DNA of 64,000 nt from Achromobacter xylosoxidans (lineage in GTDB: Bacteria; Pseudomonadota; Gammaproteobacteria; Burkholderiales; Burkholderiaceae_B), in the NCBI RefSeq assembly GCF_014490035.1, contig NZ_CP061008.1, positions 1,178,001-1,242,000 of the forward strand, written 5' to 3'. A program made the position numbers and the translations under genes. The notes under the pieces are model-generated. The model was not told the DNA's origin. It was given only the letters and a program-made list of their open reading frames with translations, and made no database searches. Positions 1 through 64,000 of the stretch are shown here, piece by piece. How positions within the stretch are numbered: the first letter of the stretch is position 1; every line of letters begins with the position of its first letter.

Positions 1-166
1 CGCCGTCGTAGCGCTCCAGGCCGTTGATGCAGCGCAGGAGCGTGGACTTGCCGGAGCCCGACGGCCCGATCAGGCAGACCACTTCGCCCTGCTGGATTTC
101 GGCGTCGATGCCTTCCAGCACGCGGTGGGCGCCGAACGACTTGCTGAGGTTTTCGATCTTGATCAT
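1..166 (-). CDS. Amino-acid ABC transporter ATP-binding protein (N-terminal part, cut by window start)
   Basis: Only the first 55 or so codons lie in the window. The translation begins [20 protein letters not shown] and contains the Walker A motif GPSGSGKST at residues 34-42, with an upstream aromatic residue (F11) in the usual A-loop position. This is the cytoplasmic ATPase that would power the importer encoded by the next two genes. Its ATG overlaps the permease stop codon in an ATGA arrangement, which points to translational coupling in the order binding protein, permease, ATPase. Signature motif and Walker B lie outside the window. Confidence 0.93.
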
Positions 167-822
167 TGGCGGCGCCCCAGTCGGCGTTCAAGTTTGCCGA
201 TGAAGTACATCATGGGCAGGCTCATGGCCAGGTACATGAGGGCGACCAGCGTGAAGATGGTGGCGCTCTTGAAGGTGGAGGATGCGATCAGCTTGCTCTG
301 CATGGACAGCTCGACCACCGTGATGACGGCCGTCTGCGAGGAGTCCTTGAGCATCATGACCACGTTGTTGCCATATGGCGGCAGCGCGACCTTGAAGGCC
401 TGCGGCAGCACCACGCGGCGCATCAGCTTGGCGCGCGACATGCCCAGCGACTGGGCTGCCTCGAACTGGCCGGGATCGACCGCGTCGATACCCGAGCGGA
501 ACACCTCCGACATATACGAGGAGTACGCGATGCCCAGGCCCAGCGCGCCTGCCTGGAAGGCGGTCAGGCTGATGCCGATCTCCGGCAGCACGAAGTACAT
601 GTAGAAGAGCACGACGATGATGGGAACGCCGCGGATGATGTTGGTGAGGATGCGGCTGGCGTGCGACAGCGGCGCCACGCCGCTGACCCGCAGCAGGGCC
701 CAGAACAGACCGAGCGCCGTGGCGATGACCAGCGCCGCCGCAGTGATGGCGATGGTCGTCAGCACCCCCTGCATCAGCACCGGGAAGAACTCCGCGGCGT
801 CACTGAAAAATGACTGGAACAT
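163..822 (-). CDS. Polar amino-acid ABC transporter permease (HisM/GlnP family)
   Basis: The 219-residue inner-membrane protein has about five hydrophobic segments. A typical cytoplasmic EAA loop ([20 protein letters not shown], residues 121-140) is where the ATPase docks. Length and the N-terminal pattern fit the HisMQ/GlnP family of permeases for polar amino acids, which usually work as homodimers when only one permease gene is present, as here. The gene lies 54 bp downstream of the binding-protein gene and overlaps the ATPase gene by 4 bp. The exact amino acid cannot be read from sequence; glutamate/glutamine, cystine or a basic amino acid are all possible. Confidence 0.93.
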
Positions 823-876
823 CTTGGATACCTGTTAGGCGGCGCGCCGCGGCGGATCGGGCCGCGGCGCTCGGGA

Positions 877-1632
877 TCAGGGCGTGACGCCCCACTTCTT
901 CATGATGGCGGCGAGGGTGCCGTCCTGGCGCAGCGCATCGATGGCCGCATTGAGCTGCTTGACGCGTTCGGCGTCGCCCTTACGCACGGCCAGTGCGATG
1001 TTGGTGGGCATGGCCGGCTGATAGCTGTCGACGTAGCGCACGTTGCGCACGCCCTGGGTGCGTACCTGGTAGGAGATCACCGGCCCGTCGCCGAAGGCCG
1101 CGTCCAGGCGTCCCAGCGCCACGTCGCGCACCAGGTCGGACATGGTTTCGTACATCTTGATTTCCTTGAGGCCGGGCGCGGCCTTCAGCGGCTCGACATA
1201 GAGCGTGCCGATCTGCACGCCGACGGTCTTGCCCTTCAGGTCGGCGATGCTCTTGTAGTCGCTCTTGTCCTTCTCCGGCACGATCAGGGCCTCGCCGTAC
1301 TCCACCACCAGCTGCGTGAAATCCACCACTTCGGCGCGCTGCGGCGTCTTGGCGAAGGCCGAGGCGATGATGTCGATCTTATTGGTCTGCAGGGCAGGCA
1401 CCAGCGAGGCGAACGGAATCGGCATCACTTCCGCCGTAAAGCCGGCCTGCTTGCCCACGGCGTGGGCGATGTCGATCATCACGCCTTGCAGGGTATTGGT
1501 CTTCGGGTCCAGGAAGTTGAACGGCACCGCGGTGGGCGTGGCGCCTACCTTGACGGTCTGGGCGTGCGCGCCCGACAGCGCGGCGGCGCACAGCGCCGTC
1601 GCCAACAACGTTTTCAACACTTTGTGCAGCAT
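877..1632 (-). CDS. Amino-acid ABC transporter substrate-binding protein
   Basis: This 251-residue periplasmic protein is the ligand-binding part of the importer. A signal peptide (KVLKTLLATALCAAALSGAHA) ends in AHA at residues 22-24, a good signal peptidase I site. The mature part is a standard SBP_bac_3 fold: TPTAVPFNF near the start, then DIIASAFAKTPQRAEVVDFT, where the arginine and aspartate normally hold the amino-acid carboxylate and amino groups. It is the first gene of the leftward operon and is transcribed divergently from an IclR regulator, which is therefore the likely local controller. Confidence 0.93.
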   Translation of the reverse strand: MLHKVLKTLLATALCAAALSGAHAQTVKVGATPTAVPFNFLDPKTNTLQGVMIDIAHAVGKQAGFTAEVMPIPFASLVPALQTNKIDIIASAFAKTPQRAEVVDFTQLVVEYGEALIVPEKDKSDYKSIADLKGKTVGVQIGTLYVEPLKAAPGLKEIKMYETMSDLVRDVALGRLDAAFGDGPVISYQVRTQGVRNVRYVDSYQPAMPTNIALAVRKGDAERVKQLNAAIDALRQDGTLAAIMKKWGVTP

Positions 1633-1958
1633 CGGAATCCCCTTGGAAGCTGGAATCGCGCGCCTGCACGGTGTATCGGACGTCCGATTTCGTCCTTGTC
1701 AGGTGCGCATTATCGTATCGAATAGCGATAAGCATATATCGCATGTAGATTTTATAATCTGGCCAAGGAAAGACTGTCAATCAACTCCGGTTTCGGCTAA
1801 GCGCTTTTTATTTAAGGGTTTTCCCGGGATTACCTGCTGCGGTAAAGGTAGAATATGTCAAAAGAACCGCGGCTTTTTCTTGCATTCATTTGAATTGGAA
1901 TGCAATCTCTGCCTATCGAACACTAATAGACTGGCGGCCTGCGCCGCCCAGCCCAGCC
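1633..1958. other. Divergent intergenic region between ABC importer and IclR gene
   Basis: No gene is supported here. The stretch is clearly AT-richer than its surroundings between about 1700 and 1900. It holds a TATAAT hexamer on the + strand at 1753-1758, a possible -10 box for the regulator although I see no good -35 at the right distance, and the inverted repeat listed separately. An in-frame upstream start for the regulator at 1890 exists but is not favoured. Confidence 0.5.
1725..1742. promoter_or_regulatory. Candidate IclR operator (inverted repeat)
   Basis: GCGATA at 1725-1730 and TATCGC at 1737-1742 form a perfect 6-bp inverted repeat with a 6-bp spacer (AGCATA). It sits in the AT-rich divergent region just upstream of a TATAAT hexamer. 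IclR proteins bind short palindromes in divergent promoters, so this is a reasonable operator. The link is by position only. Confidence 0.45.
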
Positions 1959-2816
1959 ATGAATCCGGAATCCTCCACGCTGTACGTCCAATCGCTGGCC
2001 ACCGGCATCGCCGTGCTCGATGCGTTTGACGCCGAACACACCTCCATGAGCCTGCCGGACATTGCCGCGGCGGCGGGCATCACCCGCAGCGCCGCGCAGC
2101 GTTTCGCGTTCACGCTGGAAGCGCTGGGGTTGCTCAACAAGGACCCTGTCAGCAAGCGTTATTCACTGTCGTCGCGCACGCTGGACGCAGGTTGCCGCTA
2201 CCTGGAATCGCATCCGCTGCTGGACCGCGCCAATCCCTTCCTGCTGGAACTCAACCGCAATGCCGGAGAAACCGTGAACCTGGCGGAGCCGGCCGGGCAG
2301 GACATGATCTATATCGGCCGCTTTCCCAGCCCTTTGCGGCTATTGGTGCACATGCCCGTGGGCCGGCGTATCCCCATGTACTGTTCCTCGACCGGGCGCG
2401 TGTACCTCGCCGGCATGAGCGACGAGCAGGCTCTCGAGGCCCTGGAGGCCAGCGAGCGCGTGAAGTACACGGCCAACACGCTGACCGACCTGGACGAGCT
2501 GATGGCGCAGATCCGTTTGTCGCGCGAGCAGGGTTATGCCTGCTGCAAAGAGGAGTACTACCGCGGGGATCTGGCGCTGGCGGTGCCGGTCTACGACCTG
2601 AACCAGCGCGTGGTGGCGGGCCTGCAGTTGTCCGTGTCGGCGGCCAAGTGGACGGTCAAGCGCGCGGTGTCGCGCTTTGTCCCGATGATGCTGGAAACCG
2701 CCCGGCAGATTTCCACGTCGCCGCCCACGCCTCGCGCGCTGACGGCGTTTGGCGGCGGCGCCGCGCGCGATCTGCACGCCGAGCCGCCAGGGCGCGCCAG
2801 CGGGCGCAAGGCTTAG
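1959..2816 (+). CDS. IclR family transcriptional regulator
   Basis: From ATG 1959 the product (MNPESSTLYVQSLATGIAVL) has 285 residues, close to the family norm. An N-terminal winged helix-turn-helix includes MSLPDIAAAAGITRSAAQRF (about residues 28-47). A C-terminal IclR effector domain carries GRRIPMYCSSTGRVYLAGM and the late REQGYACCKEEYYRGDLALAVPV motif typical of ligand-binding IclR domains. An in-frame start 69 bp upstream would add residues unlike the family; neither start has a clear Shine-Dalgarno site. It faces the amino-acid importer across about 330 bp and probably controls it and itself. Confidence 0.9.
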   Translation: MNPESSTLYVQSLATGIAVLDAFDAEHTSMSLPDIAAAAGITRSAAQRFAFTLEALGLLNKDPVSKRYSLSSRTLDAGCRYLESHPLLDRANPFLLELNRNAGETVNLAEPAGQDMIYIGRFPSPLRLLVHMPVGRRIPMYCSSTGRVYLAGMSDEQALEALEASERVKYTANTLTDLDELMAQIRLSREQGYACCKEEYYRGDLALAVPVYDLNQRVVAGLQLSVSAAKWTVKRAVSRFVPMMLETARQISTSPPTPRALTAFGGGAARDLHAEPPGRASGRKA

Positions 2817-2841
2817 GGCTGGCGGCCAGGCAGCGGCGCCT

Positions 2842-3381
2842 TCAGGCCGCCTGCGGCGCTTTTTCGCCCGGCTCGCCGCGGCGGCCGGGCTTGCCGTACA
2901 GCAGGCGCGCGCACAGGAATGCGCTGAGCGCGCCGGGCGCCGCGCCGATGGTCAAGGGGAAGCCGAGTTCTTCCTGCCATGGCCTGCCCTGGGAGATAAA
3001 GCCCACCAGGAAAACGAAGCCGTAGACGGCGCCGACCAGCCCCATTGCGGCATAGGCGCGCCAGGACGGATGCGCCGGCCGCAACGCGCCGGCCACGATG
3101 CCGCACAGCAGGGCGGGCACGAAGCCAAAGATGTAGAACCAGGGCAGGGCATAGACCAGCATGAGCAGGTTCTCGGGATCCCGGGTCGCGGCCGTCAGCG
3201 CGATGATGACGGCTGCGCCGCCAATGGGCGGCGCGGCCACGCCGTAGAGCGCGCCGCCCGCGACCAGGTCGCTGCCCAGGCGCCGGCCGGCGGTGTCCAT
3301 CGCGCGTTGCCGCTTGCGGCGGTAAGCGATGGCGGCGAGAGCGCCTAGAAGCAGAATGCCGGCCGAGATATATGGGGTCAT
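2842..3381 (-). CDS. Hypothetical multi-pass membrane protein
   Basis: The 179-residue product starts MTPYISAGILLLGALAAIAY and has four or five hydrophobic segments: residues about 5-21, 45-63, 75-97, 110-130 and 140-160. A basic stretch (RRKRQR) follows the first segment, consistent with a cytoplasmic loop. The C-terminal tail is charged and proline/glycine-rich. I do not recognise a family. It ends close to the end of the IclR gene, with which it converges, and the 160 bp between it and the sheath operon hold nothing I can identify. A longer frame to 3450 exists but lacks membrane-protein character. Confidence 0.7.
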   Translation of the reverse strand: MTPYISAGILLLGALAAIAYRRKRQRAMDTAGRRLGSDLVAGGALYGVAAPPIGGAAVIIALTAATRDPENLLMLVYALPWFYIFGFVPALLCGIVAGALRPAHPSWRAYAAMGLVGAVYGFVFLVGFISQGRPWQEELGFPLTIGAAPGALSAFLCARLLYGKPGRRGEPGEKAPQAA

Positions 3382-3541
3382 CGCGTCATGCAGAATGTGG
3401 GCGGGAGAGGCATGGCCGGCTTGCCGCTGGGACGCGGCAAGCCGGCGCAACAGGCCTGATGATACCGTGGCGGCCGGCCCGGTTTTCCTGCACGCGCCGC
3501 GCCCGCACCGGACGCAGCGCCATCCTGCAGCGGCGCGGCGC

Positions 3542-3748
3542 TCAAGTCTGGTCGTTGTCGGCGCGCGCGTCGGCGCTGCCGTTCAGCGAGCTGGCCAGCG
3601 CGGGGGCTGTTTCGTCCGCCTGGCGCTGTTGCTCCGTGCGCCGCATCAGCCGCTTGCTCACCATGGCGGCGACGAAGGCATTGCGTTGGGCCGCGTCGTA
3701 ACCAGGGTGGCTGAGTTCGCGTACGTATTCGTTGATCACGGGTTTCAT
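3542..3748 (-). CDS. Small protein of the sheath-ATPase operon, unknown function
   Basis: This 68-residue protein begins MKPVINEYVRELSHPGYDAA. Its first half is predicted helical and ends in a basic patch (SKRLMRRTEQQRQ). The second half is polar, alanine-rich and probably disordered. Its ATG overlaps the stop codon of the degenerate AAA ATPase (ATGA), exactly as the ATPase start overlaps the sheath stop, so all three are made from one message. I know no family for it. By position it could be an accessory or adaptor of the sheath/ATPase pair. There is no signal peptide and no transmembrane segment. Confidence 0.68.
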   Translation of the reverse strand: MKPVINEYVRELSHPGYDAAQRNAFVAAMVSKRLMRRTEQQRQADETAPALASSLNGSADARADNDQT

Positions 3749-4326
3749 GGATGTTCTCTCGTCTTGAGGCCAGGCAGGGGCCGGGCGTGTGGGCTTGGGT
3801 CGGCGCGGACGGCTTGCAGCAGGCGCGCCATGGTGACTTCGGCGCCGGTGTCGGCGGTAGGGAACGCGCGGCTCCAGCGGCGCGCGCGCTGATCCGGCGC
3901 GGCGGCCGGAAACTGGACCACAAGGCGCAGCCGCCTCAGGAATGCGCTGTCCAGGTTGGACTTCATGCTGGCGGCCCGCGACGCCAGGCCGCGGTACGAC
4001 TGCATGGGTTGCAGCAGGTAGCTGACCTCGATATTGGCGTAGCGGTCATGGCTGTCCTTGACGTTCGTGCGCTTGCCGAAGAGGGCGTCGGCTTCGTCGA
4101 AGAACAGGACCGCGCCGCGCTGCTCGACCGACTCGAACAGGCGGTTCAGGTTTTCCTCGGTTTCGGCGATGTATTTGCTGACGATCCTGGACAGGTCGAT
4201 GCGATGCAGAGCCAGTCCCGTCTCGCGCGCCAGTTCCCCGGCAGCCTCGAGCGCCTGCGCCCGCGGGCTGTGCTGGGCGCCGGTGTCCCAAAACGCGAGG
4301 ATGCGCGGTTCCGCGAGCGGGTTCAT
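3745..4326 (-). CDS. Degenerate AAA+ ATPase of contractile-injection-system type (Walker A lost)
   Basis: The 193-residue product contains the core of the AAA+ protein found beside tail sheaths in extracellular contractile injection systems (Afp15 type). Residues 44-64 (RIDLSRIVSKYIAETEENLN and following), Walker B AVLFFDEADALFGKR (72-86), HDRYANIEVSYLLQ (93-106) and the paired arginines in DSAFLRRLRLVVQF (126-139) are all clear. Two catalytic parts are not: the P-loop region (residues about 19-26, HSPRAQAL) has no GxxxxGK[ST], and the sensor-1 Ala-Thr-Asn is Ala-Ala-Ser (118-120). The large N-terminal region of family members is absent. The frame is nevertheless intact and coupled by ATGA overlaps on both sides. 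It is either a pseudo-ATPase or a decaying remnant. Confidence 0.82.
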   Translation of the reverse strand: MNPLAEPRILAFWDTGAQHSPRAQALEAAGELARETGLALHRIDLSRIVSKYIAETEENLNRLFESVEQRGAVLFFDEADALFGKRTNVKDSHDRYANIEVSYLLQPMQSYRGLASRAASMKSNLDSAFLRRLRLVVQFPAAAPDQRARRWSRAFPTADTGAEVTMARLLQAVRADPSPHARPLPGLKTREHP

Positions 4327-5501
4327 GGCGGATTTCCTTCCATTTGTCCGGCTCGTTGCTGGACCCGGATGACCACGAATTCGGCCGGCTTGAGCGGAGC
4401 GAATCCCACCAGGATGTTGACCACGCCGCGATCCCTGTCCTGTTGCGTGGTGGTTTCGCCATCGCACTTGACCAGATAGGCATCGCGCGGCGTGCCGCCC
4501 TGGAAGGCGCCCTGGCGGAACAGCGCATTCATGAAGGCGCTGACGTTCATCCTGATCTGCGCCCAGAGCGGCTCGTCGTTGGACTCGAACGCGGCCCACT
4601 GCGTGCCGCGCAAGAGCGATTGTTCCAGGTGGAGCGCCAGGCGGCGCACCGGCACGTACTTGTATTCCGAGGCGAAATGGTCCGTGCCTTGAAGGGTCCG
4701 CGCGCCCCAGCAGACCGCGCCGCGTCCGGCAAAGGTGCGCAGGCAATTGACGCCCAGGGTATTCAGGTTGCGGCTCTCGTCGTCGCTCACTGCGGCGGCC
4801 AGCGACAGGACGCCAGCGAGGCCCGCGTCGATGCCGGCTGGCGCTTTCCAGACGCCGCGGTCGCCGTCGGTGCGCGCATACAGGCCCGCGATCGTGCCGC
4901 AAGGCGCGGTCAGGCGCGGCAGGCCGTTCTTCAGCGGGTCGGCCGCCCGGGTCCAGGGGAAATACAGCGCGGCATGATCGGATCTGGGCAGCGCCGCACC
5001 CATGACCGCGGCCGCCATGGAAGCCGCGTCGGCCGCCGCGGGCGGCGCATCGATGATCATGAAGGCGTGCCGCTCTTTGCAGTAGCACACGGCATCGGCC
5101 AGCACGATGCTGTGCGTGATGCCGGGCAGGCATAGCAGGTTGAAGGAATCGACATCGTCCAGCGCGTAGAGGCCCCGGCGCTGCGCGCGCTGGCTGATGA
5201 AAGTGGCATGCGCGTCCAGCGGATCGTTCCGCGCGGGTTGCGCCACGCGCACGACCCAGGCTCTGGCCCCGCCGTTCAGGAAGAACTGAAGCACCGCGTA
5301 GCCGAGTTCGCAGCCTTCGGCCAGCCCACCGAACTCGCGTTCGTAGTCGGCAAAGTCCTGGATGTGGACCGGCTGGTTGAGCGGTCCGCGCATGGCCGTC
5401 CCCAGGAAAGCGGCAACCGAGGTCGGCGCGCCGGCAATGGTGCGCACGCCTGCGGGAATTTCCTGGACATACACCCCGGGATGCGTCAGGGCAGGGACCA
5501 T
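4323..5501 (-). CDS. Phage tail sheath family protein (contractile injection system type)
   Basis: The 392-residue protein starts MVPALTHPGVYVQEIPAGVR, the hallmark N-terminus of tail sheath proteins of contractile phages and extracellular injection systems, followed by TSVAAFLGTAMRGPLNQP and ARAWVVRV. The C-terminal domain is equally typical: RRLALHLEQSLLRGTQWAAF (about 293-312), WAQIRMNVSAFMNALFRQGA and a final VNILVGFAPLKPAEFVVIRV strand, the part that forms the inter-subunit handshake. Length fits the short PVC/Afp sheaths. AAGGAG lies 7 nt before the ATG. No tube, baseplate, spike or terminator gene is nearby, so this is an isolated sheath, not a full particle operon. Confidence 0.92.
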   Translation of the reverse strand: MVPALTHPGVYVQEIPAGVRTIAGAPTSVAAFLGTAMRGPLNQPVHIQDFADYEREFGGLAEGCELGYAVLQFFLNGGARAWVVRVAQPARNDPLDAHATFISQRAQRRGLYALDDVDSFNLLCLPGITHSIVLADAVCYCKERHAFMIIDAPPAAADAASMAAAVMGAALPRSDHAALYFPWTRAADPLKNGLPRLTAPCGTIAGLYARTDGDRGVWKAPAGIDAGLAGVLSLAAAVSDDESRNLNTLGVNCLRTFAGRGAVCWGARTLQGTDHFASEYKYVPVRRLALHLEQSLLRGTQWAAFESNDEPLWAQIRMNVSAFMNALFRQGAFQGGTPRDAYLVKCDGETTTQQDRDRGVVNILVGFAPLKPAEFVVIRVQQRAGQMEGNPP

Positions 5502-5900
5502 GAACTGCTCCTTTCCACGGCGACTTGATGGCGTGAACTTGCAGCAGGAGAGTCTTCGCGGGACGGCCGAAGCGCCGCGGACAGAGAGCCGGGCGGGGGC
5601 GCGACACGCCGTAGCGCGCGGGCGTTTGGCGGGCGTTGCGCCGCGCTTCTAGTTGGATTGCAGCGGAAAGGCTATCGGGCAAAAGTAGCAGCCCTGGTGA
5701 GATGTTTTATAGAAGGTCTGATAAAAGCGGGCAATAGCTTTTCAGCGGTGTTAACGTTCTGTTGCTTATTCAGAAGCCGGCCCTTGCAGGACGCCTTGCA
5801 GAGAGGCCGGCCGAGGCTTGGCCCGTAGCGGCGGCGCTGCGGGAAATCAGAGTGGCCGAAGGCCGGAATGGCGGTCGCGGCCCTCAACGAGGAGCGCGAG
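5502..5900. other. Divergent intergenic region upstream of the sheath operon
   Basis: About 400 bp separate the sheath start from the secreted-protein start. The half nearest the sheath (5502-5650) is GC-rich, with no stop in one leftward frame, but that frame has no recognisable protein. The middle (5690-5770) is AT-rich and holds the promoter listed separately. The rest shows nothing I can name. No attachment site, direct repeat or tRNA remnant is visible. Confidence 0.5.
5706..5734 (-). promoter_or_regulatory. Predicted sigma-70 promoter for the sheath-ATPase operon
   Basis: Read on the minus strand, TTGCCC (at 5734-5729, four of six matches to TTGACA) is followed after exactly 17 bp by TATAAA (5711-5706, five of six). 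It points at the sheath gene and would give an untranslated leader of nearly 200 nt. This is the best-looking promoter in the gap. It is a sequence prediction only. Confidence 0.5.
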
Positions 5901-8489
5901 ATGTGTAGCCTGACCCGACTGTGGCGCATGCATGTTTTCCCGGCAACGTCGTCAGCGCCCGCGAGCCCGCCCGGGCGCCTGTCTCGCCTCGCTCTCGCTC
6001 TAGCCGTGGCCGGCATGGCTGCCGGCGCGGGCCTGACGCCGACCGGCGCGGCGCAAGCCCAGGGACAGACCCCGGCGCAAACCGCGCCCGCCCAATCCGA
6101 TGCCCAGGAAGAGGCCGCGCGTTCGCTGCAATGGCCGCGCAGTTTCGAGGCCGCCGACGGCACGCGGGTGGAACTCTATCAGCCGCAGATCGACACCTGG
6201 ACTGCCGACCGTATTACGGGCCGCATGGCGGTGGCGGTCGGCGCCGCCAAGGGCAATCCCACCTACGGCGTGGCAGACTTTTCCGCCCGTGCCGAGGTCA
6301 ACAAGCCGGCGGGCCTGGTGCATCTGTCGGACATCCGGATCGAACGCGTGCAGGTGCCCACCTCGCCGGAAGCCGCCGCCAAGCTGCGCAGCCAGCTTGA
6401 AGCGCGCCTGCCCGCCAAGGGCGTGGTCACGCGGCTTGATGCACTGCAACTGAGCTATACGCTGTCCCAGAACAACCCGGCCACGAAAACCGTCCCGGTG
6501 GACAACGCGCCGCCGCGCATCATCTACCGCACGGTGCCGACCGTGCTGGTGCTGATCGACGGCGAACCCGTTTTGGCGGAAGTGCCCGACGCGGCAGGCT
6601 GGCGCCGGGTGGTCAACACGCGCGCGCTCATGCTGGCGAACAACGCGGGCCGTTATTTCCTGCAGGCCGCCGGCCATTGGTACGAAGCGGGCAACGCCAC
6701 CGGGCCGTGGACGGATCTGCCGCAGCCGCCCGCCGCCCTGCTGGCCGCCGCCGACGCGGCGCGCCGCAAGACCGAACCGGACCCGATGCTGCCGCATGGC
6801 GGCAAGGCCCCGCACCGGGCGCCCGCCATCGCGGTGTCCACCGCGCCGGCCGAGTTGCTGGTGACCGTCGGCCAGCCTGAAATGCGGCCGGTGCCAGGGA
6901 CTTCGCTGCTGTCGGTGGCCAATGCCGATCACGCCCTGTTCATGAATCCGGGCGACAACCGCTACTACGTGCTGGTGTCCGGCCGCTGGTTCCGCGGCGC
7001 CAGCCTCGACGGTCCATGGTCCTACGTGCCGGGCAAGCAACTGCCGCGCGATTTCGCCCGGATTCCGTCCAAGGATCCACAGTCGGGCGTGCTGGCATCG
7101 GTGCCGGGCACGCCGCAGGCCAAGGAGGCGCTGATCGCCTCGACCATTCCGCAGACCGCCACGGTGTCGCGCAGCGCGGCGAAACTGCAGGTGGAGTATG
7201 CCGGCGGCTCCCCGACGCTGCGACCCATCGAGGGGACGGCGCTGTATTACGCCGCCAACTCGCAGGTGCCGGTGATACAGGCCGAAGGCCGCTACTACGC
7301 CTTGTCGCGTGCGGTCTGGTTCGTGGCCGATTCGCCCCTTGGCCCGTGGCGCGTGGCCGACCATGTGCCGGCGATCATCTACGCCATACCCGTCAGCTCG
7401 CCGCTGCACTACGTCACCTACGTGCAGGTGTACGGCTCCACCCCGCAGAGCGTGGTGTTTGGCTACACGCCAGGCTACATGGGCGTGGTGGCCAGTCCTG
7501 ACGGCACCGTGGTGTACGGCACGGGCTACGCGTATCCGCCGGTCATCGTGCAGGACACCTGGGTCGGCTATCCGCCCAGCTATGGCTACGACGCGGCTTT
7601 CGCCACCGCGACCGGTTTTGCCTTTGGCTTCGTCGCTGGCGAGACCTGGGGGGGCGCCGCGCCTTATTGGGGGCCTTATTGGGGGGCGCCTTATTGGGGC
7701 GGCGTCAACGTCAACCAGGTCGACGTCTATGGCGCTTGGGGCGGCTCCGGCGTGGTCACGCACGCGGCCGGCTGGAACGGCTGGACCGGCACCGAATGGC
7801 AAGGCACCCACGCCGAGGGCTACAACCCGCAGACCGGCGCAGCGTTCGAAGGCACGCGCGGCGCGGCCTACAACGAGTACACCGGCAATGCGGCTGCCGG
7901 GCGGCGCGATGCCTACACCAACCCGACAACGGGGGCATCGGGCGCCGGGCGCGCGGGCGTGGTCGCCAACGACGACGGCCAATGGGCTGCCGGCCGCCAG
8001 GACGTGCGCACCAACACGAACACCGGCCGCAGCACCATCTCTTCCGCCACGGCGACCGGCACGGCGGGCGACGGCGTCAGCAGCGTGGATCGGCGCGGCG
8101 CCACATACGACCGCAACACGAATAGCGGCATGGCGTGGAACAACGGCAATGTGTACGCGGACCACAACGGCAATGTCTACGAGCACAACGACAACGGCTG
8201 GCAACAGCACACGAGTTCGGGCTGGCAACCGGTGCAGCCCAGTGCGCAATCCGGCGGCAATTACCTGAACGGCCAGCGCCAGGCGCGCGACTATTCCGAC
8301 GACCGCATGGGCGGCGCGGAGGGCGGCGGCTGGCAGGATCGCGGAATGCAGGGCGGCGGTTGGCGCGACCGCGGCATGGGCGGCGCGGAAGGCGGCGGCT
8401 GGCAGGGCCGCGGCGGGGGTGGCCGGGGCGGCTGGGGCGGCTGGGGCGGCGGCTTCGGCGGATTCCACGGCGGAGGCTTCCGTCGCTGA
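5901..8489 (+). CDS. Large secreted protein with Tyr/Trp-Gly repeats and a Gly-rich tail
   Basis: ATG 5901 is chosen because GAGGAG lies just upstream; the product has 862 residues. An N-terminal hydrophobic segment (LSRLALALAVAGMAAGAGLT) followed by GAAQAQ suggests export. Residues about 60-480 contain repeated modules in which an ordinary segment ends in aromatic motifs such as GRYFLQAAGHWYEAGNATGPW, NRYYVLVSGRWFRGASLDGPW and GRYYALSRAVWFVADSPLGPW, so at least three related units of about 150 residues. A middle part has YWGPYWGAPYWGG. The C-terminal third has short Asn/Thr/Gly repeats and ends in a Gly/Trp/Arg-rich tail. Similar proteins in Burkholderiales are often loosely labelled carbohydrate-binding; I cannot confirm a function. 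Confidence 0.85.
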   Translation: MCSLTRLWRMHVFPATSSAPASPPGRLSRLALALAVAGMAAGAGLTPTGAAQAQGQTPAQTAPAQSDAQEEAARSLQWPRSFEAADGTRVELYQPQIDTWTADRITGRMAVAVGAAKGNPTYGVADFSARAEVNKPAGLVHLSDIRIERVQVPTSPEAAAKLRSQLEARLPAKGVVTRLDALQLSYTLSQNNPATKTVPVDNAPPRIIYRTVPTVLVLIDGEPVLAEVPDAAGWRRVVNTRALMLANNAGRYFLQAAGHWYEAGNATGPWTDLPQPPAALLAAADAARRKTEPDPMLPHGGKAPHRAPAIAVSTAPAELLVTVGQPEMRPVPGTSLLSVANADHALFMNPGDNRYYVLVSGRWFRGASLDGPWSYVPGKQLPRDFARIPSKDPQSGVLASVPGTPQAKEALIASTIPQTATVSRSAAKLQVEYAGGSPTLRPIEGTALYYAANSQVPVIQAEGRYYALSRAVWFVADSPLGPWRVADHVPAIIYAIPVSSPLHYVTYVQVYGSTPQSVVFGYTPGYMGVVASPDGTVVYGTGYAYPPVIVQDTWVGYPPSYGYDAAFATATGFAFGFVAGETWGGAAPYWGPYWGAPYWGGVNVNQVDVYGAWGGSGVVTHAAGWNGWTGTEWQGTHAEGYNPQTGAAFEGTRGAAYNEYTGNAAAGRRDAYTNPTTGASGAGRAGVVANDDGQWAAGRQDVRTNTNTGRSTISSATATGTAGDGVSSVDRRGATYDRNTNSGMAWNNGNVYADHNGNVYEHNDNGWQQHTSSGWQPVQPSAQSGGNYLNGQRQARDYSDDRMGGAEGGGWQDRGMQGGGWRDRGMGGAEGGGWQGRGGGGRGGWGGWGGGFGGFHGGGFRR
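8305..8413 (+). repeat. Imperfect 40-bp direct repeat in the Gly-rich tail
   Basis: Copies at 8305-8344 and 8374-8413 match at 37 of 40 positions and both encode MGGAEGGGWQ followed by a residue and RG. They lie 69 bp apart, so the unit keeps reading frame. This indicates recent duplication or slippage within the secreted-protein gene. Confidence 0.75.
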
Positions 8490-8518
8490 GCCGTAGGCCG
8501 CCGCATCGGGCGGCACGC

Positions 8519-8553
8519 AAGGCGGGCGCCGCGCGCATGCGGCCCCGCCTTTC
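8519..8553 (+). terminator. Possible weak terminator after the secreted-protein gene
   Basis: AAGGCGGG (8519-8526) can pair with CCCGCCTT (8544-8551) around a GC-rich loop of 17 nt. The following T run is very short, so termination would be weak at best. Confidence 0.3.
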
Positions 8554-8626
8554 ATTCCGGCCGCATTTGCGCAGCTCTGTCACGGCGGTCTAGACTGGCT
8601 GCTTCTTATTTTTCACGCACTCCGCC

Positions 8627-9235
8627 ATGGCGCTGCATAGCTGGCTCATCTACCTGGTCGCGGTCATTGGGCTCTCGATAACTCCCGGACCGAACACGCT
8701 GCTTGCGCTCACGCATGGCGCGTTGCATGGGCACCGCAAGGCGTTGTGCACCATCGCGGGCGGCGCAGTGGGCTTTGTCGCGCTCATCGCCTTGTCGATG
8801 CTGGGCATCAGCGCCTTGCTCAAGGCCTGGGGTCCCGCACTGACCGTCCTGAAGTGGGCGGGCGGGGCCTACCTGATCTGGCTCGGCATCCAACTCTGGC
8901 GCGCGCCGGGCGTGCAGTTGCAGCCTGCCCCGGACATGCCCCGCATACGCGGCATGCGCATGTTCAGCCAGGGCCTGCTGTCGGCGATCTCCAATCCCAA
9001 GGCCCTGCTGTTCTACGGCGCCTTCCTGCCGCAGTTCATCGATCCTGCCCGCAGCCTGTACACGCAGTTCGCGATCATGGCCGGCACCTTCGTGGTGGTG
9101 GAGTTCCTGGTCGAGTACGTGCTGGCGCGCCTGGCGCATCGCGTGCGCCCCTGGCTGGAGCGCGCCGGCCGGCGTTTCAACAAGGTGTGCGGCGGTTTGT
9201 TTGCCGCCATGGGTGCGGCGCTGCCGGGGTCTTGA
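8627..9235 (+). CDS. LysE/RhtB family amino-acid exporter
   Basis: The 202-residue inner-membrane protein has the family signature near the N-terminus (LSITPGPNTLLALTHGALHG, about residues 16-35) and six hydrophobic segments, plus a conserved SNPKALLFYGAFLPQFI stretch at about 122-138. LysE/RhtB proteins export amino acids or derivatives such as homoserine, threonine or lysine by exchange with protons. Substrate cannot be told from sequence. It stands alone, with no adjacent LysR or Lrp-type regulator, and has no strong Shine-Dalgarno site before the ATG. Confidence 0.92.
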   Translation: MALHSWLIYLVAVIGLSITPGPNTLLALTHGALHGHRKALCTIAGGAVGFVALIALSMLGISALLKAWGPALTVLKWAGGAYLIWLGIQLWRAPGVQLQPAPDMPRIRGMRMFSQGLLSAISNPKALLFYGAFLPQFIDPARSLYTQFAIMAGTFVVVEFLVEYVLARLAHRVRPWLERAGRRFNKVCGGLFAAMGAALPGS

Positions 9236-9259
9236 TCCCCGGCGGGCCGCGTTGCCGCT

Positions 9260-10000
9260 TCAGCCCTCAGCCAGCCAGCGCCCGCATTCCGGATCGATCG
9301 CCGCCCGAGCGCCATCCATCCGCACTTGTTCCTCATCCAGCCGCGCGGCGGTAGCCGGATCGACATCGAAGGCGATGCCGAGCGCGCTTGCGACGCGAGA
9401 GTCCTCGATCGGCAGTTCCCAGGTCAGGAACAATTGCGCCAGTTCCAGGCCGGCCGCGAAGTCGGCCTCGCGAAAACCCGTGACGCCGCGCGGGATGACG
9501 GCATGCGGCTGGCAGGTATCGAAGATCATGGCGGTGCCGCGCACGAGCGGAATGCGCAGGCCGGTGGCCGGAAAATGCACGTCCAGGCCCCGGTCTTCGC
9601 TCAGGAACAGATTGCAGAAGGCGGCGCCGCCATATTGCTCGCCGTCATGGTGATAGCGGGCGCCGCGGCAAGCCATCAGGGCGATGTCGGCGTTGGCCAG
9701 CACGCCGGGCAGTCCTAGCTCTTGCGTCCAGTCGCGCATGGCTTGCAGGCATAGCCCGTACTCGGGCCAGCGCGCCTGCGTGCGGGCCAGCGGCATCTGC
9801 TCGACGTCCCCGGGTTCCAGGCACAGGCGCGTGGCCATCTCGCGCTCCCAGTCCGACTGCAGGCGCGCGGGCGGCGCGGGCACGTCCAGCGTGGCGGCCA
9901 GCACCGTGCCGCTGACGCTGCGGCTGCGCATGGCATCGCCGCTCCAGTAAAAGGAAGTCAGGGGGCCGGGCGTGCGGCGCGGGCGCGGAACGTGGTGCAT
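9260..10000 (-). CDS. Possible 2-oxoglutarate/Fe(II) oxygenase-like protein
   Basis: The 246-residue protein is not one I recognise by name, but its centre reads like a double-stranded beta-helix oxygenase. ARYHHDGEQYG (about residues 113-123) supplies an H-x-D pair, and FDTCQPHAVIPRGVTGFR (about 159-176) supplies a distal histidine followed by arginines that could bind the 2-oxoglutarate carboxylate. It starts MHHVPRPRRT; an internal ATG at 9931 is a possible alternative start, since neither has a clear ribosome site. It converges with the LysE gene. The family call is inference from spacing of metal-ligand candidates only. Confidence 0.6.
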   Translation of the reverse strand: MHHVPRPRRTPGPLTSFYWSGDAMRSRSVSGTVLAATLDVPAPPARLQSDWEREMATRLCLEPGDVEQMPLARTQARWPEYGLCLQAMRDWTQELGLPGVLANADIALMACRGARYHHDGEQYGGAAFCNLFLSEDRGLDVHFPATGLRIPLVRGTAMIFDTCQPHAVIPRGVTGFREADFAAGLELAQLFLTWELPIEDSRVASALGIAFDVDPATAARLDEEQVRMDGARAAIDPECGRWLAEG

Positions 10001-10069
10001 CGGGCTGGAGGATCGGGGCGGGGCGCCGGGCCGGAACCCGCAGGGGAAGCGGCGGCGGCAAGCCGCTAT

Positions 10070-10092
10070 GTTAACGGTCTCATAGTTAACGG
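10070..10092. repeat. Short direct repeat GTTAACGG
   Basis: GTTAACGG occurs at 10070-10077 and again at 10085-10092, 15 bp apart, each preceded by TA or CTAT-like bases. It lies upstream of the oxygenase-like gene. It could be a regulator half-site pair, but nothing else supports that. Confidence 0.3.
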
Positions 10093-10149
10093 CCCCATAT
10101 CCAACCGCCCATCCTCGGCGTTCCGTCCGCCCGGCGCATGGCGGGGGCG

Positions 10150-11106
10150 CTAGTCCCGCATCAGCGCGGCCAGCCGTTCGACCTCGACCGCCAGGCGGTA
10201 GGCGCGCTTCAGGTAAAGCTGGGCGTCGTGCACCCAGGAGAAGCCTATGCCGCCATGCACCTGGATGGAGAGCTTCACCGCGCGCCGCGCCGCGCTCGCT
10301 GCCAGACGAGCGGCCAATGCGGCAAGCCCGGCATCGGCCGAACCACGCTCGGCCAGCAAGGCCTCCACGGCGTAGCGGCTGTTGTCCAGCCCGGTCCAGG
10401 CGTCAACCAGGGCGTGCTTGATCGCCTGGAATTGCCCGATGGGCCGGCCGAATTGTTCGCGTTCCTTGGCGTAGGCAATGGCCAGGTCCAGCGAGGCGCT
10501 GGCGGTGCCGACCAGCTGCGCCAGCAGGAAGGCCACATGGTTCTGCAGCGCGGACAAGGCCTGCGCCGAAGGCAGTTCGGCTTGCGCGACCGCAGGTCCG
10601 CGCAGGCGGGCCAGCGCCACGGTGGGATCCAGGCCCTGCACGGATTCGAGCATCGCCGGGTCGTAGCGCGCAAGCAGCCAGCCATCGTCCTGACGGCTCA
10701 GACGCAGGTATTGGGCCGTAAGTCCATAGGCGTCGATCCAGCCCTGTTCGTCGCCGGCTCGGTCGCAGCGGACACTGGCAGGATGCGCCGCCAGGTCCAG
10801 CACGACTTCCGACAGGGCGGGCGTTTGCTCCAGCAGCGCGCTGGCCAGGAACGCCGACGCGCCATACGGAAGGGTGAGCAGCGCGCGTCCGGCCCATTCG
10901 CCCATCAGCTGTGTGCCTGGACCGTACTCGGCCTGGAAGGCTTCCGATCCGGCTTCCAGCCAGCCGCCTTCGGCCAGTTCCTTCCACAGGGCGCGCTGGG
11001 CGGCGTCGTCCGCGGGCAGGGCGCGGCGGGCGTAGGCGGCGGGATGCTGCTGTTCCAGCAGGCGGCCGAAAGTGGAGGACAGCAGTGTCCTGATTTCGCT
11101 ATGCAT
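10150..11106 (-). CDS. Acyl-CoA dehydrogenase family protein (short partner subunit)
   Basis: The 318-residue product starts MHSEIRTLLSSTFGRLLEQQ and overlaps the upstream dehydrogenase by 8 bp. It is shorter than a standard acyl-CoA dehydrogenase (about 380-400). It keeps the C-terminal helical domain: FGRPIGQFQAIKHALVDAW (about residues 217-235) and VQHGGIGF-like VHGGIGFSWVHDAQLYLKR near the end. Such a short member paired with a full-length one is typical of heteromeric alpha2beta2 dehydrogenases such as the steroid FadE pairs, where each subunit supplies part of the site. It is the last gene of the nine-gene catabolic operon. Confidence 0.87.
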   Translation of the reverse strand: MHSEIRTLLSSTFGRLLEQQHPAAYARRALPADDAAQRALWKELAEGGWLEAGSEAFQAEYGPGTQLMGEWAGRALLTLPYGASAFLASALLEQTPALSEVVLDLAAHPASVRCDRAGDEQGWIDAYGLTAQYLRLSRQDDGWLLARYDPAMLESVQGLDPTVALARLRGPAVAQAELPSAQALSALQNHVAFLLAQLVGTASASLDLAIAYAKEREQFGRPIGQFQAIKHALVDAWTGLDNSRYAVEALLAERGSADAGLAALAARLAASAARRAVKLSIQVHGGIGFSWVHDAQLYLKRAYRLAVEVERLAALMRD

Positions 11107-12274
11107 GTTGTCCCCTGTCCTTGGGCAGGCCGAGCAGGCGTTCGCCCACGATATTGCGTTGGATTTCCGAGGTGCCGGCCACGATGGTCTCGGCGCGCGA
11201 CCACAGGAATTCGCGCAGCACGCAGGCCGTGGCGGCATGGGGCGCCGCCGCCTGCGGGCCGAGGATGGCGGCTTCGTCCAGCAGTTCCAGGCGCTGTTCC
11301 CAGATGCGCTGACGGGTTTCGCTCCACAGCAGCTTGAGCATGGCGCCGTCGATGCCGGGCGTATCGCCCGCGGCGACCTGGCGCAGAACGCGGTCCACGC
11401 GCCAGCGTATGACCTGGCACAGGTCCGCCAGGTCGCGCACGCGCCGTGCCTGTACGGCGCGTTCGTCCGCGACCAGCGCGGTCTGCGCCAGCGCCTCGGT
11501 CAGTTGCCGCAGTTCGTCTTCCAGCTGGACGACGCGCGGCATGAAGTAGATGCCGCGCTCGTACTCGGCGGCGGCCATGGCGATGCGCCAGCCTTCGCCG
11601 CACTCTCCCAGGATGCGTCCTTCCGGCACCGGCGTCGCGTCGAACAGCACTTCGTTGTAGTCGGCCTCGCCCGTCATCTGACGTATGGGCTCGACCCGCA
11701 CGCCTTCGGCCTGCATGTCGATGAGCATGAAGCTCAGGCCGCGGTGGGCCTGGCTGTCGGGATCGGTACGCACCAGTGCGAAGCACCACTTGGCCAGATG
11801 TGCCTGGGTGGTCCAGATCTTGCGGCCGCTGACGCGCCAGCCGGCGGCATCCGGCTTGGCGCGTGTGCGCACCGAAGAGAGATCGGAACCGGTCTGGGGC
11901 TCGGAGTAGCCCTGGCACCAGATCTCGCTGCCGTCGCGGATGCCGGGCAGGAATTGCGTTTTTTGCGCGGGCGTACCGAAGCGCAGCAAAGTGGGCGCGA
12001 GGATGGCGTGGGCGATGCTGTTGATGGGCTGCGGCGCATGCAGGCGCGCGCACAGTTCATGGAAGGCGATCAGCGTGGCGGTGCTGAGTTCGCGCCCGCC
12101 GTACTCGCGTGGCCAGGTAAGCGCAATGAGGCCGGCCTCGCACAGCATGCGGTTCCAGGCCTGGCGGCATTCCTGGGTGTGCGAGGCGGTGACCGGATAC
12201 TGCTCGCGCAGCTGGGCCAGCGCGGTGCGCAGCCAGGCCTCGGCGTCTTCGAGAAAATGTTCGGTGCGTATCAT
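11099..12274 (-). CDS. Acyl-CoA dehydrogenase (main subunit)
   Basis: The 391-residue flavoenzyme catalyses the first, alpha-beta dehydrogenation of an acyl-CoA. Visible motifs are the flavin-binding WCQGYSEPQTGSDLSSVRTRA stretch (about 116-136), KIWTTQAHLAKW, and the C-terminal AETIVAGTSEIQRNIVGERL (about 362-381). The ATG at 12274 is preferred over a TTG four codons upstream. It follows the CoA-transferase B gene by 12 bp and overlaps the short dehydrogenase gene by 8 bp. The two dehydrogenases probably form one hetero-oligomer. The substrate is unknown. Confidence 0.92.
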   Translation of the reverse strand: MIRTEHFLEDAEAWLRTALAQLREQYPVTASHTQECRQAWNRMLCEAGLIALTWPREYGGRELSTATLIAFHELCARLHAPQPINSIAHAILAPTLLRFGTPAQKTQFLPGIRDGSEIWCQGYSEPQTGSDLSSVRTRAKPDAAGWRVSGRKIWTTQAHLAKWCFALVRTDPDSQAHRGLSFMLIDMQAEGVRVEPIRQMTGEADYNEVLFDATPVPEGRILGECGEGWRIAMAAAEYERGIYFMPRVVQLEDELRQLTEALAQTALVADERAVQARRVRDLADLCQVIRWRVDRVLRQVAAGDTPGIDGAMLKLLWSETRQRIWEQRLELLDEAAILGPQAAAPHAATACVLREFLWSRAETIVAGTSEIQRNIVGERLLGLPKDRGQHA

Positions 12275-12286
12275 GGTTGAGAGCAA

Positions 12287-12955
12287 TCAGGAGTTGGGAT
12301 GCAGGACGCGCGGCGCGTGCGCGATGCGCACGGGCGCGTCGATCCAGCGGTGCAGTTCGGCGGGCGGAAGGCCGTCCACCAGGGCCAGTGGCACGAAGGC
12401 CCCGTCGCGCACGTCGAAGATGCCGATGTCGGCATAGACGCGCCCGACCACGCCGGCGCCGGTCAGGGGCAGGGTGCAGCGGCCGCGCAGGCGCGGCGCG
12501 CCCTCGCGGGTCAGCGCTTCCATCATGACCCAGACGTTGCGCGCGCCCACGGCCAGGTCCATGGCCCCGCCCACGGACGGCATGGGGTCGTCCGCGCCCA
12601 GCGACCAGTTGGCCAGGTCGCCCTGGCAGGAGACCTCGAAGGCGCCCAGCACCGTGATGTCGATGTGGCCGCCGCGCATGATGGAAAAGGAATAGACGTG
12701 ATCGAAGATGGCAGCGCCTTCGGTGAGCGCGATCGACTGCTTGCTGGCGTTGATGAGATCGCCGTCGGCGATTTCGTGGTCTTGCAGCAGGCGCATGCCG
12801 AGAATGCCGTTCTCGCTGTGCAGCTGCACGCCGCGCGCGGGGTCGAGGCGGTCGGTGACCATGGTGGGCATGCCGATGCCCAGGTTGACCACGGCGCCCG
12901 CCGGCAGGTCGGCGGCAACCAGGGCGGCCAGTTGCTCGCGTGACAGTCGTTTCAT
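12287..12955 (-). CDS. 3-oxoacid CoA-transferase subunit B
   Basis: The 222-residue subunit contains the catalytic glutamate in HSENGILG (Glu 48), which forms the glutamyl-CoA intermediate, and NLGIGMPTMVTDRL just before it. It starts MKRLSREQLAALVAADLPAG and its ATG overlaps the stop codon of subunit A (ATGA), the usual arrangement for this obligate heteromer. The enzyme moves CoA between a donor such as succinyl-CoA and a carboxylic acid, either activating the imported substrate or handling a 3-oxo acid. It is part of the leftward catabolic operon. Confidence 0.93.
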   Translation of the reverse strand: MKRLSREQLAALVAADLPAGAVVNLGIGMPTMVTDRLDPARGVQLHSENGILGMRLLQDHEIADGDLINASKQSIALTEGAAIFDHVYSFSIMRGGHIDITVLGAFEVSCQGDLANWSLGADDPMPSVGGAMDLAVGARNVWVMMEALTREGAPRLRGRCTLPLTGAGVVGRVYADIGIFDVRDGAFVPLALVDGLPPAELHRWIDAPVRIAHAPRVLHPNS

Positions 12956-13623
12956 TGCGGACTCCCCAACAGGCGGTGCACGAACAGGCTGGGCGTGACG
13001 ATGGCGTCGGGATCGAGCGCGCCGCAGGGCAGGATCTCTTCGACTTCGACGATGGTGTTGCGGGCCGCCATGCACATGACCGGCCCGAAGTTGCGTTGGG
13101 CGCGGCGATAGACCAGATTGCCCAACTGATCTGCCCGATGGGCGCGGATGAAGGCGTAGTCCGCGCGCAGCGGCTCTTCCAGCACGTAGCCGCGACCGCC
13201 GAACACTCGCGTTTCGCGGCCGTCGGCCAGCGGCGTGCCATAGCCCGTGGGTGAGTAGAACGGCCCCATGCCCGCGCCGCCCGCCCGGATGCGTTCGACC
13301 AGGGTGCCTTGGGGCATGACCTCCACGGCCAGGCTGCCCGCCTGCGCCCGCTCACGGATCACGTCATTGCCCGGCATGCGCGGATAGGAGCAGACGATGC
13401 GGCTGACGCGCCCCGAGGCCACCAGGGCCAGGAAGCTGGCCTCGCCCGCGCCGGCATTGTTGTTGATCAGGGTCAGGTCGTCCACGTCCTGCTTGGCCAG
13501 CAGGCCGGCCAGCAGGCGCGCGGGTATGCCCGAGCCGCCAAAGCCGCCGACGAAGATCACGGCGCCGGACTCGATGCCGCGCAGGGCTTCTTCCACGTTT
13601 GCGCAAGTCTTGTCTTTCATCAT
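12952..13623 (-). CDS. 3-oxoacid CoA-transferase subunit A
   Basis: The 223-residue subunit begins MMKDKTCANVEEALRGIESG and carries the family glycine loop VGGFGGSGIPARLL (about 27-40) and the INNNAGAGEASFLAL region. AAGGAGGAA lies immediately before two tandem ATG codons, so translation may start at either 13623 or 13620. The first ATG overlaps the stop of the MaoC gene. It forms the alpha subunit with the following gene; family I CoA-transferases of this kind are cytoplasmic. A longer upstream frame has no support. Confidence 0.93.
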   Translation of the reverse strand: MMKDKTCANVEEALRGIESGAVIFVGGFGGSGIPARLLAGLLAKQDVDDLTLINNNAGAGEASFLALVASGRVSRIVCSYPRMPGNDVIRERAQAGSLAVEVMPQGTLVERIRAGGAGMGPFYSPTGYGTPLADGRETRVFGGRGYVLEEPLRADYAFIRAHRADQLGNLVYRRAQRNFGPVMCMAARNTIVEVEEILPCGALDPDAIVTPSLFVHRLLGSPQ

Positions 13624-14495
13624 TGTTCCTCCTTGGTCCACGCCGCGCGGCCTTGGGCGCACAGGGCGCCGGCCTGACGGCAGGCCAGTGCGATGCCATC
13701 GGACTGGGGCCAGAGCGATACCGCCACGTCCAGGCCGGGATAGACCGGCGCCATGAAGCGCAGGTCCAGTTCACCCAGCCGCAGGTCGGGCAGCTGCCGC
13801 AGGCAGGCTTCGAGCGCGCGGTTGACCATGCCCAGCAGCGCCGCGCCGTGCAGGATGGGGCGTTCGTAGCCCGCCCGCCGCGCGCTGGCCGGATCCACAT
13901 GCAGCGGATTGCGGTCGGCGTTCAGGCGATACAGCGCGCCCTGGTTGCGGCTGGTGGGCAGGACGATGACGCTGTCCGGCGCCGTGGCGGGGGGCGCGGG
14001 GATGGGGACGGCCAGCGCGTCGCTGAGCGCGGCGTCGCCGCCCGAGTAGCCGCCGTCGCCGCGGCAGATGTTCAGTTGCTCGATGACGGCGAATTCCTGT
14101 CCGGTGGCCGCGTCGCGCAGCGTGCGTCGCGTCACGACGAAGGCGCCCGGACTTTTGTCGGCGATGCGCGTGACCTCCATCTGGCACAAGACCTCGCCGC
14201 GCGCCGGCAGGCGCCGCGGGAAGCGCATGCGCTGCTCGCCATGCACGACCTGGCTCCAGTCCAGGCCGTGGCGCGGATCGCGCATCCAGAACCCGGGGTA
14301 GGCCAGCACGCAGGCCATGGCGGGCAGGGCGCGCAGGCCCTGTTCGTAGATGAACCGGGTTTCGTCGCCGACAGGGTCGTCTGCGGCCAGGCCCGCGCCT
14401 ACGCCCAGGGCATAGAGGATGCAGTCATCTGCGCCGTAGGCCTGGCGTTCGGGCGCGAAGACGTGGGTCTTCAGGCTGCGGTAGTCCAACGCCAT
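13620..14495 (-). CDS. MaoC-type enoyl-CoA hydratase (hydratase 2)
   Basis: The 291-residue protein has a double hot-dog build: an N-terminal non-catalytic half and a C-terminal half with the hydratase 2 motif LYRLNADRNPLHVDP (about 188-202), in which Asp 194 and His 199 are the catalytic pair. It adds water to a trans-2-enoyl-CoA to give the (3R)-hydroxyacyl-CoA. It therefore follows the acyl-CoA dehydrogenase and precedes the short-chain dehydrogenase in the pathway. The fold arrangement and operon partners resemble the hydratase parts of steroid side-chain degradation enzymes, but many branched substrates would fit. Confidence 0.92.
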   Translation of the reverse strand: MALDYRSLKTHVFAPERQAYGADDCILYALGVGAGLAADDPVGDETRFIYEQGLRALPAMACVLAYPGFWMRDPRHGLDWSQVVHGEQRMRFPRRLPARGEVLCQMEVTRIADKSPGAFVVTRRTLRDAATGQEFAVIEQLNICRGDGGYSGGDAALSDALAVPIPAPPATAPDSVIVLPTSRNQGALYRLNADRNPLHVDPASARRAGYERPILHGAALLGMVNRALEACLRQLPDLRLGELDLRFMAPVYPGLDVAVSLWPQSDGIALACRQAGALCAQGRAAWTKEEQ

Positions 14496-14502
14496 GGGAA
14501 CC

Positions 14503-15408
14503 TCAGACCGGATCCCAGGCGAACACCTGGGCGGAGGTGTCCAGCGGCATGAAGGAGGCGCGCAGCGCAGCCATGCCGTGTTCGGCGATGCTCTCCGTGG
14601 TCCAACCGTCCGAGCGGTGCACCGAGCGCACCGGACGCGACTGGCTCATCAGGAAGATCTCGTTCAGGCGGATGGCGAACACCTGGCCGGACACGTCGGC
14701 GGAAGCGTCCGAAGCCAGGTAGCAGATCAGGGGCGCGATGGTCTCGGGTCCCATGCGGCGTATCTTCTCGACGTGGCGCGCCTGCTCCTCGGTCTTGGCC
14801 GGGATGGTTTCGGTCATGCGGCTCCAGGCCAGCGGGGCGATGCAGTTCGAGCGCACGTTGAAGGCAGCCATGTCCAGCGCCATGGCCTTGGACAGGCCGA
14901 CGATGCCGAGCTTGGCGGCGCAATAGTTGGCCTGGCCGCGGTTGCCGATGACCGCCGAGTTGGAAGTCATGTTGATCAGGCTGCCGCCGCCCTGTTCGCG
15001 GAAGTGCCGCGCGGCCGCGTGGCTGAGGTTGAAGCAGCCGTACAGGTGCACCTTGACCACGGCGTCGAAGTCCTCGGGCGTGAGCTTGTGGAACATCTTG
15101 TCGCGCACGATGCCGGCGTTGTTCACGACCGCGTCCACCCGGCCGTAGGTGTCGGCGGCGGCCTCGATGATGCGTTGCGCGCTGGCGTATTCGGCCACCG
15201 AGTCGCCATTGGCGATGGCCTCGCCGCCGGCGGCGCGGATATTCTCGACCACCTGCGCCGCCGTGCTTTGCGAGGCGCTGGTGCCGTCCAGCGACACGTT
15301 CAGATCATTGACCACCACGCGCGCGCCTTGCGCGGCCAGGGCCACGGCCGCGGCGCGGCCGATGCCGTTGGCCGCGCCGGTGACGATCACTACTTTTCCT
15401 TCCAGCAT
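14503..15408 (-). CDS. Short-chain dehydrogenase, probable 3-hydroxyacyl-CoA dehydrogenase
   Basis: The 301-residue enzyme has the Rossmann motif TGAANGIG (10-17), NNAG (96-99) and the catalytic tyrosine and lysine in NYCAAKLG (Tyr 162, Lys 166). The sequence is close to the dehydrogenase part of peroxisomal multifunctional enzyme 2 (VRDKMFHKLTPEDFDAVVKV at 101-120), which oxidises the (3R)-hydroxyacyl-CoA produced by hydratase 2. The adjacent MaoC gene supplies exactly that hydratase, so together the two genes do what one fused protein does elsewhere. NAD is the expected cofactor. Confidence 0.93.
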   Translation of the reverse strand: MLEGKVVIVTGAANGIGRAAAVALAAQGARVVVNDLNVSLDGTSASQSTAAQVVENIRAAGGEAIANGDSVAEYASAQRIIEAAADTYGRVDAVVNNAGIVRDKMFHKLTPEDFDAVVKVHLYGCFNLSHAAARHFREQGGGSLINMTSNSAVIGNRGQANYCAAKLGIVGLSKAMALDMAAFNVRSNCIAPLAWSRMTETIPAKTEEQARHVEKIRRMGPETIAPLICYLASDASADVSGQVFAIRLNEIFLMSQSRPVRSVHRSDGWTTESIAEHGMAALRASFMPLDTSAQVFAWDPV

Positions 15409-15420
15409 GTCGAATCTCCT

Positions 15421-16587
15421 TCAGTCCATCCAATTGGTCAGCACGGTGGTGGCCTGGGCGCTCAACACCCCGCCATTGCCATGCACCAGCGCCGTGCGCG
15501 CCTGTTTCACTTGCCGCTCGCCGCAGTCGCCGCGCAGCTGGCGCACCGCTTCCACCAGGCCGAACATGCTGTACATGCCGGGATGGACGCAGGACAGCCC
15601 GCCGCCGTTGGTGTTCACCGGCAGTTCGCCGCCGGGAGCGATGCGTCCGCCCGACACGAAGGCGCCGCCTTCCCCTTTGGCGCAGAACCCCATGTCCTCC
15701 AGGAACAGGATGGGATTGATGGTGAAGGCGTCATAGAGCTGCACCAGGTCGATGTCGGCCAGCGCCACGCCGGCCCGTTCGCGCGCCAGGTCGGCGCTTT
15801 GTCCGGCCACGGTGCGCGTCAGGTCGGCCATGCAGGCGATCTGGCGATGCGAGTGCGCCATGGCTGTGCCTTGCACGTACACCGGCCGGGCGGCATCGGC
15901 GCGTTGCGCGGCCGTCACCACGATGGCGCCCGCGCCGTCGGTCACCAGACAGCAGTCGCGCGCGGTCAGCGGCGAGGAGATCACGCGCGCGCCCAGCACG
16001 TCGTCGATGGACAAGGGCTCGCGCTTATAGGCTTCCGGGTTCAGCCGCGCCCAGGCGCGCGCGGCCACCGCGACCTCGGCAAGTTGTTCGCGGGTGGTAC
16101 CGTATTCATGCATGTGGCGGCGTGTCGCCAGCGCGTAGCTGGTCGGCGGGTTGAAGGGCTGGAACGGCTCTTCGTACGGAAACGGGTCCAGCCGCGCGCG
16201 GGCGCCGGAGGTCGCCGAGACACCGTTGCCGCCACGCGGGGAGGCGCCGTATGCGATCACGATATTGCGGCACAGGCCGGCCTGGATCGCCGCCGCGGCG
16301 GTCAGCAGGTGGCCGACGAAGGAAGCGCCGCCGATCTGGGTGCTGTCCATGAAGCGCGGGTACAGGCCCAGGTATTCGGACAGCTTGTTCAGCCACATCG
16401 ACGAGGACAGACTGGCGCTCATCAGGCCGTCGATGTCCTCCATGCGCAGCCCGGCGTCGCGTACTGCGGCATGCACCGCGAGCGAGCTGATCTCCAGGTC
16501 GTTCAGACCGCCCGCGTCGCCGATGCCGGCCGTGGCGCAGCCGGTGATGGCGATGGCGCCGCGCAGGCTCTTGTTCCAGTCCGTCAT
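15421..16587 (-). CDS. Thiolase-fold lipid-transfer-type protein (thiolase or aldolase subunit)
   Basis: The 388-residue protein begins MTDWNKSLRGAIAITGCATA and has the thiolase fold of the SCP-x/Ltp branch: GGASFVGHLLTAAAAIQAGL (about 84-103), VNTNGGGLSCVHPGMYSMFG near residue 330-350 and a final VLSAQATTVLTNWMD. I do not see an unambiguous N-terminal nucleophilic cysteine, which is also missing in Ltp2-type retro-aldolases. Its ATG overlaps the stop of a DUF35 zinc-ribbon gene, and such pairs form tight complexes. It either cleaves a 3-oxoacyl-CoA with CoA or performs a retro-aldol cleavage of a tertiary hydroxyacyl-CoA. Confidence 0.88.
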   Translation of the reverse strand: MTDWNKSLRGAIAITGCATAGIGDAGGLNDLEISSLAVHAAVRDAGLRMEDIDGLMSASLSSSMWLNKLSEYLGLYPRFMDSTQIGGASFVGHLLTAAAAIQAGLCRNIVIAYGASPRGGNGVSATSGARARLDPFPYEEPFQPFNPPTSYALATRRHMHEYGTTREQLAEVAVAARAWARLNPEAYKREPLSIDDVLGARVISSPLTARDCCLVTDGAGAIVVTAAQRADAARPVYVQGTAMAHSHRQIACMADLTRTVAGQSADLARERAGVALADIDLVQLYDAFTINPILFLEDMGFCAKGEGGAFVSGGRIAPGGELPVNTNGGGLSCVHPGMYSMFGLVEAVRQLRGDCGERQVKQARTALVHGNGGVLSAQATTVLTNWMD

Positions 16588-16958
16588 GGCGCTTCCTTTC
16601 CGAACACCACGCGGGCGCGCTGCGGGTCGGGCCGCGCCGTCAGCCGCATGCCGATGCGCAGCTCGCCTTCGTCTAGCAGCGTGGACATCATGCGGAAGCC
16701 TTCGTCCATGTCGGCCAGGATCACGTTGCGCGCGGCCGCCTGCGGCGTGGCCGGAATTTCCGAATAGGAATAGAGCGTGGCGCCGGCGCGCATGGGTCGC
16801 CAGGCATATTCCTGCGAGCGGCAGTGGGTGCAGTGCGTGCGCGGAAAGAAGAACGAGAGCCCGCAGCTGCGGCACACCTGGACCTCCAGGCGTCCCGCAC
16901 GCAGCGCCTCTGCAAAATAGGCTTCCGGCGACAGCGAGCCGATGCGGACCTCACTCAT
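16584..16958 (-). CDS. DUF35 zinc-ribbon/OB-fold CoA-binding protein
   Basis: The 124-residue protein has four cysteines in a CxxC-x10-CxxC zinc ribbon (Cys 29, 32, 43, 46; core VCRSCGLSFFFPRTHCTHCR), followed by an OB-fold with LYSYSEIPATPQAA. Proteins of this family partner thiolase-fold subunits, bringing an acyl-CoA to the active site. It overlaps the thiolase gene by 4 bp and the Bug receptor gene by 8 bp. Its presence is the main reason to suspect a complex rather than a simple free thiolase. Confidence 0.9.
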   Translation of the reverse strand: MSEVRIGSLSPEAYFAEALRAGRLEVQVCRSCGLSFFFPRTHCTHCRSQEYAWRPMRAGATLYSYSEIPATPQAAARNVILADMDEGFRMMSTLLDEGELRIGMRLTARPDPQRARVVFGKEAP

Positions 16959-17913
16959 CCTTGACCCCGGCCTGGCTGATGACGGCCTGCCATTTATCCA
17001 TTTCGTCGCTGACGAACTTCTGGTACTGGGCCAGATCCATGTCGCCGGGCTCCGAGCCGGTGGAGCGGATGTAGTCCTGCGTGGCCGGCTGCATCACCGA
17101 CTTGCGGATCTCGCTGTTCAGGGTCTGCACGATGTCGGCCGGCGTGCCGGCCGGGGCATAGACGCCTACCCAGGTGCTGAGGTCGAAACCCTTGTAGCCC
17201 AGCTCGTTGAGGGTGGGTACATCCGGGTAGCGCGGCTGGCGCTGCGCCGACGCGATGGCCAGCGGCACGATCTTGCCGGACTGCAGATAGGCGTTGGCGG
17301 TCACGGACTCGGCCATGCCGAACGGCACCTGGCCCGACACCAGGTCGGTCATGGCCGGACCCGCGCCGCGGTAGGACACGTGCATCAGCGGCAGCCCGCT
17401 CTGCGCGCGCAGCAGTTCGCCCACGATGTGCGGCGCGCCGCCGGCGCCGGCCGTGCCATAGGGCACCGAGGCCTGCTTTTGCGCATAGGCCTTGAAGTCG
17501 GCGAAAGTCTTGATGCCCTGGTTGGCGTTGACCAGCAGGAAGTTGGGGCTGACGGCCAACAGCGCCACGGGAGCGAAGTCCTTGCGGGCGTTGTACGGCA
17601 GCTTCTTCATGGCGGGGTTGATCACGTGGCTGGTCGCGCCCACCAGGATGGTGTAGCCGTCCGGCTTCTGCCGCGACACGTACTCGGTGGCGATCTGGCC
17701 GGTTGCGCCCGGCTTGTTCTCGACCACGAAGGGCTTGCCCAGGCGGGTCTGCAGATCGGCCGCGATGCGGCGCGTCAGGATGTCGGTCATGCCGCCCGGG
17801 GCATAGGCCACCACCAGGGTGACGGGCTTGGCCGGATAGGTGTCGGCGGCGGCAATGGCGGGAAGGGCGGCCAGCAGCGTCAGCAGCTGCTTCAGGCCAG
17901 GCTTGAGTTTCAT
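16951..17913 (-). CDS. Bug-family tripartite tricarboxylate-type solute-binding receptor
   Basis: The 320-residue periplasmic protein starts MKLKPGLKQLLTLLAALPAI, with a cleavage site after AAA at about residue 23. It continues TYPAKPVTLVVAYAPGGMTDILTRRIA, the Bug signature. LGKPFVVENKPGATG and DGYTILVGATSHVINPA are also typical. Bug receptors bind carboxylic acids; most, as here, lack a cognate TctAB membrane pair nearby. It is the first gene of the nine-gene leftward operon, so its ligand is probably the carboxylate degraded by the enzymes. GGAG lies upstream of the ATG. Confidence 0.93.
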   Translation of the reverse strand: MKLKPGLKQLLTLLAALPAIAAADTYPAKPVTLVVAYAPGGMTDILTRRIAADLQTRLGKPFVVENKPGATGQIATEYVSRQKPDGYTILVGATSHVINPAMKKLPYNARKDFAPVALLAVSPNFLLVNANQGIKTFADFKAYAQKQASVPYGTAGAGGAPHIVGELLRAQSGLPLMHVSYRGAGPAMTDLVSGQVPFGMAESVTANAYLQSGKIVPLAIASAQRQPRYPDVPTLNELGYKGFDLSTWVGVYAPAGTPADIVQTLNSEIRKSVMQPATQDYIRSTGSEPGDMDLAQYQKFVSDEMDKWQAVISQAGVKDE

Positions 17914-18014
17914 GTCGGAGGTCTCCTCGTCCTGCGGGCTGGTTTGCCCTGCTTGGTTATGGCGTCGAGGTGACCTTCCGGATGGCGCATAGGGCGGGGG
18001 GCCTCGACGCGCTA

Positions 18015-18035
18015 ATGATGGAAGCGGTCCATCAT
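18015..18035. promoter_or_regulatory. 21-bp inverted repeat in the leftward operon promoter
   Basis: ATGATGGA (18015-18022) and TCCATCAT (18028-18035) form perfect 8-bp arms around AGCGG. The repeat overlaps the end of the shared 27-bp element and covers the position of the putative -10 box (CATCAT on the minus strand). It is a good candidate operator that would block or reposition polymerase at the Bug-operon promoter. Confidence 0.55.
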
Positions 18036-18058
18036 GCAAACAATTGATTAATTATCAT
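18032..18058 (-). promoter_or_regulatory. Shared 27-bp promoter element, copy 1 (leftward operon)
   Basis: On the minus strand the element reads ATGATAATTA, AATCAA, TTGTTT, GCATGA. It matches copies 2 (19078) and 3 (22052) at 20 of 27 positions each, in the same orientation relative to the downstream gene. The TTGTTT part could be a -35 box, followed after 17 bp by CATCAT. The Bug start is about 120 nt downstream. Confidence 0.6.
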
Positions 18059-18066
18059 GAAGGCAT

Positions 18067-18999
18067 TCAAGAAAGAGATGAATCGCCAGCCGCCGCGGGC
18101 TGCCCCTGTTCTGCAAGATGGGCTTCGAAAGCGGCGAGAAATGCGGCCGCGGCGCGCGACAGCCGGTAGTCGGCACGGCGCAGGACGGACAGCTCATGCA
18201 GGGCCTGGGGCCGGTCGGCGATGCACAGCGCCTTCAGCCCCATTTCCTGGCAGACATGGCGCACGTAGCCCGGCATGACCGTGATGCCCATGCCGCCGCG
18301 GATCATGGCGAAGGCGGTGGTCAGGCTGCCGGTCTGCGCCACGCTGCGCACCGTCAGTCCCTGGTCCTGCAGGATCTGGTCCATCTTGCGGCGCACGGTG
18401 TAGGTGCCGCGCAGCAGGATGTGCGGGTAGCGCGCCAGTTGGCGCCAACGCGCCTCTTCGCATAGCGCCAGCGGGTGGTCGGCCGGCACCACGGCATACA
18501 TGGGGCCGCGGTAGACGACGCGGCAGTCCAGCCGCGGATCCTGGCTTTCCAGCGCCACCAGCCCCAGGTCGGCCTTGCCGTGCAGGACATGCTCGGTGGC
18601 CTCGTCGCCGGTGAGTTCGTGCAGGTCGAAGACGATGTTGGGATGACGCGCATGGAATTGCGCCACCACGGGCGCGATCAGCGTGTGCATCATGATGGGC
18701 GAGGCCGCGACGGAGACCTCGCCGCGCTCCAGTCCGGCCAGGCTGCTCAGGCTGCGTTCGGCCGCGCGCAGCGATCCGAAGGTTTCCTGCGCGTAGGCAT
18801 ACAGCTCTGCTGCGCCTTCCAGCAGCTCGACGCCACGCGCGGAGCGCTCGAACAGCGCCATGCCTATCGCCTTCTCCAGTTCGGAGCACAGCTTGCTGAC
18901 GGTGGACTGCGTCAGGTTGAGCGCCTCGGCGGCGCGGGTGAAGTTCTTCAGCTCGTACACGGCGCAAAAGGCCCGGAGCTGGCGCAGCGTGATACCCAT
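18067..18999 (-). CDS. LysR family transcriptional regulator
   Basis: The 310-residue protein starts MGITLRQLRAFCAVYELKNF and has the usual N-terminal winged helix (FTRAAEALNLTQSTVSKLCS, about 20-39) and a two-lobed substrate-binding domain. It is clearly a paralogue of the LysR at 21120: both share TLxQLRxFCAxYEL, TQSxVSKLCxELE, FYAYAQE-like YAYAQE, LERGxVxVA and YRxxMYAV. It is encoded between the two halves of the catabolic island. It is read leftward toward the Bug operon promoter and away from the hydratase operon. It probably regulates the shared-element promoters, as activator in the presence of a pathway intermediate. Confidence 0.92.
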   Translation of the reverse strand: MGITLRQLRAFCAVYELKNFTRAAEALNLTQSTVSKLCSELEKAIGMALFERSARGVELLEGAAELYAYAQETFGSLRAAERSLSSLAGLERGEVSVAASPIMMHTLIAPVVAQFHARHPNIVFDLHELTGDEATEHVLHGKADLGLVALESQDPRLDCRVVYRGPMYAVVPADHPLALCEEARWRQLARYPHILLRGTYTVRRKMDQILQDQGLTVRSVAQTGSLTTAFAMIRGGMGITVMPGYVRHVCQEMGLKALCIADRPQALHELSVLRRADYRLSRAAAAFLAAFEAHLAEQGQPAAAGDSSLS

Positions 19000-19077
19000 G
19001 GTGCGACTCCCGCAAGAGGCGGCTATCGTACCCAAGCCGCCAGCGGTTCGGTATTTATTCCATTCCAGACTTATTTC

Positions 19078-19104
19078 ATGAAAATTACTCGTTTGTTGTG
19101 ATGA
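19078..19104 (+). promoter_or_regulatory. Shared 27-bp promoter element, copy 2 (hydratase-CaiB operon)
   Basis: The element reads ATGAAAATTA, CTCGT, TTGTTG, TGATGA and matches copy 3 (22052) at 22 of 27 positions. TTGTTG could serve as a -35 box with TAGCAT 17 bp downstream as -10. It lies about 46 bp before the hydratase start and in the LysR-hydratase divergent gap, so it may also influence the regulator gene. Confidence 0.62.
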
Positions 19105-19149
19105 AACCTCGCCCTTAGCATCGGTGGCATGACCCTAGCTGGAGTTTCC

Positions 19150-19944
19150 ATGACTGCGCCTATTCCCGCCTTTTCCCATGCCCTCGTGACCCGCGACGCG
19201 CGTGGCGTCTATACCCTGCAGATCCACGACGCCAAGAGCCTGAACATCCTGGCCTCGGCGGTCACGCTGAGCCTGACCGAGGCCGCCCGCTGGATTGCGG
19301 CCCAGGACGACGCCCGCGCGGTCGTCATCCGCGGCACGGGCGAGCGCGCCTTCGTGGGCGGCGCCAACATCTATGAAATGGCCGAGCTCGATCCGCAAGG
19401 CGCGCGCGAGTTCATCACCCGGCTGCGCGACCTGTGCGACGCCGTGGCCGCGATCCCCGTTCCCACGATTGCCCGCATTCCGGGCTTCTGCCTGGGCGCC
19501 GGCATGGAGCTGGCCGCGGCCTGCGACATCCGCCTGGGATCGACCGACGCGGTCTTCGGCATGCCCGAAGTGCGCGTGGGCATTCCGTCCGTGATCCATG
19601 CCGTGCTGCTGCCGGCCATCATCGGCCCTGGCCCCACCAACTGGCTGCTGTTGACCGGCGAGACCGTGGACGCGGCCCAGGCCCGCCAGTGGGGCTTCCT
19701 CGAATTCGTCAGCGAAACCGGCGGGCTGGACGCCCTGGTCGAACGCACCGTGACGCCCATCGCCGAAAGCGGACCGCTCGCCGTGCGCTCGCAGAAGGCG
19801 CTGCTGCGCTACTGGAGCGAGTCCAGCGTCGAAGCCGGCCTGGACCGCAGCGTGGCGGCGTTCGGCGAGGCCTTCACCAGCGACGAGCCGCGCCGCTACA
19901 TGGCGCCCTTCGTCAACCGCAAGAAGCACCAGGAGGCCAAGTAA
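19150..19944 (+). CDS. Enoyl-CoA hydratase/isomerase family protein
   Basis: The 264-residue crotonase-fold enzyme starts at the ATG behind GGAG (an ATG seven codons upstream is less likely). Oxyanion-hole motifs are ERAFVGGANIYEM (about 62-74) and GFCLGAGMELAAACDIRL (about 115-132), followed by FGMPEVRVGIPSVIHAVLLP. Crotonase members hydrate, isomerise or hydrolyse CoA thioesters; the exact reaction is not clear because the second acidic residue is not conserved in an obvious way. Its stop overlaps the start of the CaiB gene (TAATG), so the two are co-translated. Confidence 0.9.
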   Translation: MTAPIPAFSHALVTRDARGVYTLQIHDAKSLNILASAVTLSLTEAARWIAAQDDARAVVIRGTGERAFVGGANIYEMAELDPQGAREFITRLRDLCDAVAAIPVPTIARIPGFCLGAGMELAAACDIRLGSTDAVFGMPEVRVGIPSVIHAVLLPAIIGPGPTNWLLLTGETVDAAQARQWGFLEFVSETGGLDALVERTVTPIAESGPLAVRSQKALLRYWSESSVEAGLDRSVAAFGEAFTSDEPRRYMAPFVNRKKHQEAK

Positions 19945-21080
19945 TGGCCGGCCCGCTCGCGGGCGTGCGCGTCATCGACATGACGTCGGTGGCCATGGGG
20001 CCGTACGGCACGCAGATCCTGGCAGACATGGGCGCCGAGGTCATCAAGGTCGAGGCGCCCGAAGGCGACGTGTTCCGAACCTCCGCCCCGGCCGCGAGCC
20101 CGGGCATGGGGCCGGCCTACCTGAATCTCAACCGCAACAAGTACAGCGTGACGCTGGACGCCAAGACGCCGGCCGACCGCGACAGCCTGCTGCGCCTGAT
20201 CGACGGCGCCGACGTGTTCGTGTCCAACGTGCGCCCGGCGGCCCTGGCGCGCCTGGGCCTGGACGCGGATACGCTGCGCGCGCGCAATCCGCGCCTGATC
20301 CATTGCTCGGCCGTGGGTTTCGGCCAGGACGGCCCCTATGCGGCGCGCCCGGCCTTCGATGACATCATCCAGGCCATGAGCGGCCTGGCCGACCTGCAGG
20401 GCCGCAACAGCGGCGCGCCTGCCTACGTCAACACCATCCTCGCCGACAAGGTGGCGGGGCTGACGCTGGCCTACGCCATACCCATGGCGCTGTACGAGCG
20501 CGAGCGTTCGGGGCAGGGGCAGGCCGTCGAAGTCCCCATGTTCGAGACCCTGGTGTCCTTCACGCTGATCGAGCACATGAGCGGCCACAGCTTCGTGCCG
20601 CCGCGCGGACCCATGGGCTACAGCCGCGTGCTGTCGCCGCAGCGGCGTCCCTACCGCACGCGCGACGGCTACCTGGCGCTGCTGCCATACACCGACGCGC
20701 AGTGGCGGCGCTTCTTCGCCCTGGCCGAACGCGCCGACCTGGCGGCGGACGCGCGCTATGTCGACGCGTCCTCGCGCGCGCGGCACTTCGACGAGCTCTA
20801 TCAGGACCTGGCGGACATCGTCGCCTTGCGCGGCACCGGGGAATGGCTGGCGCTGCTGGCGGACGCGGACATTCCGCATTCGCGCGTGAACACGCCGGAA
20901 GCCCTGTTCGAGGATCCGCATTTGAAGGCGACGGGATTTTTCCAACGCGTGGAACATCCGACCGAAGGGCCGCTGATGGCCGCCGGCATCCCGGTGCGCT
21001 TCTCGCGCACCCCGGGCGAGATCAGGCGCCAGGCCCCGCGCCAGGACGCCGATCGCGATATGCTCGAGCCTGCGCGCTGA
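19944..21080 (+). CDS. CaiB/BaiF (family III) CoA-transferase
   Basis: The 378-residue enzyme begins MAGPLAGVRVIDMTSVAMGP, the typical family III start, with GAEVIKVEAPEGD (about 32-44), YLNLNRNKYSVTLD (about 59-72) and a later GQAVEVPMFETLVSF. It transfers CoA between carboxylic acids by an aspartyl-CoA intermediate. AGGAGG lies 7 nt upstream and the ATG overlaps the preceding stop. The island thus encodes two unrelated CoA-transferases, which suggests one activates the imported acid and the other acts on a later product. Confidence 0.93.
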   Translation: MAGPLAGVRVIDMTSVAMGPYGTQILADMGAEVIKVEAPEGDVFRTSAPAASPGMGPAYLNLNRNKYSVTLDAKTPADRDSLLRLIDGADVFVSNVRPAALARLGLDADTLRARNPRLIHCSAVGFGQDGPYAARPAFDDIIQAMSGLADLQGRNSGAPAYVNTILADKVAGLTLAYAIPMALYERERSGQGQAVEVPMFETLVSFTLIEHMSGHSFVPPRGPMGYSRVLSPQRRPYRTRDGYLALLPYTDAQWRRFFALAERADLAADARYVDASSRARHFDELYQDLADIVALRGTGEWLALLADADIPHSRVNTPEALFEDPHLKATGFFQRVEHPTEGPLMAAGIPVRFSRTPGEIRRQAPRQDADRDMLEPAR

Positions 21081-21119
21081 GGCCGGCATGGCCGGCGGCG
21101 CCTGGCGGCGACTTCGACC

Positions 21120-22031
21120 ATGAACATCACTCTCAAGCAATTGCGCGTGTTTTGCGCGCTATACGAACTGCGCAGTTTCACGGCGGCCGCGCGCGCGGCC
21201 TTCGTGACCCAATCGGCCGTCAGCAAGCTCTGCGCCGAACTCGAGGCCGAGGTCGGCCAACCGTTGTTCGAGCGCTCCACCCGCAGCGTCACTCCCTGCG
21301 ACGGCGCGGCGGATTTCTACGCCTACGCCCAGGAAATCCTGGGCACCGTGCGCGCCGCCGAGCGCAGCATGTCCGGCCTGCGCACGCTGGAGCGCGGCAC
21401 GGTGGGCGTGGCCACTTCGCCGCTGATGATGGTCGGCCTGCTGGGCGAGGTGGTGGCCGACTATCACCGCGCGCATCCCAGCGTGAAGCTGGACCTGTTC
21501 GAGCTCTCCACCGACGACACCATCGAGCATGTGCGCAACGGCCGCGCCGACTTCGGCATCGTCTCGGTCGAAACCCCTTCGGAAGAGCTGGCCACGCGAG
21601 TCATCTATCGCGACACCATGTACGCGGTGTGCGCGCCGCGCCATGCGCTGACGCGCAAGCGTTCGGTGTCGTGGGCCGACGTGGCCGCTCACGATCACAT
21701 CATGCTGCGCAACGTGTACAGCGTGCGACGCAGCTTGGACCGCGTGGCGGCCGACCTGAACCTGGAGTTCCGCTACCGCATCGAGGCCGGCATGCTGACC
21801 TCGGCGCTGAAGCTGGTCGGCGCGGGACTGGGGATAACGGTCGTGCCCGGCTATGCCTGCGACCTGGCGCGGCAGCTGGGCCTGCGCATCCTCGCCATCG
21901 ACGGCGCGCGCAAGCACGGACATGAACTCTGGCTGATCCAGAGGCGCAACGCGCGGCTGTCGCTGGCGGCTTCGGCCTTCCTGCAGGCGACCGAGGAATA
22001 TCTGCGGCAGCGTCAGGCTTCAGAGAATTAA
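21120..22031 (+). CDS. LysR family transcriptional regulator (paralogue of the one at 18067)
   Basis: The 303-residue protein starts MNITLKQLRVFCALYELRSF, with the helix-turn-helix at about residues 18-37 (SFTAAARAAFVTQSAVSKLC) and the LysR effector domain behind it. It lies 39 bp after the CaiB gene, in the same direction, so it is probably the last gene of that operon. Next comes the third shared promoter element and the second Bug receptor. Resemblance to the other LysR along the whole length suggests duplication within the island. Confidence 0.92.
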   Translation: MNITLKQLRVFCALYELRSFTAAARAAFVTQSAVSKLCAELEAEVGQPLFERSTRSVTPCDGAADFYAYAQEILGTVRAAERSMSGLRTLERGTVGVATSPLMMVGLLGEVVADYHRAHPSVKLDLFELSTDDTIEHVRNGRADFGIVSVETPSEELATRVIYRDTMYAVCAPRHALTRKRSVSWADVAAHDHIMLRNVYSVRRSLDRVAADLNLEFRYRIEAGMLTSALKLVGAGLGITVVPGYACDLARQLGLRILAIDGARKHGHELWLIQRRNARLSLAASAFLQATEEYLRQRQASEN

Positions 22032-22051
22032 TCCTGGTTTGGAATAAGTCT

Positions 22052-22078
22052 ATGAAAATTAGTCCCTTGTTGGGATAA
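22052..22078 (+). promoter_or_regulatory. Shared 27-bp promoter element, copy 3 (second Bug gene)
   Basis: The element reads ATGAAAATTA, GTCCC, TTGTTG, GGATAA; within it TCCC-TTGTT-GGGA is a small palindrome. It matches copy 2 at 22 and copy 1 at 20 of 27 positions. TTGTTG is followed after 18 bp by CATCAT, the same putative -10 as copy 1. The Bug start is 68 bp further on. Confidence 0.62.
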
Positions 22079-22145
22079 GCGGGTCGCAAGCATCATACGG
22101 TCAGAGTTCAAGAGGCCGACCCGCGGCCCCTCACAGGAGACAAGC

Positions 22146-23138
22146 ATGATCCGACCGTTCGGCGTCCGCCGCCGCCTGCTGGCCGCCGGCAGCCTCACCG
22201 TCCTGACCGCCCTTGCGGGCGCGCTGCCGTCCACCGCGCTGGCGCAGGGCGCGTATCCCGACAAGCCCATCACCATCGTCGTGCCGTTCTCGCCGGGCAG
22301 CGCCACCGACACCAGCGCGCGCATCATCGCGGAGAAGCTCGGTCCGCGCTTGAACGTGCCCGTCGTCATCGAGAACAAGCCCGGCGCGTCCGGCACCATC
22401 GGCGCCTCGTTCGTCGCGCGCGCCCAGCCCGACGGCTACACGCTGATCCTCACCAGCAGCTCGACGCACTCGGCCACGCCGGCGCTGTTCCGCAAGCTGC
22501 CGTTCGATCCCACCGGCGATTTCACCCACGTCGTGCGTATCGCGACCATCCCGATGATGCTGGTGGTGCGCGAGGACGCGCCCTACAAGTCGCTGCAGGA
22601 ACTGGTCAAGGCCACGCAGGCCAAGCCCCTGAACTACGCGTATGGTTCGCCCACCAGCCAGATCGCTGGCGCCACCTTTAACACCGTGGCGGGCGCCGCG
22701 GCCAACGGCGTGCCGTACAAGAGCCAGCCGCCGGCCGTGACCGACCTGCTGGGCGGCCACGTCGACTACCTGTTCGCCGACCTCTCTGTCGTGACCTCGT
22801 TCATGCAGGCAGGCAAGCTGCGCGGACTGGCCTACACGGGCCATGAACGCGCCAAGGAATTCCCCAGCGTGCCGACGCTGGCCGAACTGGGCTACCAGAA
22901 GTTCGACCTGGTCGTGTGGGTCGGCGTGGCCGTGCCGGCCAAGACGCCCGACGCCATCGTGCAGAAGCTGAACCAGGAAGTCGCCGCCATCCTGCGCGAG
23001 CCGGACGTGCTGCAACGCTTCGAATCCCTGGGCATGCAGGTCTCGCCCAACACCGTGGCCGAGCACCAGGCCTTCGCACAGTCGCAGCGCCAGGTCTGGA
23101 CCCAGCGCGCGGTCGACGCGAAGATCGAACCGCAGTAA
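22146..23138 (+). CDS. Bug-family solute-binding receptor
   Basis: The 330-residue periplasmic protein has an N-terminal signal (RRRLLAAGSLTVLTALAGAL, then STALAQG, cleavage after ALA at about residue 34) and the family core YPDKPITIVVPFSPGSATDT, VVIENKPGASGTIG and DGYTLILTSSSTHSATPALF. It is a second carboxylate receptor of the island, transcribed alone from its own copy of the shared element and ended by a terminator. The two Bug proteins may bind the substrate and a related compound, or one may act as a sensor. Confidence 0.93.
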   Translation: MIRPFGVRRRLLAAGSLTVLTALAGALPSTALAQGAYPDKPITIVVPFSPGSATDTSARIIAEKLGPRLNVPVVIENKPGASGTIGASFVARAQPDGYTLILTSSSTHSATPALFRKLPFDPTGDFTHVVRIATIPMMLVVREDAPYKSLQELVKATQAKPLNYAYGSPTSQIAGATFNTVAGAAANGVPYKSQPPAVTDLLGGHVDYLFADLSVVTSFMQAGKLRGLAYTGHERAKEFPSVPTLAELGYQKFDLVVWVGVAVPAKTPDAIVQKLNQEVAAILREPDVLQRFESLGMQVSPNTVAEHQAFAQSQRQVWTQRAVDAKIEPQ

Positions 23139-23157
23139 GCGGCGGGAAACGAGGAGG

Positions 23158-23178
23158 GCGCCCGGCGGGCGCTTTTTT
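23158..23178 (+). terminator. Rho-independent terminator after the second Bug gene
   Basis: GCGCCC (23158-23163), loop GGC and GGGCGC (23167-23172) are followed directly by six T residues (23173-23178), 20 bp after the stop codon. Confidence 0.8.
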
Positions 23179-23296
23179 CATGGGGCGCGGTGACCGCTCC
23201 CTGGCCGCGTCCCGTGCTTGCCACCACCAAAACGAATAAAGTGCCAGGCAGTGTCCGCCCCATCACGGCGGGCAATCATCAAAACACGGAGACGAC

Positions 23297-24058
23297 ATGG
23301 ATACCGTAGGCAAGGGCGCCAGCGTGCGCGAACAGGTCAGCGCAACGGAATGGGAGGTCCGCAAGGATCTGGCGGCGCTATATCGGTTGGTGGCGCTGTT
23401 CGGCTGGGACGATCTGATCTTCACCCATATCACGGCCAAGGTGCCGGGGACCGAACATTTCCTGATCAACCCCTACGGCATGATGTTCGACGAAATCACG
23501 GCATCGAGCCTGGTCAAGATCGACCTGGACGGACGCAAGGTGATGGAGTCGGAGTACGACATCAATCCCGCCGGTTTCACCATCCATAGCTGTATCCACG
23601 CTGCCCGCAAGGACGCGATGTGCGTGCTGCATACGCATTCCATCAACGGCGTGGCGGTGTCGGCGCAGAAGGCCGGGCTGCTGCCGCTGTCGCAGTTCGC
23701 GTTCATCGTGCTGCGGTCGCTCGGCTACCACGACTACGAAGGCCTGGCGCTCAATCCCGAGGAACAGCCGCGCCTGGTGCGGGACCTGGGCAGCAACACC
23801 TATCTCATCCTGCGCAACCATGGCCTGTTGACCGTGGGGCAAAGCATGGCCGAAGCGTTCCAGGCCATGCACCGGCTGGAGGCCGCCTGCATGGTGCAGG
23901 TGCGGGCCCAGGCCGGCGGCGAACTGACCTACATCCCGCCCGACATCCTGAAGAACGCCACGGTGGAATCGCAGGCCGACCGCGCGCACAAGGCCATGCT
24001 GGCCTGGCCGGGACTGCTGCGCCGCCTGGACCGCCGCAACCCGGGCTACGCGGAGTAG
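23297..24058 (+). CDS. Class II aldolase/adducin family protein
   Basis: The 253-residue protein has the metal-binding histidines of class II aldolases: VLHTHS (about 112-117) and a later ILRNHGLLTVG (about 175-185). TKVPGTEHFLINPYGMMFDE-like HITAKVPGTEHFLINPYGMM (about 48-67) is also typical. The core is preceded by about 20 extra residues. Members act on sugar phosphates or are uncharacterised decarboxylases and aldolases. It lies in a separate transcription unit just after the Bug terminator, with GGAGAC before the ATG. Function beyond the family is not clear. Confidence 0.88.
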   Translation: MDTVGKGASVREQVSATEWEVRKDLAALYRLVALFGWDDLIFTHITAKVPGTEHFLINPYGMMFDEITASSLVKIDLDGRKVMESEYDINPAGFTIHSCIHAARKDAMCVLHTHSINGVAVSAQKAGLLPLSQFAFIVLRSLGYHDYEGLALNPEEQPRLVRDLGSNTYLILRNHGLLTVGQSMAEAFQAMHRLEAACMVQVRAQAGGELTYIPPDILKNATVESQADRAHKAMLAWPGLLRRLDRRNPGYAE

Positions 24059-24067
24059 CAGCCGGGC

Positions 24068-24092
24068 GCGGGCCCCAAAGGCTGGGGCCCGC
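24068..24092. terminator. Hairpin between convergent genes
   Basis: GCGGGCCCCA (24068-24077) and TGGGGCCCGC (24083-24092) form a perfect 10-bp stem with a 5-nt loop. It sits between the convergent aldolase and DUF1993 genes. There is no T run on either side, so it may only protect or pause both messages. Confidence 0.45.
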
Positions 24093-24101
24093 TGAAACGG
24101 A

Positions 24102-24611
24102 TCAGTACTTGCCCATGTAATCGCGCTTGCCGATTTCCACGCCGTTGTGGCGCAGGATGTCGTAGGCCGTGGTCACGTGGAAGAAGAACTGCGGCAGCCC
24201 ATAGTGCAGCAGATAGGCGCTGCCGCTCAGCTTCTTTTCCTTGGGCGTGCCCGGGCGCAGCACGATTTCGCGCGCTTCGCTTTGCGCGAATTGTTCGGGG
24301 CTGAACGAACCCAGGTGTTCCAGCGTCTTGGCGATCAAGGCTTGCAGGCCCGCGAAGCTGGTTTCGCTATCAGGCCACGAAGGCACTTCCGCGCCAGCCA
24401 GGCGCGAGGCGATGCCCTTGGCGAAATCCGCAGCGATCTGCACCTGGCGCGCCAGCGGGAACATGTCGGGGAACAGGCGGGCGCCCAGGTAGGCGTCCGC
24501 ATCGATGTTCTTCTCCGTGGCGTGGGCTTCCGCTTTCTTCAGCACGTCGGACAGGGCCGACAGCATTTGCGTCAGGACGGGAACGGAGGCGCTGTGCATG
24601 AAATTGCTCAT
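24102..24611 (-). CDS. DUF1993 family protein
   Basis: The 169-residue protein starts MSNFMHSASVPVLTQMLSAL and contains ARLFPDMFPLARQVQIAADF (about 45-64) and YLLHYGLPQFFFHVTTAYDILRHNGVEIGKRDY near the end, both characteristic of DUF1993. The family resembles DinB-type four-helix bundles and no activity is established. It is transcribed away from the GntR gene across a 138-bp gap that holds a strong palindrome, so the GntR regulator may control it. Confidence 0.88.
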   Translation of the reverse strand: MSNFMHSASVPVLTQMLSALSDVLKKAEAHATEKNIDADAYLGARLFPDMFPLARQVQIAADFAKGIASRLAGAEVPSWPDSETSFAGLQALIAKTLEHLGSFSPEQFAQSEAREIVLRPGTPKEKKLSGSAYLLHYGLPQFFFHVTTAYDILRHNGVEIGKRDYMGKY

Positions 24612-24718
24612 ATCGTGTCTCGCTTGAGAGTGGGCGCCGGCGCGGGAGGCGCCGGGCAGGCTTGCGAAGACTACCAGTTGCCGGCGTTGTCATCCGTAAC
24701 GCGTCTTGATGCTTTAGT

Positions 24719-24744
24719 CATCATGACATCATGATGTTATGATG
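24719..24744. promoter_or_regulatory. 26-bp near-perfect palindrome, probable GntR operator
   Basis: The left half CATCATGACATCA and right half TGATGTTATGATG are inverted copies differing at one symmetrical position per half, so 24 of 26 bases are symmetric. It ends 5 bp before the GntR start codon, in the place of a ribosome-binding site. Binding there would block its own gene, and probably the DUF1993 promoter as well. Confidence 0.65.
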
Positions 24745-24749
24745 GCTTC

Positions 24750-25493
24750 ATGAAAAACGACGCCGAATATGCTCCTCTTTATGCCCGGGTGGAAATGGCC
24801 TTGGCCGCGGAAATCTCGTCCGGCAGCCTGTCGCCTGGCGACAGGCTGCCGACGGAAGACCAGCTGATCGAGCGCTTCGCGGTCAGCCGCAGCACGGTGC
24901 GCAAGGCGGTGGAAAACCTGGTCGCGCGCGGGCTGGCGGAGATCCGGCGCGGCAAAGGCACGTTCGTCACGGAACCCAAGCTGACGCAGACGCTGACGGC
25001 CCTGAGCGGATTTGTCGAGGACATGACCGCGCTCGGCCGCCGGGCGACGGCGCGCCTGCTGGACAAGCGGCCGGTGCCGGCCACGGAAGACGTCGCGCGC
25101 CAACTGGGCGTGGCGCGCGGCGCGATGGTCTATCGCATCGAGCGCGTGCGGCTGGCGGACGGCGTGGCCATGTCGTTCGATGAAACCTATCTGCCGCTGG
25201 ACGTGGGCGAAAAAGTCGCCAGCAACGACCTGGAGGCCGAGCCCATCTTCGACCTGCTGGAGCTGCGCTACGACCTGCCTCTGATCGAGGCCGAGTACCA
25301 GCTGGAAGCGGTCACGGCGGACGAACGCGTCGCGCAGGCGCTGGGCGTCGCGGCGGGAAGCCCGATTTTCCTCATCGAGCGCACGTCCTACACCGAGGCG
25401 CAGCGGCCGGTGGACTACGAAAAGCTGTACTACCGCGGCGACCTGATCCGCTTCAGCACCCGGCTGTCGCGCCAGCCGCGCAAGCCAACCTGA
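24750..25493 (+). CDS. GntR family regulator (HutC subfamily, UTRA domain)
   Basis: The 247-residue protein starts MKNDAEYAPLYARVEMALAA. The winged helix (LSPGDRLPTEDQLIERFAVS RSTVRKAVENL, about residues 28-58) is followed by a UTRA ligand domain with MVYRIERVRLADGVAMSFDE (about 121-140) and a final YRGDLIRFSTRL. HutC-type regulators sense small metabolites. The start codon has no clear Shine-Dalgarno because the palindrome occupies the site. A TauE-type exporter gene follows after 10 bp, so the regulator probably controls export of its own ligand. Confidence 0.92.
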   Translation: MKNDAEYAPLYARVEMALAAEISSGSLSPGDRLPTEDQLIERFAVSRSTVRKAVENLVARGLAEIRRGKGTFVTEPKLTQTLTALSGFVEDMTALGRRATARLLDKRPVPATEDVARQLGVARGAMVYRIERVRLADGVAMSFDETYLPLDVGEKVASNDLEAEPIFDLLELRYDLPLIEAEYQLEAVTADERVAQALGVAAGSPIFLIERTSYTEAQRPVDYEKLYYRGDLIRFSTRLSRQPRKPT

Positions 25494-25503
25494 ACCGGCG
25501 GCC

Positions 25504-26361
25504 ATGGAGACCTCGACGATCTTCTGGCTGTTCGCCGCCGCCTTCGGCGCCAGCGCGCTGGGCGGGGTGCTGGGGATGGCCAGCGGCATCTTCATCGTGC
25601 CCATCCTGACGTTGCTGTTCGGCGTGGACATCCATGTGGCCATCGGGGCCAGCATCATCTCGGTAATCGCCTGTTCCTGCGGCAGCGCCGCGCCGTTCCT
25701 GAAAGGGCGGCTGACCAACGTCAGGCTGGCCATCGTCCTGGAAACGGCCACCACGCTGGGGGCGCTGACCGGCGTGTTCCTTATCGGCATCGTCTCGACC
25801 GGATTTCTCTACGGCCTGTTCGCGGTCATCCTGGCGCTGTCCGCGCAGCAGATGCTGGCGCGCCGGCGCGAGGCCGTCGCCAGCCCGCCAGGCGCCGCCA
25901 GCTGGGCCACCGCGCTGCGCCTGCACGCAAGCTTTCCCGACCGCGCGCTGGGCCGCGAGGTGCACTACCAGGTGGACCGGGTGCCGTTGGGCTTGTCGCT
26001 GATGTATGGCGCGGGCCTGATTTCGGCCTTGCTCGGCATAGGCTCGGGCGTGCTCAAGATCCCGGCCATGGACGCCGCGCTGAAGCTGCCCATCAAGGTC
26101 TCGTCGGCGACGTCCAACTTCATGATCGGCGTGACCGCCGCCGCCAGCGCGGGCGCCTATTTCGTGCGCGGCGACATCGACATCGGCATCGCCGGACCGG
26201 TCGCGCTGGGCTCGGTCGCGGGCGCCTTGCTCGGCGCCCGCCTGCTGATGGGCCTGCCGGCGGACAAGCTGCGGCTCTTCTTCGTGATCGTGCTGTCCTT
26301 GCTGGCGGTGCAGATGCTGCTGAGCGCGTTGGGCGTGCATATTCCGGGAGGCCCGGCATGA
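25504..26361 (+). CDS. TauE/SafE family anion exporter
   Basis: The 285-residue inner-membrane protein has about eight hydrophobic segments, with the duplicated TauE core: ALGGVLGMASGIFIVPILTL (about 19-38) and the second-half counterpart ISALLGIGSGVLKIPAMDAA (about 172-191). The family exports sulfonates, sulfite or small organic acids. It starts 10 bp after the GntR gene and overlaps a DUF1634 gene by 4 bp, an arrangement seen for paired TauE/DUF1634 transport systems. The substrate is unknown. Confidence 0.9.
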   Translation: METSTIFWLFAAAFGASALGGVLGMASGIFIVPILTLLFGVDIHVAIGASIISVIACSCGSAAPFLKGRLTNVRLAIVLETATTLGALTGVFLIGIVSTGFLYGLFAVILALSAQQMLARRREAVASPPGAASWATALRLHASFPDRALGREVHYQVDRVPLGLSLMYGAGLISALLGIGSGVLKIPAMDAALKLPIKVSSATSNFMIGVTAAASAGAYFVRGDIDIGIAGPVALGSVAGALLGARLLMGLPADKLRLFFVIVLSLLAVQMLLSALGVHIPGGPA

Positions 26362-26666
26362 CGCAGGCGCTGGACAAACAGGCGCGGCGCGACCGCGTCA
26401 TCGCCGGCTTGCTGTGGTACGGAACCTGGCTCGCCTCGGCCCTCATCGCCGCCGGCATGGCTGTGGATTTTCTGTTGCCCGCGCATGGCGGCCTGCGGGA
26501 TCTTGAACTCGTCAAGGCCGGGGTGGCCCTGTTCATCGTGCTGCCGGTGGCGCGGGTGGCGCTGATGCTGGCCATCTTCCTGCGCGAGCGCGACTACGCC
26601 TACACGGCGATTTCCGCGCTGGTCCTGCTTATCATCGCCGCAGGCGTCGTGTCCGGACTGCGGTGA
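26358..26666 (+). CDS. DUF1634 family membrane protein
   Basis: The 102-residue protein has three hydrophobic segments (about residues 18-38, 48-72 and 80-100) with the conserved GTWLASALIAAGMAVDF, LRDLELVKAGVALFIVLPVARV and a DYAYTAISALVLLIIAAGVV end. DUF1634 genes usually sit behind TauE exporters, and this one is translationally coupled (ATGA) to its partner. It is presumably an accessory subunit. Confidence 0.88.
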   Translation: MTQALDKQARRDRVIAGLLWYGTWLASALIAAGMAVDFLLPAHGGLRDLELVKAGVALFIVLPVARVALMLAIFLRERDYAYTAISALVLLIIAAGVVSGLR

Positions 26667-26737
26667 GGCTGCCGGCTTTCCTATAATCGGAGCGCGGTGC
26701 GGTGGCGCATCGCCGCATACTTTCGCCAGGACTTTTC

Positions 26738-27526
26738 ATGCTTGCCATTACCAGCCAGGATGTCTACGTGCACACCAGCCAGGGCCGCCTTTTCGCGCGG
26801 CGCTGGGACCCCGCCGGGGAGGCCGCGGCCGCAGCGCCCATCGTGCTGTTCCATGATTCGCTGGGTTGCGTGGAGTTGTGGCGGGATTTTCCCGAACAAC
26901 TGGCGCAGGCCACCGGGCGCAGCGTCATCGCCTATGACCGCCTGGGCTTTGGCCGCTCCGATCCCAATACCGCCGTGTTCGAACCCGGCTTTGTGCAAGA
27001 CGAAGCGCAGGACGGATTCCGCAGCCTGCGGGCAGCGCTGGGCGTCGGCCCCTATGTGGGGTTCGGTCACAGCGTGGGCGGCGGCATGGCCGTCTGCAGC
27101 GCTGGCGTGTACGCAGAAGATTGCCGGGCGCTGATCACCGAGTCCGCGCAGATGTTTGCCGAAGACCGCACGCTGGAAGGCATCCGGGCCGCCAAGCGGA
27201 ACTTCGCCGAACCCGGCCAGCTGGACCGCCTGAAGAAGTACCACGGCGAGAAAGCCGAATGGGTGCTGGGCGCGTGGATCAACACCTGGCTGTCGCCCGA
27301 GTTTGCCGCCTGGAACCTGGACGAGCAATTGCGCCAGGTGCGTTGCCCCGTGCTTGCCCTGCATGGCGAAATCGACGAGTACGGTTCCCCCAAGCACCAG
27401 GAAAAGATCGCGGCGCTGGCCGGCGGCCGCCCCGTGCTGCTGGAGAACTGCGGGCATGTGCCGCACCGCGAGCAAAGCCGCATCGTGCTGGATGTGGTGA
27501 GCGAGTGGTTGAGGGCGGTGCCGTAA
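26738..27526 (+). CDS. Alpha/beta hydrolase
   Basis: The 262-residue enzyme starts MLAITSQDVYVHTSQGRLFA; an ATG 36 bp upstream is less likely because AGGA precedes the chosen one. The triad can be read: nucleophile in GHSVGGG (about residue 109), acid in LHGEIDEYG (about 208) and histidine in CGHVPH (about 239). The HDSLGC loop supplies the oxyanion hole. It is a cytoplasmic esterase/hydrolase of unknown substrate, and stands alone. Confidence 0.88.
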   Translation: MLAITSQDVYVHTSQGRLFARRWDPAGEAAAAAPIVLFHDSLGCVELWRDFPEQLAQATGRSVIAYDRLGFGRSDPNTAVFEPGFVQDEAQDGFRSLRAALGVGPYVGFGHSVGGGMAVCSAGVYAEDCRALITESAQMFAEDRTLEGIRAAKRNFAEPGQLDRLKKYHGEKAEWVLGAWINTWLSPEFAAWNLDEQLRQVRCPVLALHGEIDEYGSPKHQEKIAALAGGRPVLLENCGHVPHREQSRIVLDVVSEWLRAVP

Positions 27527-27616
27527 CCAATCGGGTGCGCCCATACACAGTCCGCGCTTAGAATCAGACTAGCCCTTCCGCGCCGCCGCGCTCGCATTCT
27601 TGAGGTCCCCGATCCG

Positions 27617-28621
27617 ATGTCTGACCGTCAACCCGTATCCCAAGCCGTCCACAACACGACTACCCGCCACGCGATTTTCATTGTGGCCACGCTCAACGAG
27701 GGCGCCGCCGCCGCCGAAACCGTGCGCGGCTGGTGCGCCGATGTCGGCGGCCTCGTCCGCACCGTGGGCACGCGCGCGCCCGAGCAGAATCTTTCCTGTG
27801 TCACCGCCTTCGGCTCCAAGGCCTGGGACACGCTTTTCGGCGCGCCGCGCCCCACCGCGCTGCATCCTTTCCGCGAGTTCGGTTCGGGCGAACGATTGGC
27901 CGTCGCGACGCCGGGTGACCTGCTGCTGCATATCCGCGCCGACTCGATGGATTTCTGTTTCGAACTGGCCACCTTGCTGCTGGGCGGCCTGGGCGATGCC
28001 GTGACGGTCGTGGATGAAGTCCATGGCTTTCGCTACTTCGACCGGCGCGCCATCATCGGCTTCGTGGACGGGACCGAGAATCCGGAAGGGCAGGAGGCGT
28101 TCGACTTCACCGTCATCGGCGACGAAGATGCCGAGTTCGCCGGCGGCAGCTACGTGCTGGTGCAGAAGTACCTGCACGACATGAAGGCCTGGAATGCGCT
28201 GACGGTCGAAGGCCAGGAAGGGGTCATCGGCCGCCACAAGTGGTCCAACGTGGAACTCGACGACGACATCAAGCCCTCGTCCTCGCACAGCGCCCTGACA
28301 ACCATCGAGGAAAACGGCCAGGAACTGAAAATCCTGCGCGACAACATGCCGTTCGGCCGGCCGGGATCCGGGGAATTCGGCACCTACTTCATCGGCTATG
28401 CGCGTTCGCCGCGTCCCATCGAGCTGATGCTGGAGAACATGTTCGTCGGACGTCCGCCCGGCAATTACGACCGCCTGCTCGACTTCAGCCACGCGGTCAC
28501 GGGCGGCCTGTTCTTCGTGCCGTCGTCAGAGTTGCTGGAAGCGCTTGCCGAGCGCAGCCCGGCGGCCTGTGCGGACGCGGGCGAGCCTGCGGCCGCTGCC
28601 CTGGCCAGCAAGGCGAACTGA
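27617..28621 (+). CDS. Dyp-type haem peroxidase
   Basis: The 334-residue protein has the family signature GFVDGTENP (148-156), where Asp 151 is the distal catalytic residue, and a candidate proximal haem ligand His 224 in SSSHSAL. ILRDNMPFG supplies the distal arginine. There is no Tat signal at the N-terminus (MSDRQPVSQAVHNTTTRHAI), so it belongs with the cytoplasmic YfeX-like type or with proteins loaded into encapsulins. No encapsulin gene is adjacent. It oxidises dyes or porphyrins with hydrogen peroxide. Confidence 0.92.
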   Translation: MSDRQPVSQAVHNTTTRHAIFIVATLNEGAAAAETVRGWCADVGGLVRTVGTRAPEQNLSCVTAFGSKAWDTLFGAPRPTALHPFREFGSGERLAVATPGDLLLHIRADSMDFCFELATLLLGGLGDAVTVVDEVHGFRYFDRRAIIGFVDGTENPEGQEAFDFTVIGDEDAEFAGGSYVLVQKYLHDMKAWNALTVEGQEGVIGRHKWSNVELDDDIKPSSSHSALTTIEENGQELKILRDNMPFGRPGSGEFGTYFIGYARSPRPIELMLENMFVGRPPGNYDRLLDFSHAVTGGLFFVPSSELLEALAERSPAACADAGEPAAAALASKAN

Positions 28622-28650
28622 AGCTCCAGAGCCTGGAGCAGGGGCGCTGC

Positions 28651-29427
28651 CTACCGCTCCTGCTCCAGCGTTGCCTTCATCCGCACCATGCTTTCCTGGC
28701 TGACCATGATGACGCCGCTGGCTGGCTGGTCGATGTCCAGGATGAAGGTCAGCACCAGGGAAATCAGCGTGGCGAACAGGCCGGTCGAGATCAGCCGCCT
28801 GCGCTTGTGCAGCCCGGTGCCGTAGGCGATGAAACCCATTGCGCCGCCGGTGACGATGAAGAGCAGATAGAAGACGGGCTCGGGCACGTGGTTTTCCAGC
28901 GCGACGCGGCGCTTTTCGTTGACCTGCGCCATTTCGTTGATAGCCTGGATGAACATGACCGTGGATATCGAGGGCGGATTCTCCAGGACGCTCGCAGCCG
29001 TGCTCCGGATCTGGCGCTCGATGCGCCGCGAGGCCGCGCCGGCTGCCGCCAGGCGCTCCTTGTCGTTGTCGGCGTCGCTGAACTCCAGCGCCGTCGTCGT
29101 GTACTCCAGCAAGAGCTTGGCGATGGGTTCGCGCGCGGCCGCAGGCAGCAGCTGCGAGCGCCAGTAGGCATTGCCGATGGCGTTGGCCTCTTCCAGCACC
29201 AGGTTCTTGCGCGTCTCGAAACGCGTCACCGACATCGCGAAGGTAAAGCCCAGCAGCAGCGCCAACAGGCCCAGCAAGGCGGTCTGGAGCGCGCCGATGT
29301 GGGTCTTGGCGGCGTCGTCGGATGCGCGGCGGCGCTTGCGCCCCAACCGGAAGCCCAGCTCGATGATGGCCAGGCAAACGATGACGCAGATGAAAAACAC
29401 GTAGGTTTCATCAATTTCGCGCAGCAC
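28651..29427 (-). CDS. DUF4239 (bestrophin-like) membrane protein
   Basis: The 258-residue protein has four hydrophobic segments: residues about 8-26, 44-64, 184-206 and 214-232. The second is followed by the conserved stretch RFETRKNLVLEEANAIGNAY (about 69-88) that marks DUF4239. A soluble helical domain lies between segments two and three. Function is unknown; a channel role is assumed only from distant bestrophin resemblance. It converges with the peroxidase gene and is divergent from the aldo/keto reductase gene. Confidence 0.82.
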   Translation of the reverse strand: MLREIDETYVFFICVIVCLAIIELGFRLGRKRRRASDDAAKTHIGALQTALLGLLALLLGFTFAMSVTRFETRKNLVLEEANAIGNAYWRSQLLPAAAREPIAKLLLEYTTTALEFSDADNDKERLAAAGAASRRIERQIRSTAASVLENPPSISTVMFIQAINEMAQVNEKRRVALENHVPEPVFYLLFIVTGGAMGFIAYGTGLHKRRRLISTGLFATLISLVLTFILDIDQPASGVIMVSQESMVRMKATLEQER

Positions 29428-29587
29428 GTTGATTTCCGGTGGTTATTTGCGGATAGAGCGTATGCCGAGTGCGGCGCGGCGGGCAAGGGGCGAATAACCC
29501 GCAGCCGCGGAACGTTGCCAGGTATTTGAAAAGCGTCTTGGAGTAAGGTGTCGCTTCCCTAGTAAGCGACACAGCACGGAGCAGAAA

Positions 29588-30637
29588 TTGAAATACCGCA
29601 AACTCGGCCGTACCGACCTGGATGTCAGCCTGATCGGACTGGGCACCATGACCTGGGGCGAGCAGAACACCGAAGCCGAGGCGCACCAGCAGCTCGACTA
29701 CGCCCTGGAGCGTGGCATCAATCTGGTTGACGTCGCCGAAATGTATCCCGTGCCGCCCAAGCCCGAAACGCAGGGCCTGACCGAAACCTATATCGGCACC
29801 TGGCTGGCGCGCAGCAAGCGCCGCCAGGACATCGTGCTGGCCAGCAAGGTGGCGGGCCCCGTGCGCGACGCGAAGCGCCCTGGCCACATCCGCGACGGCA
29901 AGACCCACCTTGACCGCAAGAACCTCACCGCGGCGCTGGACGCCAGCCTGAAGCGCCTGCAGACGGACTACCTGGACCTGTATCAGCTGCATTGGCCCGA
30001 CCGCACGACGGCCACCTTCGGCAAGCTGTCCTATCCCTGGGTCCAGGATGAATACACCGTGCCGATCGAGGAAACCCTGGAAGTGCTGCAGGACTTCGTG
30101 CGGGCCGGCAAGGTGCGCCACATCGGCGTGTCCAATGAAACGCCCTGGGGCGTGGGGCAGTTCCTGCGTCATGCCGAGAACAAGGGCTTGCCGCGTATTG
30201 CAACCATCCAGAACGCCTACAGCCTGCTGAACCGCGTCTACGAGATCGGTTTGTCCGAGTACTCGCACCACGAAGGCGTGGGCTTGCTGGCCTACTCGCC
30301 GCTGGCGATGGGCATGCTTTGCGGCAAGTATCTGGACGGCGCGCGCCCGGCCGGCGCCCGCCTGACGCTCTATACGCGCTTCACCCGCTACAGCAACGAG
30401 CAGGCCGAGATCGCCACCCGCGCCTACGTCGAGCTGGCGCGCGCGCACGGCATTTCGCCCACGCACCTGGCGCTGGCCTGGGTCAACCAGCGCCCCTTCG
30501 TCACCAGCAACCTGATCGGCGCCACCACGCTGGAACAGCTGAAGGAGAACATCGACAGCGTGGACGTGACCCTCTCGACCGAGGCGCTGGAGGCAATCGA
30601 CAAGATCCACGCGCGCCAGCCGAATCCGGCTCCGTGA
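29588..30637 (+). CDS. Aldo/keto reductase (Tas-like), TTG start
   Basis: The 349-residue enzyme begins at a TTG codon (KYRKLGRTDLDVSLIGLGTM), with GGAG 6 nt upstream; no ATG fits the family start. The tetrad is visible: Asp in NLVDVAEMYPVPP with the nearby Tyr, Lys in VLASKVAG and His in LYQLHWPDR. The insertion VQDEYTVPIEETLEVLQD fits the Tas branch, NADPH-dependent reductases of unknown physiological substrate. A strong terminator follows. Confidence 0.92.
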   Translation: MKYRKLGRTDLDVSLIGLGTMTWGEQNTEAEAHQQLDYALERGINLVDVAEMYPVPPKPETQGLTETYIGTWLARSKRRQDIVLASKVAGPVRDAKRPGHIRDGKTHLDRKNLTAALDASLKRLQTDYLDLYQLHWPDRTTATFGKLSYPWVQDEYTVPIEETLEVLQDFVRAGKVRHIGVSNETPWGVGQFLRHAENKGLPRIATIQNAYSLLNRVYEIGLSEYSHHEGVGLLAYSPLAMGMLCGKYLDGARPAGARLTLYTRFTRYSNEQAEIATRAYVELARAHGISPTHLALAWVNQRPFVTSNLIGATTLEQLKENIDSVDVTLSTEALEAIDKIHARQPNPAP

Positions 30638-30670
30638 TGCGCTGACCGCCCCGTCCGCCATGGCGGCCAG

Positions 30671-30706
30671 AACCCATGACGCTTTCCGGGGCGTCATGGG
30701 TTTTTT
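30671..30706 (+). terminator. Rho-independent terminator after aldo/keto reductase
   Basis: AACCCATGACGC (30671-30682) pairs perfectly with GCGTCATGGGTT (30691-30702) around an 8-nt loop, and six T residues run from 30701 to 30706. It starts 33 bp after the stop codon. Confidence 0.9.
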
Positions 30707-30828
30707 CATGGAGGATGCCGATCCGGCCACGGATACACTTTTTTTCCTGGCGGCTGTCGATTTCGTCTGGCGCGGTTCGTCGTGTCGATGGAGCATGCAA
30801 GTTCCACCATCCACACAAGGAGACCGAG

Positions 30829-31260
30829 ATGCGATTCATGGTTCAAGTCAGGGCCACCGCCGATAGCGAGGCAGGGGTAATGCCCACCCAGCAACTGCTG
30901 GCCGACATGGGGCGGTACAACGAGGAGCTGGTCAAGGCGGGCGTGATGCTGGCGGGCGACGGCCTGAAACCCAGTTCCAAGGGCGCGCGGGTGCATTTTT
31001 CCGGTAGCAGCAGGCAGGTGATAGACGGCCCCTTCGCGGAAACCAAGGAGCTGATCGCCGGCTACTGGCTCTGGGAGTGCGCCTCGCTGCAGGAGGCGAT
31101 CGAATGGGTCAAGCGCTGCCCCAATCCGATGCCCGGCCCGTCCGATATCGAGATCCGTCCGCTGTACGAGGCCGATGACTTCGGCGAGGAGTTCACGGCG
31201 GAGCTGCGCGCCCAGGAGGAGCGGCTGCGCGATCAGTTGGAGAAAGCGTCCAAGCAGTGA
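30829..31260 (+). CDS. YCII-related (DGPF domain) protein
   Basis: The 143-residue protein starts MRFMVQVRATADSEAGVMPT, behind AAGGAG, and has the signature IDGPFAETKELIAGYWLWE (about residues 64-82). The fold is a dimeric ferredoxin-like barrel related to muconolactone isomerase. Related genes often sit with ECF sigma factors, but none is seen here. No enzyme activity is established for the family. Confidence 0.9.
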   Translation: MRFMVQVRATADSEAGVMPTQQLLADMGRYNEELVKAGVMLAGDGLKPSSKGARVHFSGSSRQVIDGPFAETKELIAGYWLWECASLQEAIEWVKRCPNPMPGPSDIEIRPLYEADDFGEEFTAELRAQEERLRDQLEKASKQ

Positions 31261-31297
31261 ACCGCAGGGCCAGAGCGGCATGGGGGAAAGTTCGCAG

Positions 31298-31319
31298 TTG
31301 ATAATATAATTGCGAATCA
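31298..31319 (+). promoter_or_regulatory. Possible Fur box before the TonB receptor gene
   Basis: TTGATAATATAATTGCGAAT starts at 31298. The left half TGATAAT matches the Fur consensus half-site fully; the right half is weak. Its place 55 bp before a siderophore receptor start is what makes iron control plausible. Confidence 0.4.
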
Positions 31320-31373
31320 GTCTTGTTTATAAGAAATTGCCATTTCTTCCCCTCCCGCTCTGGAGAATTCAAC

Positions 31374-33563
31374 GTGGTCCGTCCCGCTTCCGCCAGGAAG
31401 TGCCGCGCGCGCAAGCACGCGCGGCATGCAGTTGCGCCCTATGCCCTAGCCCTGACCCTGGGCATCGTTCATTCCGCGGGCGTCCATGCCCAGGGCGCCA
31501 CGGCGCCGCCGCCCAAGGACGCGGGGGATGCGCAAGGCGTGGCTCAGTTGCCGGCGGTGACCGTCAACGCGACCTCGGTGGACGACACGCTGGAACATCT
31601 GTCCGCGCCGGTGAACAGCGGGGCGTTGGGCAACCGCAGCCAGCTGGAGACGCCGTTTTCCACGACCGTGGTCACTGCCGCGGATATCGAGGAGCGGCAG
31701 GTCAACAAGCTGGGCGACGTGTTCGCCCTGGACGCATCCGTCACCGACAACAGCGCCTCCTATGGGGCCTGGGCAAGCTACTTGAGCGTACGCGGCCTGC
31801 CGCTGGATTGGCAGAATTCCTACCGCATCGACGGCAAGCCCTTCCTTAGCTACGTCACGACCTTGCCTTACGAGCACTTCGAGCAGATCGACCTGCTCAA
31901 GGGCGCATCCGGTTTCATGTACGGCTTCGGATCGCCGGGCGGCTTGATCAACTACGTCACCAAGAAGCCGACCGACGAGCCGGTGCGCAGCATCGAACTG
32001 GGTTATGTGTCCAAGGGACTTTTGCGCGAACACGTCGACCTGGGCGGACGCGTGGGCGGCGACGGCCGGTTCGGCTATCGCCTGAACGCCACGCACGAAG
32101 AAGGCAATACCTACAACGGCGGCTCGTTGTACCGGGATTCGGTGTCGCTGGCGCTGGACGCCCGCCTGACCGACAAGCTGAGCTGGGACTTCCAGTCCAT
32201 CTACCAGAACCGCAAGGCGATCGGCCAGGAGCCGACCATCTACGCCGGGCAGATGGCGGGCTCGGAGCTGCCGTCGCCGGTGCGCAACGACAACGGCAGG
32301 ATGGTGGGCGAGGGGCCGTATGCGGACAATAAATTCCGCTTCTACTCGACCGGACTGAAGTACCAGCTGTCTTCCGATTGGTCGGTGCGCACCGACTACA
32401 GCTACAGCTCCACCCGCACCCGCCGCAATGAATCGGTGCTGTTCCTGCAGAACCAGGCGGGCGACTACCAGGACTACCGCTCGGACTACGGCGAGGCCTA
32501 TGCCTACAACCAATGGCAAGGCATGCTCGAAGGCCGGTTCAGCACCGGCCCGCTGAAACACCTGGTGGTGGCGGGCGCGTCGTGGCAAAAGCAGAAGAAC
32601 GACTACAGCGTCGACGGCGTGTACCAGCTGCAAGGCACGGGCAACCTGCGCACGCAGAACACCAACACCTATTACAGCCAGGGCGGCCTGGATCTGTATC
32701 GCGCCGCCGAGATCACGCAGAAGGCGCTGTTCGCGAGCGACACCATCGATCTGACCGGCGGCTGGTCCGTGCTGGGCGGCCTGCGCTACACCGACTACGA
32801 ACAGGTCGGCTTCAATGCGGCGGGCGTGCGCAATTCGCGCTACGAAAAGAACGGCGTGCTGACGCCGACGGTGGCGCTGATGTACAACATCACGCCGCAG
32901 ACCATGGCCTATGCCAGCTACATCGAGTCGCTGGAGCCGGGTTCGTCGGTGGGCAATACCTACGCCAACTTCGGCGCGCTGCTGGACCCGCTCAAGAGCA
33001 AGCAGTATGAACTGGGCATCAAGACCAACCAGGACGGCTGGGCCGCCACGGCGGCGCTGTTCCGCATCGAGAAGAAGGCGGAATACACCAACGCCGCCAA
33101 TGAGCTGGTGCAGGACGGCAAGTCGATCTACCAAGGCCTGGAGCTGGGCGCCTCCACGCGCATTGCGACGAATTGGAACGTGGGCGGCAGCCTGATGTTC
33201 CTGGACTCGGAATACAAGAAGGGCTCCAGCTTCACCGGCAACCGCGTCGCGGGCGCGCCCAAGTTCGTCGCCGCCGCCCAGGTTGCGTATTCGGTGCCGC
33301 AATTGCCGGGCCTTAAGCTCAGGGCCGACGTGAAGTACACCGGCAGCACCATGTTGGGCGCTTCGAACGCGGTCCAGGTACCCGACTACGCCATCGTTAA
33401 CATCGGCGCCACCTACGACACGCGCATCTACGGCTACGAAACCACGTTCCGCGCGGGCATCAACAATCTGGCCGACAAGCGTTACTGGCTATACCAGTCG
33501 CCGGACTACGTGAAGGCGGGCGACCCGCGCACCTATGCCTTGAGCGCCAGCCTCAAGTTCTAG
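31374..33563 (+). CDS. TonB-dependent siderophore receptor, GTG start
   Basis: GTG 31374 is preferred because GGAG lies 8 nt upstream; the longer frame starts at a TTG without a ribosome site. The 729-residue protein has a signal peptide ending VHAQG (about residue 41), a plug domain (TPFSTTVVTAADIEERQVNK, SYLSVRGLPLDWQNSYRIDG, YGFGSPGGLINYVTKKP) and a 22-strand barrel with YELGIKTNQDGWAATAALFR and the terminal aromatic LKF. This is the FhuA/FpvA-like ferric-siderophore class. No synthesis, sigma or reductase genes adjoin it, so it probably takes up a foreign siderophore. It overlaps the convergent phosphoesterase gene by 11 bp. Confidence 0.93.
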   Translation: MVRPASARKCRARKHARHAVAPYALALTLGIVHSAGVHAQGATAPPPKDAGDAQGVAQLPAVTVNATSVDDTLEHLSAPVNSGALGNRSQLETPFSTTVVTAADIEERQVNKLGDVFALDASVTDNSASYGAWASYLSVRGLPLDWQNSYRIDGKPFLSYVTTLPYEHFEQIDLLKGASGFMYGFGSPGGLINYVTKKPTDEPVRSIELGYVSKGLLREHVDLGGRVGGDGRFGYRLNATHEEGNTYNGGSLYRDSVSLALDARLTDKLSWDFQSIYQNRKAIGQEPTIYAGQMAGSELPSPVRNDNGRMVGEGPYADNKFRFYSTGLKYQLSSDWSVRTDYSYSSTRTRRNESVLFLQNQAGDYQDYRSDYGEAYAYNQWQGMLEGRFSTGPLKHLVVAGASWQKQKNDYSVDGVYQLQGTGNLRTQNTNTYYSQGGLDLYRAAEITQKALFASDTIDLTGGWSVLGGLRYTDYEQVGFNAAGVRNSRYEKNGVLTPTVALMYNITPQTMAYASYIESLEPGSSVGNTYANFGALLDPLKSKQYELGIKTNQDGWAATAALFRIEKKAEYTNAANELVQDGKSIYQGLELGASTRIATNWNVGGSLMFLDSEYKKGSSFTGNRVAGAPKFVAAAQVAYSVPQLPGLKLRADVKYTGSTMLGASNAVQVPDYAIVNIGATYDTRIYGYETTFRAGINNLADKRYWLYQSPDYVKAGDPRTYALSASLKF

Positions 33564-34371
33564 GCGCCGTCACGTCCCACAGGCGGTCAGGCGCAAAGTC
33601 CTGCTGTTCGCCCTTCTTGGCGTAGCCCAGCGGATTGGCCACGATGCGGCAGCCATTCTTCACATAGTCCTGCGGACAGTGGAGATGGCCGTGCATCCAG
33701 ACGTCGGCCAGGGGCAGCAGGGCGTCCAGCGCATTGCAGAACCCCGCTGTGCCGGGGGTGACGCCGTAACGCGGATCCGCGCTCGCCAAGGTGGGGGCGA
33801 AGTGGGTAATGGCCACGGTGGGGCCGTCGTGCGGCGCGCGCAGCGCGTCTTGCAGCCATTGCTGGCAGAGCAGCCCCTGTTCGCGCATCTGCTCGGCCAT
33901 GAAGGGCGCGCCGTTGCGGCGCATCTCGGCCTTTTCCAGATAGAAGTCCGCCGCGCGGAAAGCTTTTTCGCGCTTCTTCAATGCCCCGCCGACGGTGTCG
34001 CCGGGCGCGGCCAGCGCGTCGAAGTCCGTCCACAGCGTGGTGCCGACAAAGCGCACGCCATCGATGACCAGCGTCTCGCGTTCCAGCCAGTGGATGCCGA
34101 GTTCGCCGCAAAGCTCGCGCAGCCGTGCGTGGGTCTCATCGAAATCGACGTTGTCGTATTCGTGATTGCCGGGGACATAGACCACCGGCGTGGGCCAGCC
34201 CTTGTTCGGCGCATAGCTGCCCAGGCCGAAGTCGTCGCCGGTCATGAGCGAGCCGCGGCGGTACGAGCCGACGTCTCCAGCCAGCACCAGCAGATCGGCG
34301 CCGGGCGCGGGCCGGGCCAGGAAATCAGGATCGGTTTCAAGGTGCAGGTCGGAGAGCAATTGGATCTTCAT
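33553..34371 (-). CDS. Calcineurin-type metallophosphoesterase
   Basis: The 272-residue protein begins MKIQLLSDLHLETDPDFLAR and shows all metal-binding motifs: SDLHLE (7-12), LAGDVGS (about 32-38), GNHEYDN (about 64-70), ITHFAPT (about 190) and MHGHLH (about 231). It is a binuclear metal phosphoesterase of unknown substrate, cytoplasmic and without signal peptide. It is divergent from the LprI-like gene and ends inside the stop region of the receptor gene. Confidence 0.9.
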   Translation of the reverse strand: MKIQLLSDLHLETDPDFLARPAPGADLLVLAGDVGSYRRGSLMTGDDFGLGSYAPNKGWPTPVVYVPGNHEYDNVDFDETHARLRELCGELGIHWLERETLVIDGVRFVGTTLWTDFDALAAPGDTVGGALKKREKAFRAADFYLEKAEMRRNGAPFMAEQMREQGLLCQQWLQDALRAPHDGPTVAITHFAPTLASADPRYGVTPGTAGFCNALDALLPLADVWMHGHLHCPQDYVKNGCRIVANPLGYAKKGEQQDFAPDRLWDVTAPRT

Positions 34372-34470
34372 AGCCGCCATCTTAGGCCACCGGCGGCCCA
34401 GCCGCCGCTGCGAGGGGTCTTTGTTCCATGCGACACTTTCCGGGTTCACCAGCCATACAGGAGGAATTCC

Positions 34471-34881
34471 ATGCGTATCGCCATCATGACGGCCGCTGCC
34501 GCGCTTGCGTTGGCCGCAAGCGCGCAGGCGCAGCCGCTGGATTGCGGCAACGCGGCTACGCAGACGGACATGAGCCTGTGCGCCGACCAGGCGTACCGCA
34601 AGTCCGACGCCGCCCTGAACGCTGCCTACAAGGAAGTGACCGCGCGCCTGAAGAACGACAGGGCCGCGACGACCCAGCTGCACGCCGCCCAGAAGGCCTG
34701 GCTGTTCTTTCGCGATGCGGAGTGCGCCTTCGCGTCCAGCAGCACGTCCGGCGGCAGCGCCTATCCCATGACGCTGAGCCTGTGCCTGGACAAGCTGACG
34801 CAGGCGCGCACCAAGGAGTTGCAGGCCTACCTGAAGTGCGAGGAAGGCGACCTGAGCTGCCCGGTGCCGGGCAAGCAGTAA
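34471..34881 (+). CDS. LprI-like (DUF1311) secreted lysozyme-inhibitor family protein
   Basis: The 136-residue protein starts MRIAIMTAAAALALAASAQA behind AGGAGG; the signal peptide ends AQA at about residue 20. The mature part has four or more paired cysteines, LDCGNAATQTDMSLCADQAY (22-41), and the typical AAQKAWLFFRDAECAF (about 71-86). LprI-domain proteins inhibit host lysozyme in some species; here that is family inference only. The DNA glycosylase gene starts 8 bp after its stop. Confidence 0.9.
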   Translation: MRIAIMTAAAALALAASAQAQPLDCGNAATQTDMSLCADQAYRKSDAALNAAYKEVTARLKNDRAATTQLHAAQKAWLFFRDAECAFASSSTSGGSAYPMTLSLCLDKLTQARTKELQAYLKCEEGDLSCPVPGKQ

Positions 34882-34889
34882 GCCGCCGC

Positions 34890-35534
34890 ATGAAGACCGA
34901 TGAGATGAGCAAGAGCGATCCGGGCCTGATCACCGACGAGCAGGGCGTGGCGCGCTGCTTCTGGCAGCCGTCCATGCCCGACTATCACGACCACGAATGG
35001 GGCAGGCCGGTGGCGGATGACCGCCGCCTGTACGAGAAGATCTGCCTGGAGGGCTTTCAGGCCGGCATGGCGTGGATCACGATCCTGCGCAAGCGCGAGG
35101 CGTTCCGCGCGGCCTTCGACGACTTCGACTTCGAGCGGGTGGCGCGCTACACGGAGCGTGACGTCGAGCGCCTGATGGGCGACGCGGGCATCGTGCGCAA
35201 CCGTAGCAAGATCGTGTCCGCCATCAACAATGCCAAGCGCGCACGCGCCCTGGCCGACGAAACGGGTTCATTGTCGGCCTGGCTCTGGAGCCATGAGCCG
35301 CCGGCCCAGGACCGCCCCGCGACCGTGGACCTGGATTACTGGAACGGCAATCCGACCTCGCCGGCGTCGGCGGCGCTGTCGCGCGACCTGAAGAAGCGCG
35401 GCTGGACCTTCGTGGGCCCGACGACCATGTACGCCTTCATGCAGGCCGTGGGCATGGTCAACGATCACATGAGCGGCTGCGTCTGCCGCCAGGCGGTCGA
35501 GGCGGCGCGGGTGGGGTTCAAACGGCCGAAATAG
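34890..35534 (+). CDS. tag: DNA-3-methyladenine glycosylase I
   Basis: The 214-residue enzyme removes 3-methyladenine from DNA. The sequence RCFWQPSMPDYHDHEWGRPV (about 18-37), LFEKICLEGFQAG-like LYEKICLEGFQAGMAWITIL (about 44-63) and FVGPTTMYAFMQAVGMVNDH (about 171-190) are diagnostic. The zinc ligands, a cysteine near the start and His, His, Cys late (NDHMSGCVCR), are present. A second ATG at 34905 is an equally possible start. The enzyme follows the LprI-like gene closely, probably without functional link. Confidence 0.94.
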   Translation: MKTDEMSKSDPGLITDEQGVARCFWQPSMPDYHDHEWGRPVADDRRLYEKICLEGFQAGMAWITILRKREAFRAAFDDFDFERVARYTERDVERLMGDAGIVRNRSKIVSAINNAKRARALADETGSLSAWLWSHEPPAQDRPATVDLDYWNGNPTSPASAALSRDLKKRGWTFVGPTTMYAFMQAVGMVNDHMSGCVCRQAVEAARVGFKRPK

Positions 35535-35569
35535 GCCGCGGCAGGGCTGGCGCAAAACAAGTTGAGTTG

Positions 35570-35606
35570 GTTGCGATTCGCAAGTATATTGGTTGCGAAC
35601 CGCAAC
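35570..35606. promoter_or_regulatory. Twin palindromic operators of the MarR-GNAT gene
   Basis: GTTGCGATTCGCAAG (35570-35584) and GTTGCGAACCGCAAC (35592-35606) are two copies of the palindrome TTGCG-N3-CGCAA. Their centres are 22 bp apart, two helical turns, so two dimers would bind the same face. TATATT (35585-35590), a fair -10 box, lies between them, and the gene starts 14 bp further on. This fits tight autorepression. Confidence 0.7.
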
Positions 35607-35620
35607 TTTAAGGGCGCGCC

Positions 35621-36628
35621 ATGGACTTGATCGACACCCCCATCCAATCTCGCGATCAGACCATCCGGGATCTGCGGGAGTTCTCCCGCAAACTGGTGCG
35701 CGAGCTGGGCTTCATGCGCAGCTCGCTGGCCGGCAGCGAGCTGGCGCCGTCCGCCGTGCACGCCATCATCGAGATCGGCCTGCAGCCGGGCATCCAGGCG
35801 CGCGACCTGGCGGCCATCCTCAGGCTGGACAAGTCCAATACCAGCCGGCAGGTCGCCAAGCTGGAATCCGCCGGGCTGTTGACGCGCGAGGCCGACAGTG
35901 CAGACGCGCGCTCGTCGCGGCTGTACCTGAGCGCGGAGGGAGCCCGGCTGCGTACGCAGATCGACCAGTTCGCCACCGACCAGGTTTCGCGGGCATTGCG
36001 TCAACTGGCGCCCGAGGACCAGCAGTCGCTGATCCGCTTTCTTTCCCTGTATGCCGACGCCCTGTCGCACGAGAACCCCAACACCGCGTCCGCCGTCACG
36101 GGCGGCGTCGCCGAGCAGATCCACGCCGGCTACCTGCCCGGCTGCATCGGCGACGTGGCCAGCCTGCATGCGCGCTATTACGCGCAGGCCTCGGGATTCG
36201 GCGTGTACTTCGAACGCAAGGTGGCGACCGAGCTGGCCGAGTTCGCCGAAGGCCTGCCCGCCGCCGGCAAGAACATCTGGCTGTACGCCGACAACGGCAG
36301 GACGCTGGCCTCCATCGTCATCGATGGCGATCTTGCCGCCCGCGAAGCGCATCTGCGCTGGTTCATCGTCGACGAGTCGCTGCGCGGCATGGGCGTGGGC
36401 CGCGCCCTGCTGGAGCGGGCCATGGCGTTTGTCGACGCTCACTACGACGAGACCTACCTGTGGACCTTCAAGGGGCTGGATGCGGCCAGGCATCTCTACG
36501 AGGCAGCCGGCTTCACGCTGGCCGAGGAGTCCGAAGGCCGCCAGTGGGGCAGCGTGGTGGTCGAACAGCGCTTTGTCCGCCGCGGGCGGCGCGCCTCAGA
36601 TCACGCTGATGCGCAGCTCGGCCAGTAG
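35621..36628 (+). CDS. MarR-type regulator fused to a GNAT acetyltransferase
   Basis: The 335-residue protein has an N-terminal MarR winged helix (IQARDLAAILRLDKSNTSRQ VAKLESAGLLTR, about residues 60-91) and a C-terminal GNAT domain with the acetyl-CoA loop RGMGVGRALLERAMAF (about 252-267) and a final YEAAGFTLAEE. This domain order is known for bifunctional HTH-GNAT proteins. The upstream twin palindromes are its probable operators. It overlaps the convergent pentapeptide gene by 33 bp. The acetyl acceptor is unknown. Confidence 0.9.
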   Translation: MDLIDTPIQSRDQTIRDLREFSRKLVRELGFMRSSLAGSELAPSAVHAIIEIGLQPGIQARDLAAILRLDKSNTSRQVAKLESAGLLTREADSADARSSRLYLSAEGARLRTQIDQFATDQVSRALRQLAPEDQQSLIRFLSLYADALSHENPNTASAVTGGVAEQIHAGYLPGCIGDVASLHARYYAQASGFGVYFERKVATELAEFAEGLPAAGKNIWLYADNGRTLASIVIDGDLAAREAHLRWFIVDESLRGMGVGRALLERAMAFVDAHYDETYLWTFKGLDAARHLYEAAGFTLAEESEGRQWGSVVVEQRFVRRGRRASDHADAQLGQ

Positions 36629-37291
36629 GGCTGCCGCCTGAGTCTTGGATATGGTGGCGCCTGCCAGGCGCGCGGCCGAATTCAGGTCCAGGCCGCCCAG
36701 GTCGGCTTCGCGCAGGTCGGCGCCTTCGAAGCGGACATTCTTCAGGATGGCGTTGCGCAGGCTGCCGCCATGGAACACGGTGTCGCGGAAATCGCTGCCG
36801 GTCAGGTCGGCATCGGAGCAGTCCAGGTGCCGCACATCGGTCTTGCGAAACGACACGCCGCGCAGCAGCGCGCCGACCAGCAGGCATTCCTCCAGCGACC
36901 AGCCCAGGCAGGCGATGCCGTCGAAGTCGCTGCCGGTGAGCTTGCAGCCCTGGAAACGGGCAGCGGCCAGCCGGGCGCGGCGCCAGTTGGCATTGTTGAG
37001 ATCGCAGTTTTCAAAGACGGCATCGCTGGCGTCGCACGAGGCGAAATCCACCTGGCCGCCGCGGCAGCGCAGCCAGACGGCGTCCGCCAGCGTGGCGCCC
37101 TGAAAGGAGGCGCCAGCGATCGCGCAGGCCGTCAATTGCAGGCCGCGCAAATCCAGGCGCGAGAAATCCGCGTCCTGGAAGTCGCAGTCCTGGAACGAGA
37201 GCGGGCGGCCCGCCGAGCGTTCGATCATGGCCTGCATCAGCTTGCGGTCCACTTCCTGGCCCGTCACCGTCTCGATTGATTCTTGCGTCAT
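36596..37291 (-). CDS. Pentapeptide repeat protein
   Basis: The 231-residue protein consists, after about 35 residues, of repeating five-residue units of the A(D/N)Lxx or xxFxx type: QDADFSRLDLRGLQLTACAI, FENCDLNNANWRRARLAAAR and FEGADLREADLGGLDL are examples. Such sequences fold into a right-handed quadrilateral beta-helix. Some members bind DNA gyrase and protect it from quinolones, but most have no known role and nothing here points to gyrase. The RcsB-like gene lies upstream in the same direction, 39 bp away. Confidence 0.9.
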   Translation of the reverse strand: MTQESIETVTGQEVDRKLMQAMIERSAGRPLSFQDCDFQDADFSRLDLRGLQLTACAIAGASFQGATLADAVWLRCRGGQVDFASCDASDAVFENCDLNNANWRRARLAAARFQGCKLTGSDFDGIACLGWSLEECLLVGALLRGVSFRKTDVRHLDCSDADLTGSDFRDTVFHGGSLRNAILKNVRFEGADLREADLGGLDLNSAARLAGATISKTQAAALLAELRISVI

Positions 37292-37330
37292 GTCGCAAGT
37301 TCCTGCCTGAATTTCTGGAAAGGGGACAGC

Positions 37331-37981
37331 CTACTGGAAGATTTCGCTTTCGACGCAGAAGGCGATCAGTTCCTGGTCGGTGCGGACGTTGAGCTTGCGC
37401 ATGGCCGAGATCTTCTGGCCGCTGACTGTCTTGACGCTGCGCTTCAAGGCGTCGGCCACCTGCATCATGGATTCGCCGCGGATGAAGTGGCGCAGCACTT
37501 CGAATTCCTTGGGCGAAAGGCTGTTGATGCGTTCACCGATGAACTTGCTGCGCTCATCGGCGGCGCCGTCGCGCTGGAAGCCGGGCGGATAGTACTTGCG
37601 GCCGGCATGCAGCGTTTCCAGCGCGGTCATGATCTCGGTGAGGTTGTCGCGCTTGAGCACCACCGCGGCCACGCCGGCGTCGTAGAGCGCCGAGATGATC
37701 ATGGAATTCGACACCATGGTCAGCACCACGATCTGGACTTCCGGGTAATGCCGCGTCAGGTATTTGACCAGGCGGATGCCGTCACCGTAGGTGTCGTCGC
37801 CGGGCATGGAATAGTCGGTGATCACCACGTGCGGCATATCGCGTTGCAGGTGCTGGACCAGCGCGGTCGGCCCGGACAGGGTGGCCGTGACCTCGAAATT
37901 GAGGTCCTTTTCCAGCAGGTCGCGCATCCCCATCAAGACCAGGGAATGGTCGTCGACCAGGACGATACGGAGTCTTTCCAT
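37331..37981 (-). CDS. RcsB-like response regulator (REC plus LuxR helix-turn-helix)
   Basis: The 216-residue protein has a receiver domain with the acidic pocket DD (10-11), phospho-acceptor Asp 56 in VVITDYSMPGDD and the conserved lysine in VVLKRDN, followed by a LuxR DNA-binding domain (LSPKEFEVLRHFIRGESMMQ VADALKRSVKTVSGQK). The TDYSMPGDDTYGDGIRLVKYL stretch is close to RcsB rather than to NarL or BvgA. No sensor kinase gene is adjacent; the HPt protein at 41755 is the nearest possible partner. The frame could start at 38041, but ATG 37981 fits the family. Confidence 0.9.
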   Translation of the reverse strand: MERLRIVLVDDHSLVLMGMRDLLEKDLNFEVTATLSGPTALVQHLQRDMPHVVITDYSMPGDDTYGDGIRLVKYLTRHYPEVQIVVLTMVSNSMIISALYDAGVAAVVLKRDNLTEIMTALETLHAGRKYYPPGFQRDGAADERSKFIGERINSLSPKEFEVLRHFIRGESMMQVADALKRSVKTVSGQKISAMRKLNVRTDQELIAFCVESEIFQ

Positions 37982-38146
37982 GCGGGGGAGTGACTTCAAG
38001 CGAGCCCTTGCTGCAACTGGGGAGATGGCGGTCGGACTCATGGTTGGGTGGGAGGCAAACCGATAGCGTAGTGGTTTTTGCGTAGCGGCGCGCCCCGCGC
38101 CCGAGAACCGGAGCGGGGAACGCGCGCAACAGGGAGATCGGCGGCC

Positions 38147-38563
38147 TCAGCCGGCCGCTTCTTCTTGCAGGCGGCCCAGGACGAAGCCGTCGACAGCGCT
38201 GGTGCGGCCGCGCCACAGCGTGGGCTGTCCGGCGATCGGGGTGCCGTCGGCAGTGAAGAACAGCGCGTCGGCGAGATGGATGTAGTTCGGCAGCGGGTCG
38301 GCGGGTTGGGGCACGCGGAAGACGTCGCCCAGTTCCGCCAGCGAGGCATGCACGGCCTTGCGGGTGGCGTCGTCCACCTTGTCCAGCGAGTCCGTGAAGC
38401 TGGCGGCGAAGCTGTCGAAGTACTCCGCGCCGGACACGATGGAACCCGACACCAGCATGCCGCCCATCTGCAGGGTCACGCCGATGCTCTCGATCTGGCT
38501 GCCGTTGTTCACCAGGTTGACGAGGAATTGCAGGAAGGCGTCGGCGTCGGGAACGTTGCTCAT
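38147..38563 (-). CDS. Orphan GvpU-like gas-vesicle accessory protein
   Basis: The 138-residue protein begins MSNVPDADAFLQFLVNLVNN. The pattern GVTLQMGGMLVSGSIVSGAEYFDSF (about 27-51), a helical middle, YIHLADALFF and the end LWRGRTSAVDGFVLGRL (about 117-133) matches what I know of GvpU, a gas-vesicle accessory protein that forms clusters. No gvpA, gvpN, gvpF or other vesicle genes lie in the window. It may have a different function in this organism. The neighbours (RcsB-like regulator, WYL regulator) do not help. Confidence 0.68.
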   Translation of the reverse strand: MSNVPDADAFLQFLVNLVNNGSQIESIGVTLQMGGMLVSGSIVSGAEYFDSFAASFTDSLDKVDDATRKAVHASLAELGDVFRVPQPADPLPNYIHLADALFFTADGTPIAGQPTLWRGRTSAVDGFVLGRLQEEAAG

Positions 38564-38662
38564 GGCGTGATTCTTGGAAATGTTTGGAAAGCAATCAAGA
38601 TACTCGAATCGCGGGCGAAATACACAGAATGGGATAGGCCGAAAAACAACCAAATCCGACCG

Positions 38663-39646
38663 CTATCTCCCCGCTTTGGGAGCTGTCATTTTTTCCAGGC
38701 TGCGCCCCAACCGTTCGCTGGCCAGCCGCAGGCGGTCCTGCAGCGCCGCAGGCGCCAGCACCTCGAATTCGACGTCCAGCGCCATCAGCCAGTAAACCAG
38801 CGCGTCCAGGCTGGGCACGGCGCATTGCAGCACGCAGCGCGCTTCGTCCAGCGCGTCGATCTGGCCGGCGCCCGGCGGGATGCGCGCAGCCATGACGGCG
38901 CGCGGCGCATGCAGGACCACGCGCGCCGGTTCCGGATGCGGCGCCATGTTGACCGAGCGCGAGACATAGGCGCGCAGGTCGCCGCCTTCGGGCGGCGGGC
39001 GCGGGGCGAAATGCGCGCCGACTTCCGGGGCGCCCGCGATGCGGTCGATACGGAAGGTGCGCCAGTCCTCGCGCGCGGGGTCCCAGGCCACCAGATACCA
39101 ACGGTATCCGGTATGCGCCAAGCCTTGCGGCTCCACCAGCCGGGTGCTGGCCCGGCCCTTGCCGTCCGCATAGTCGAAGCCGACTCGCAATTGGTCGCGG
39201 CAGGCGGCTGCCAGCGTGGCCAGCAGGGTGGCGTCGACGGCAGCGCCGTCGCGCGGGATCGGCACGATGGCCGAGCGCAGGGCGTCGACCCGGTGGCGCA
39301 GGCGCTGAGGCATGACCTGCTCCAGCTTCACCAGCGCCCGCAGCGCGGTTTCCTCGATGCCGCCCACCGTGCCCGTGGCGGCCGTGCGCAGGGTGAGCGC
39401 CACGGCCAGCGCTTCATCGTCGTCCAGCAGCAGGGGCGGCAGCGCCTTCCCCGCGCGAAAGGCATAGCCGCCGGCCACGCCGCTGCTGGCATGGACGGGG
39501 TAGCCCAGTTCGCGCAGCTTGTCGATGTCGCGCCGCAGGGTGCGGGGGTGAATCGCCAGCGTCGCGGCCAGCTCGGTTCCGGCCCAATGGCGGCGGGTCT
39601 GCAGCAGCGACAGCAGGCGCAGGAGGCGGTTGCTGGAAGTAAGCAT
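38663..39646 (-). CDS. WYL-domain transcriptional regulator (YafY type)
   Basis: The 327-residue protein starts MLTSSNRLLRLLSLLQTRRH. It has an N-terminal helix-turn-helix of the DeoR-like kind (ELAATLAIHPRTLRRDIDKL, about 25-44) with GYPVHASSGVAGGYAFRAGK behind it, and a WYL domain with GYRWYLVAWDPAREDWRTFR IDRI (about 180-203). WYL domains bind small ligands or nucleic acids. The gene is divergent from a glutathione transferase gene across 118 bp, so that gene is its likely target. Confidence 0.92.
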   Translation of the reverse strand: MLTSSNRLLRLLSLLQTRRHWAGTELAATLAIHPRTLRRDIDKLRELGYPVHASSGVAGGYAFRAGKALPPLLLDDDEALAVALTLRTAATGTVGGIEETALRALVKLEQVMPQRLRHRVDALRSAIVPIPRDGAAVDATLLATLAAACRDQLRVGFDYADGKGRASTRLVEPQGLAHTGYRWYLVAWDPAREDWRTFRIDRIAGAPEVGAHFAPRPPPEGGDLRAYVSRSVNMAPHPEPARVVLHAPRAVMAARIPPGAGQIDALDEARCVLQCAVPSLDALVYWLMALDVEFEVLAPAALQDRLRLASERLGRSLEKMTAPKAGR

Positions 39647-39764
39647 GGCGGCACGATAACGCGTATTGAGGGCGGAATCTGTCCTCAATGGATTCTACAT
39701 TGGCTCCCGTAGTCAGCGGCAGGGGCCGCGACGCACATCCCTTGATTGAATTGGAGATTCGCCC

Positions 39765-40370
39765 ATGTCTATCGTTTTCTATTGGCACCCCATGTCCAGC
39801 GCAACCCCGGTGGCTTGCGCGCTTGCCGAACTGGCCGTGCCGCACGAACGCGTGAAGGTGGACATCAGGACGGGGGAACAGCATCGCCCCGAATTCCTGG
39901 CGCTCAATCCGAACGGCAAGGTCCCCACGCTGACGGTGGACGGCGCTCCCTTGTTCGAAACCTTGGCGATACAGCTATGGCTGGGAGAGCGCTACGGCGT
40001 GGAACGCGGCCTGTGGCCCGCCGCCGACACGCCCGAACGCCTGCTGGCGATGTCGTGGTGCGCCTGGTCCTATGTCAGCTACGGTGCGGCGGTGACGCGC
40101 CTGTATCTCGCCACGCAGGGCGCAGACGCGCCCGGCGGCGCCGAGGCAGAACGCGTACTGGACGACGCGGACGCGTTGCTGGCCGTGCTGGACGGCCATC
40201 TGTCGCGGCAACCCTGGATTTTGGGCGCGGCCTACTCGCTGGCCGACCTGGTGGTCGGTTCGGTGATCGGCTATAGCGCCTATCTGGGCGCCAGGGTGGC
40301 GTCGCATCCGCATGTGCGGGCGTGGATGGACCGGGTCCAGGCCCGGCCCGCCATGCAGATCGACGCTTAG
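39765..40370 (+). CDS. Glutathione S-transferase
   Basis: The 201-residue protein has a thioredoxin-like N-terminal domain (SIVFYWHPMSSATPVACALA, then LALNPNGKVPTLTVDGAPLF and ETLAIQLWL, where Glu-Thr replaces the usual Glu-Ser that binds the gamma-glutamyl group). The C-terminal domain is all helical. The presence of SSA near residue 12 suggests a serine active site. Divergent from the WYL regulator gene, it may be induced by an electrophile sensed there. Confidence 0.9.
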   Translation: MSIVFYWHPMSSATPVACALAELAVPHERVKVDIRTGEQHRPEFLALNPNGKVPTLTVDGAPLFETLAIQLWLGERYGVERGLWPAADTPERLLAMSWCAWSYVSYGAAVTRLYLATQGADAPGGAEAERVLDDADALLAVLDGHLSRQPWILGAAYSLADLVVGSVIGYSAYLGARVASHPHVRAWMDRVQARPAMQIDA

Positions 40371-40393
40371 CGCGTGTGGGCAGGCGCCGCGGC

Positions 40394-41719
40394 TTACCAG
40401 CCCCAGCAGGTGCCGGCCGCGGGCTTGCCGCAGTTGCGGTAGTTCACGGCGAACCACAGCTTGCCAGCGCCCCGCGGACTGCCATCGGTCTTGGCGTCGT
40501 TGCGCGGCAGCTCTTCCAGGGTGTCGCGCGCCTTCTTGGTGGGCGAGCCGCTGGCGGCGTCGGGCGCCAGCGCGATACGTCCCAGGCCGGCAGCGTCGCG
40601 GTCATCGAAGACGATGTCGGTGTCCTTCAATGCGCTCATCTTCAGGGAGGCGTCGCGCACCGCGGCGGCATAGCTGTCGTTGGCGCCGGCAGGCGCCAGG
40701 CTCTTGTCGAGGGTGCTGGCGGCGAGGATCTGCGCCGGCGCGGCGGGTGCCATCATCTTGTACTGGTCCAGGCCCGGCAACTGGCCGCCCGCGGCTTGGC
40801 GGCGCAGCCAGTCGCCCCACAGGAACTCCGCGAACTCCGGCAGGTTGCCGTTGCTGTAGGCGATGTCGCGGGTGAAGTACACCAGCGAGCGGTAGCGGTC
40901 CTCCTGCATGCCGCCGGCCTCCTGGGTGCTGGCCAGCCCCAGGCGGGCGGGCAACTGGTCCACGGTGATGGGCTGGTTCTGGCCGTCGCGCAGCCAGGCG
41001 CGGCGTTCGTCGACCATGCGCTGCCAGAACGCCGCCGCATTGGGCAGGGTGCTGTAGTTGGCGTCGACCTTGACCCAGACCGGCAGCTTGGGCCCGCCAT
41101 CGGCGATTTCGCGCAGCGACGAGAAGGTGTGGTGGCCATCGGTCAGATACAGGTTGCCGTCCCAGCCGACCACCACCGTCTTGAGGTTGGCGGTGTCGGT
41201 GCCGGGGGCGTTCTTGCAGGTGTAGGTGGCGGGCTGATCCAGGCGTGCGGCGCGCGCCTCGGCGACGCTCTGGAATTCCTGCGCGCGCTCGGCGCCACCC
41301 ATGTCTTCGCAGTAGTCGTCGAACTTCTTGCCGACCGTGCGGTTCAGGTAGTCCAGCTGCTGTGCCGGCTTGTCCGCCCAGGTCGGACGTTCGAAGTCCC
41401 CTTGCCAGCGGCCGAGCTTGTAGTAGATCTGGTCGTAGCCGATGGCGGCCTGGGTGGGGCGCAGCTCTTCGATGCGGACCTGGATGACGTCGCCCGGCTT
41501 GGCCTGCAGGTAGGCCGTGTTGCGCGGCGGCTGGGTTTCGGCAGGGGGCGTTTCTTCGACGGGAGGCGGCGCGACGGCGACGGGTTCGTCGTCATGATCG
41601 TCGCCGCCGCCGTTGCAGGCTGCAAGGGCCAGCGGCAGCAAGGCCGCGGCCACGGCGTGCAACAGACGTGGCCGGCGGGCGGGAAGAGCGCGGCGCGCAG
41701 GACGGGAGATAGAGGGCAT
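40394..41719 (-). CDS. Exported lipoprotein with ParB/sulfiredoxin-like domain
   Basis: The 441-residue protein has an N-terminal arginine-rich and hydrophobic segment ending LPLALAAC, so Cys 35 is a lipobox cysteine, then a proline/acid linker (VAPPPVEETPPAETQPP). The folded part contains IQVRIEELRPTQAAIGYDQI (about 79-98) and NLYLTDGHHTFSSLREI (about 189-205), the pattern of ParB/Srx catalytic-type domains, in which DGHH lies at the nucleotide-binding site. ParB folds are normally cytoplasmic, so an exported one is unusual. Paired cysteines in the rest (Cys 137, Cys 168, two at the end) suit an oxidising compartment. Function unknown. Confidence 0.82.
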   Translation of the reverse strand: MPSISRPARRALPARRPRLLHAVAAALLPLALAACNGGGDDHDDEPVAVAPPPVEETPPAETQPPRNTAYLQAKPGDVIQVRIEELRPTQAAIGYDQIYYKLGRWQGDFERPTWADKPAQQLDYLNRTVGKKFDDYCEDMGGAERAQEFQSVAEARAARLDQPATYTCKNAPGTDTANLKTVVVGWDGNLYLTDGHHTFSSLREIADGGPKLPVWVKVDANYSTLPNAAAFWQRMVDERRAWLRDGQNQPITVDQLPARLGLASTQEAGGMQEDRYRSLVYFTRDIAYSNGNLPEFAEFLWGDWLRRQAAGGQLPGLDQYKMMAPAAPAQILAASTLDKSLAPAGANDSYAAAVRDASLKMSALKDTDIVFDDRDAAGLGRIALAPDAASGSPTKKARDTLEELPRNDAKTDGSPRGAGKLWFAVNYRNCGKPAAGTCWGW

Positions 41720-41754
41720 GGTCCGTTTCAGGATCTGGTTTCAAAGATAGCCGA

Positions 41755-42138
41755 TCATGAGGGACGCGTGTTTCCTGCAGATTGCACCGGAGCGGGTTGC
41801 CACGCATGCAGCCTGTCCATGAGGTCGCGCACGACGGCGGCCTGATCGTGGATGCGGGCGGCAGCGCATGCCGACAGGCCCGCCGCCAGCTCCTCTTCCA
41901 GGGCTTCGAAGTGCGAGGCAGGCGCTCGCATCTGCAAGGCCAGCAGCGCGCCCTGTATGCGATGCAGCATTTGGGCCGTAGCGACGGCATCGGGTTTTTC
42001 GGCGGCCTGTTCCAGCGCATCGAGATCCTGGGTCATGGTGTCCTTGATGAGCTGGCGGTGGTTCGGCGCAAGCGCGGCGTACACGGCGAGCGTACCCGCG
42101 GCGGGAAAAGCGGAAGTATGAGGGAGCGGTTTATGCAT
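41755..42138 (-). CDS. HPt (histidine phosphotransfer) domain protein
   Basis: The 127-residue protein is almost wholly helical and carries HRIQGALLAL with His 59 in the place of the phospho-accepting histidine (usual pattern HxLKGxxxxxG). It is a single-domain HPt, which would pass phosphate between a hybrid kinase and a response regulator. No kinase is encoded nearby. An internal ATG (residue 35) would remove part of the first helix and is not preferred. The lysine after His+3 is replaced by glutamine, so the call is good but not certain. Confidence 0.7.
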   Translation of the reverse strand: MHKPLPHTSAFPAAGTLAVYAALAPNHRQLIKDTMTQDLDALEQAAEKPDAVATAQMLHRIQGALLALQMRAPASHFEALEEELAAGLSACAAARIHDQAAVVRDLMDRLHAWQPAPVQSAGNTRPS

Positions 42139-42188
42139 GAGAGCCTCCTAGGCGTACATGCTGATGACGTCAGGCTCCCGGGCGATAT

Positions 42189-42225
42189 TAAAAAGGTCCG
42201 ATACCAGGGGGCAGGTAATCGGACC
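42189..42225 (-). terminator. Rho-independent terminator after the porin gene
   Basis: On the minus strand GGTCCGAT pairs with ATCGGACC (+ strand 42195-42202 and 42218-42225) around a 15-nt loop, followed by five T residues (42190-42194). It lies about 50 bp past the porin stop. Confidence 0.7.
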
Positions 42226-42272
42226 GATTCGTCAGGAACGGAAGCGGCCCCGCAGCCGCTCCGCTGACTTGC

Positions 42273-43379
42273 TTAGAACGTGTGGCGCACGCCGACTCCG
42301 GCGGCCGTGCTCTTCAGGCCGTCGATGAAGGCATAGTCCTTGCCGTACGAACCATAGGCGTACAGGTTGGTGCGCTTGGACAGGTCGTAGGTGTAGCCCA
42401 CGCTCCAGACGTTCATGTTGGTGTCGCCGCCGGTCAGCTTGTCATTGTTCGGCGATACGTGCTGCCACGACGCGAACAGGCTGCTCGCGCTGCCCAGGGG
42501 CAGGGTGGCGCCCAGCATGTAGGAGTTGGCCTTGAAGCCGTCCACGAAACGGTTGGTGCCGAATTCGTCGCTGAAGGGCGTGCCCGCGGGCAGGTCCTGG
42601 CCGACGAACCAGCCGTCGGTGGTGCGGCCGTAGGCGGCGGCGAGCTTCACGACTTCCAGGTCGTAGGACACGCCCAGCGCGTACTGGCGCGGCGTGGCGT
42701 CATGGTCGATGGCGCCGCGGTTGGAGCCGTTGAGCTGGTCGTAGGTCAGCGCTACGTTCAGCGGACCTTGCACGTAGCGCAGGCCGGCGGTGATGCCGCG
42801 GGTATTGTCGGCGGTGCGAAAGCCCGTCTGGTCGGCGTTCGTGTCGTCCGCATTGAACGAGTAGCCGACGCCGAGCTCGAAGCCGTTCACCGAAGGCGTC
42901 TTGTACATCACCATGTTGTCCCAGCGCATGGTGTTGGCGGCGCTGAAACCCAGGCCCATGTTGGACTGCGTGTAGCTGGTGTAGAAGGGGTCGATGTCGG
43001 CAAGGTAGTTCGAGCCCACCGTGGCCTGGCGGCCGAACTCCAGCGTGCCCCAGGCGTCGTTGGCCAGGCCGATGGTGGCCTGGCGGCCGAACAGGCGGCC
43101 GGATTGACCGCGCTGCCCGTTGGCCGAGTCGAATCCGCTTTCCAGCGTGAACACGGCGCGCAGGCCGTCGCCCAGATCTTCGGCGCCGCGCAGTCCCCAG
43201 CGCGAGCCGGCCTGGATGCCGTTGATCATGCCTATCTTGCTACCGTCGTATCCATCGCCTTTGATCTTGTTGTAACCAATGCCGGTGTCGATGACACCAT
43301 AGAGAGTTACCGACGATTCTGCCTGAGCAACGCCTGCAAAAGTCGTGAACATTGCGGCGGCGAGCAGCGTCTTTTTCAT
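42273..43379 (-). CDS. Gram-negative general porin
   Basis: The 368-residue outer-membrane protein starts MKKTLLAAAMFTTFAGVAQA, a signal peptide, followed by the first strand ESSVTLYGVIDTGIGYN. RWGLRGAEDLGDGLRAVFTLE and GRLFGRQATIGLANDAWGTLEFGRQ are typical of Bordetella/Burkholderia trimeric porins, and it ends with the phenylalanine needed for barrel assembly (GVRHTF). It should form a 16-stranded pore for small hydrophilic solutes. It lies after the oxidase operon but has its own terminator on each side. Confidence 0.95.
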   Translation of the reverse strand: MKKTLLAAAMFTTFAGVAQAESSVTLYGVIDTGIGYNKIKGDGYDGSKIGMINGIQAGSRWGLRGAEDLGDGLRAVFTLESGFDSANGQRGQSGRLFGRQATIGLANDAWGTLEFGRQATVGSNYLADIDPFYTSYTQSNMGLGFSAANTMRWDNMVMYKTPSVNGFELGVGYSFNADDTNADQTGFRTADNTRGITAGLRYVQGPLNVALTYDQLNGSNRGAIDHDATPRQYALGVSYDLEVVKLAAAYGRTTDGWFVGQDLPAGTPFSDEFGTNRFVDGFKANSYMLGATLPLGSASSLFASWQHVSPNNDKLTGGDTNMNVWSVGYTYDLSKRTNLYAYGSYGKDYAFIDGLKSTAAGVGVRHTF

Positions 43380-43406
43380 CCTTGGGGACTCCTTGTAGAG
43401 GGGTGG

Positions 43407-43455
43407 AAAAAACAAAAGGGAACAGCACGCGAGCATGTAGCCCAGCGCTGTTCCC
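43407..43455 (-). terminator. Rho-independent terminator after the cyo-SURF1 operon
   Basis: On the minus strand GGGAACAGC and GCTGTTCCC (+ strand 43447-43455 and 43418-43426) form a 9-bp stem, followed by TTTTGTTTTTT (43417-43407). It ends the oxidase operon just before the porin start, so the porin promoter must lie inside or close to it. Confidence 0.72.
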
Positions 43456-43492
43456 AGCCCTCATTGTAGGACACCGGCCGCAGCCGGCTGGA

Positions 43493-44272
43493 TCAGTCCT
43501 TGCGGCGTGCGCGCTTTTCCTCGCGCACAAAGATGAAAACGCCGACCAGCACCATGGCCGCCAGGGCGTACCAGGTGATGGCGTAGCTCAGGTGATTGTT
43601 GGGGAAGTTCAGCACCGTCAGGCCGCCGACCGGGGCAGTGCGTCCGCTGCCGTCCTTGCCCGTCGCATCGGCGTCGATGAAGTAGGGCGCTACGTCGCTC
43701 AAGCCGCGCGCCGCGGCGATGGCGGGCAGGTCGCGCGAATACCAGAGGTTGGTCGCCGGATCGTTGTTGCGCAGGAAACCATGGGCGGGTTCGCCCATGC
43801 GCAGCAGGCCGGTGACGCTGGCTTCTTCGGGCGTTTGTTGTATGGCCGACTTGCTCTTGCGCCATTCGGGCAGCACGAAGCCGCGGTTGACCAGCACCGT
43901 GCCGCCCTCGGGCAACTGCAGCGGCGTCATGACCCAGTAGCCGCTGCCCAGCTCGGTCGCGGCCTGTACCAGGGTCTGGCGGTCGTACAGATAGGTGCCC
44001 TTGGCGGTGACGCGGCGGTATTCGGCGTTGTCGGAGGTCAGCGCGGGCCATTCGGCCTGGGCCGGCGCTGGCGTGGGCGCCGCATGGGCGCGCTGTTCGA
44101 CCTGTGCGATCAGGGTGCGCTTCCAGGCCAGCCGGTGCACCTGCCAGGTGCCCAGGGCGCAAAGCCCCGCGAAAATGGCGACAGCAAGCACCCCCAGGAT
44201 GACCAGGGTGATTTTGCTGCGCGGATTGCGGGAGGAGGTGTCGCGGGTAGTGGAGTCGTTTACTGCGGCCAT
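43493..44272 (-). CDS. SURF1 family cytochrome oxidase assembly protein
   Basis: The 259-residue protein has two membrane segments, LVILGVLAVAIFAGLCALGTWQ (about 28-49) and a second near the C-terminus (about 230-248), enclosing a periplasmic domain with the RVTAKGTYLYDRQTLVQ, GYWVMTPLQLPEGGTVLVNRGFV motifs. SURF1 inserts or retains haem in haem-copper oxidases. Its start overlaps the CyoD stop (TGATG), so it belongs to the oxidase operon and serves this bo3 oxidase. There is no cyoE gene beside it. Confidence 0.92.
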   Translation of the reverse strand: MAAVNDSTTRDTSSRNPRSKITLVILGVLAVAIFAGLCALGTWQVHRLAWKRTLIAQVEQRAHAAPTPAPAQAEWPALTSDNAEYRRVTAKGTYLYDRQTLVQAATELGSGYWVMTPLQLPEGGTVLVNRGFVLPEWRKSKSAIQQTPEEASVTGLLRMGEPAHGFLRNNDPATNLWYSRDLPAIAAARGLSDVAPYFIDADATGKDGSGRTAPVGGLTVLNFPNNHLSYAITWYALAAMVLVGVFIFVREEKRARRKD

Positions 44273-44676
44273 CAGGGCATTTTCCGCATGTCGTGAGTGG
44301 ACATGGGCATCATATTGGAGTCGAGGTGATACATGATCCAGATGGATCCGCTGAGCGTGATTACGACCAGCACCAGCGTGAATATTAACGCCAACATGTT
44401 CCAGCCGCTTTCGGACTTGGTGTCCATGTGCAGGAAGTAGATGATGTGGACCACGATCTGCACGGCGGCGAAGGCCAGGATGATCAACGCAGTGGTGCGG
44501 GATTCGGAAAAAACCCGATTCATGACCAGCCAGAACGGAATGGCCGTCAGGATGGCTGCCAGCACAAAGCCGGTCATGTAGCTCTTGAAGGTGCCGTGGG
44601 CGGCGCCGTCATCGTCGTCGTGGTGGTCATGGCCGCCATGGCCGTGATCGGCCGGATGATCCAGGTGCGCGGTCAT
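44272..44676 (-). CDS. cyoD: Cytochrome bo3 ubiquinol oxidase subunit IV
   Basis: The 134-residue subunit has an unusually histidine/aspartate-rich N-terminus (PADHGHGGHDHHDDDDGAAH) before the family core KSYMTGFVLAAILTAIPFWL, with three membrane segments. Subunit IV stabilises CuB binding and assembly. It overlaps cyoC by 4 bp (ATGA). The His-rich stretch may bind metal, but that is speculation; many CyoD proteins have shorter variants of it. Confidence 0.94.
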   Translation of the reverse strand: MTAHLDHPADHGHGGHDHHDDDDGAAHGTFKSYMTGFVLAAILTAIPFWLVMNRVFSESRTTALIILAFAAVQIVVHIIYFLHMDTKSESGWNMLALIFTLVLVVITLSGSIWIMYHLDSNMMPMSTHDMRKMP

Positions 44677-45314
44677 GGCAGCACTCCCATCAGGTACACG
44701 AAGGTGAAGACGCCCACCCAGATCAGGTCCAGGAAGTGCCAGAACATCGACAGGCACATCAGGCGGCGGCGGTTTTCGGGGATCAAGCCGTGCATCTGGA
44801 CCTGGATCATCATCGTCACCAGCCACACGATGCCGAAGGTGACGTGCAGCCCGTGGGTGCCGACCAGGGTGAAGAAGGACGACAGGAAGGCGCTGCGCTG
44901 GGGACCTGCGCCCTGGTGGATCAGGTGCGCGAATTCGTACAGTTCCAGGGACAGAAAGCCCAGCCCCAGGATGCCGGTCACGGCCAGCCACAGCTGGGTG
45001 GCGCCGACGCGGTTGCGCCGCATTTCCAGCATCGCGAAACCGTAGGTGATGGAAGATAGCAGCAGCAACGCGGTATTCACCGCCACCAGTTCCAGATCGA
45101 ACAGGTCCGCGCCGGACGGGCCTGCCGCATAGTTGCGTCCCAGCACGCCATAGGTGGCGAACAGGCAGGCGAAGATGAGGCAATCGCTCATCAGGTAGAC
45201 CCAGAACCCCAGCAGGGTGCCGTTCTTGGGATGGTGTTCGCCCGGGACGTGGAACACGGGTTCGGCGGGCGGCGCCGTGCCGCCGGGCAGGTTGGGGGCC
45301 AGGGTATCAGACAT
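44673..45314 (-). CDS. cyoC: Cytochrome bo3 ubiquinol oxidase subunit III
   Basis: The 213-residue subunit has five membrane segments and the conserved [40 protein letters not shown] and [14 protein letters not shown] motifs. It overlaps the cyoB stop by 8 bp. Subunit III carries no redox centre and supports stability and proton uptake of subunit I. Confidence 0.95.
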
Positions 45315-47310
45315 TTTTCGCTAGCAACCTTGTGCGGGCGTCTTCGGCGCGCACGACCTCTTCGGCCGGCACGTAGTAGTCGCGCTTGTAGTTGAAGGTG
45401 TGAATGATGGACACCAGGATCAGCGCCGCGAACGACAGCACGACCAGCGGCCACATATGCCAGATCAAGGCGAAACCCATCACCACGCTGATACCCGCCA
45501 GCACGATGCCCGCCCAGGTGTTCTTGGGCATGTGGATGGGAATGAAGCCCTGCTGCGGCCGCAGGTAGCCGTGCTGCTTCATCTGCCACCAGGCGTCCTG
45601 GTCATGCACGCGCGGCGTGAAGGCGAAGTTGTAGTTGGGCGGGGGCGACGAGGTCGACCATTCCAGCGTGCGGCCGTCCCAGGGGTCGCCGGTGTCGTCG
45701 CGCAGCGATTCGCGGCGGCGGTAGCTGACCACCAGCTGGATCAGGAAGCTGGCGATGCCGCAGGCGATCAGCAGCGCGCCGAAGGCCGCCACCTGGAACC
45801 AGATCTGCAGGGACATGTCCTCGAAGTGGTTCACACGCCGCGTCACGCCCATCAGCCCCAGCACGTACAGCGGCATGAAGGCGACGTAGAAGCCCACCAG
45901 CCAGAACCAGAACGAGCACTTGCCCCAGAACGGATCGAGCTTGTAGCCGAAGGCCTTGGGAAACCAGTACGTGATGCCGGCCATCAGCCCGAACAGCACG
46001 CCGCCGATGATCACGTTATGGAAGTGCGCGATCAGGAACAGGCTGTTGTGCAGCACGAAGTCGGCGGGCGGAACGGCCAGCAGCACGCCCGTCATGCCGC
46101 CGATCACGAAGGTCACCATGAAACCCAGCGTCCACAGCATCGGGACCTCGAAGCGGATGCGCCCGTGGTACATGGTGAACAGCCAGTTGAAGATCTTTGC
46201 TCCGGTCGGGATCGAAATGATCATGGTGGTGATCCCGAAGAACGAGTTCACGCTCGCCCCTGACCCCATGGTGAAGAAATGGTGCAGCCATACCAGGTAC
46301 GACAGCACCGTGATCACGACCGTGGCATACACCATGGATGCGTAGCCGAAGAGGCGCTTGCGGCAGAAGGTGGAGACCACTTCGGAGAAGATGCCGAAGG
46401 CCGGCAGGATCAGGATGTAGACCTCGGGGTGGCCCCAGATCCAGATCAGGTTCACGTACATCATGGCGTTGCCGCCGAAGTCCGCGGTGAAGAAGTTGGT
46501 GCCCACGTAGCGGTCCATGGACAGCAGCGCCAGCACCGCGGTCAGCACCGGAAAGGCGGCCACGATCAGCACGTTGGTGCACAGCGCGGTCCAGGTGAAG
46601 ATGGGCATGCGCATCATGGTCATGCCGGGCGCGCGCATCTTGACGATGGTGACCAGCAGGTTGACGCCCGAGAGCAGCGTGCCTACCCCCGCTATCTGCA
46701 GGGCCCATATGTAGTAATCGACGCCCACGTCGGGACTCTGGAGGATCCCCGATAACGGTGGATACGCCAGCCAGCCGGTGCGCGCGAACTCGCCGACGAA
46801 CAGCGACATCATGACCAGGATCACCCCGCCCGTGGTCATCCAGAAGCTGAAGTTGTTCAGGAACGGAAAGGCCACGTCGCGCGCGCCGATCTGCAAGGGC
46901 ACGATGTAGTTCATCAGGCCCGTGACCAGCGGCATGGCCACGAAGAAGATCATGATCACGCCGTGCGCGGTGAAGATCTGGTCGTAGTGGTGCGGCGGCA
47001 GGTAGCCCATCGAATCGCCGAACGCCACCGCCTGCTGCAGGCGCATCATGATGGCGTCGGCGAAGCCGCGCAGCAGCATCACGATGCCCAGGATGACGTA
47101 CATGATGCCGATCTTCTTGTGGTCGATGCTGGTGAACCACTCGCGCCACAGATAGCCCCATTTGCCGAAGTAGGTGATGGCGCCCACCACCGCGATGCCG
47201 CCGATGGCGACCGCGATGAAGGTGAAGAGCAGGATCGGTTCATGGTAGGGAATGGCTTCCCAGGTCAACTTACCGAAGATCAGCTTGGTGAGGTCTGGTT
47301 GGTCAGGCAT
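45307..47310 (-). CDS. cyoB: Cytochrome bo3 ubiquinol oxidase subunit I
   Basis: The 667-residue subunit has the full set of haem-copper oxidase residues: His in [11 protein letters not shown] for low-spin haem, [15 protein letters not shown] with the His-Tyr pair at CuB, HHFFTMG (two CuB histidines) and HFHNVIIGG, the high-spin and low-spin haem ligands. About 15 membrane segments are expected, as in E. coli CyoB. It oxidises ubiquinol, reduces oxygen to water and pumps protons. Its start lies 73 bp after cyoA. Confidence 0.96.
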
Positions 47311-47383
47311 CTCGATTCCAGCAAAAAGACCGCAATTTCACGTAGCCCTTGCATCATCCGGATCGCCGTGCGCCAGCGATCCG

Positions 47384-48430
47384 CTACAGGAGCAATCCTT
47401 CGGTGGCGGTGCACATCGCGCCCACGTATTTGCGCGGCGCGCCGGTCAGGCCCAGGCGCTCGCGCGTTCCGGCGTCCAGGGTGGTGACGTTGAGCGCGCC
47501 GGGTATGCCCATGCCGCCTTGCGCGTCGATCGCCATCGCGTCGCGCATGCACATGCGGTTTGGCTCCACGCAGCGGTTGACGATCGCCTCGAACAGGCCG
47601 GGCGCGCTGGACGCATAGCGCTGCACCGGGTTGCGTTCGCTGGGTTGCTCCAGCTTCAGGTAGGTTTCGCGGCTGAGCGTGGCGTCGGAGGCGCGGGCGT
47701 CAGCCACCCATTTGTCGAAGCCCTGCTGGTCCACGCCGTGGAACTTGAAGCGCATGCCGGAAAAGCCCGAGCCGCTGTAATTGGCGGACAGGCCTTCGTA
47801 TTCGCCGGGATGGTTGATTACCGCGTGCAGGGTGGTCTGCATGCCCGGCATGGCGTAGATCTGGCCCGCCAGCGCGGGCACGAAGAAGGAATTCATCACG
47901 GTCGACGAGGTGATCTTGAACTGGATGGGGCGGTCGACCGGCGCCGCCATTTCGTTTACCGCCGCGATGCCTTGTTCGGGATAGATGAACAGCCACTTCC
48001 AGTCCAGCGCCACCACCTCCACCACCAGCGGTTTGGTGCCGGCTGGCACTTCGCGGCCTTCGGACAGGCGCACAAGCGGGCGGTAGGGATCCAGTTGGTG
48101 CGTGCTGACCCAGGTGAGCGCGCCCAGCGCGATGATGATCAGCAGCGGCGCGGCCCAGATCAGGAGCTCCAGCATGGTGGAGTGATTCCATTCGGGGTCA
48201 TAGTGCGCTTCCTTGTTGCTGGCCCGGTAGCGCCATGCGAACACGAAAGTCAGGAGGATCACCGGCACGATGATGAGCAGCATCAAGCCGGTGGAAATGA
48301 TGATCAGGTTGCGCTGCTGCAAAGCGATGTCGCCCGAGGGCGAGAGCAGGACTGCATTGCATCCGGCGAGCAATGGCAGCGCGGCAACCAGGACCAATCC
48401 GCGGAACCTTGGGAAGGACGGCATGACCAT
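47384..48430 (-). CDS. cyoA: Cytochrome bo3 ubiquinol oxidase subunit II
   Basis: From ATG 48430 the protein has 348 residues; ATG 48424 is equally possible. The N-terminal signal ends LLAGC, a lipobox, so it is a lipoprotein with two further membrane segments (about 44-66 and 87-107). The periplasmic cupredoxin domain has LFIYPEQGIAAVNEMA and FVPALAGQIYAMPGM but lacks the CuA cysteines and histidines, as expected for a quinol (not cytochrome c) oxidase. It opens the cyoABCD-SURF1 operon; no regulator is adjacent. Confidence 0.95.
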   Translation of the reverse strand: MVMPSFPRFRGLVLVAALPLLAGCNAVLLSPSGDIALQQRNLIIISTGLMLLIIVPVILLTFVFAWRYRASNKEAHYDPEWNHSTMLELLIWAAPLLIIIALGALTWVSTHQLDPYRPLVRLSEGREVPAGTKPLVVEVVALDWKWLFIYPEQGIAAVNEMAAPVDRPIQFKITSSTVMNSFFVPALAGQIYAMPGMQTTLHAVINHPGEYEGLSANYSGSGFSGMRFKFHGVDQQGFDKWVADARASDATLSRETYLKLEQPSERNPVQRYASSAPGLFEAIVNRCVEPNRMCMRDAMAIDAQGGMGIPGALNVTTLDAGTRERLGLTGAPRKYVGAMCTATEGLLL

Positions 48431-48646
48431 ACCCCGAAACGTAACCGTGGGAAGTAAACGCAACACTACGCTGGAAGCCGCGAAAAATCTAGGGTAAAAA
48501 GAACAAAAATGTGCAGGGCGACGCGCGCAGACCAGGGCTGCATCCCAATAACGGAGCGGCTCTGCGCGATATGGGCTGCAGGCGCGCGGGTGTGTTTCAG
48601 GATCGTAGGCAAGGCTGTTCCGAACCTCCTTTCAGCGAGCATTCAC

Positions 48647-49969
48647 ATGGCGACCACCACGCAATATCCCGGTCATGCTCCTTCGCTCCCCGCGGCCGGC
48701 GGCGGCAGTCACGCCAAGGTTGCGCCAGGGGAAATCGCGGTGGGCGTGGTGGTGGGGCGCGCTTCCGAATACTTCGATTTCTTCGTCTTCGGCATCGCCT
48801 GCGTGCTGGTTTTTCCGCAGGTTTTCTTCCCCTTCGAGCCGCGGCTGGAAGGCACCCTCTGGTCCTTCGTCATCTTCTCGTTCGCATTCATCATGCGGCC
48901 CATCGGCACGGCGCTCTCGATGGCGGCGCAGCGGCGCTGGGGGCGCGCGACCAAGCTCACCATCGCCCTGTTCCTGCTGGGAACGGCCACGGTGGGCATG
49001 GCCTTTCTGCCGGGCTACAACGTCATCGGCGCGCATGCGATCACGCTGCTGGCGGTATTCCGCTGCCTGCAAGGGCTGGCGCTGGGCGGGTCGTGGGACG
49101 GCTTGCCGTCGCTGTTGGCGCTGAATGCGCCGCCCAACCGCCGCGGCTGGTATGCGATGCTGGGGCAGCTGGGCGCGCCCGTGGGCTTCATGGTGGCCAG
49201 CGCGCTGTTCCTGTTCCTGCACGTGACCCTGACCGAAGCCGATTTCCTGGAATGGGGCTGGCGCTATCCCTTCTTCGTGGCGTTCGCCATCAACGTGGTG
49301 GCGCTGTTTGCGCGGCTGCGCCTGGTCGTCACCGAGGAATACACGCAGCTGCTGGAAGAGGGCGAGCTGGAACCGATCAGCGTCGCGCAGATGGTGCGCG
49401 AGCAAGGCTACAACCTGTTCATCGGCGCATTCGCGGCGCTTGCCAGTTATGCCTTGTTCCACCTGGTCACGGTGTTTCCGCTGTCGTGGATCGCGGTCAG
49501 CGCCACCCAGCAGATCCAGGACGTGCTGATCGTGCAGATCATTGGCGCGGTGCTGGGCATCCTGGGCACCATCGCATCGGGCTGGCTGGCCGACCGCATC
49601 GGCCGGCGCACCACGCTGGGCCTGCTGGCCCTTCTGATCGCCGTGTTCGCGCTGTTCACGCCCTGGCTGCTGGGCGGCGGACCCAAGGCGCAGGATGCGT
49701 TCATCCTGGTGGGCTTCGTGCTGCTGGGGCTGTCCTACGGCCAGGCCTCGGGGACCGTCACCGCGAACTTCACGCGGCGCTTCCGCTACACGGGCGCGGC
49801 GCTGACCTCCGACATGGCCTGGCTGATCGGCGCGGCATTCGCGCCATTGGTCGCGCTGGGCCTGTCCGCGCGTTTCGGGCTGGTGGCGGTCAGCGTCTAC
49901 CTGTTGTCGGGCGCTGCCTGCACGCTGCTGGCGCTGCGCATCAACAAAGTGCTCGAAACGCGGGACTGA
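48647..49969 (+). CDS. MFS transporter, metabolite:proton symporter type
   Basis: The 440-residue protein has twelve membrane segments and the MHS-family pattern ASEYFDFFVFGIACVLVFPQ (about 41-60), RPIGTALSMAAQRRWGRATK (the segment 2-3 loop), GLALGGSWDGLPSLLALNAP and GWLADRIGRRTT (the repeat loop). MHS members import carboxylates, amino acids or osmolytes. The segment 2-3 loop is less canonical than usual (AQRRWGR for DRxGR). It is divergent from cyoA across 216 bp. Confidence 0.9.
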   Translation: MATTTQYPGHAPSLPAAGGGSHAKVAPGEIAVGVVVGRASEYFDFFVFGIACVLVFPQVFFPFEPRLEGTLWSFVIFSFAFIMRPIGTALSMAAQRRWGRATKLTIALFLLGTATVGMAFLPGYNVIGAHAITLLAVFRCLQGLALGGSWDGLPSLLALNAPPNRRGWYAMLGQLGAPVGFMVASALFLFLHVTLTEADFLEWGWRYPFFVAFAINVVALFARLRLVVTEEYTQLLEEGELEPISVAQMVREQGYNLFIGAFAALASYALFHLVTVFPLSWIAVSATQQIQDVLIVQIIGAVLGILGTIASGWLADRIGRRTTLGLLALLIAVFALFTPWLLGGGPKAQDAFILVGFVLLGLSYGQASGTVTANFTRRFRYTGAALTSDMAWLIGAAFAPLVALGLSARFGLVAVSVYLLSGAACTLLALRINKVLETRD

Positions 49970-49981
49970 TGGGCCTGCTGT

Positions 49982-51025
49982 TCAGCCCGCGTAGCCTTCC
50001 AGCACGTTGGCGACGTTGATGCCCACGTCCGCCACGGCGTAGCCGCCTTCCATCGTGAACACCGCCGGCAGGCCCAGGCCTGCCAGCAGGCGGCCCACAT
50101 GCAGGTAATCGGCGCTCTTGAGCTGGAACTTGGAGATGGGATCGCCTTCGTAGGTGTCCACGCCCAGCGCGATAACCACCGCGTCAGCCTTGAAGGCGCG
50201 CACGGCGGCCAGCCCTTGTTCCAACGCCTGCGTCCAGGCGGCGAAACCGGTGCCGGCGGGCAGCGGCAGGTTCAGGTTGGCGTCCAGGCCCGCGCCTGCG
50301 CCGCGCTCATCGGCGTAGCCCAGGTAGAAGGGGTACTCGGTGGTCGGATCGCCGTGCACCGACACGGTCAGCACGTCGGCGCGTTCATAGAAGATGCTCT
50401 GCGTGCCGTTGCCGTGGTGGTAGTCGACGTCCACGATGGCCACGCGTCGGGCGCCAGCTTCGCGTAGCGCCTGCGCGGCCAGCGCCGCGTTGTTCAGGAA
50501 GCAGTAGCCGCCGAAGAAATCGGGGCCCGCATGGTGGCCGGGCGGACGCGTGAGCGCCATGGCGACGCGAGGCCCGCCCGCCGCGGATACCGCGCGCGCG
50601 GCGTCGATGGCGCAGGCCGCGCCTGCGGTGGCGGCCTCCCAAGTGCCCGCGGTCAGCGGGCAGCCGCTGTCGAACGAGAACAGGCCGACCCGCGCGGCGA
50701 AGTTGGTCGGTTCGATGTCGTGACGGAATCCGCGCACGGGCCAGACCGAAGGCAGGATGTCCAGTCCGGCATTGGCCGGGTCCAGCGCCACCCAATCGCG
50801 CCAGGCTGTTTCCAGGAAGTCCACGTAGCGCGGGGTGTGCACGCGCTTGACCAAGCCCGGGTCCGCCGCCGACGGTGTGCGCAATGCGCCGATGCCGCGC
50901 TGGCTCAGCGCCTGCAGGACGAACTCCAGGCGCGCGGGGGTTTCGTGGCAGGGCACCAGCTTGCCGCGGAACATTTCCTGTCGGCCAGCGTGTTTTTCGT
51001 GGACAGGGTTGTGGAAAATCAGCAC
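49982..51025 (-). CDS. Histone-deacetylase family enzyme, probable acetylpolyamine amidohydrolase
   Basis: The product is 347 residues if translation starts at GTG 51025 (LIFHNPVHEKHAGRQEMFRG), which fits the family length; a TTG 45 bp upstream is the other option and neither has a clear ribosome site. Zinc-hydrolase motifs are plain: RPPGHHAGPDFFGGYCFLNN (two catalytic histidines) and VAIVDVDYHHGNGTQSIFY (Asp and His zinc ligands), then ALGVDTYEGDP with the third ligand Asp. These enzymes remove acetyl from acetylated polyamines or related amides. It converges with the MFS gene. Confidence 0.92.
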   Translation of the reverse strand: MLIFHNPVHEKHAGRQEMFRGKLVPCHETPARLEFVLQALSQRGIGALRTPSAADPGLVKRVHTPRYVDFLETAWRDWVALDPANAGLDILPSVWPVRGFRHDIEPTNFAARVGLFSFDSGCPLTAGTWEAATAGAACAIDAARAVSAAGGPRVAMALTRPPGHHAGPDFFGGYCFLNNAALAAQALREAGARRVAIVDVDYHHGNGTQSIFYERADVLTVSVHGDPTTEYPFYLGYADERGAGAGLDANLNLPLPAGTGFAAWTQALEQGLAAVRAFKADAVVIALGVDTYEGDPISKFQLKSADYLHVGRLLAGLGLPAVFTMEGGYAVADVGINVANVLEGYAG

Positions 51026-51134
51026 GGCGGGGGTGTCCTCGGACGTAGAGCCTGGTGGGCGGAAGCGCAACTATAGCGGCCGCGGCGTTTGCAGCGCCAT
51101 GGCGAAGGCGGGACGCGCGCGGCGGGACGGCGCC

Positions 51135-51716
51135 TTACGGGCCAGTCTTCGCGGCGCATGTGCCGCCCTTGGCGCCGGGGTGCGGAATCTTGCGCTCCGA
51201 TTCGCCCTCGCGCCGGGTCCAGGAGATGACCCGCGCCGAGCCGTCCGGGCACACCTGGTACTGTTCGAAGCCATAGGTGTCGGCGCTGTAGCGGCACGCC
51301 ACGGAAATAATGGGCTTGGCCGCGTCGAACTCGGGATTGACGAAGCCGCGGCAGGGGCTGGCCGCCGCATCGGGATACGGGATCTCGTGGTAGCGCCCGT
51401 CCTTGGGGCGGTACAGGAAGATGCGCGAAATCGCTTGCGTGCTGCCGCCGGTCTGGCCGATGACGAAGTCGCGGTAGCCGTCATGGTCCACGTCCACGTC
51501 CTGGAATTGGTCGACTTCCTCGTCGCCGCCGATGCTCGCGATTTCCTGTTCCGGGCCGTTGCCTACGCGTGCGCCGAGGCGCTGCTGGGGCAGTTCGGAA
51601 ACCGTCACCACCGAGGACAGGCCCGGCCGGATGGCATAGGCGTAGTCGCGGGCAACGGCGCCGTTGCAGAGCGCGGACAGCGCGGCCAAGGCCGCCATGG
51701 ACAGGAATCCTTTCAT
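51135..51716 (-). CDS. Secreted XAC2610-like protein with a VCBS-type calcium repeat
   Basis: The 193-residue protein starts MKGFLSMAALAALSALCNGA, a signal peptide ending AVA. The mature part contains QFQDVDVDHDGYRDFVIGQTG (about 88-108), a DxDxDGxxD calcium-binding loop of the FG-GAP/VCBS kind, and three cysteines that could form disulfides. The overall layout fits small secreted XAC2610-related proteins, with unknown function. It is divergent from the next gene. Confidence 0.75.
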   Translation of the reverse strand: MKGFLSMAALAALSALCNGAVARDYAYAIRPGLSSVVTVSELPQQRLGARVGNGPEQEIASIGGDEEVDQFQDVDVDHDGYRDFVIGQTGGSTQAISRIFLYRPKDGRYHEIPYPDAAASPCRGFVNPEFDAAKPIISVACRYSADTYGFEQYQVCPDGSARVISWTRREGESERKIPHPGAKGGTCAAKTGP

Positions 51717-51862
51717 GCGGGCGCCCTCCGCGCCGTGAACTCGGTGAGGCATTATGCCGCAGCGGCTTGCGGGGAAACCAGGACTTGCCGCCGGGCGGGC
51801 GGCGGGGGATCCTGGGTAGAATTCCAAGATATGCAGGATTGCCGCGACGCGCTCCGCCCGCC

Positions 51863-52264
51863 ATGAATTTTCCGTTTCCCATCCGCCAAGAATGTCCGCC
51901 GGGCGCCTGCGTGTGCGACCGCGACCGGCTGTTGGCCGATCCCGCCGCCGACTTCCGCGTGTTGCGGCTGACCAAGGAAGAGGAAAAGCGCCTGGTGGCG
52001 CGGCTGGAGAACATCTCCAGCCTGGAAGACCTGCGCGCCATGCAGGGACGCATCCATGCGCAGCTGGGCATCGTGATTCACATCACGCCCAGCGAAAACG
52101 AGGTGCGCACCTCGCGCGGCATCGCGATCCAGCTGGAGGACCAGCTCGGGCTGTGCCGCAAGACGCGCACGGCGATTCCCGCCGCTATCCGCCGCGGTTT
52201 CGACAACCGGCCCGAGATCGTCTACGCGCTTCTGAACGAGCGCGACCTGCTCAGCGGCACCTGA
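51863..52264 (+). CDS. Conserved-looking hypothetical protein with N-terminal cysteine cluster
   Basis: The 133-residue protein starts MNFPFPIRQECPPGACVCDR, so three cysteines fall within residues 11-18, spaced Cx4CxC, a possible metal or cluster site. The rest is helical and charged (TKEEEKRLVARLENISSLED). No signal peptide or membrane segment. I do not recognise the family. Two genes for secreted proteins flank it on the opposite strand. Confidence 0.72.
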   Translation: MNFPFPIRQECPPGACVCDRDRLLADPAADFRVLRLTKEEEKRLVARLENISSLEDLRAMQGRIHAQLGIVIHITPSENEVRTSRGIAIQLEDQLGLCRKTRTAIPAAIRRGFDNRPEIVYALLNERDLLSGT

Positions 52265-52270
52265 ACGCGT

Positions 52271-52900
52271 TCAGGATTGCTTTGCCCCGGCGGCCGTGCC
52301 GCAGGGCGCCAGCGGCACCACGTCGGCCGGTGTGCGGCCGGCGTCCGGACGCGTCGCGTCCCGCTTCTTGCCCAGGGTGACGGGGTAGATCAACAGCACG
52401 GCGCTGCCGGCTTCCAGCTTGGGGTCCTGTTTGGTGCCATAGGCCACCGTCCAGCCGCGCACGGCCAGCGGCGCCAGGGTGTATTGCAGCGCCGAGCCCG
52501 GCGAAACGTGCGCCACCTTGCCGGCGAACAAATCCTGCTGATGGGTTTCCATGCCATTGGCGGTCACATAGGTGGCGATGCTGACCAGCGAGGCGCCATT
52601 GCCGGGACGTCCCAGCACGGCGGTCTTGTACTTGCCGGCAGGGATGTCGGTCAGGTTTACGGTAAGAGGATCCGCCGCGTGGCCGCTGGCATCCAGCCTG
52701 ACGCCGTTGACTTCGGCGCGAGCCAGGGGCGCCGTGCCGGTGTTGCGCACGCGCACGCTGTATTCCCCGGAAGTGCCCGTGACCGTGCAGACCTCGATGC
52801 CGTAGGCGGGGCGCACAGGGTGCGCCTGCGCCGCCGTGGCGGCCATGGCCAGCAGGGCCGCCAGCAACAGCTTGCGGGCAGGGGAATTGACGGTGGGCAC
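52271..52900 (-). CDS. Hypothetical secreted protein
   Basis: The 209-residue protein has a clear signal peptide (KLLLAALLAMAATAAQAHPV, cleavage after AQA at about 26). The mature part is mainly beta: EYSVRVRNTGTAPLARAEVN looks like a CARDB/immunoglobulin-like strand pair, and the two cysteines (Cys 38 and Cys 201) could pair. No family is recognised. It is separated by 5 bp from the convergent cysteine-cluster gene. Confidence 0.75.
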   Translation of the reverse strand: MPTVNSPARKLLLAALLAMAATAAQAHPVRPAYGIEVCTVTGTSGEYSVRVRNTGTAPLARAEVNGVRLDASGHAADPLTVNLTDIPAGKYKTAVLGRPGNGASLVSIATYVTANGMETHQQDLFAGKVAHVSPGSALQYTLAPLAVRGWTVAYGTKQDPKLEAGSAVLLIYPVTLGKKRDATRPDAGRTPADVVPLAPCGTAAGAKQS

Positions 52901-52953
52901 GGCACGCTCCTCTTAAAGGGGCAGCGCGCCGGATTGCCGCGTTGCCTGCCCTA

Positions 52954-53352
52954 TTACACCACTTGGCGGCCGGGCGCCGCGGCTTGCTCGCGCTTGCCGG
53001 CCAGCCAGTGGAGGATCAGCGCCAGCACCAGCAGGCCGACGATGATGAAGCCCCAGAAGATCCAGGCCAGCACCGAGATCAGCGTGCCGAGGCTGCCGGC
53101 GAAGGGCAGTACCTGATTCAGGCCTTGCGCGGCCCAGACCAGGCCGCCCTGCAGCGTCTGCAGCCAGGCGGGGTCGACCCAGGCCGCCGCCCAGGCGGGG
53201 GGAACCCATTGCGAGGTATCCAGCGCCGTGCCGGGCACCTGGGTCGTGGCGATGGTCGACAGGACCCAGTTGGTCAGCTGCAGTGTCAGCGCAACCAGCC
53301 CGGTCCAGAGTGCTGCAAGCACGGCGAAGGCGAGCCAGATGATCTTTTTCAT
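52954..53352 (-). CDS. Small two-segment membrane protein
   Basis: The 132-residue protein starts MKKIIWLAFAVLAALWTGLV, an uncleaved-looking membrane segment, and has a second strong segment at about residues 92-118 (LGTLISVLAWIFWGFIIVGL). Between them is a tryptophan-rich periplasmic or loop part. A basic C-terminal tail follows. The protein is not recognised; it stands 53 bp upstream of the hypothetical secreted protein gene and could share its message. Confidence 0.72.
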   Translation of the reverse strand: MKKIIWLAFAVLAALWTGLVALTLQLTNWVLSTIATTQVPGTALDTSQWVPPAWAAAWVDPAWLQTLQGGLVWAAQGLNQVLPFAGSLGTLISVLAWIFWGFIIVGLLVLALILHWLAGKREQAAAPGRQVV

Positions 53353-53436
53353 TGAGGTGGTACTCCGATGTTTCAAAAGAGGGTCCACGATAAGGCGGAT
53401 TCTATTTCTGAAAAACCAGCGTGGTTGTGACAAACA

Positions 53437-54330
53437 TTAAGAAAAAACCGAAGTTTTTGCCTTGGCGAGCACGATCTGGACCAGCGGATGGTGCTGTCCG
53501 CGACGGTTGCGGATGGCGTGGATTTCCTCGTGCACGTCGTCGCAGCGGGCCAGGGGGCGCAAGCCCCGCAGCACGCCGATGTCGCCGCCGCCCAGTCGGC
53601 TGAGCGGAAATACGCCCAGGCCGCGGGCCGCGAACACAGACATCAGGGCGCTGTCTTCGAATTCGCCGACGACATTGGGGTAGATGCCTTGTTCGGCGAA
53701 CCAGCGGTCCAGCGTCTGGCGCAGCACGGAATGGCCGGTGGGCAGCAGTACCGGCAGGCGCTCCAGGCAGCGCGGAAAGTCCAGGGTGTCGGCCTTGCGC
53801 ACCAGTTTGGCGGGGCCGTACCAGTCCACTGGCGATGAAACCAGGCGGTCGCTGGTGAGGCGCAGGTTGGGGTTGGCGGGCGCACCCTGGCCGGCCAGCA
53901 CCAGATCCAGGTGATGCTGGGCAAGTTCGCCCAGCAGTTCCTCGACCTCGCCTTCGTGGCAGGTCAGGCGCAGGTCCGGCGTGTGCAGCACCGGCCCCAG
54001 CAGGGCCTGCGCGGCCAGCTTGGAAATACCGTCCGACAGGCCCACCGACAGACGTATGACGGGCTTGGTGGCGGCGGCGCGGACCTCCTGGGGCAGCATC
54101 TGGCCGATCTGGAAGATCTCTTCGGCGCGGGCGAAGGCGGCTTCGCCAGCGTCGGTCAGCGCCACGCCGCGCCCGGCCGGCTTGAGCAATTGGTGGCCCA
54201 GGTTTTTTTCCAGTTCGCGCACTTGCGCGCTGATGGTCTGGATGGCCATGTCCAGCCTTTCGGCGGCACGGGAAAAGCCGCCTTCCTTGGCGACCATCCA
54301 GAAGTAATACAGGTGTCGGTAATTGAGCAT
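53437..54330 (-). CDS. NhaR-like LysR family regulator
   Basis: The 297-residue protein begins MLNYRHLYYFWMVAKEGGFS, the typical NhaR start, with helix-turn-helix residues about 19-38 and the family-specific effector domain (QALLGPVLHTPDLRLTCHEGEVEELLGELAQHHLDLVL in part). In other species NhaR responds to sodium and alkaline pH. Here it faces a TerC/Alx gene rather than nhaA, which is reasonable because Alx is also alkali-related. Upstream in-frame codons to 54408 are unlikely. Confidence 0.88.
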   Translation of the reverse strand: MLNYRHLYYFWMVAKEGGFSRAAERLDMAIQTISAQVRELEKNLGHQLLKPAGRGVALTDAGEAAFARAEEIFQIGQMLPQEVRAAATKPVIRLSVGLSDGISKLAAQALLGPVLHTPDLRLTCHEGEVEELLGELAQHHLDLVLAGQGAPANPNLRLTSDRLVSSPVDWYGPAKLVRKADTLDFPRCLERLPVLLPTGHSVLRQTLDRWFAEQGIYPNVVGEFEDSALMSVFAARGLGVFPLSRLGGGDIGVLRGLRPLARCDDVHEEIHAIRNRRGQHHPLVQIVLAKAKTSVFS

Positions 54331-54342
54331 GGCAGGAATAAC

Positions 54343-54357
54343 TTCGGTTTTTTCGAA
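54343..54357. promoter_or_regulatory. Candidate LysR-type operator between nhaR-like and terC-like genes
   Basis: TTCGGTTTTTTCGAA is a dyad (TTCG-N7-CGAA) that contains the T-N11-A pattern typical of LysR regulators. It lies 13 bp upstream of the regulator start in the divergent gap and 80 bp before the TerC start. Confidence 0.45.
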
Positions 54358-54437
54358 CCTTAACTCACTTTCAGGCTGATTTCTCCATTCGGCCAGGATC
54401 TGGATCATGAGCCCCTTCGAACATAAGCGGGAACATC

Positions 54438-55436
54438 ATGGACACCTTGCTCACCTTACTCTCCGCCGATTTCTTCGGCACCCCGGCCTGGAGCTGGCTG
54501 CTATTCATCGGCATCGTGGTCGCCTTGCTGGCCTTTGACCTGGGCGTGCTGCACAAGGAAGACCGCGAGATCGGCGTGCGCGAGAGCCTGCTGCTTTCCG
54601 CCGGCTACATCAGCGCGGCGCTGCTGTTCGGCGCCTGGGTCTGGTGGCAGATGGGTTCCGCCAGCGGCATGGCCTACTACACGGGCTTCATGATCGAGAA
54701 GTCGCTGTCGATGGACAACGTCTTTGTGATCGCGCTGATCTTCAGTTTCTTCGCGATTCCGCGCCAGTACCAGCACCGCGTGCTGTTCTGGGGCATCCTC
54801 GGCGTGATCGTGCTGCGCGCCATCATGATAGGCCTGGGCGCGGCGCTGGTCAGCAACTTTGGCTGGCTGCTGTATCTGTTCGGCGCCTTCCTGGTGTTCA
54901 CCGGCATCAAGATGTGGATGATTGCGGACCAGACGCCGGATATCGCGTCCAACCCGATCCTGAAGTTCCTGAAGCGCCGCATGCGCGTCACGGAAGGGCT
55001 GCGCGGCAACGCGTTCTGGGTGATGGAGACCGATCCCGCCACGTCGAAGAAGGTGCGCTGGGCTACGCCGCTGCTGCTGGCGCTGGTGTTGATCGAGTTC
55101 GTAGACCTGTTGTTCGCGGTGGACTCCGTGCCGGCGATCTTCGCCATCACCACCGACCCGTTCATCGTCTACACCAGCAATATCTTCGCCATCCTGGGCC
55201 TGCGGGCGCTGTACTTTGCGCTGGCGGCGATGATCCACCGCTTCCATTACCTGAAGTACGCCTTGGCTCTGGTCCTGGTCTTCATTGGCGGCAAGATCTT
55301 CCTGGTCGGCTTCATCGGCAAGGTGCCGGCTGCCTTGTCCCTGTCGGTGACCTTCGGTCTGATCGCTGGCGGCGTGTTGTTCTCGCTGTGGAAAACCCGC
55401 TCGGACGCCTCCAAGCAGGAACTCGCGGCGGAATAA
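54438..55436 (+). CDS. TerC/Alx family membrane transporter
   Basis: The 332-residue protein has nine membrane segments with the TerC core: FDLGVLHKEDREIGVRESLL (about 32-51), GFMIEKSLSMDNVFVIALIF (about 83-102) and VDLLFAVDSVPAIFAITTDP (about 219-238), the acidic residues of which are thought to bind manganese. Alx exports manganese under alkaline conditions in E. coli. No yybP-ykoY riboswitch is visible upstream; the NhaR-like protein is the likely regulator. A strong terminator follows. Confidence 0.92.
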   Translation: MDTLLTLLSADFFGTPAWSWLLFIGIVVALLAFDLGVLHKEDREIGVRESLLLSAGYISAALLFGAWVWWQMGSASGMAYYTGFMIEKSLSMDNVFVIALIFSFFAIPRQYQHRVLFWGILGVIVLRAIMIGLGAALVSNFGWLLYLFGAFLVFTGIKMWMIADQTPDIASNPILKFLKRRMRVTEGLRGNAFWVMETDPATSKKVRWATPLLLALVLIEFVDLLFAVDSVPAIFAITTDPFIVYTSNIFAILGLRALYFALAAMIHRFHYLKYALALVLVFIGGKIFLVGFIGKVPAALSLSVTFGLIAGGVLFSLWKTRSDASKQELAAE

Positions 55437-55458
55437 GATCCGCGGCGTGACGCAAGAC

Positions 55459-55496
55459 GCCCGCCATATCCAACGGATATGGCGGGCGCTTTTTTT
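55459..55496 (+). terminator. Rho-independent terminator after the TerC gene
   Basis: GCCCGCCATATCC (55459-55471) and GGATATGGCGGGC (55475-55487) form a perfect 13-bp stem with a 3-nt loop, followed by GC and seven T residues. Confidence 0.93.
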
Positions 55497-55562
55497 GGGA
55501 TTTGTCGCGCCGGTGCGGCGGGCGTAGAGTGCTGGACAGTCCAAATGCCGCAAGGAGCCGTC

Positions 55563-56336
55563 ATGACCAGCTGGTCCGCCAAACAGTATTCCGCCTTTGA
55601 AAACGAACGCACCCGTCCGGTGCGGGACCTGGTCGCCGCCTTGCCCAATCAGGATGTGAAGCGCGCCGTGGACCTGGGCTGCGGTCCTGGCAATTCCACC
55701 GAGGTGCTGGCCAGCCGCTACCCCGATGCCGAAATCAGTGGCATGGACAGCTCGGAGGACATGCTGCAGTCGGCCAGGAAACGTCTGCCGGGGCTGCGAT
55801 TCGAATTGGCCGACATCGCCACGTGGGATCCGCCCGGGACCTACGACGTGATTCTGGCGAACGCCGCGCTGCAATGGGTGCCGGACCACGCGACCCTATA
55901 TCCCCGCCTGGTCGGCAAGCTGGCGCCGGGCGGGAGCCTGGCGGTGCAGACCCCGGACAACCTGGAGGAGCCGGCCCACCGCCTGGCGCGCCAGGTGGCA
56001 AGCGAGGCGCCGTGGGCCGCCGCCATCGGCGGCTTCAAGCATCCGCCGCGCCACAGCGCCGCCTGGTACTACGAGCTGCTCAAGCCGCATTGCGGCCTGC
56101 TGGACGTGTGGCGCACGACCTACCATCACCCGCTGGCAGGCGCAGCGGCGGTGGTGGAGTGGTTCAAGGGCACGGCGCTGCGGCCCTATCTGGACCGGCT
56201 GGACGCCGCCGGGCAGGCCAGTTTCCTGGCCCGCTACCAGTCGCTGATCGAAGAGGCCTATCCGGCGCTGGCCGACGGCACGGTGCTGCTGCCGTTCCCG
56301 CGTCTGTTCATCATTGCGGGGCCGAAGCAGGGTTGA
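55563..56336 (+). CDS. tam: Trans-aconitate 2-methyltransferase
   Basis: From ATG 55563, behind AAGGAG, the enzyme has 257 residues. The start MTSWSAKQYSAFENERTRPV, the S-adenosylmethionine site VDLGCGPGNSTEVLASRYP (about 35-53) and ILANAALQWVPDHATLYPRL (about 98-117) are typical of Tam. It methylates trans-aconitate, an inhibitor formed from cis-aconitate, and so protects the citric acid cycle. It overlaps the convergent outer-membrane efflux gene by 26 bp. Confidence 0.93.
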   Translation: MTSWSAKQYSAFENERTRPVRDLVAALPNQDVKRAVDLGCGPGNSTEVLASRYPDAEISGMDSSEDMLQSARKRLPGLRFELADIATWDPPGTYDVILANAALQWVPDHATLYPRLVGKLAPGGSLAVQTPDNLEEPAHRLARQVASEAPWAAAIGGFKHPPRHSAAWYYELLKPHCGLLDVWRTTYHHPLAGAAAVVEWFKGTALRPYLDRLDAAGQASFLARYQSLIEEAYPALADGTVLLPFPRLFIIAGPKQG

Positions 56337-57777
56337 GGTTGGCGGCGGGCGCTTCCCAGCCGCCGCCCAACGAGCGGTACAGATCCACCAGCACCAGCGA
56401 CACCGAGGCCTGGGTCGACACGCGGGCCTGGTCGCTGGCCAGCACCGCGTTCTGCGCGCTGAGCACGTTCACGAAGTCCGAAGCGCCCGCGGCATATTGC
56501 CGCTGTGCGTTCAGCAGCGCCTGGCGGGCGCTCGCGGAGGCGCGCTCCAGGCTGGCCCGGGTCAGTTGCTGCGCCTGGTAGGCGGTCATGGCATTGTCGA
56601 CTTCATGCCAGGCATTCAGCACGGTTTTTTGGTACAGCAGCGCGGCTTCCTGAGCCTGCGATTCGCGCAGCCGCAGCCGGCCTCGCAACCGGCCGCCCTG
56701 GAAGATGGGAATCTGCAACGCGGGGCCGACGCCGAACACCCCGGCGTTGTCGGTGTCGAGGTCCCGCAATTGCAGAGCCTGCAGGCCGAGGTTGCCTGAC
56801 AGCGTGATGCGCGGATAGAAATCGCCCTCCGCTACGCCGATCGCCGCGACGGCCGCGTGCAGATTGGCTTGAGCGCGGCGGATGTCGGGCCTGCGCTCGG
56901 CCAGTTCGCTCGGCAGTCCGACGGGAACCTGGAGCGGACCGCCGGGTATCGGACCCACCGCCGCCAGGCGCGGTTGCAGCGCGCCGGGCGGCTGCTCCAG
57001 CAGCAGCGCCAGCGCATTCATCAGCTGTTCGACGCGCAGCACGAGCGGCGGCACGCCGGCTTCTATGGCGGCGGCCTGCGCATCGGCTTGCGAAACGTCG
57101 AGTTCGGTGGCGACGCCTTCGCGTTGGCGCAAACGGGTCAGCGCCAGGTTGCGCTCGGCATTGGCAAGCGTTTGGCGCAGCACGTCCAGTTGGTTCTGCG
57201 TGCCGCGCAGCAGGATGTAGTTGCGCGCCGTTTCGGCGCGGATGGCCAGGACCACGCCGCGCTGCGCCTCCAGCGCCGCCTGGGACTGGGCGCCGGCCTG
57301 TTCGACTTCGCGTCGCACGCGGCCCCACAGGTCCAGTTCCCAACTGGCGTCCACACCCGCTTGCCACAGGTTGAATGAGGACTTGCCACCGTGGCCCGAA
57401 GGGTCGGCCAGGCCGACCTCGCTGTTCTGGCCGCGCTTGTAGCTCGCGCTTGAGCCTACGGCGGGCAGGCCGTCGGCTTCGGTCACGCGCAAGGCCGCGC
57501 GGCTTTGCAGCAGGCGTTCGTGGGCGATGCGTATGTCCAGGTTGGCGGCGGTCGCTTCGGCGATCAAGGCGCTCAGGGTGGGATCGCCGAAGCTGTCCCA
57601 CCAGGATGTGTTCACATCTTGCGGCACGGGGACGCTGTCCACGGCGGAGGCGTCAGGCATCCGCCATTGCACGGGCAATGGCGCCTGGGGAGCCTGAAAG
57701 TCGGGGCCCACTGCGCAGCCTGCCAAGGCGGAAAGCGTGCAGGCCAGCGTGGCATTGATCAAGCGGCGCGGGGTCAT
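56311..57777 (-). CDS. Outer-membrane efflux lipoprotein, NodT family
   Basis: The 488-residue protein has a lipoprotein signal (ATLACTLSALAGC, Cys 21), then AVGPDFQAPQAPLPVQWR and the duplicated OEP repeats with long coiled coils. SELAERRPDIRRAQANLHAAVAAIGVAEGDFYPRI (in part) is diagnostic. It is the TolC-like outer-membrane channel of the tripartite system encoded with the next two genes. Being last in a three-gene operon, it is translationally coupled to the adaptor (ATGA). Confidence 0.94.
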   Translation of the reverse strand: MTPRRLINATLACTLSALAGCAVGPDFQAPQAPLPVQWRMPDASAVDSVPVPQDVNTSWWDSFGDPTLSALIAEATAANLDIRIAHERLLQSRAALRVTEADGLPAVGSSASYKRGQNSEVGLADPSGHGGKSSFNLWQAGVDASWELDLWGRVRREVEQAGAQSQAALEAQRGVVLAIRAETARNYILLRGTQNQLDVLRQTLANAERNLALTRLRQREGVATELDVSQADAQAAAIEAGVPPLVLRVEQLMNALALLLEQPPGALQPRLAAVGPIPGGPLQVPVGLPSELAERRPDIRRAQANLHAAVAAIGVAEGDFYPRITLSGNLGLQALQLRDLDTDNAGVFGVGPALQIPIFQGGRLRGRLRLRESQAQEAALLYQKTVLNAWHEVDNAMTAYQAQQLTRASLERASASARQALLNAQRQYAAGASDFVNVLSAQNAVLASDQARVSTQASVSLVLVDLYRSLGGGWEAPAANLNPASAPQ

Positions 57778-58829
57778 TGCATGGACTCCTCTGCCGCGGC
57801 GGCGGTATCGACCACGGCTTCGACGGACATGCCGGCGCGCAGCGGCGGCGCGCCTTCGGCCGGCGCGTCCAGCACGATCTTGACGGGCAGGCGCTGCGCG
57901 ACCTTGGTGAAGTTGCCGGTGGCATTGCTCGGGACTACCGGCGAAAAGCTCAGGCCCGTGGCCGGTGCGATGCTTTGGACGCGGCCGCGCAGCGGCGTAT
58001 CCGGATAGGCGTCGACCGTGATGGTTGCGGGCTGGCCCGGGCGCATGCGGGTCAACTGCTTTTCCCGGAAGTTGGCCACCACATAGGCTTGTTGCAGCGG
58101 CACCACCGCCAGAATCGGCGTGCCCGGGCTGACATAGGCGCCCACGCGCAGCGAGCGCCGGCCGACGATGCCATCGATGGGAGAGACGACCTGGGTATGC
58201 GACAGGTTGAGTTCCGCGCGGTCCTTCAGCGCCTGTGCGCGCAGCAGCCCGGCCTGTGCGGCCTCGCGATTGGCTTCCAGCACGTCGCGCTGCTTGCGTG
58301 CGGCTTGCAGAGTGGCCGTGTGTTCGGCCTGCCGCGCCTGCGCCATGTCCAGCCGGCTGCGGGCCTGTTCATAGGCCTGCTGGGTGCCCGCGCCCTCGCT
58401 GGCCAGCCTGCGGTGGCGCTGGGCCTCGCTTTCGGCATAGCGGATATCCGCCAGGTCGGCGCGCGTGACGGCGATGGCCTGCTCGATCACGGCTTGTTGG
58501 CGTTCCAGGGTTGCGGCCGCGTCCGACAGGCGCGCGCTGGCGACTGCGAGTTCGGCGCTTGCGGCCGCCAGCGCGGCCTGATGGTCGCGGTCATCGATGC
58601 GGGCGAGCAGCTGGCCTTGCTTGACGGCCTGGTTGTCTTCGACCAGCACGGCGTCGATGAAGCCGGACACTTGCGGGGCGACGATGGTGTGGTCGGCGAC
58701 GACAGTGGCGTCATCGGTGGATTCGGCGGCGCCGGTGGCGGACCATGACCAGCCTGCATAGGCCAGCAGGACCAGGGCGCCCAAGGCGCCGGCGCGGGGA
58801 AGGGGAGAGGTCAAGAGAGAGAAAGGCAT
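57774..58829 (-). CDS. EmrA/HlyD-type membrane fusion protein
   Basis: The 351-residue adaptor has one N-terminal membrane segment (about 13-30), DDATVVADHTIVAPQVSGFI then the lipoyl half-motif VEDNQAVKQGQLLARIDDRD (about 62-81), a long coiled-coil hairpin (about 85-200) and the second lipoyl half TQVVSPIDGIVGRRSLRVGAY. It bridges the inner-membrane pump and the NodT channel. The gap to the transporter gene is only 15 bp. Confidence 0.94.
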   Translation of the reverse strand: MPFSLLTSPLPRAGALGALVLLAYAGWSWSATGAAESTDDATVVADHTIVAPQVSGFIDAVLVEDNQAVKQGQLLARIDDRDHQAALAAASAELAVASARLSDAAATLERQQAVIEQAIAVTRADLADIRYAESEAQRHRRLASEGAGTQQAYEQARSRLDMAQARQAEHTATLQAARKQRDVLEANREAAQAGLLRAQALKDRAELNLSHTQVVSPIDGIVGRRSLRVGAYVSPGTPILAVVPLQQAYVVANFREKQLTRMRPGQPATITVDAYPDTPLRGRVQSIAPATGLSFSPVVPSNATGNFTKVAQRLPVKIVLDAPAEGAPPLRAGMSVEAVVDTAAAAEESMQ

Positions 58830-58844
58830 GTTATGGACTCGATT

Positions 58845-60362
58845 TCAGGTCGCGGCGCGCGGTGGATAGATGCGGGTCGCGACGAAGGGGATGAGCAGGA
58901 TGAGGAGCACGGCCACGCCGGCCATGCACAGATAGAGGTCGGCTGAGGTCAGCACGGCGGCCTGTTCCTGGATGCGGCGGGACAGCGCGGCCGCGTTGTC
59001 GCCGGCCGTGCTCAGCGGAAAGTTGCCCAACTGGTCGGCCAGCATGCTGGAGTGGTAATTGCGGCGCGAGGTGGTCAGCGCGTCCAGCAGGCCGGTGGCG
59101 GCTACCGCGGCAAAGCCCTTGATGGTGTTGAACCACGATGACGCCCAGGGGCCGTCCTGCGGCGCCAGGCCGCCGGTGGCCAGCATCAGCAGCGGGATCA
59201 CAGCCATGGGCTGGGCGAAGATCTGTACGGCTTCGAGCAGGTAGAACTGCTCGCGCGACCAGACGGGCGTCAGTTGCGACCCCAGCAGGCAGGACAGGGC
59301 CAGCAGGCCGAGGCCCGAGGCCAGCACCCAGCGGCAATCCACCTGGCGCAGGTTGCACAGCGCCGCGACCAGCGGCAGGGCGATCAGTTGCGGCAGGCCC
59401 ATGGTGAGCAGCACCGGCGCTGTTTCCAGCGGCCGGTAGCCGCGCAATTGCGCCAGGAATGACGAGGGAATCAGGATCACGCCCAACAGCACGATCAGCA
59501 CGCCGCCCAGTGTCAGCAAGGCATGGCTGAGGTTGCGGTTGCGCAAGAGCTGGATCTTGAAGAACGGCAGGGGATGCGACCATTCGTTGATCATGAACAG
59601 CACCATCAGCACGCCGCCTCCGCCCAGCAGGACGGAGATCAGCGGCGAGTTAAGCCAGTCCAGCCGGTCGCCCTGCAACAGGCCGATGACCAGCATGGAC
59701 AGCGCCGGGGCGCCCAGCAACAGGCCGCGCCAGTCGAACAGGCGCAGCCGTTCGAGCTTGAGCGGATCCTGGGGCAGCCCGCGCCAGACGGCCCAGGCCG
59801 CGAGCGCCGCGGGAGCGACGATCAGCCAGAAGGTCCAGCGCCAGCCCAGCACCTCGGTGCAGAAGGCCGCCAGCGGTATGCCCAGGCTGGGCGCGAAGGT
59901 GGCGGTGAGGGCGTAGCCGCCCAGGCCATAGAGCTTGATGCCCGGCGGCAGGAAGCGCAGCGCCACCGTCATGAGCATGGGCGGCAGCGCGCCGCCCGCG
60001 AGGCCTTGCAGCGTGCGCAGGAACAGCAGCACGGGCAGGTTGGGCGCAAATGGGCAGAGCGCGCCGAACAGCGCAAAGGCGGCCAGCGCCGTGACCGTGA
60101 AGCGGCGCAATGAAAACGTGACCGAGCACCAGGGCGCGAACGCCATGGCGCATACCGACGCCGCGGCGTAGACGGCCACGAACCAGGTGCCCTGGTCGTA
60201 GCTGATGCCCAGCGCGCCGCGGATGTCGGGCAGCGCCATCTTGGTCACGTTTTCGTTGAGCCCGGCGAGGATCACCGCCAGCAGCACGCCGAGCAATCCG
60301 GTCAGGATGCGCCAGCCGAAGGCCGCCGCGGCGGGCGGGGCGGGGGGAGCGGCGGCCGTCAT
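58845..60362 (-). CDS. EmrB/DHA2-type MFS drug efflux transporter
   Basis: The 505-residue protein has fourteen predicted membrane segments. NENVTKMALPDIRGALGISY (about 36-55) and FLRTLQGLAGGALPPMLMTV (about 115-134) belong to the DHA2 family, in a branch with several unusual positions (AAASVCAMAFAPWCSVTFSLRR for the segment 2-3 loop). It uses the proton gradient to expel drugs or lipophilic acids through the adaptor and NodT. It is the first gene of the operon, behind an imperfect palindrome at 60405. Confidence 0.92.
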   Translation of the reverse strand: MTAAAPPAPPAAAAFGWRILTGLLGVLLAVILAGLNENVTKMALPDIRGALGISYDQGTWFVAVYAAASVCAMAFAPWCSVTFSLRRFTVTALAAFALFGALCPFAPNLPVLLFLRTLQGLAGGALPPMLMTVALRFLPPGIKLYGLGGYALTATFAPSLGIPLAAFCTEVLGWRWTFWLIVAPAALAAWAVWRGLPQDPLKLERLRLFDWRGLLLGAPALSMLVIGLLQGDRLDWLNSPLISVLLGGGGVLMVLFMINEWSHPLPFFKIQLLRNRNLSHALLTLGGVLIVLLGVILIPSSFLAQLRGYRPLETAPVLLTMGLPQLIALPLVAALCNLRQVDCRWVLASGLGLLALSCLLGSQLTPVWSREQFYLLEAVQIFAQPMAVIPLLMLATGGLAPQDGPWASSWFNTIKGFAAVAATGLLDALTTSRRNYHSSMLADQLGNFPLSTAGDNAAALSRRIQEQAAVLTSADLYLCMAGVAVLLILLIPFVATRIYPPRAAT

Positions 60363-60404
60363 GATCGTGGGCCGCCCCTGCCCGGGGATGAGGAAGACAA
60401 CATG

Positions 60405-60435
60405 GAATAGCGTCCTTGGATAACAGGAGCTATTC
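60405..60435. promoter_or_regulatory. 31-bp interrupted inverted repeat before the efflux operon
   Basis: GAATAGC (60405-60411) pairs with GCTATTC (60429-60435), and inside them TCCT (60413-60416) with AGGA (60425-60428), around TGGATAAC. It starts 43 bp upstream of the transporter ATG and could be an operator for a TetR/MarR-like regulator encoded elsewhere or an RNA hairpin in the leader. Confidence 0.5.
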
Positions 60436-60632
60436 AGTCTAGGTAGATGCGGGGGCCGGAAAAACCATTCCTGGATCAACCCACCCTTGCGCCCGGCGCA
60501 AGGGTGCGCGGGCCGCAGCGGGGGCGTGCAGCGAGGCTTGCACGGCGGGCAACCTTCGATTGCGCCACGCGGGATTTATCCCGGCGGGCATGCGAACGAA
60601 TAATGCGGCACTCGTTAACCGCAGAGGATTTC

Positions 60633-61010
60633 ATGAATACATACCGACTCTCCATCCTGGCGCTGAGCATGGCGCTGGTTGGCGCCGCAGCGCATGCCGA
60701 AGGCAAGACCCGCGAACAGGTGCGCGCGGAACTGATGGAAGCCAAGGCCGCCGGCCTGGTGACCTACGGCGAACAGCAATATCCCGTGGATCTGCCTCAT
60801 GTCAGCACCAAGACCCGCCAGCAGGTGCGCGAAGAACTCGACGCCGCGCGCGCGGCCGGCCTGGTCACGTACGGCGAACAGGACTATCCGCCTGCGCTAC
60901 CGTCGCAATCGCGCCAGACCCGGGACCAGACGGTCGCGGAACTGCGCGAGGCGCGCCTGCGCGGCCAGATGAAATCGGGCGAACTGGACTACCCGCCCGC
61001 CGTCAATTGA
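60633..61010 (+). CDS. DUF4148 protein with three tandem repeats
   Basis: The 125-residue protein starts MNTYRLSILALSMALVGAAA, a signal peptide ending HAE. The mature part is three copies of one unit of 30-35 residues: KTREQVRAELMEAKAAGLVT with YGEQQYP, KTRQQVREELDAARAAGLVT with YGEQDYP, and QTRDQTVAELREARLRGQMK with SGELDYP. Such repeats define DUF4148, common in Burkholderiales envelopes and without known function. It overlaps the convergent AraC gene by 8 bp. Confidence 0.9.
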   Translation: MNTYRLSILALSMALVGAAAHAEGKTREQVRAELMEAKAAGLVTYGEQQYPVDLPHVSTKTRQQVREELDAARAAGLVTYGEQDYPPALPSQSRQTRDQTVAELREARLRGQMKSGELDYPPAVN

Positions 61011-61800
61011 TACCGTCGGCCTTGTCCGCGAAGTAGCGGGCAGGCGTCTTGCCCAGCGCCTTGCGGAACATGGTGATGAAGGCGCTGACGGATTCGTAGC
61101 CCAGGTCTTCGGCAGTGCGCTGCACCGAGACGCCGGCGGCCAGGCGCTGCAGGGCCTGGATGATGTGCATCTGCTGGCGCCAGCGGCCAAAGCTCATGCC
61201 GAGCTCTTGCTGCACCAGCCGCGCCAGCGTGCGTTCGCTCATGGCGACGCGCCTGCCCCATTGCGCCACCGTGCTGCGGTCGGCGGGGTCGGCGTGCAGG
61301 GCATCGGCGATTTCGCGCAGGCGCGGGTGGTCCGAAATGGGCAGGTGCAGTTGTTCGGTCGGCATGCGCGCCAACTGCTCGACCAGCACTTCGGCCAGCT
61401 TCCGGTTGGCAGGCGTGGCCGTGTCCTGCGGAGCCAGGTCCGCCAGATAGGCGACCAATTCGCGCACCAGCGGCGAGATCGCCAGCGTGCAGCACTGTCC
61501 AGGCAGGCCCGTGGCGTCGGGCGGCACGAACAGGAAACACACCCGGCCGTTCTGCGTGACGCGATTGCTGTGCGGCACGCCGCCAGGAATCCAGACGCCA
61601 TATTGCGGCGGCACCATCCACAGACCCTGCGGCACGGAGCAGGTCACGCCGCCCTGCAAGGACAGCACCAGCTGGCCCATTGCGTGCCGGTGTGGTGGAG
61701 ACTCCTGGTCGTTCTCGTCCGCATGCACGCGCATGGCATAGGCCTGTTGCGTGTCGATATCGGGATTGAAGAACGGGGCCGGGTCGTCCAGACGGTGCAT
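61003..61800 (-). CDS. AraC family regulator with N-terminal cupin domain
   Basis: The 265-residue protein has an N-terminal cupin with HRHAMGQLVLSLQGGVTCSV (about 38-57) and WIPGGVPHSNRV, and a C-terminal pair of helix-turn-helices (MSERTLARLVQQELGMSFGR, then GYESVSAFITMFRKALGKTP ARYF). It is divergent from the CynX-type transporter gene across 82 bp that include an inverted repeat, so it should control that transporter. This resembles the NimR/NimT pair of E. coli. Confidence 0.92.
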   Translation of the reverse strand: MHRLDDPAPFFNPDIDTQQAYAMRVHADENDQESPPHRHAMGQLVLSLQGGVTCSVPQGLWMVPPQYGVWIPGGVPHSNRVTQNGRVCFLFVPPDATGLPGQCCTLAISPLVRELVAYLADLAPQDTATPANRKLAEVLVEQLARMPTEQLHLPISDHPRLREIADALHADPADRSTVAQWGRRVAMSERTLARLVQQELGMSFGRWRQQMHIIQALQRLAAGVSVQRTAEDLGYESVSAFITMFRKALGKTPARYFADKADGIN

Positions 61801-61815
61801 TGAATTTCACCTTGA

Positions 61816-61854
61816 CCGAATTTAGGGATAATTTGTCATTATGGCGAAATTCGG
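61816..61854. promoter_or_regulatory. Inverted repeat in the AraC-transporter divergent region
   Basis: CCGAATTT (61816-61823) and AAATTCGG (61847-61854) are perfect inverted arms 23 bp apart, and ATAAT/ATTAT inside adds symmetry. The size fits two AraC monomers or one dimer binding between the two genes, and would coordinate both promoters. Confidence 0.5.
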
Positions 61855-61882
61855 CGAAGGCGGCGATGCTTAAGCTGGCGGC

Positions 61883-63169
61883 ATGAATTCGCATATCCCT
61901 ACTTCCAAACGTCCCGCCGGCCATCCCGTGTTGCTGATCGCCGGCATTCTTTGCATGTCCATGGCGCTGCGCGCGCCGATTACCGGCGTGCCGCCGCTGA
62001 CCGGCATGATCCGCGAGCAGTTGGGGCTGAGCGCCACCGCCGCGGGCATGCTGATCACCTTGCCCTTGCTGGCCTTTGCCGTGGTGTCGCTGTTTGCGGC
62101 GGGCCTGGCTCGCCGCCACGGACTGGAGCGCAGCTTGTTTGCCGCCATGCTGCTGATCGCGGCTGGCATCGTCGTGCGCACGCTGGGGCCGGCCTGGAGC
62201 CTGTTCCTGGGCACGGTTGTCATCGGCGCCGGCATCGCCATCGGCAATGTGTTGTTGCCCAGCCTTCTGAAGCGCGATTTTCCGCAGCAGCTCGCGGGCC
62301 TGACTTCGGCCTATGTGCTGACCATGAGCCTGGCCGCGGGGCTGGCGTCCGCCATTGCCATCCCGCTGGCGGGTCTGTCCGACGCGGCCTGGCGCTTTTC
62401 CTCGGGCTGCCTGTTGGTGCTACCCGTGCTCAGCGCTTTGCTATGGCTGCCGCAGCTGGCCAATCACACCGCGCCCGCGGCATCCACGGCGCATGCGCCG
62501 CACGGTCCCAGGCTGTGGCGCTCCGCGCTGGCGTGGCAGGTGACGCTGTTCCTGGGCATCAATTCCTTCGTGTTCTATGTGGGCGTGAGCTGGCTGCCGG
62601 CCATCCTGCGCGATGCTGGCTATACGGCCGAACGCGCCGGCACGTTGCATGGCTTGCTGCAGCTCATGTCGGCCGTCCCGGCCCTGTTCCTGGCTCCCCT
62701 GGTGCGGCGCCTGAGGGACCAGCGCGGCGCGGCGTTCTGCGCGGCCGCGGCTTCGTTCGTCGCGTTTGCCGGCTTGATCGTCGCGCCTGGCTGGGCGACG
62801 CTGTGGATCGTCCTGATGGGCCTGGGCACGGGCGGCGGCATCATTCTGGGCCTTGCATTCGTGGGCTTGCGCGCCAGTCATGCGCAGCAGGCGGCGGCGC
62901 TGTCGGGCATGGCGCAGTGCGTGGGCTATCTGTTCGCGGCCAGCGGCCCTGCGCTAGCGGGCACGCTGCACGACACGCAGGGAGACTGGACCCTGGCGCT
63001 GGCCCTGTGCGCGGTCTTGTGCCTGGCGATGGCGGCCACCGGTCTTTACGCGGGCCGCTCCATCCAGATCGGGCAATACCGGGATGCCGCGCTCAAGTCT
63101 GTCGGGCCCGGCTTTTCCACAAGCGCACCAGTGGCTCGGGCGCGTCGGTCTCCGGCACGTCGAAGCTGA
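61883..63169 (+). CDS. CynX/NimT family MFS transporter
   Basis: The 428-residue protein has twelve membrane segments; CMSMALRAPITGVPPLTGMI (about 26-45) is the hallmark first segment of CynX/NimT, followed by LGLSATAAGMLITLPLLAFA. NimT exports 2-nitroimidazole and CynX is linked to cyanate; the AraC neighbour supports the NimT-like option. The last 25 codons (63093-63169) overlap the emfourin gene on the other strand, more than usual, so its true C-terminus deserves a check. Confidence 0.9.
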   Translation: MNSHIPTSKRPAGHPVLLIAGILCMSMALRAPITGVPPLTGMIREQLGLSATAAGMLITLPLLAFAVVSLFAAGLARRHGLERSLFAAMLLIAAGIVVRTLGPAWSLFLGTVVIGAGIAIGNVLLPSLLKRDFPQQLAGLTSAYVLTMSLAAGLASAIAIPLAGLSDAAWRFSSGCLLVLPVLSALLWLPQLANHTAPAASTAHAPHGPRLWRSALAWQVTLFLGINSFVFYVGVSWLPAILRDAGYTAERAGTLHGLLQLMSAVPALFLAPLVRRLRDQRGAAFCAAAASFVAFAGLIVAPGWATLWIVLMGLGTGGGIILGLAFVGLRASHAQQAAALSGMAQCVGYLFAASGPALAGTLHDTQGDWTLALALCAVLCLAMAATGLYAGRSIQIGQYRDAALKSVGPGFSTSAPVARARRSPARRS

Positions 63170-63422
63170 TGTCCGCGACGTCGTCGCCTTTGTACACGAC
63201 TTCGACGTGGAAATAGCGCTGATCGCCGCCTGCCGGCGCGCAGCGCGGAACGGCCACCGGCGCGGCGCGTTGCAGGGCGTCGCAAACCTCCTGCCGCAGG
63301 TCCGGCGGGCAGGTGGCGAGGTCGATGCTGCGCGGCTGCGCCAATGCCGGCATATAGGCCAGCCCGCCTTCGCGGGTCAGGCGCACCAGCATGGCAAGGT
63401 CCAGGGATGGCAGCTCGATCAT
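63093..63422 (-). CDS. Emfourin-type inhibitor of M4 metallopeptidase
   Basis: The 109-residue protein starts MIELPSLDLAMLVRLTREGG and contains ACDALQRAA-like VCDALQRAAPVA and YFHVEVVYKGDDVADISFDVPE (in part), the pattern of emfourin, which inhibits protealysin-like peptidases in the same operon. Its ATG overlaps the peptidase stop (ATGA). No signal peptide. It overlaps the transporter gene by 77 bp on the opposite strand. Confidence 0.82.
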   Translation of the reverse strand: MIELPSLDLAMLVRLTREGGLAYMPALAQPRSIDLATCPPDLRQEVCDALQRAAPVAVPRCAPAGGDQRYFHVEVVYKGDDVADISFDVPETDAPEPLVRLWKSRARQT

Positions 63423-64000
63423 GTCTGGACTCCCACGCCGGCCCAGGCGCGGGCGACGGCATCGCGCACGGCGGTGTCATGGCGTTCCGCCGCGACGGCC
63501 AGCGTCAGTTTCGCGAACTGCACGAAGTCGGCATCGTGGCGCAGGCGCTTGTCGCACAACGCGTCGTACCAGACGCGGCCCGCGTTGGCCCATGCGGGGC
63601 CTTCCATCGAAGTGGCCGCTAGATAAAAGGCGCGGTTGGGGATGCCGGAGTTGATGTGCACGCCGCCATTGTCGTTCGGCGTGTCCACGTAGTCGCGCAT
63701 GTGCGCGGGCTGCGGATCCTTGCCCAGCAGAGGGTCGTCGTAAGCGCTGCCGGGCTCCGCCATGGAGCGCAGCGCGCGGGCGCGGATCTTGGGCTTGAAC
63801 AGCCCGGCGCCCACCAGCCAATCGGCCTGGCGCGCGTCCTGGCCCAGCGTGTGCTGCTTGACCAGCGCGCCGAACACATCGCACAGGGATTCGTTCAGGG
63901 CGCCGGACTGGCCCTGGTAGAGCAAGGCGGCCTCGGCGTCGATCACGCCGTGCGTGAGTTCGTGGCCGATGATGTCCACGGCCACCGTGAAACGGTTGAA
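63419..64000 (-). CDS. M4 (protealysin-like) metallopeptidase, C-terminal part, cut by window end
   Basis: About 193 codons of the C-terminal part are in the window. The zinc motif is in VDIIGHELTHGVIDAEAAL, the third zinc ligand in SGALNESLCDVFGALVKQ, and the C-terminal catalytic histidine in NGGVHINSGIPNRAFYLAA. These define thermolysin-family peptidases; the short form with an adjacent emfourin is the protealysin subgroup, which often acts in or near the cytoplasm rather than being classically secreted. The N-terminal propeptide lies outside the window. Confidence 0.93.
   Translation of the reverse strand, partial: FNRFTVAVDIIGHELTHGVIDAEAALLYQGQSGALNESLCDVFGALVKQHTLGQDARQADWLVGAGLFKPKIRARALRSMAEPGSAYDDPLLGKDPQPAHMRDYVDTPNDNGGVHINSGIPNRAFYLAATSMEGPAWANAGRVWYDALCDKRLRHDADFVQFAKLTLAVAAERHDTAVRDAVARAWAGVGVQT

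Follow-up and report, generated by a model that had tools for sequence, protein, structure and literature searches.

Sheaths are the spring of phage tails, T6SS and eCIS, in which they act around a tube. What, then, does a sheath gene do in a short operon that has no particle genes beside it? The locus that raises this question lies in a stretch of 64,000 nucleotides (the 64-kb window) from the single-contig 6.76-Mb genome of Achromobacter xylosoxidans (G000). It consists of three overlapping genes on the minus strand, which encode a sheath, an AAA-type ATPase fragment and a protein of 68 residues. Coordinates, Pfam domains and an ATGA at both junctions bear out the initial annotation of these genes as real, the sheath/AAA and AAA/68-aa junctions each being a 4-nt overlap (Table 1). 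The operon is flanked by a divergent 873-aa gene and by a small gene of membrane-protein look, neither of which has a Pfam match.

Table 1. Features of the sheath locus; positions are counted from the first letter of the 64-kb window.
Feature	Position	Strand	Size or spacing	Basis
Sheath gene	4323..5501	-	392 aa	Pfam, gene tables, structure model with Foldseek, dN/dS
AAA fragment (fusion gene)	3745..4326	-	193 aa	Shuffling, alignments, full-cluster genes, dN/dS
68-aa ORF	3542..3748	-	68 aa	Counterpart of the full-cluster gene after the ATPase gene
Conserved upstream element	5627..5772	-	146 bp	Sequence comparison, genus genomes
TTGCCC, inferred -35 hexamer in the element	5729..5734	-	17-nt spacer to TATAAA	Read from sequence
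TATAAA, inferred -10 hexamer in the element	5706..5711	-		Read from sequence; TATAA invariant in 13 aligned genomes
AAGGAG, inferred ribosome binding site	5508..5513	-	6 nt before the sheath ATG	Read from sequence; AAGGAGCAG invariant in 13 aligned genomes

Both sheath domains scored above their curated Pfam cut-offs: Phage_sheath_1 (PF04984) at 2.5e-11 and 44.1 bits against 31.4, and Phage_sheath_1C (PF17482) at 3.3e-10 and 40.4 bits against 26.9. The gene had been described as a full-length sheath. It is complete in its core, but it encodes core domains only, and the insert of ~370 aa that follows residue ~91 in the 760-aa sheath of the nearest full-system relatives is missing. Given that the extra sheath domains of AlgoCIS are reported to face outward from the wall (PMC8894135), loss of the insert need not harm the sheath core. 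Short length as a sign of decay was considered and rejected, since a Paracoccus plasmid has a 384-aa sheath amid tail and baseplate genes. The structure model of the protein (pLDDT 84, pTM 0.86) found its best Foldseek match in the Streptomyces coelicolor CIS sheath; Pvc2 and Afp2 were also matched. Conservation was scored at 125 family positions that are at least 95% conserved among 88 long sheaths, these references having been picked by length. Sheaths of the window clade depart at 3-7 of these positions, against a leave-one-out baseline for the references of median 1, mean 2.6 and maximum 23. The departures number 9-13 in the 555-aa fusions described below and 9-15 in the second group of sheaths, except in P0010, where they number 4.

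The statement that no tube, baseplate or spike lies alongside was upheld by tblastn of 17 eCIS proteins of relatives against the entire 64-kb window, which matched the three operon genes only; spike, gp25, PAAR and eCIS_core genes were not found there. The initial annotation had also proposed a search for particle genes elsewhere in the genome, and the tested parts are absent. The only PF04984 match in G000 is the window sheath, and neither the gp19-type tube (PF06841) nor the Pvc16-type cap (PF14065) was matched in this genome, with 4/4 full-cluster controls positive for each profile. The tube result is taken from this controlled PF06841 search, an own-genome search in which no control was positive not being used. 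Across the 43 genomes, the tube protein gave six full-length matches, none of them in G000, and the 1041-aa Baseplate J protein of G006 was matched in six genomes, again not in G000. The complete 647-aa ATPase aligned to G000 over positions 449-579 only (449-647 with gaps), apart from a distant AAA protein at 32% identity. Tube and cap profiles also gave no match in any of the 19 orphan or remnant genomes examined, which include all 11 genus genomes with a reduced locus, and were positive in 4/4 controls. Since the tested defining parts (tube, Baseplate J protein, cap and complete ATPase) are absent, the locus is not an eCIS.

Relatives reveal where it came from. A sheath match was present in 24 of the 268 family genomes searched and in 17 of the 43 genomes of the genus. 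Six of the 43 (G003, G006, G014, G024, G032 and G037) carry a complete eCIS with a 760-aa sheath beside the same divergent gene; Pfam matches in these full clusters comprise gp19 tube, T4_baseplate, Pvc16, AAA with winged helix, eCIS_core, CIS_tube, Phage_base_V, gp25 and Baseplate_J, and a spike gene is carried as well. Because a complete eCIS occupies the same chromosomal site in these genomes, the operon is what deletions left, and gene content across the genus establishes the locus as a remnant of a complete eCIS. The reduced three-gene operon, which the initial annotation had suggested seeking in relatives, is present in seven Achromobacter genomes, its own included (G000, G001, G004, G009, G016, G041 and G042). 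Three more (G007, G022 and G039) have a short sheath with other remains, or none, downstream, and in G002 the locus is down to ~35 codons. No operon traces were seen in 15 of the 16 genomes that bear the LysE neighbour and have no sheath match, G033 being left out.

In a tree of 137 sheaths, from which the frameshifted sheath P0007 was excluded, the short Achromobacter-type sheaths formed one clade of 23 tips (ultrafast bootstrap 99), including three metagenomic or unnamed tips (P0010, P0028 and P0049). This clade joins the full-system Achromobacter sheaths (bootstrap 93), and the 555-aa fusions group apart in a clade of their own (100). Sheath and flank trees disagree in part, which counts against reading the locus as a domesticated remnant.

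The second gene had been called a truncated AAA gene. Its PF00004 match (5.4e-13) spans profile positions 16-130 only and does lack the Walker A end, but the gene is a deletion fusion, not a simple truncation. The N-terminal ~21 residues, beginning MNPLAEPRILAFWDTG, are the start of a T4_baseplate-type gene (0-1 of 1000 shuffles reached the score, in 15 comparisons), and the remainder is the D2 domain of a Pvc15-type ATPase from just past Walker A. A second deletion, of 33 aa, took the GGSIRN segment of the lid. The sensor-1 Asn is lost from the window's fusion and retained in G004 and in the relative P0136. Walker B (FDEADALFG, invariant in all 30 aligned sequences) is kept, as are the RR pair and the pore-loop segment. 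The Walker A motif GxxxxGKT was found in none of the 16 aligned Achromobacter fusion proteins (P0001, P0122-P0134, P0136 and P0137). The fusion falls into 16 database clusters (P0122-P0137), all of 195-196 aa except P0135, with 185; one 90% cluster of the protein extends over 164 contigs. A structure model of the fusion was set aside as too poor (pLDDT 46).

In full clusters, the ATPase gene is followed by a gene of 80-85 aa, and the 68-aa protein is its counterpart, with the first ~45 residues best conserved; the 68-aa protein descends from an 80-residue protein of the eCIS locus. It has 41 database relatives, and the NCBI names among them are all Achromobacter. The 4-nt overlap between the ATPase gene and the small gene was found in six of six full clusters. 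The AAA/68-aa overlap is thus inherited and is no evidence of new coupling.

The element upstream of the sheath is also older than the reduction. Between full and reduced species it is 87% identical, compared with 65% at sheath fourfold sites and 50-60% in its own flanks. It is single-copy in 14 of the 43 genus genomes (six full, seven reduced and, in part, G039) and was detected neither in any sheath-less genome among the 43 nor in G022, G007 or G002. By its distribution and conservation, the element is inherited from the eCIS and kept in most sheath-keeping Achromobacter. An Rfam search of the upstream region gave no match, and a consensus promoter scan under a stricter rule called none, TTGCCC-N17-TATAAA being a reading by eye.

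Selection was measured as dN/dS (omega) with our own one-omega codon model (F3x4) over the seven reduced species. The sheath gave an omega of 0.14-0.15 (LRT against 1, 479-486) and the 68-aa gene 0.23 (0.146 in its first 45 codons). The AAA gene gave 0.21-0.22, with that of G004 trimmed to the aligned first 147-153 codons and the stop codon in that of G042 masked. Shifted-frame controls of the sheath, run with G004 left out, gave 2.4 and 3.4. For comparison, neighbour genes gave 0.049 and 0.013, and the full-system sheath, tube and AAA genes gave 0.027, 0.014 and 0.073, respectively; the tube value was obtained without G032, where the gene is split over two stretches. In a joint fit, sheath omega was 0.018 in full systems, 0.39 on the stem and 0.138 in the window clade (LRT 541), constraint in the reduced sheath being ~8-fold weaker than in full systems (0.14 versus a core value of 0.018). 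The group of G039, G022 and G007 gave 0.19 (LRT 207), with 0.12 for G022 (LRT 64), which has a sheath and no ATPase piece, and 0.24 for G007 (LRT 34). These codon comparisons make it well supported that the sheath is kept by purifying selection. The initial annotation had favoured selection and had weighed two readings, domestication as a mini-system against a remnant that survived by chance. A remnant it is, derived from the complete eCIS that relatives carry at this site, but chance does not account for its sheath.

It is the sheath, rather than the three-gene set, that is favoured as the conserved unit. The possibility had been raised that the genes are broken in most relatives. For the sheath this does not hold, since 10 of the 11 reduced loci in the genus (own genome counted) keep its frame intact, but the AAA gene is broken, swapped for a different fusion or missing in five of the ten sheath-keeping genomes. 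Tight coupling, to which the initial annotation had appealed, is therefore a weak sign of selection. Interruptions of the AAA gene occur in G042 and G004; intact near copies of both genes in the database (P0130 and P0136) make the two look local, which speaks slightly for domestication. In G039 and G007, a separate deletion fused the start of the tube gene to a shorter D2 piece. AAA omega cannot be told from 1 on the G000, G016 and G042 branches and is clearly below 1 on those of G041, G009 and G004; with G004 left out, ~9 stop-creating changes would be expected in a neutral AAA piece by our estimate and one was seen. The ATPase fragment is accordingly less secure than the sheath as a selected part, as far as codon changes can tell. 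Stop codons in the G022 and G007 sheaths were considered as disruptions and rejected, the match overrunning the normal stop at residue 375.

Sheaths stripped of their particle also occur outside the Achromobacter clade. In a genus of another family (g84), 15 of 163 genomes had a sheath match, and 13 of these were read (G698 and G807 being left out). Seven species keep a lone sheath of 392-430 codons, with uncertain starts, flanked on one side by an ABC-transporter pair and on the other by a recD-recB-recC-like operon (gene names from sequence reading); no other eCIS gene was found in 19.5 kb. Omega over these seven sheaths was 0.27 (LRT 384). The N-arm is missing in two of them, and six have a Lys/Arg-rich tail from which acidic residues are absent. 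Sequence conservation of the basic tail was dropped and its composition kept, the tail giving an omega of 3.06 (LRT 12.3 against 1, on an uncertain alignment). In a single genome, G405, a 201-aa D2 piece that has neither Walker A nor lid shares a two-gene operon with a 542-aa sheath, and the two genes overlap by 4 nt when the earliest possible start is taken; other eCIS genes were not found in 19.5 kb. In six proteins of 553-559 aa (the 555-aa fusions), a sheath and a D2 piece are joined in one chain, the D2 piece again having neither Walker A nor lid; pairwise identities are 84% for the sheath and 74% for the D2 piece, and a search of 398 genomes of the phylum gave no match across both parts. 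P0010, which branches at the base of the Achromobacter short-sheath clade, is a 605-aa fusion with a defective Walker A (GDSDTGKA) and no lid. A frameshifted sheath occupies one database cluster, P0007. Viral contigs gave no match when searched with P0010; searched with P0069, they gave 28 loci at identities of 30-54%.

The g84 lone sheaths, G405, the 555-aa fusions and P0010 indicate that lone sheaths, and sheaths with a dead D2 domain, arose more than once. Going by domain content, the combination of a sheath with an ATPase piece lacking Walker A and lid recurs in two unrelated settings. It is possible, and we put it forward tentatively, that orphan sheaths are a recurrent domesticated class in unrelated bacteria, in which the sheath core outlived the particle, in many cases beside an ATP-dead D2, and forms a small cytoplasmic assembly whose role lies outside injection.

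For the locus itself, we lean with modest confidence towards a domesticated eCIS remnant, the sheath core of which is kept by selection for a new role, perhaps as a tube-less polymer. An ancestor carried the complete eCIS that relatives still have at the site. Comparison with them shows that deletions trimmed the insert from the sheath and eliminated the tube, baseplate, cap and spike genes together with most of the ATPase gene. As the sequences show, the window clade has since kept the sheath core under purifying selection, along with the original upstream element, the ATPase piece without Walker A or lid and the small protein. Tail sheath proteins are known to self-associate, and self-assembly is the simplest inference for a sheath without a tube. 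Subunits may thus associate in the cytoplasm, and the assembly may serve a new cellular role, for which a regulated cytoplasmic scaffold is our best guess. Because Walker A is missing, the ATPase piece could at most bind; it would not be expected to hydrolyze ATP and might serve the sheath as binding partner or cap. Of the two, the sheath would be essential and the ATPase piece an accessory that can be lost. The ~8-fold weaker constraint on the sheath, the AAA interruptions and losses, the AAA branches near neutrality, the reduction in G002, the frameshifted P0007 and the lack of the element in G022 and G007 count against domestication.

The new role might instead be that of a neofunctionalised monomer, the sheath fold acting as an adaptor or binding protein in soluble, non-polymerising form. 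The N-arm is relaxed in the window clade, at an omega of 0.324 against 0.032 in full systems (~10-fold weaker constraint), and this counts against an intact handshake lattice, which does not predict such relaxation. The N-arm losses and the basic tails of the g84 sheaths also fit a monomer. Against it, the C-terminal arm (14 codons) is the tightest of ten sheath regions in the window clade, at 0.023, and a tight C-arm with a relaxed N-arm would fit self-assembly. In the G039/G022/G007 group the pattern is reversed, the N-arm being constrained at 0.144 and the C-arm standing at 0.212. Because the patterns in the two orphan groups are opposite, the arms speak clearly neither for nor against polymerisation, with the reversal weighing slightly against a polymer. 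Sheath proteins tend, however, to self-assemble, and gp053 of phage FV3 is reported to form tubes alone and to tolerate the loss of up to 25 N-terminal residues (PMC6357053). A monomeric role seems to us rather unlikely.

A second alternative is that the locus is a dying eCIS, its last frames intact for lack of time and its constraint left from before the loss of the particle. Such slow decay would fit the relaxation of omega relative to full systems and the stem value, the AAA genes broken or lost in half of the sheath-keeping genomes, the near-total loss in G002 and the bare site of G019, where the divergent gene directly adjoins the next flanking gene with no operon between. The terminal branches argue otherwise. 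All seven species have the insert deletion and the fusion junction in common, so that the simplest view places their branches after both events, and on every one of these branches sheath omega is low (0.07-0.17, LRT 12.6-104). Over the tree, we estimate that ~32 stop-creating changes would be expected in a neutral sheath, and none was seen. Within the reduced clade, the upstream element is 95% identical, against 76% at fourfold sites, and the local look of the two AAA interruptions likewise weighs against decay. For the sheath, these comparisons largely refute slow decay, which we regard as improbable for the locus.

That a leftover subunit co-assembles with, or blocks, the sheaths of incoming contractile phages or of other injection systems built in the same cell would fit the retained sheath-specific positions, and a subunit without tube and baseplate could conceivably poison another assembly, but this is very unlikely, as the genome has no second PF04984 sheath, the window sheath is far from solved phage, pyocin and related sheaths (10-25% identity, Foldseek), and particles that act from outside are not assembled in the target cell.

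On the preferred reading of a domesticated remnant, a selected sheath in genomes without a detectable tube gene suggests that a sheath can have a life of its own, and orphan sheaths offer natural, small and genetically tractable cases for testing a tube-free role. The recurrent D2 partner stripped of Walker A and lid points to a hydrolysis-independent, sheath-linked role of D2, which bears on what the eCIS ATPase may do beyond payload loading.

Literature on eCIS in Achromobacter or on orphan sheaths was not found in a search that covered few subscription journals, which is weak evidence of novelty. Among known systems, the locus resembles eCIS of the Afp/PVC kind in its sheath core and in the D2 domain of a Pvc15-type ATPase, and it shares its chromosomal site and upstream element with the full clusters of congeners. 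It differs in that tube, cap and the tested baseplate protein are absent genome-wide, that Walker A and most of the lid are gone from the ATPase piece and that the sheath lacks the insert of its full-system relatives. The kept fragment is the counterpart of D2 in Pvc15, which is reported to be the sole active ATPase domain of that protein, payload loading needing each domain (PMC11495950); unlike it, the fragment would not be expected to hydrolyze ATP. The Pvc2 and Afp2 sheath subunits (PDB 6j0b and 6rao; 355 and 354 aa) have a similar fold and size class and no large insert, but they surround a tube in a particle, whereas no tube gene was found here. The best structural matches, the S. coelicolor CIS sheath entries (PDB 8bky, 8bl4, 9gts and 9gtp; 35-39% identity, TM-score to the query 0.73-0.77), were likewise solved inside a particle with tube, cap and baseplate. 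Closest to the behavior proposed here are the tail polysheaths, which T4 gp18 is reported to form (PMC9230969) and which, with phage FV3 gp053 (PMC6357053), illustrate what a sheath does when the tube is missing. Those were formed by recombinant protein; the Achromobacter locus, known from its genes alone, would represent a natural tube-less state kept by selection.

The divergent neighbour gene, for which no Pfam match was found, adjoins the sheath gene both in the full loci, which carry a complete extracellular contractile injection system (eCIS), and in most of the reduced loci, and is under strong constraint, with a dN/dS of 0.049.

Locations of the neighbour gene and of a related operon
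Feature	Location	Description
Divergent neighbour gene, 873 aa	window 5868-8489	adjoins sheath
AAA D2 piece + sheath operon	L145:8233-10463 (G405)	two genes

Inspection of the database proteins revealed a frameshifted version of the 392-aa sheath (P0007; cluster of 49 member sequences, one contig entry), which was 95% identical to the window's sheath over 82% of the sequence. In seven species of a second genus (L168-L174, from G800, G746, G791, G738, G758, G693 and G721), the sheath gene was present alone, flanked by an ABC-transporter pair on one side and a recD-recB-recC-like operon on the other; a Lys/Arg-rich tail was observed at the sheath C terminus in six of these.

In the G405 operon, the D2 piece (last AAA domain of the Pvc15-type ATPase) lacks both Walker A and lid and is partnered by a 542-aa sheath; further eCIS genes were not found within 19.5 kb. 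One family of proteins of 553-559 aa (P0069, P0075, P0081, P0085, P0098 and P0105) combines an eCIS sheath with a degenerate D2 domain of the AAA type in a fusion, and the 544-aa protein P0055 carries sheath and gp19 tail-tube domains in a single chain.
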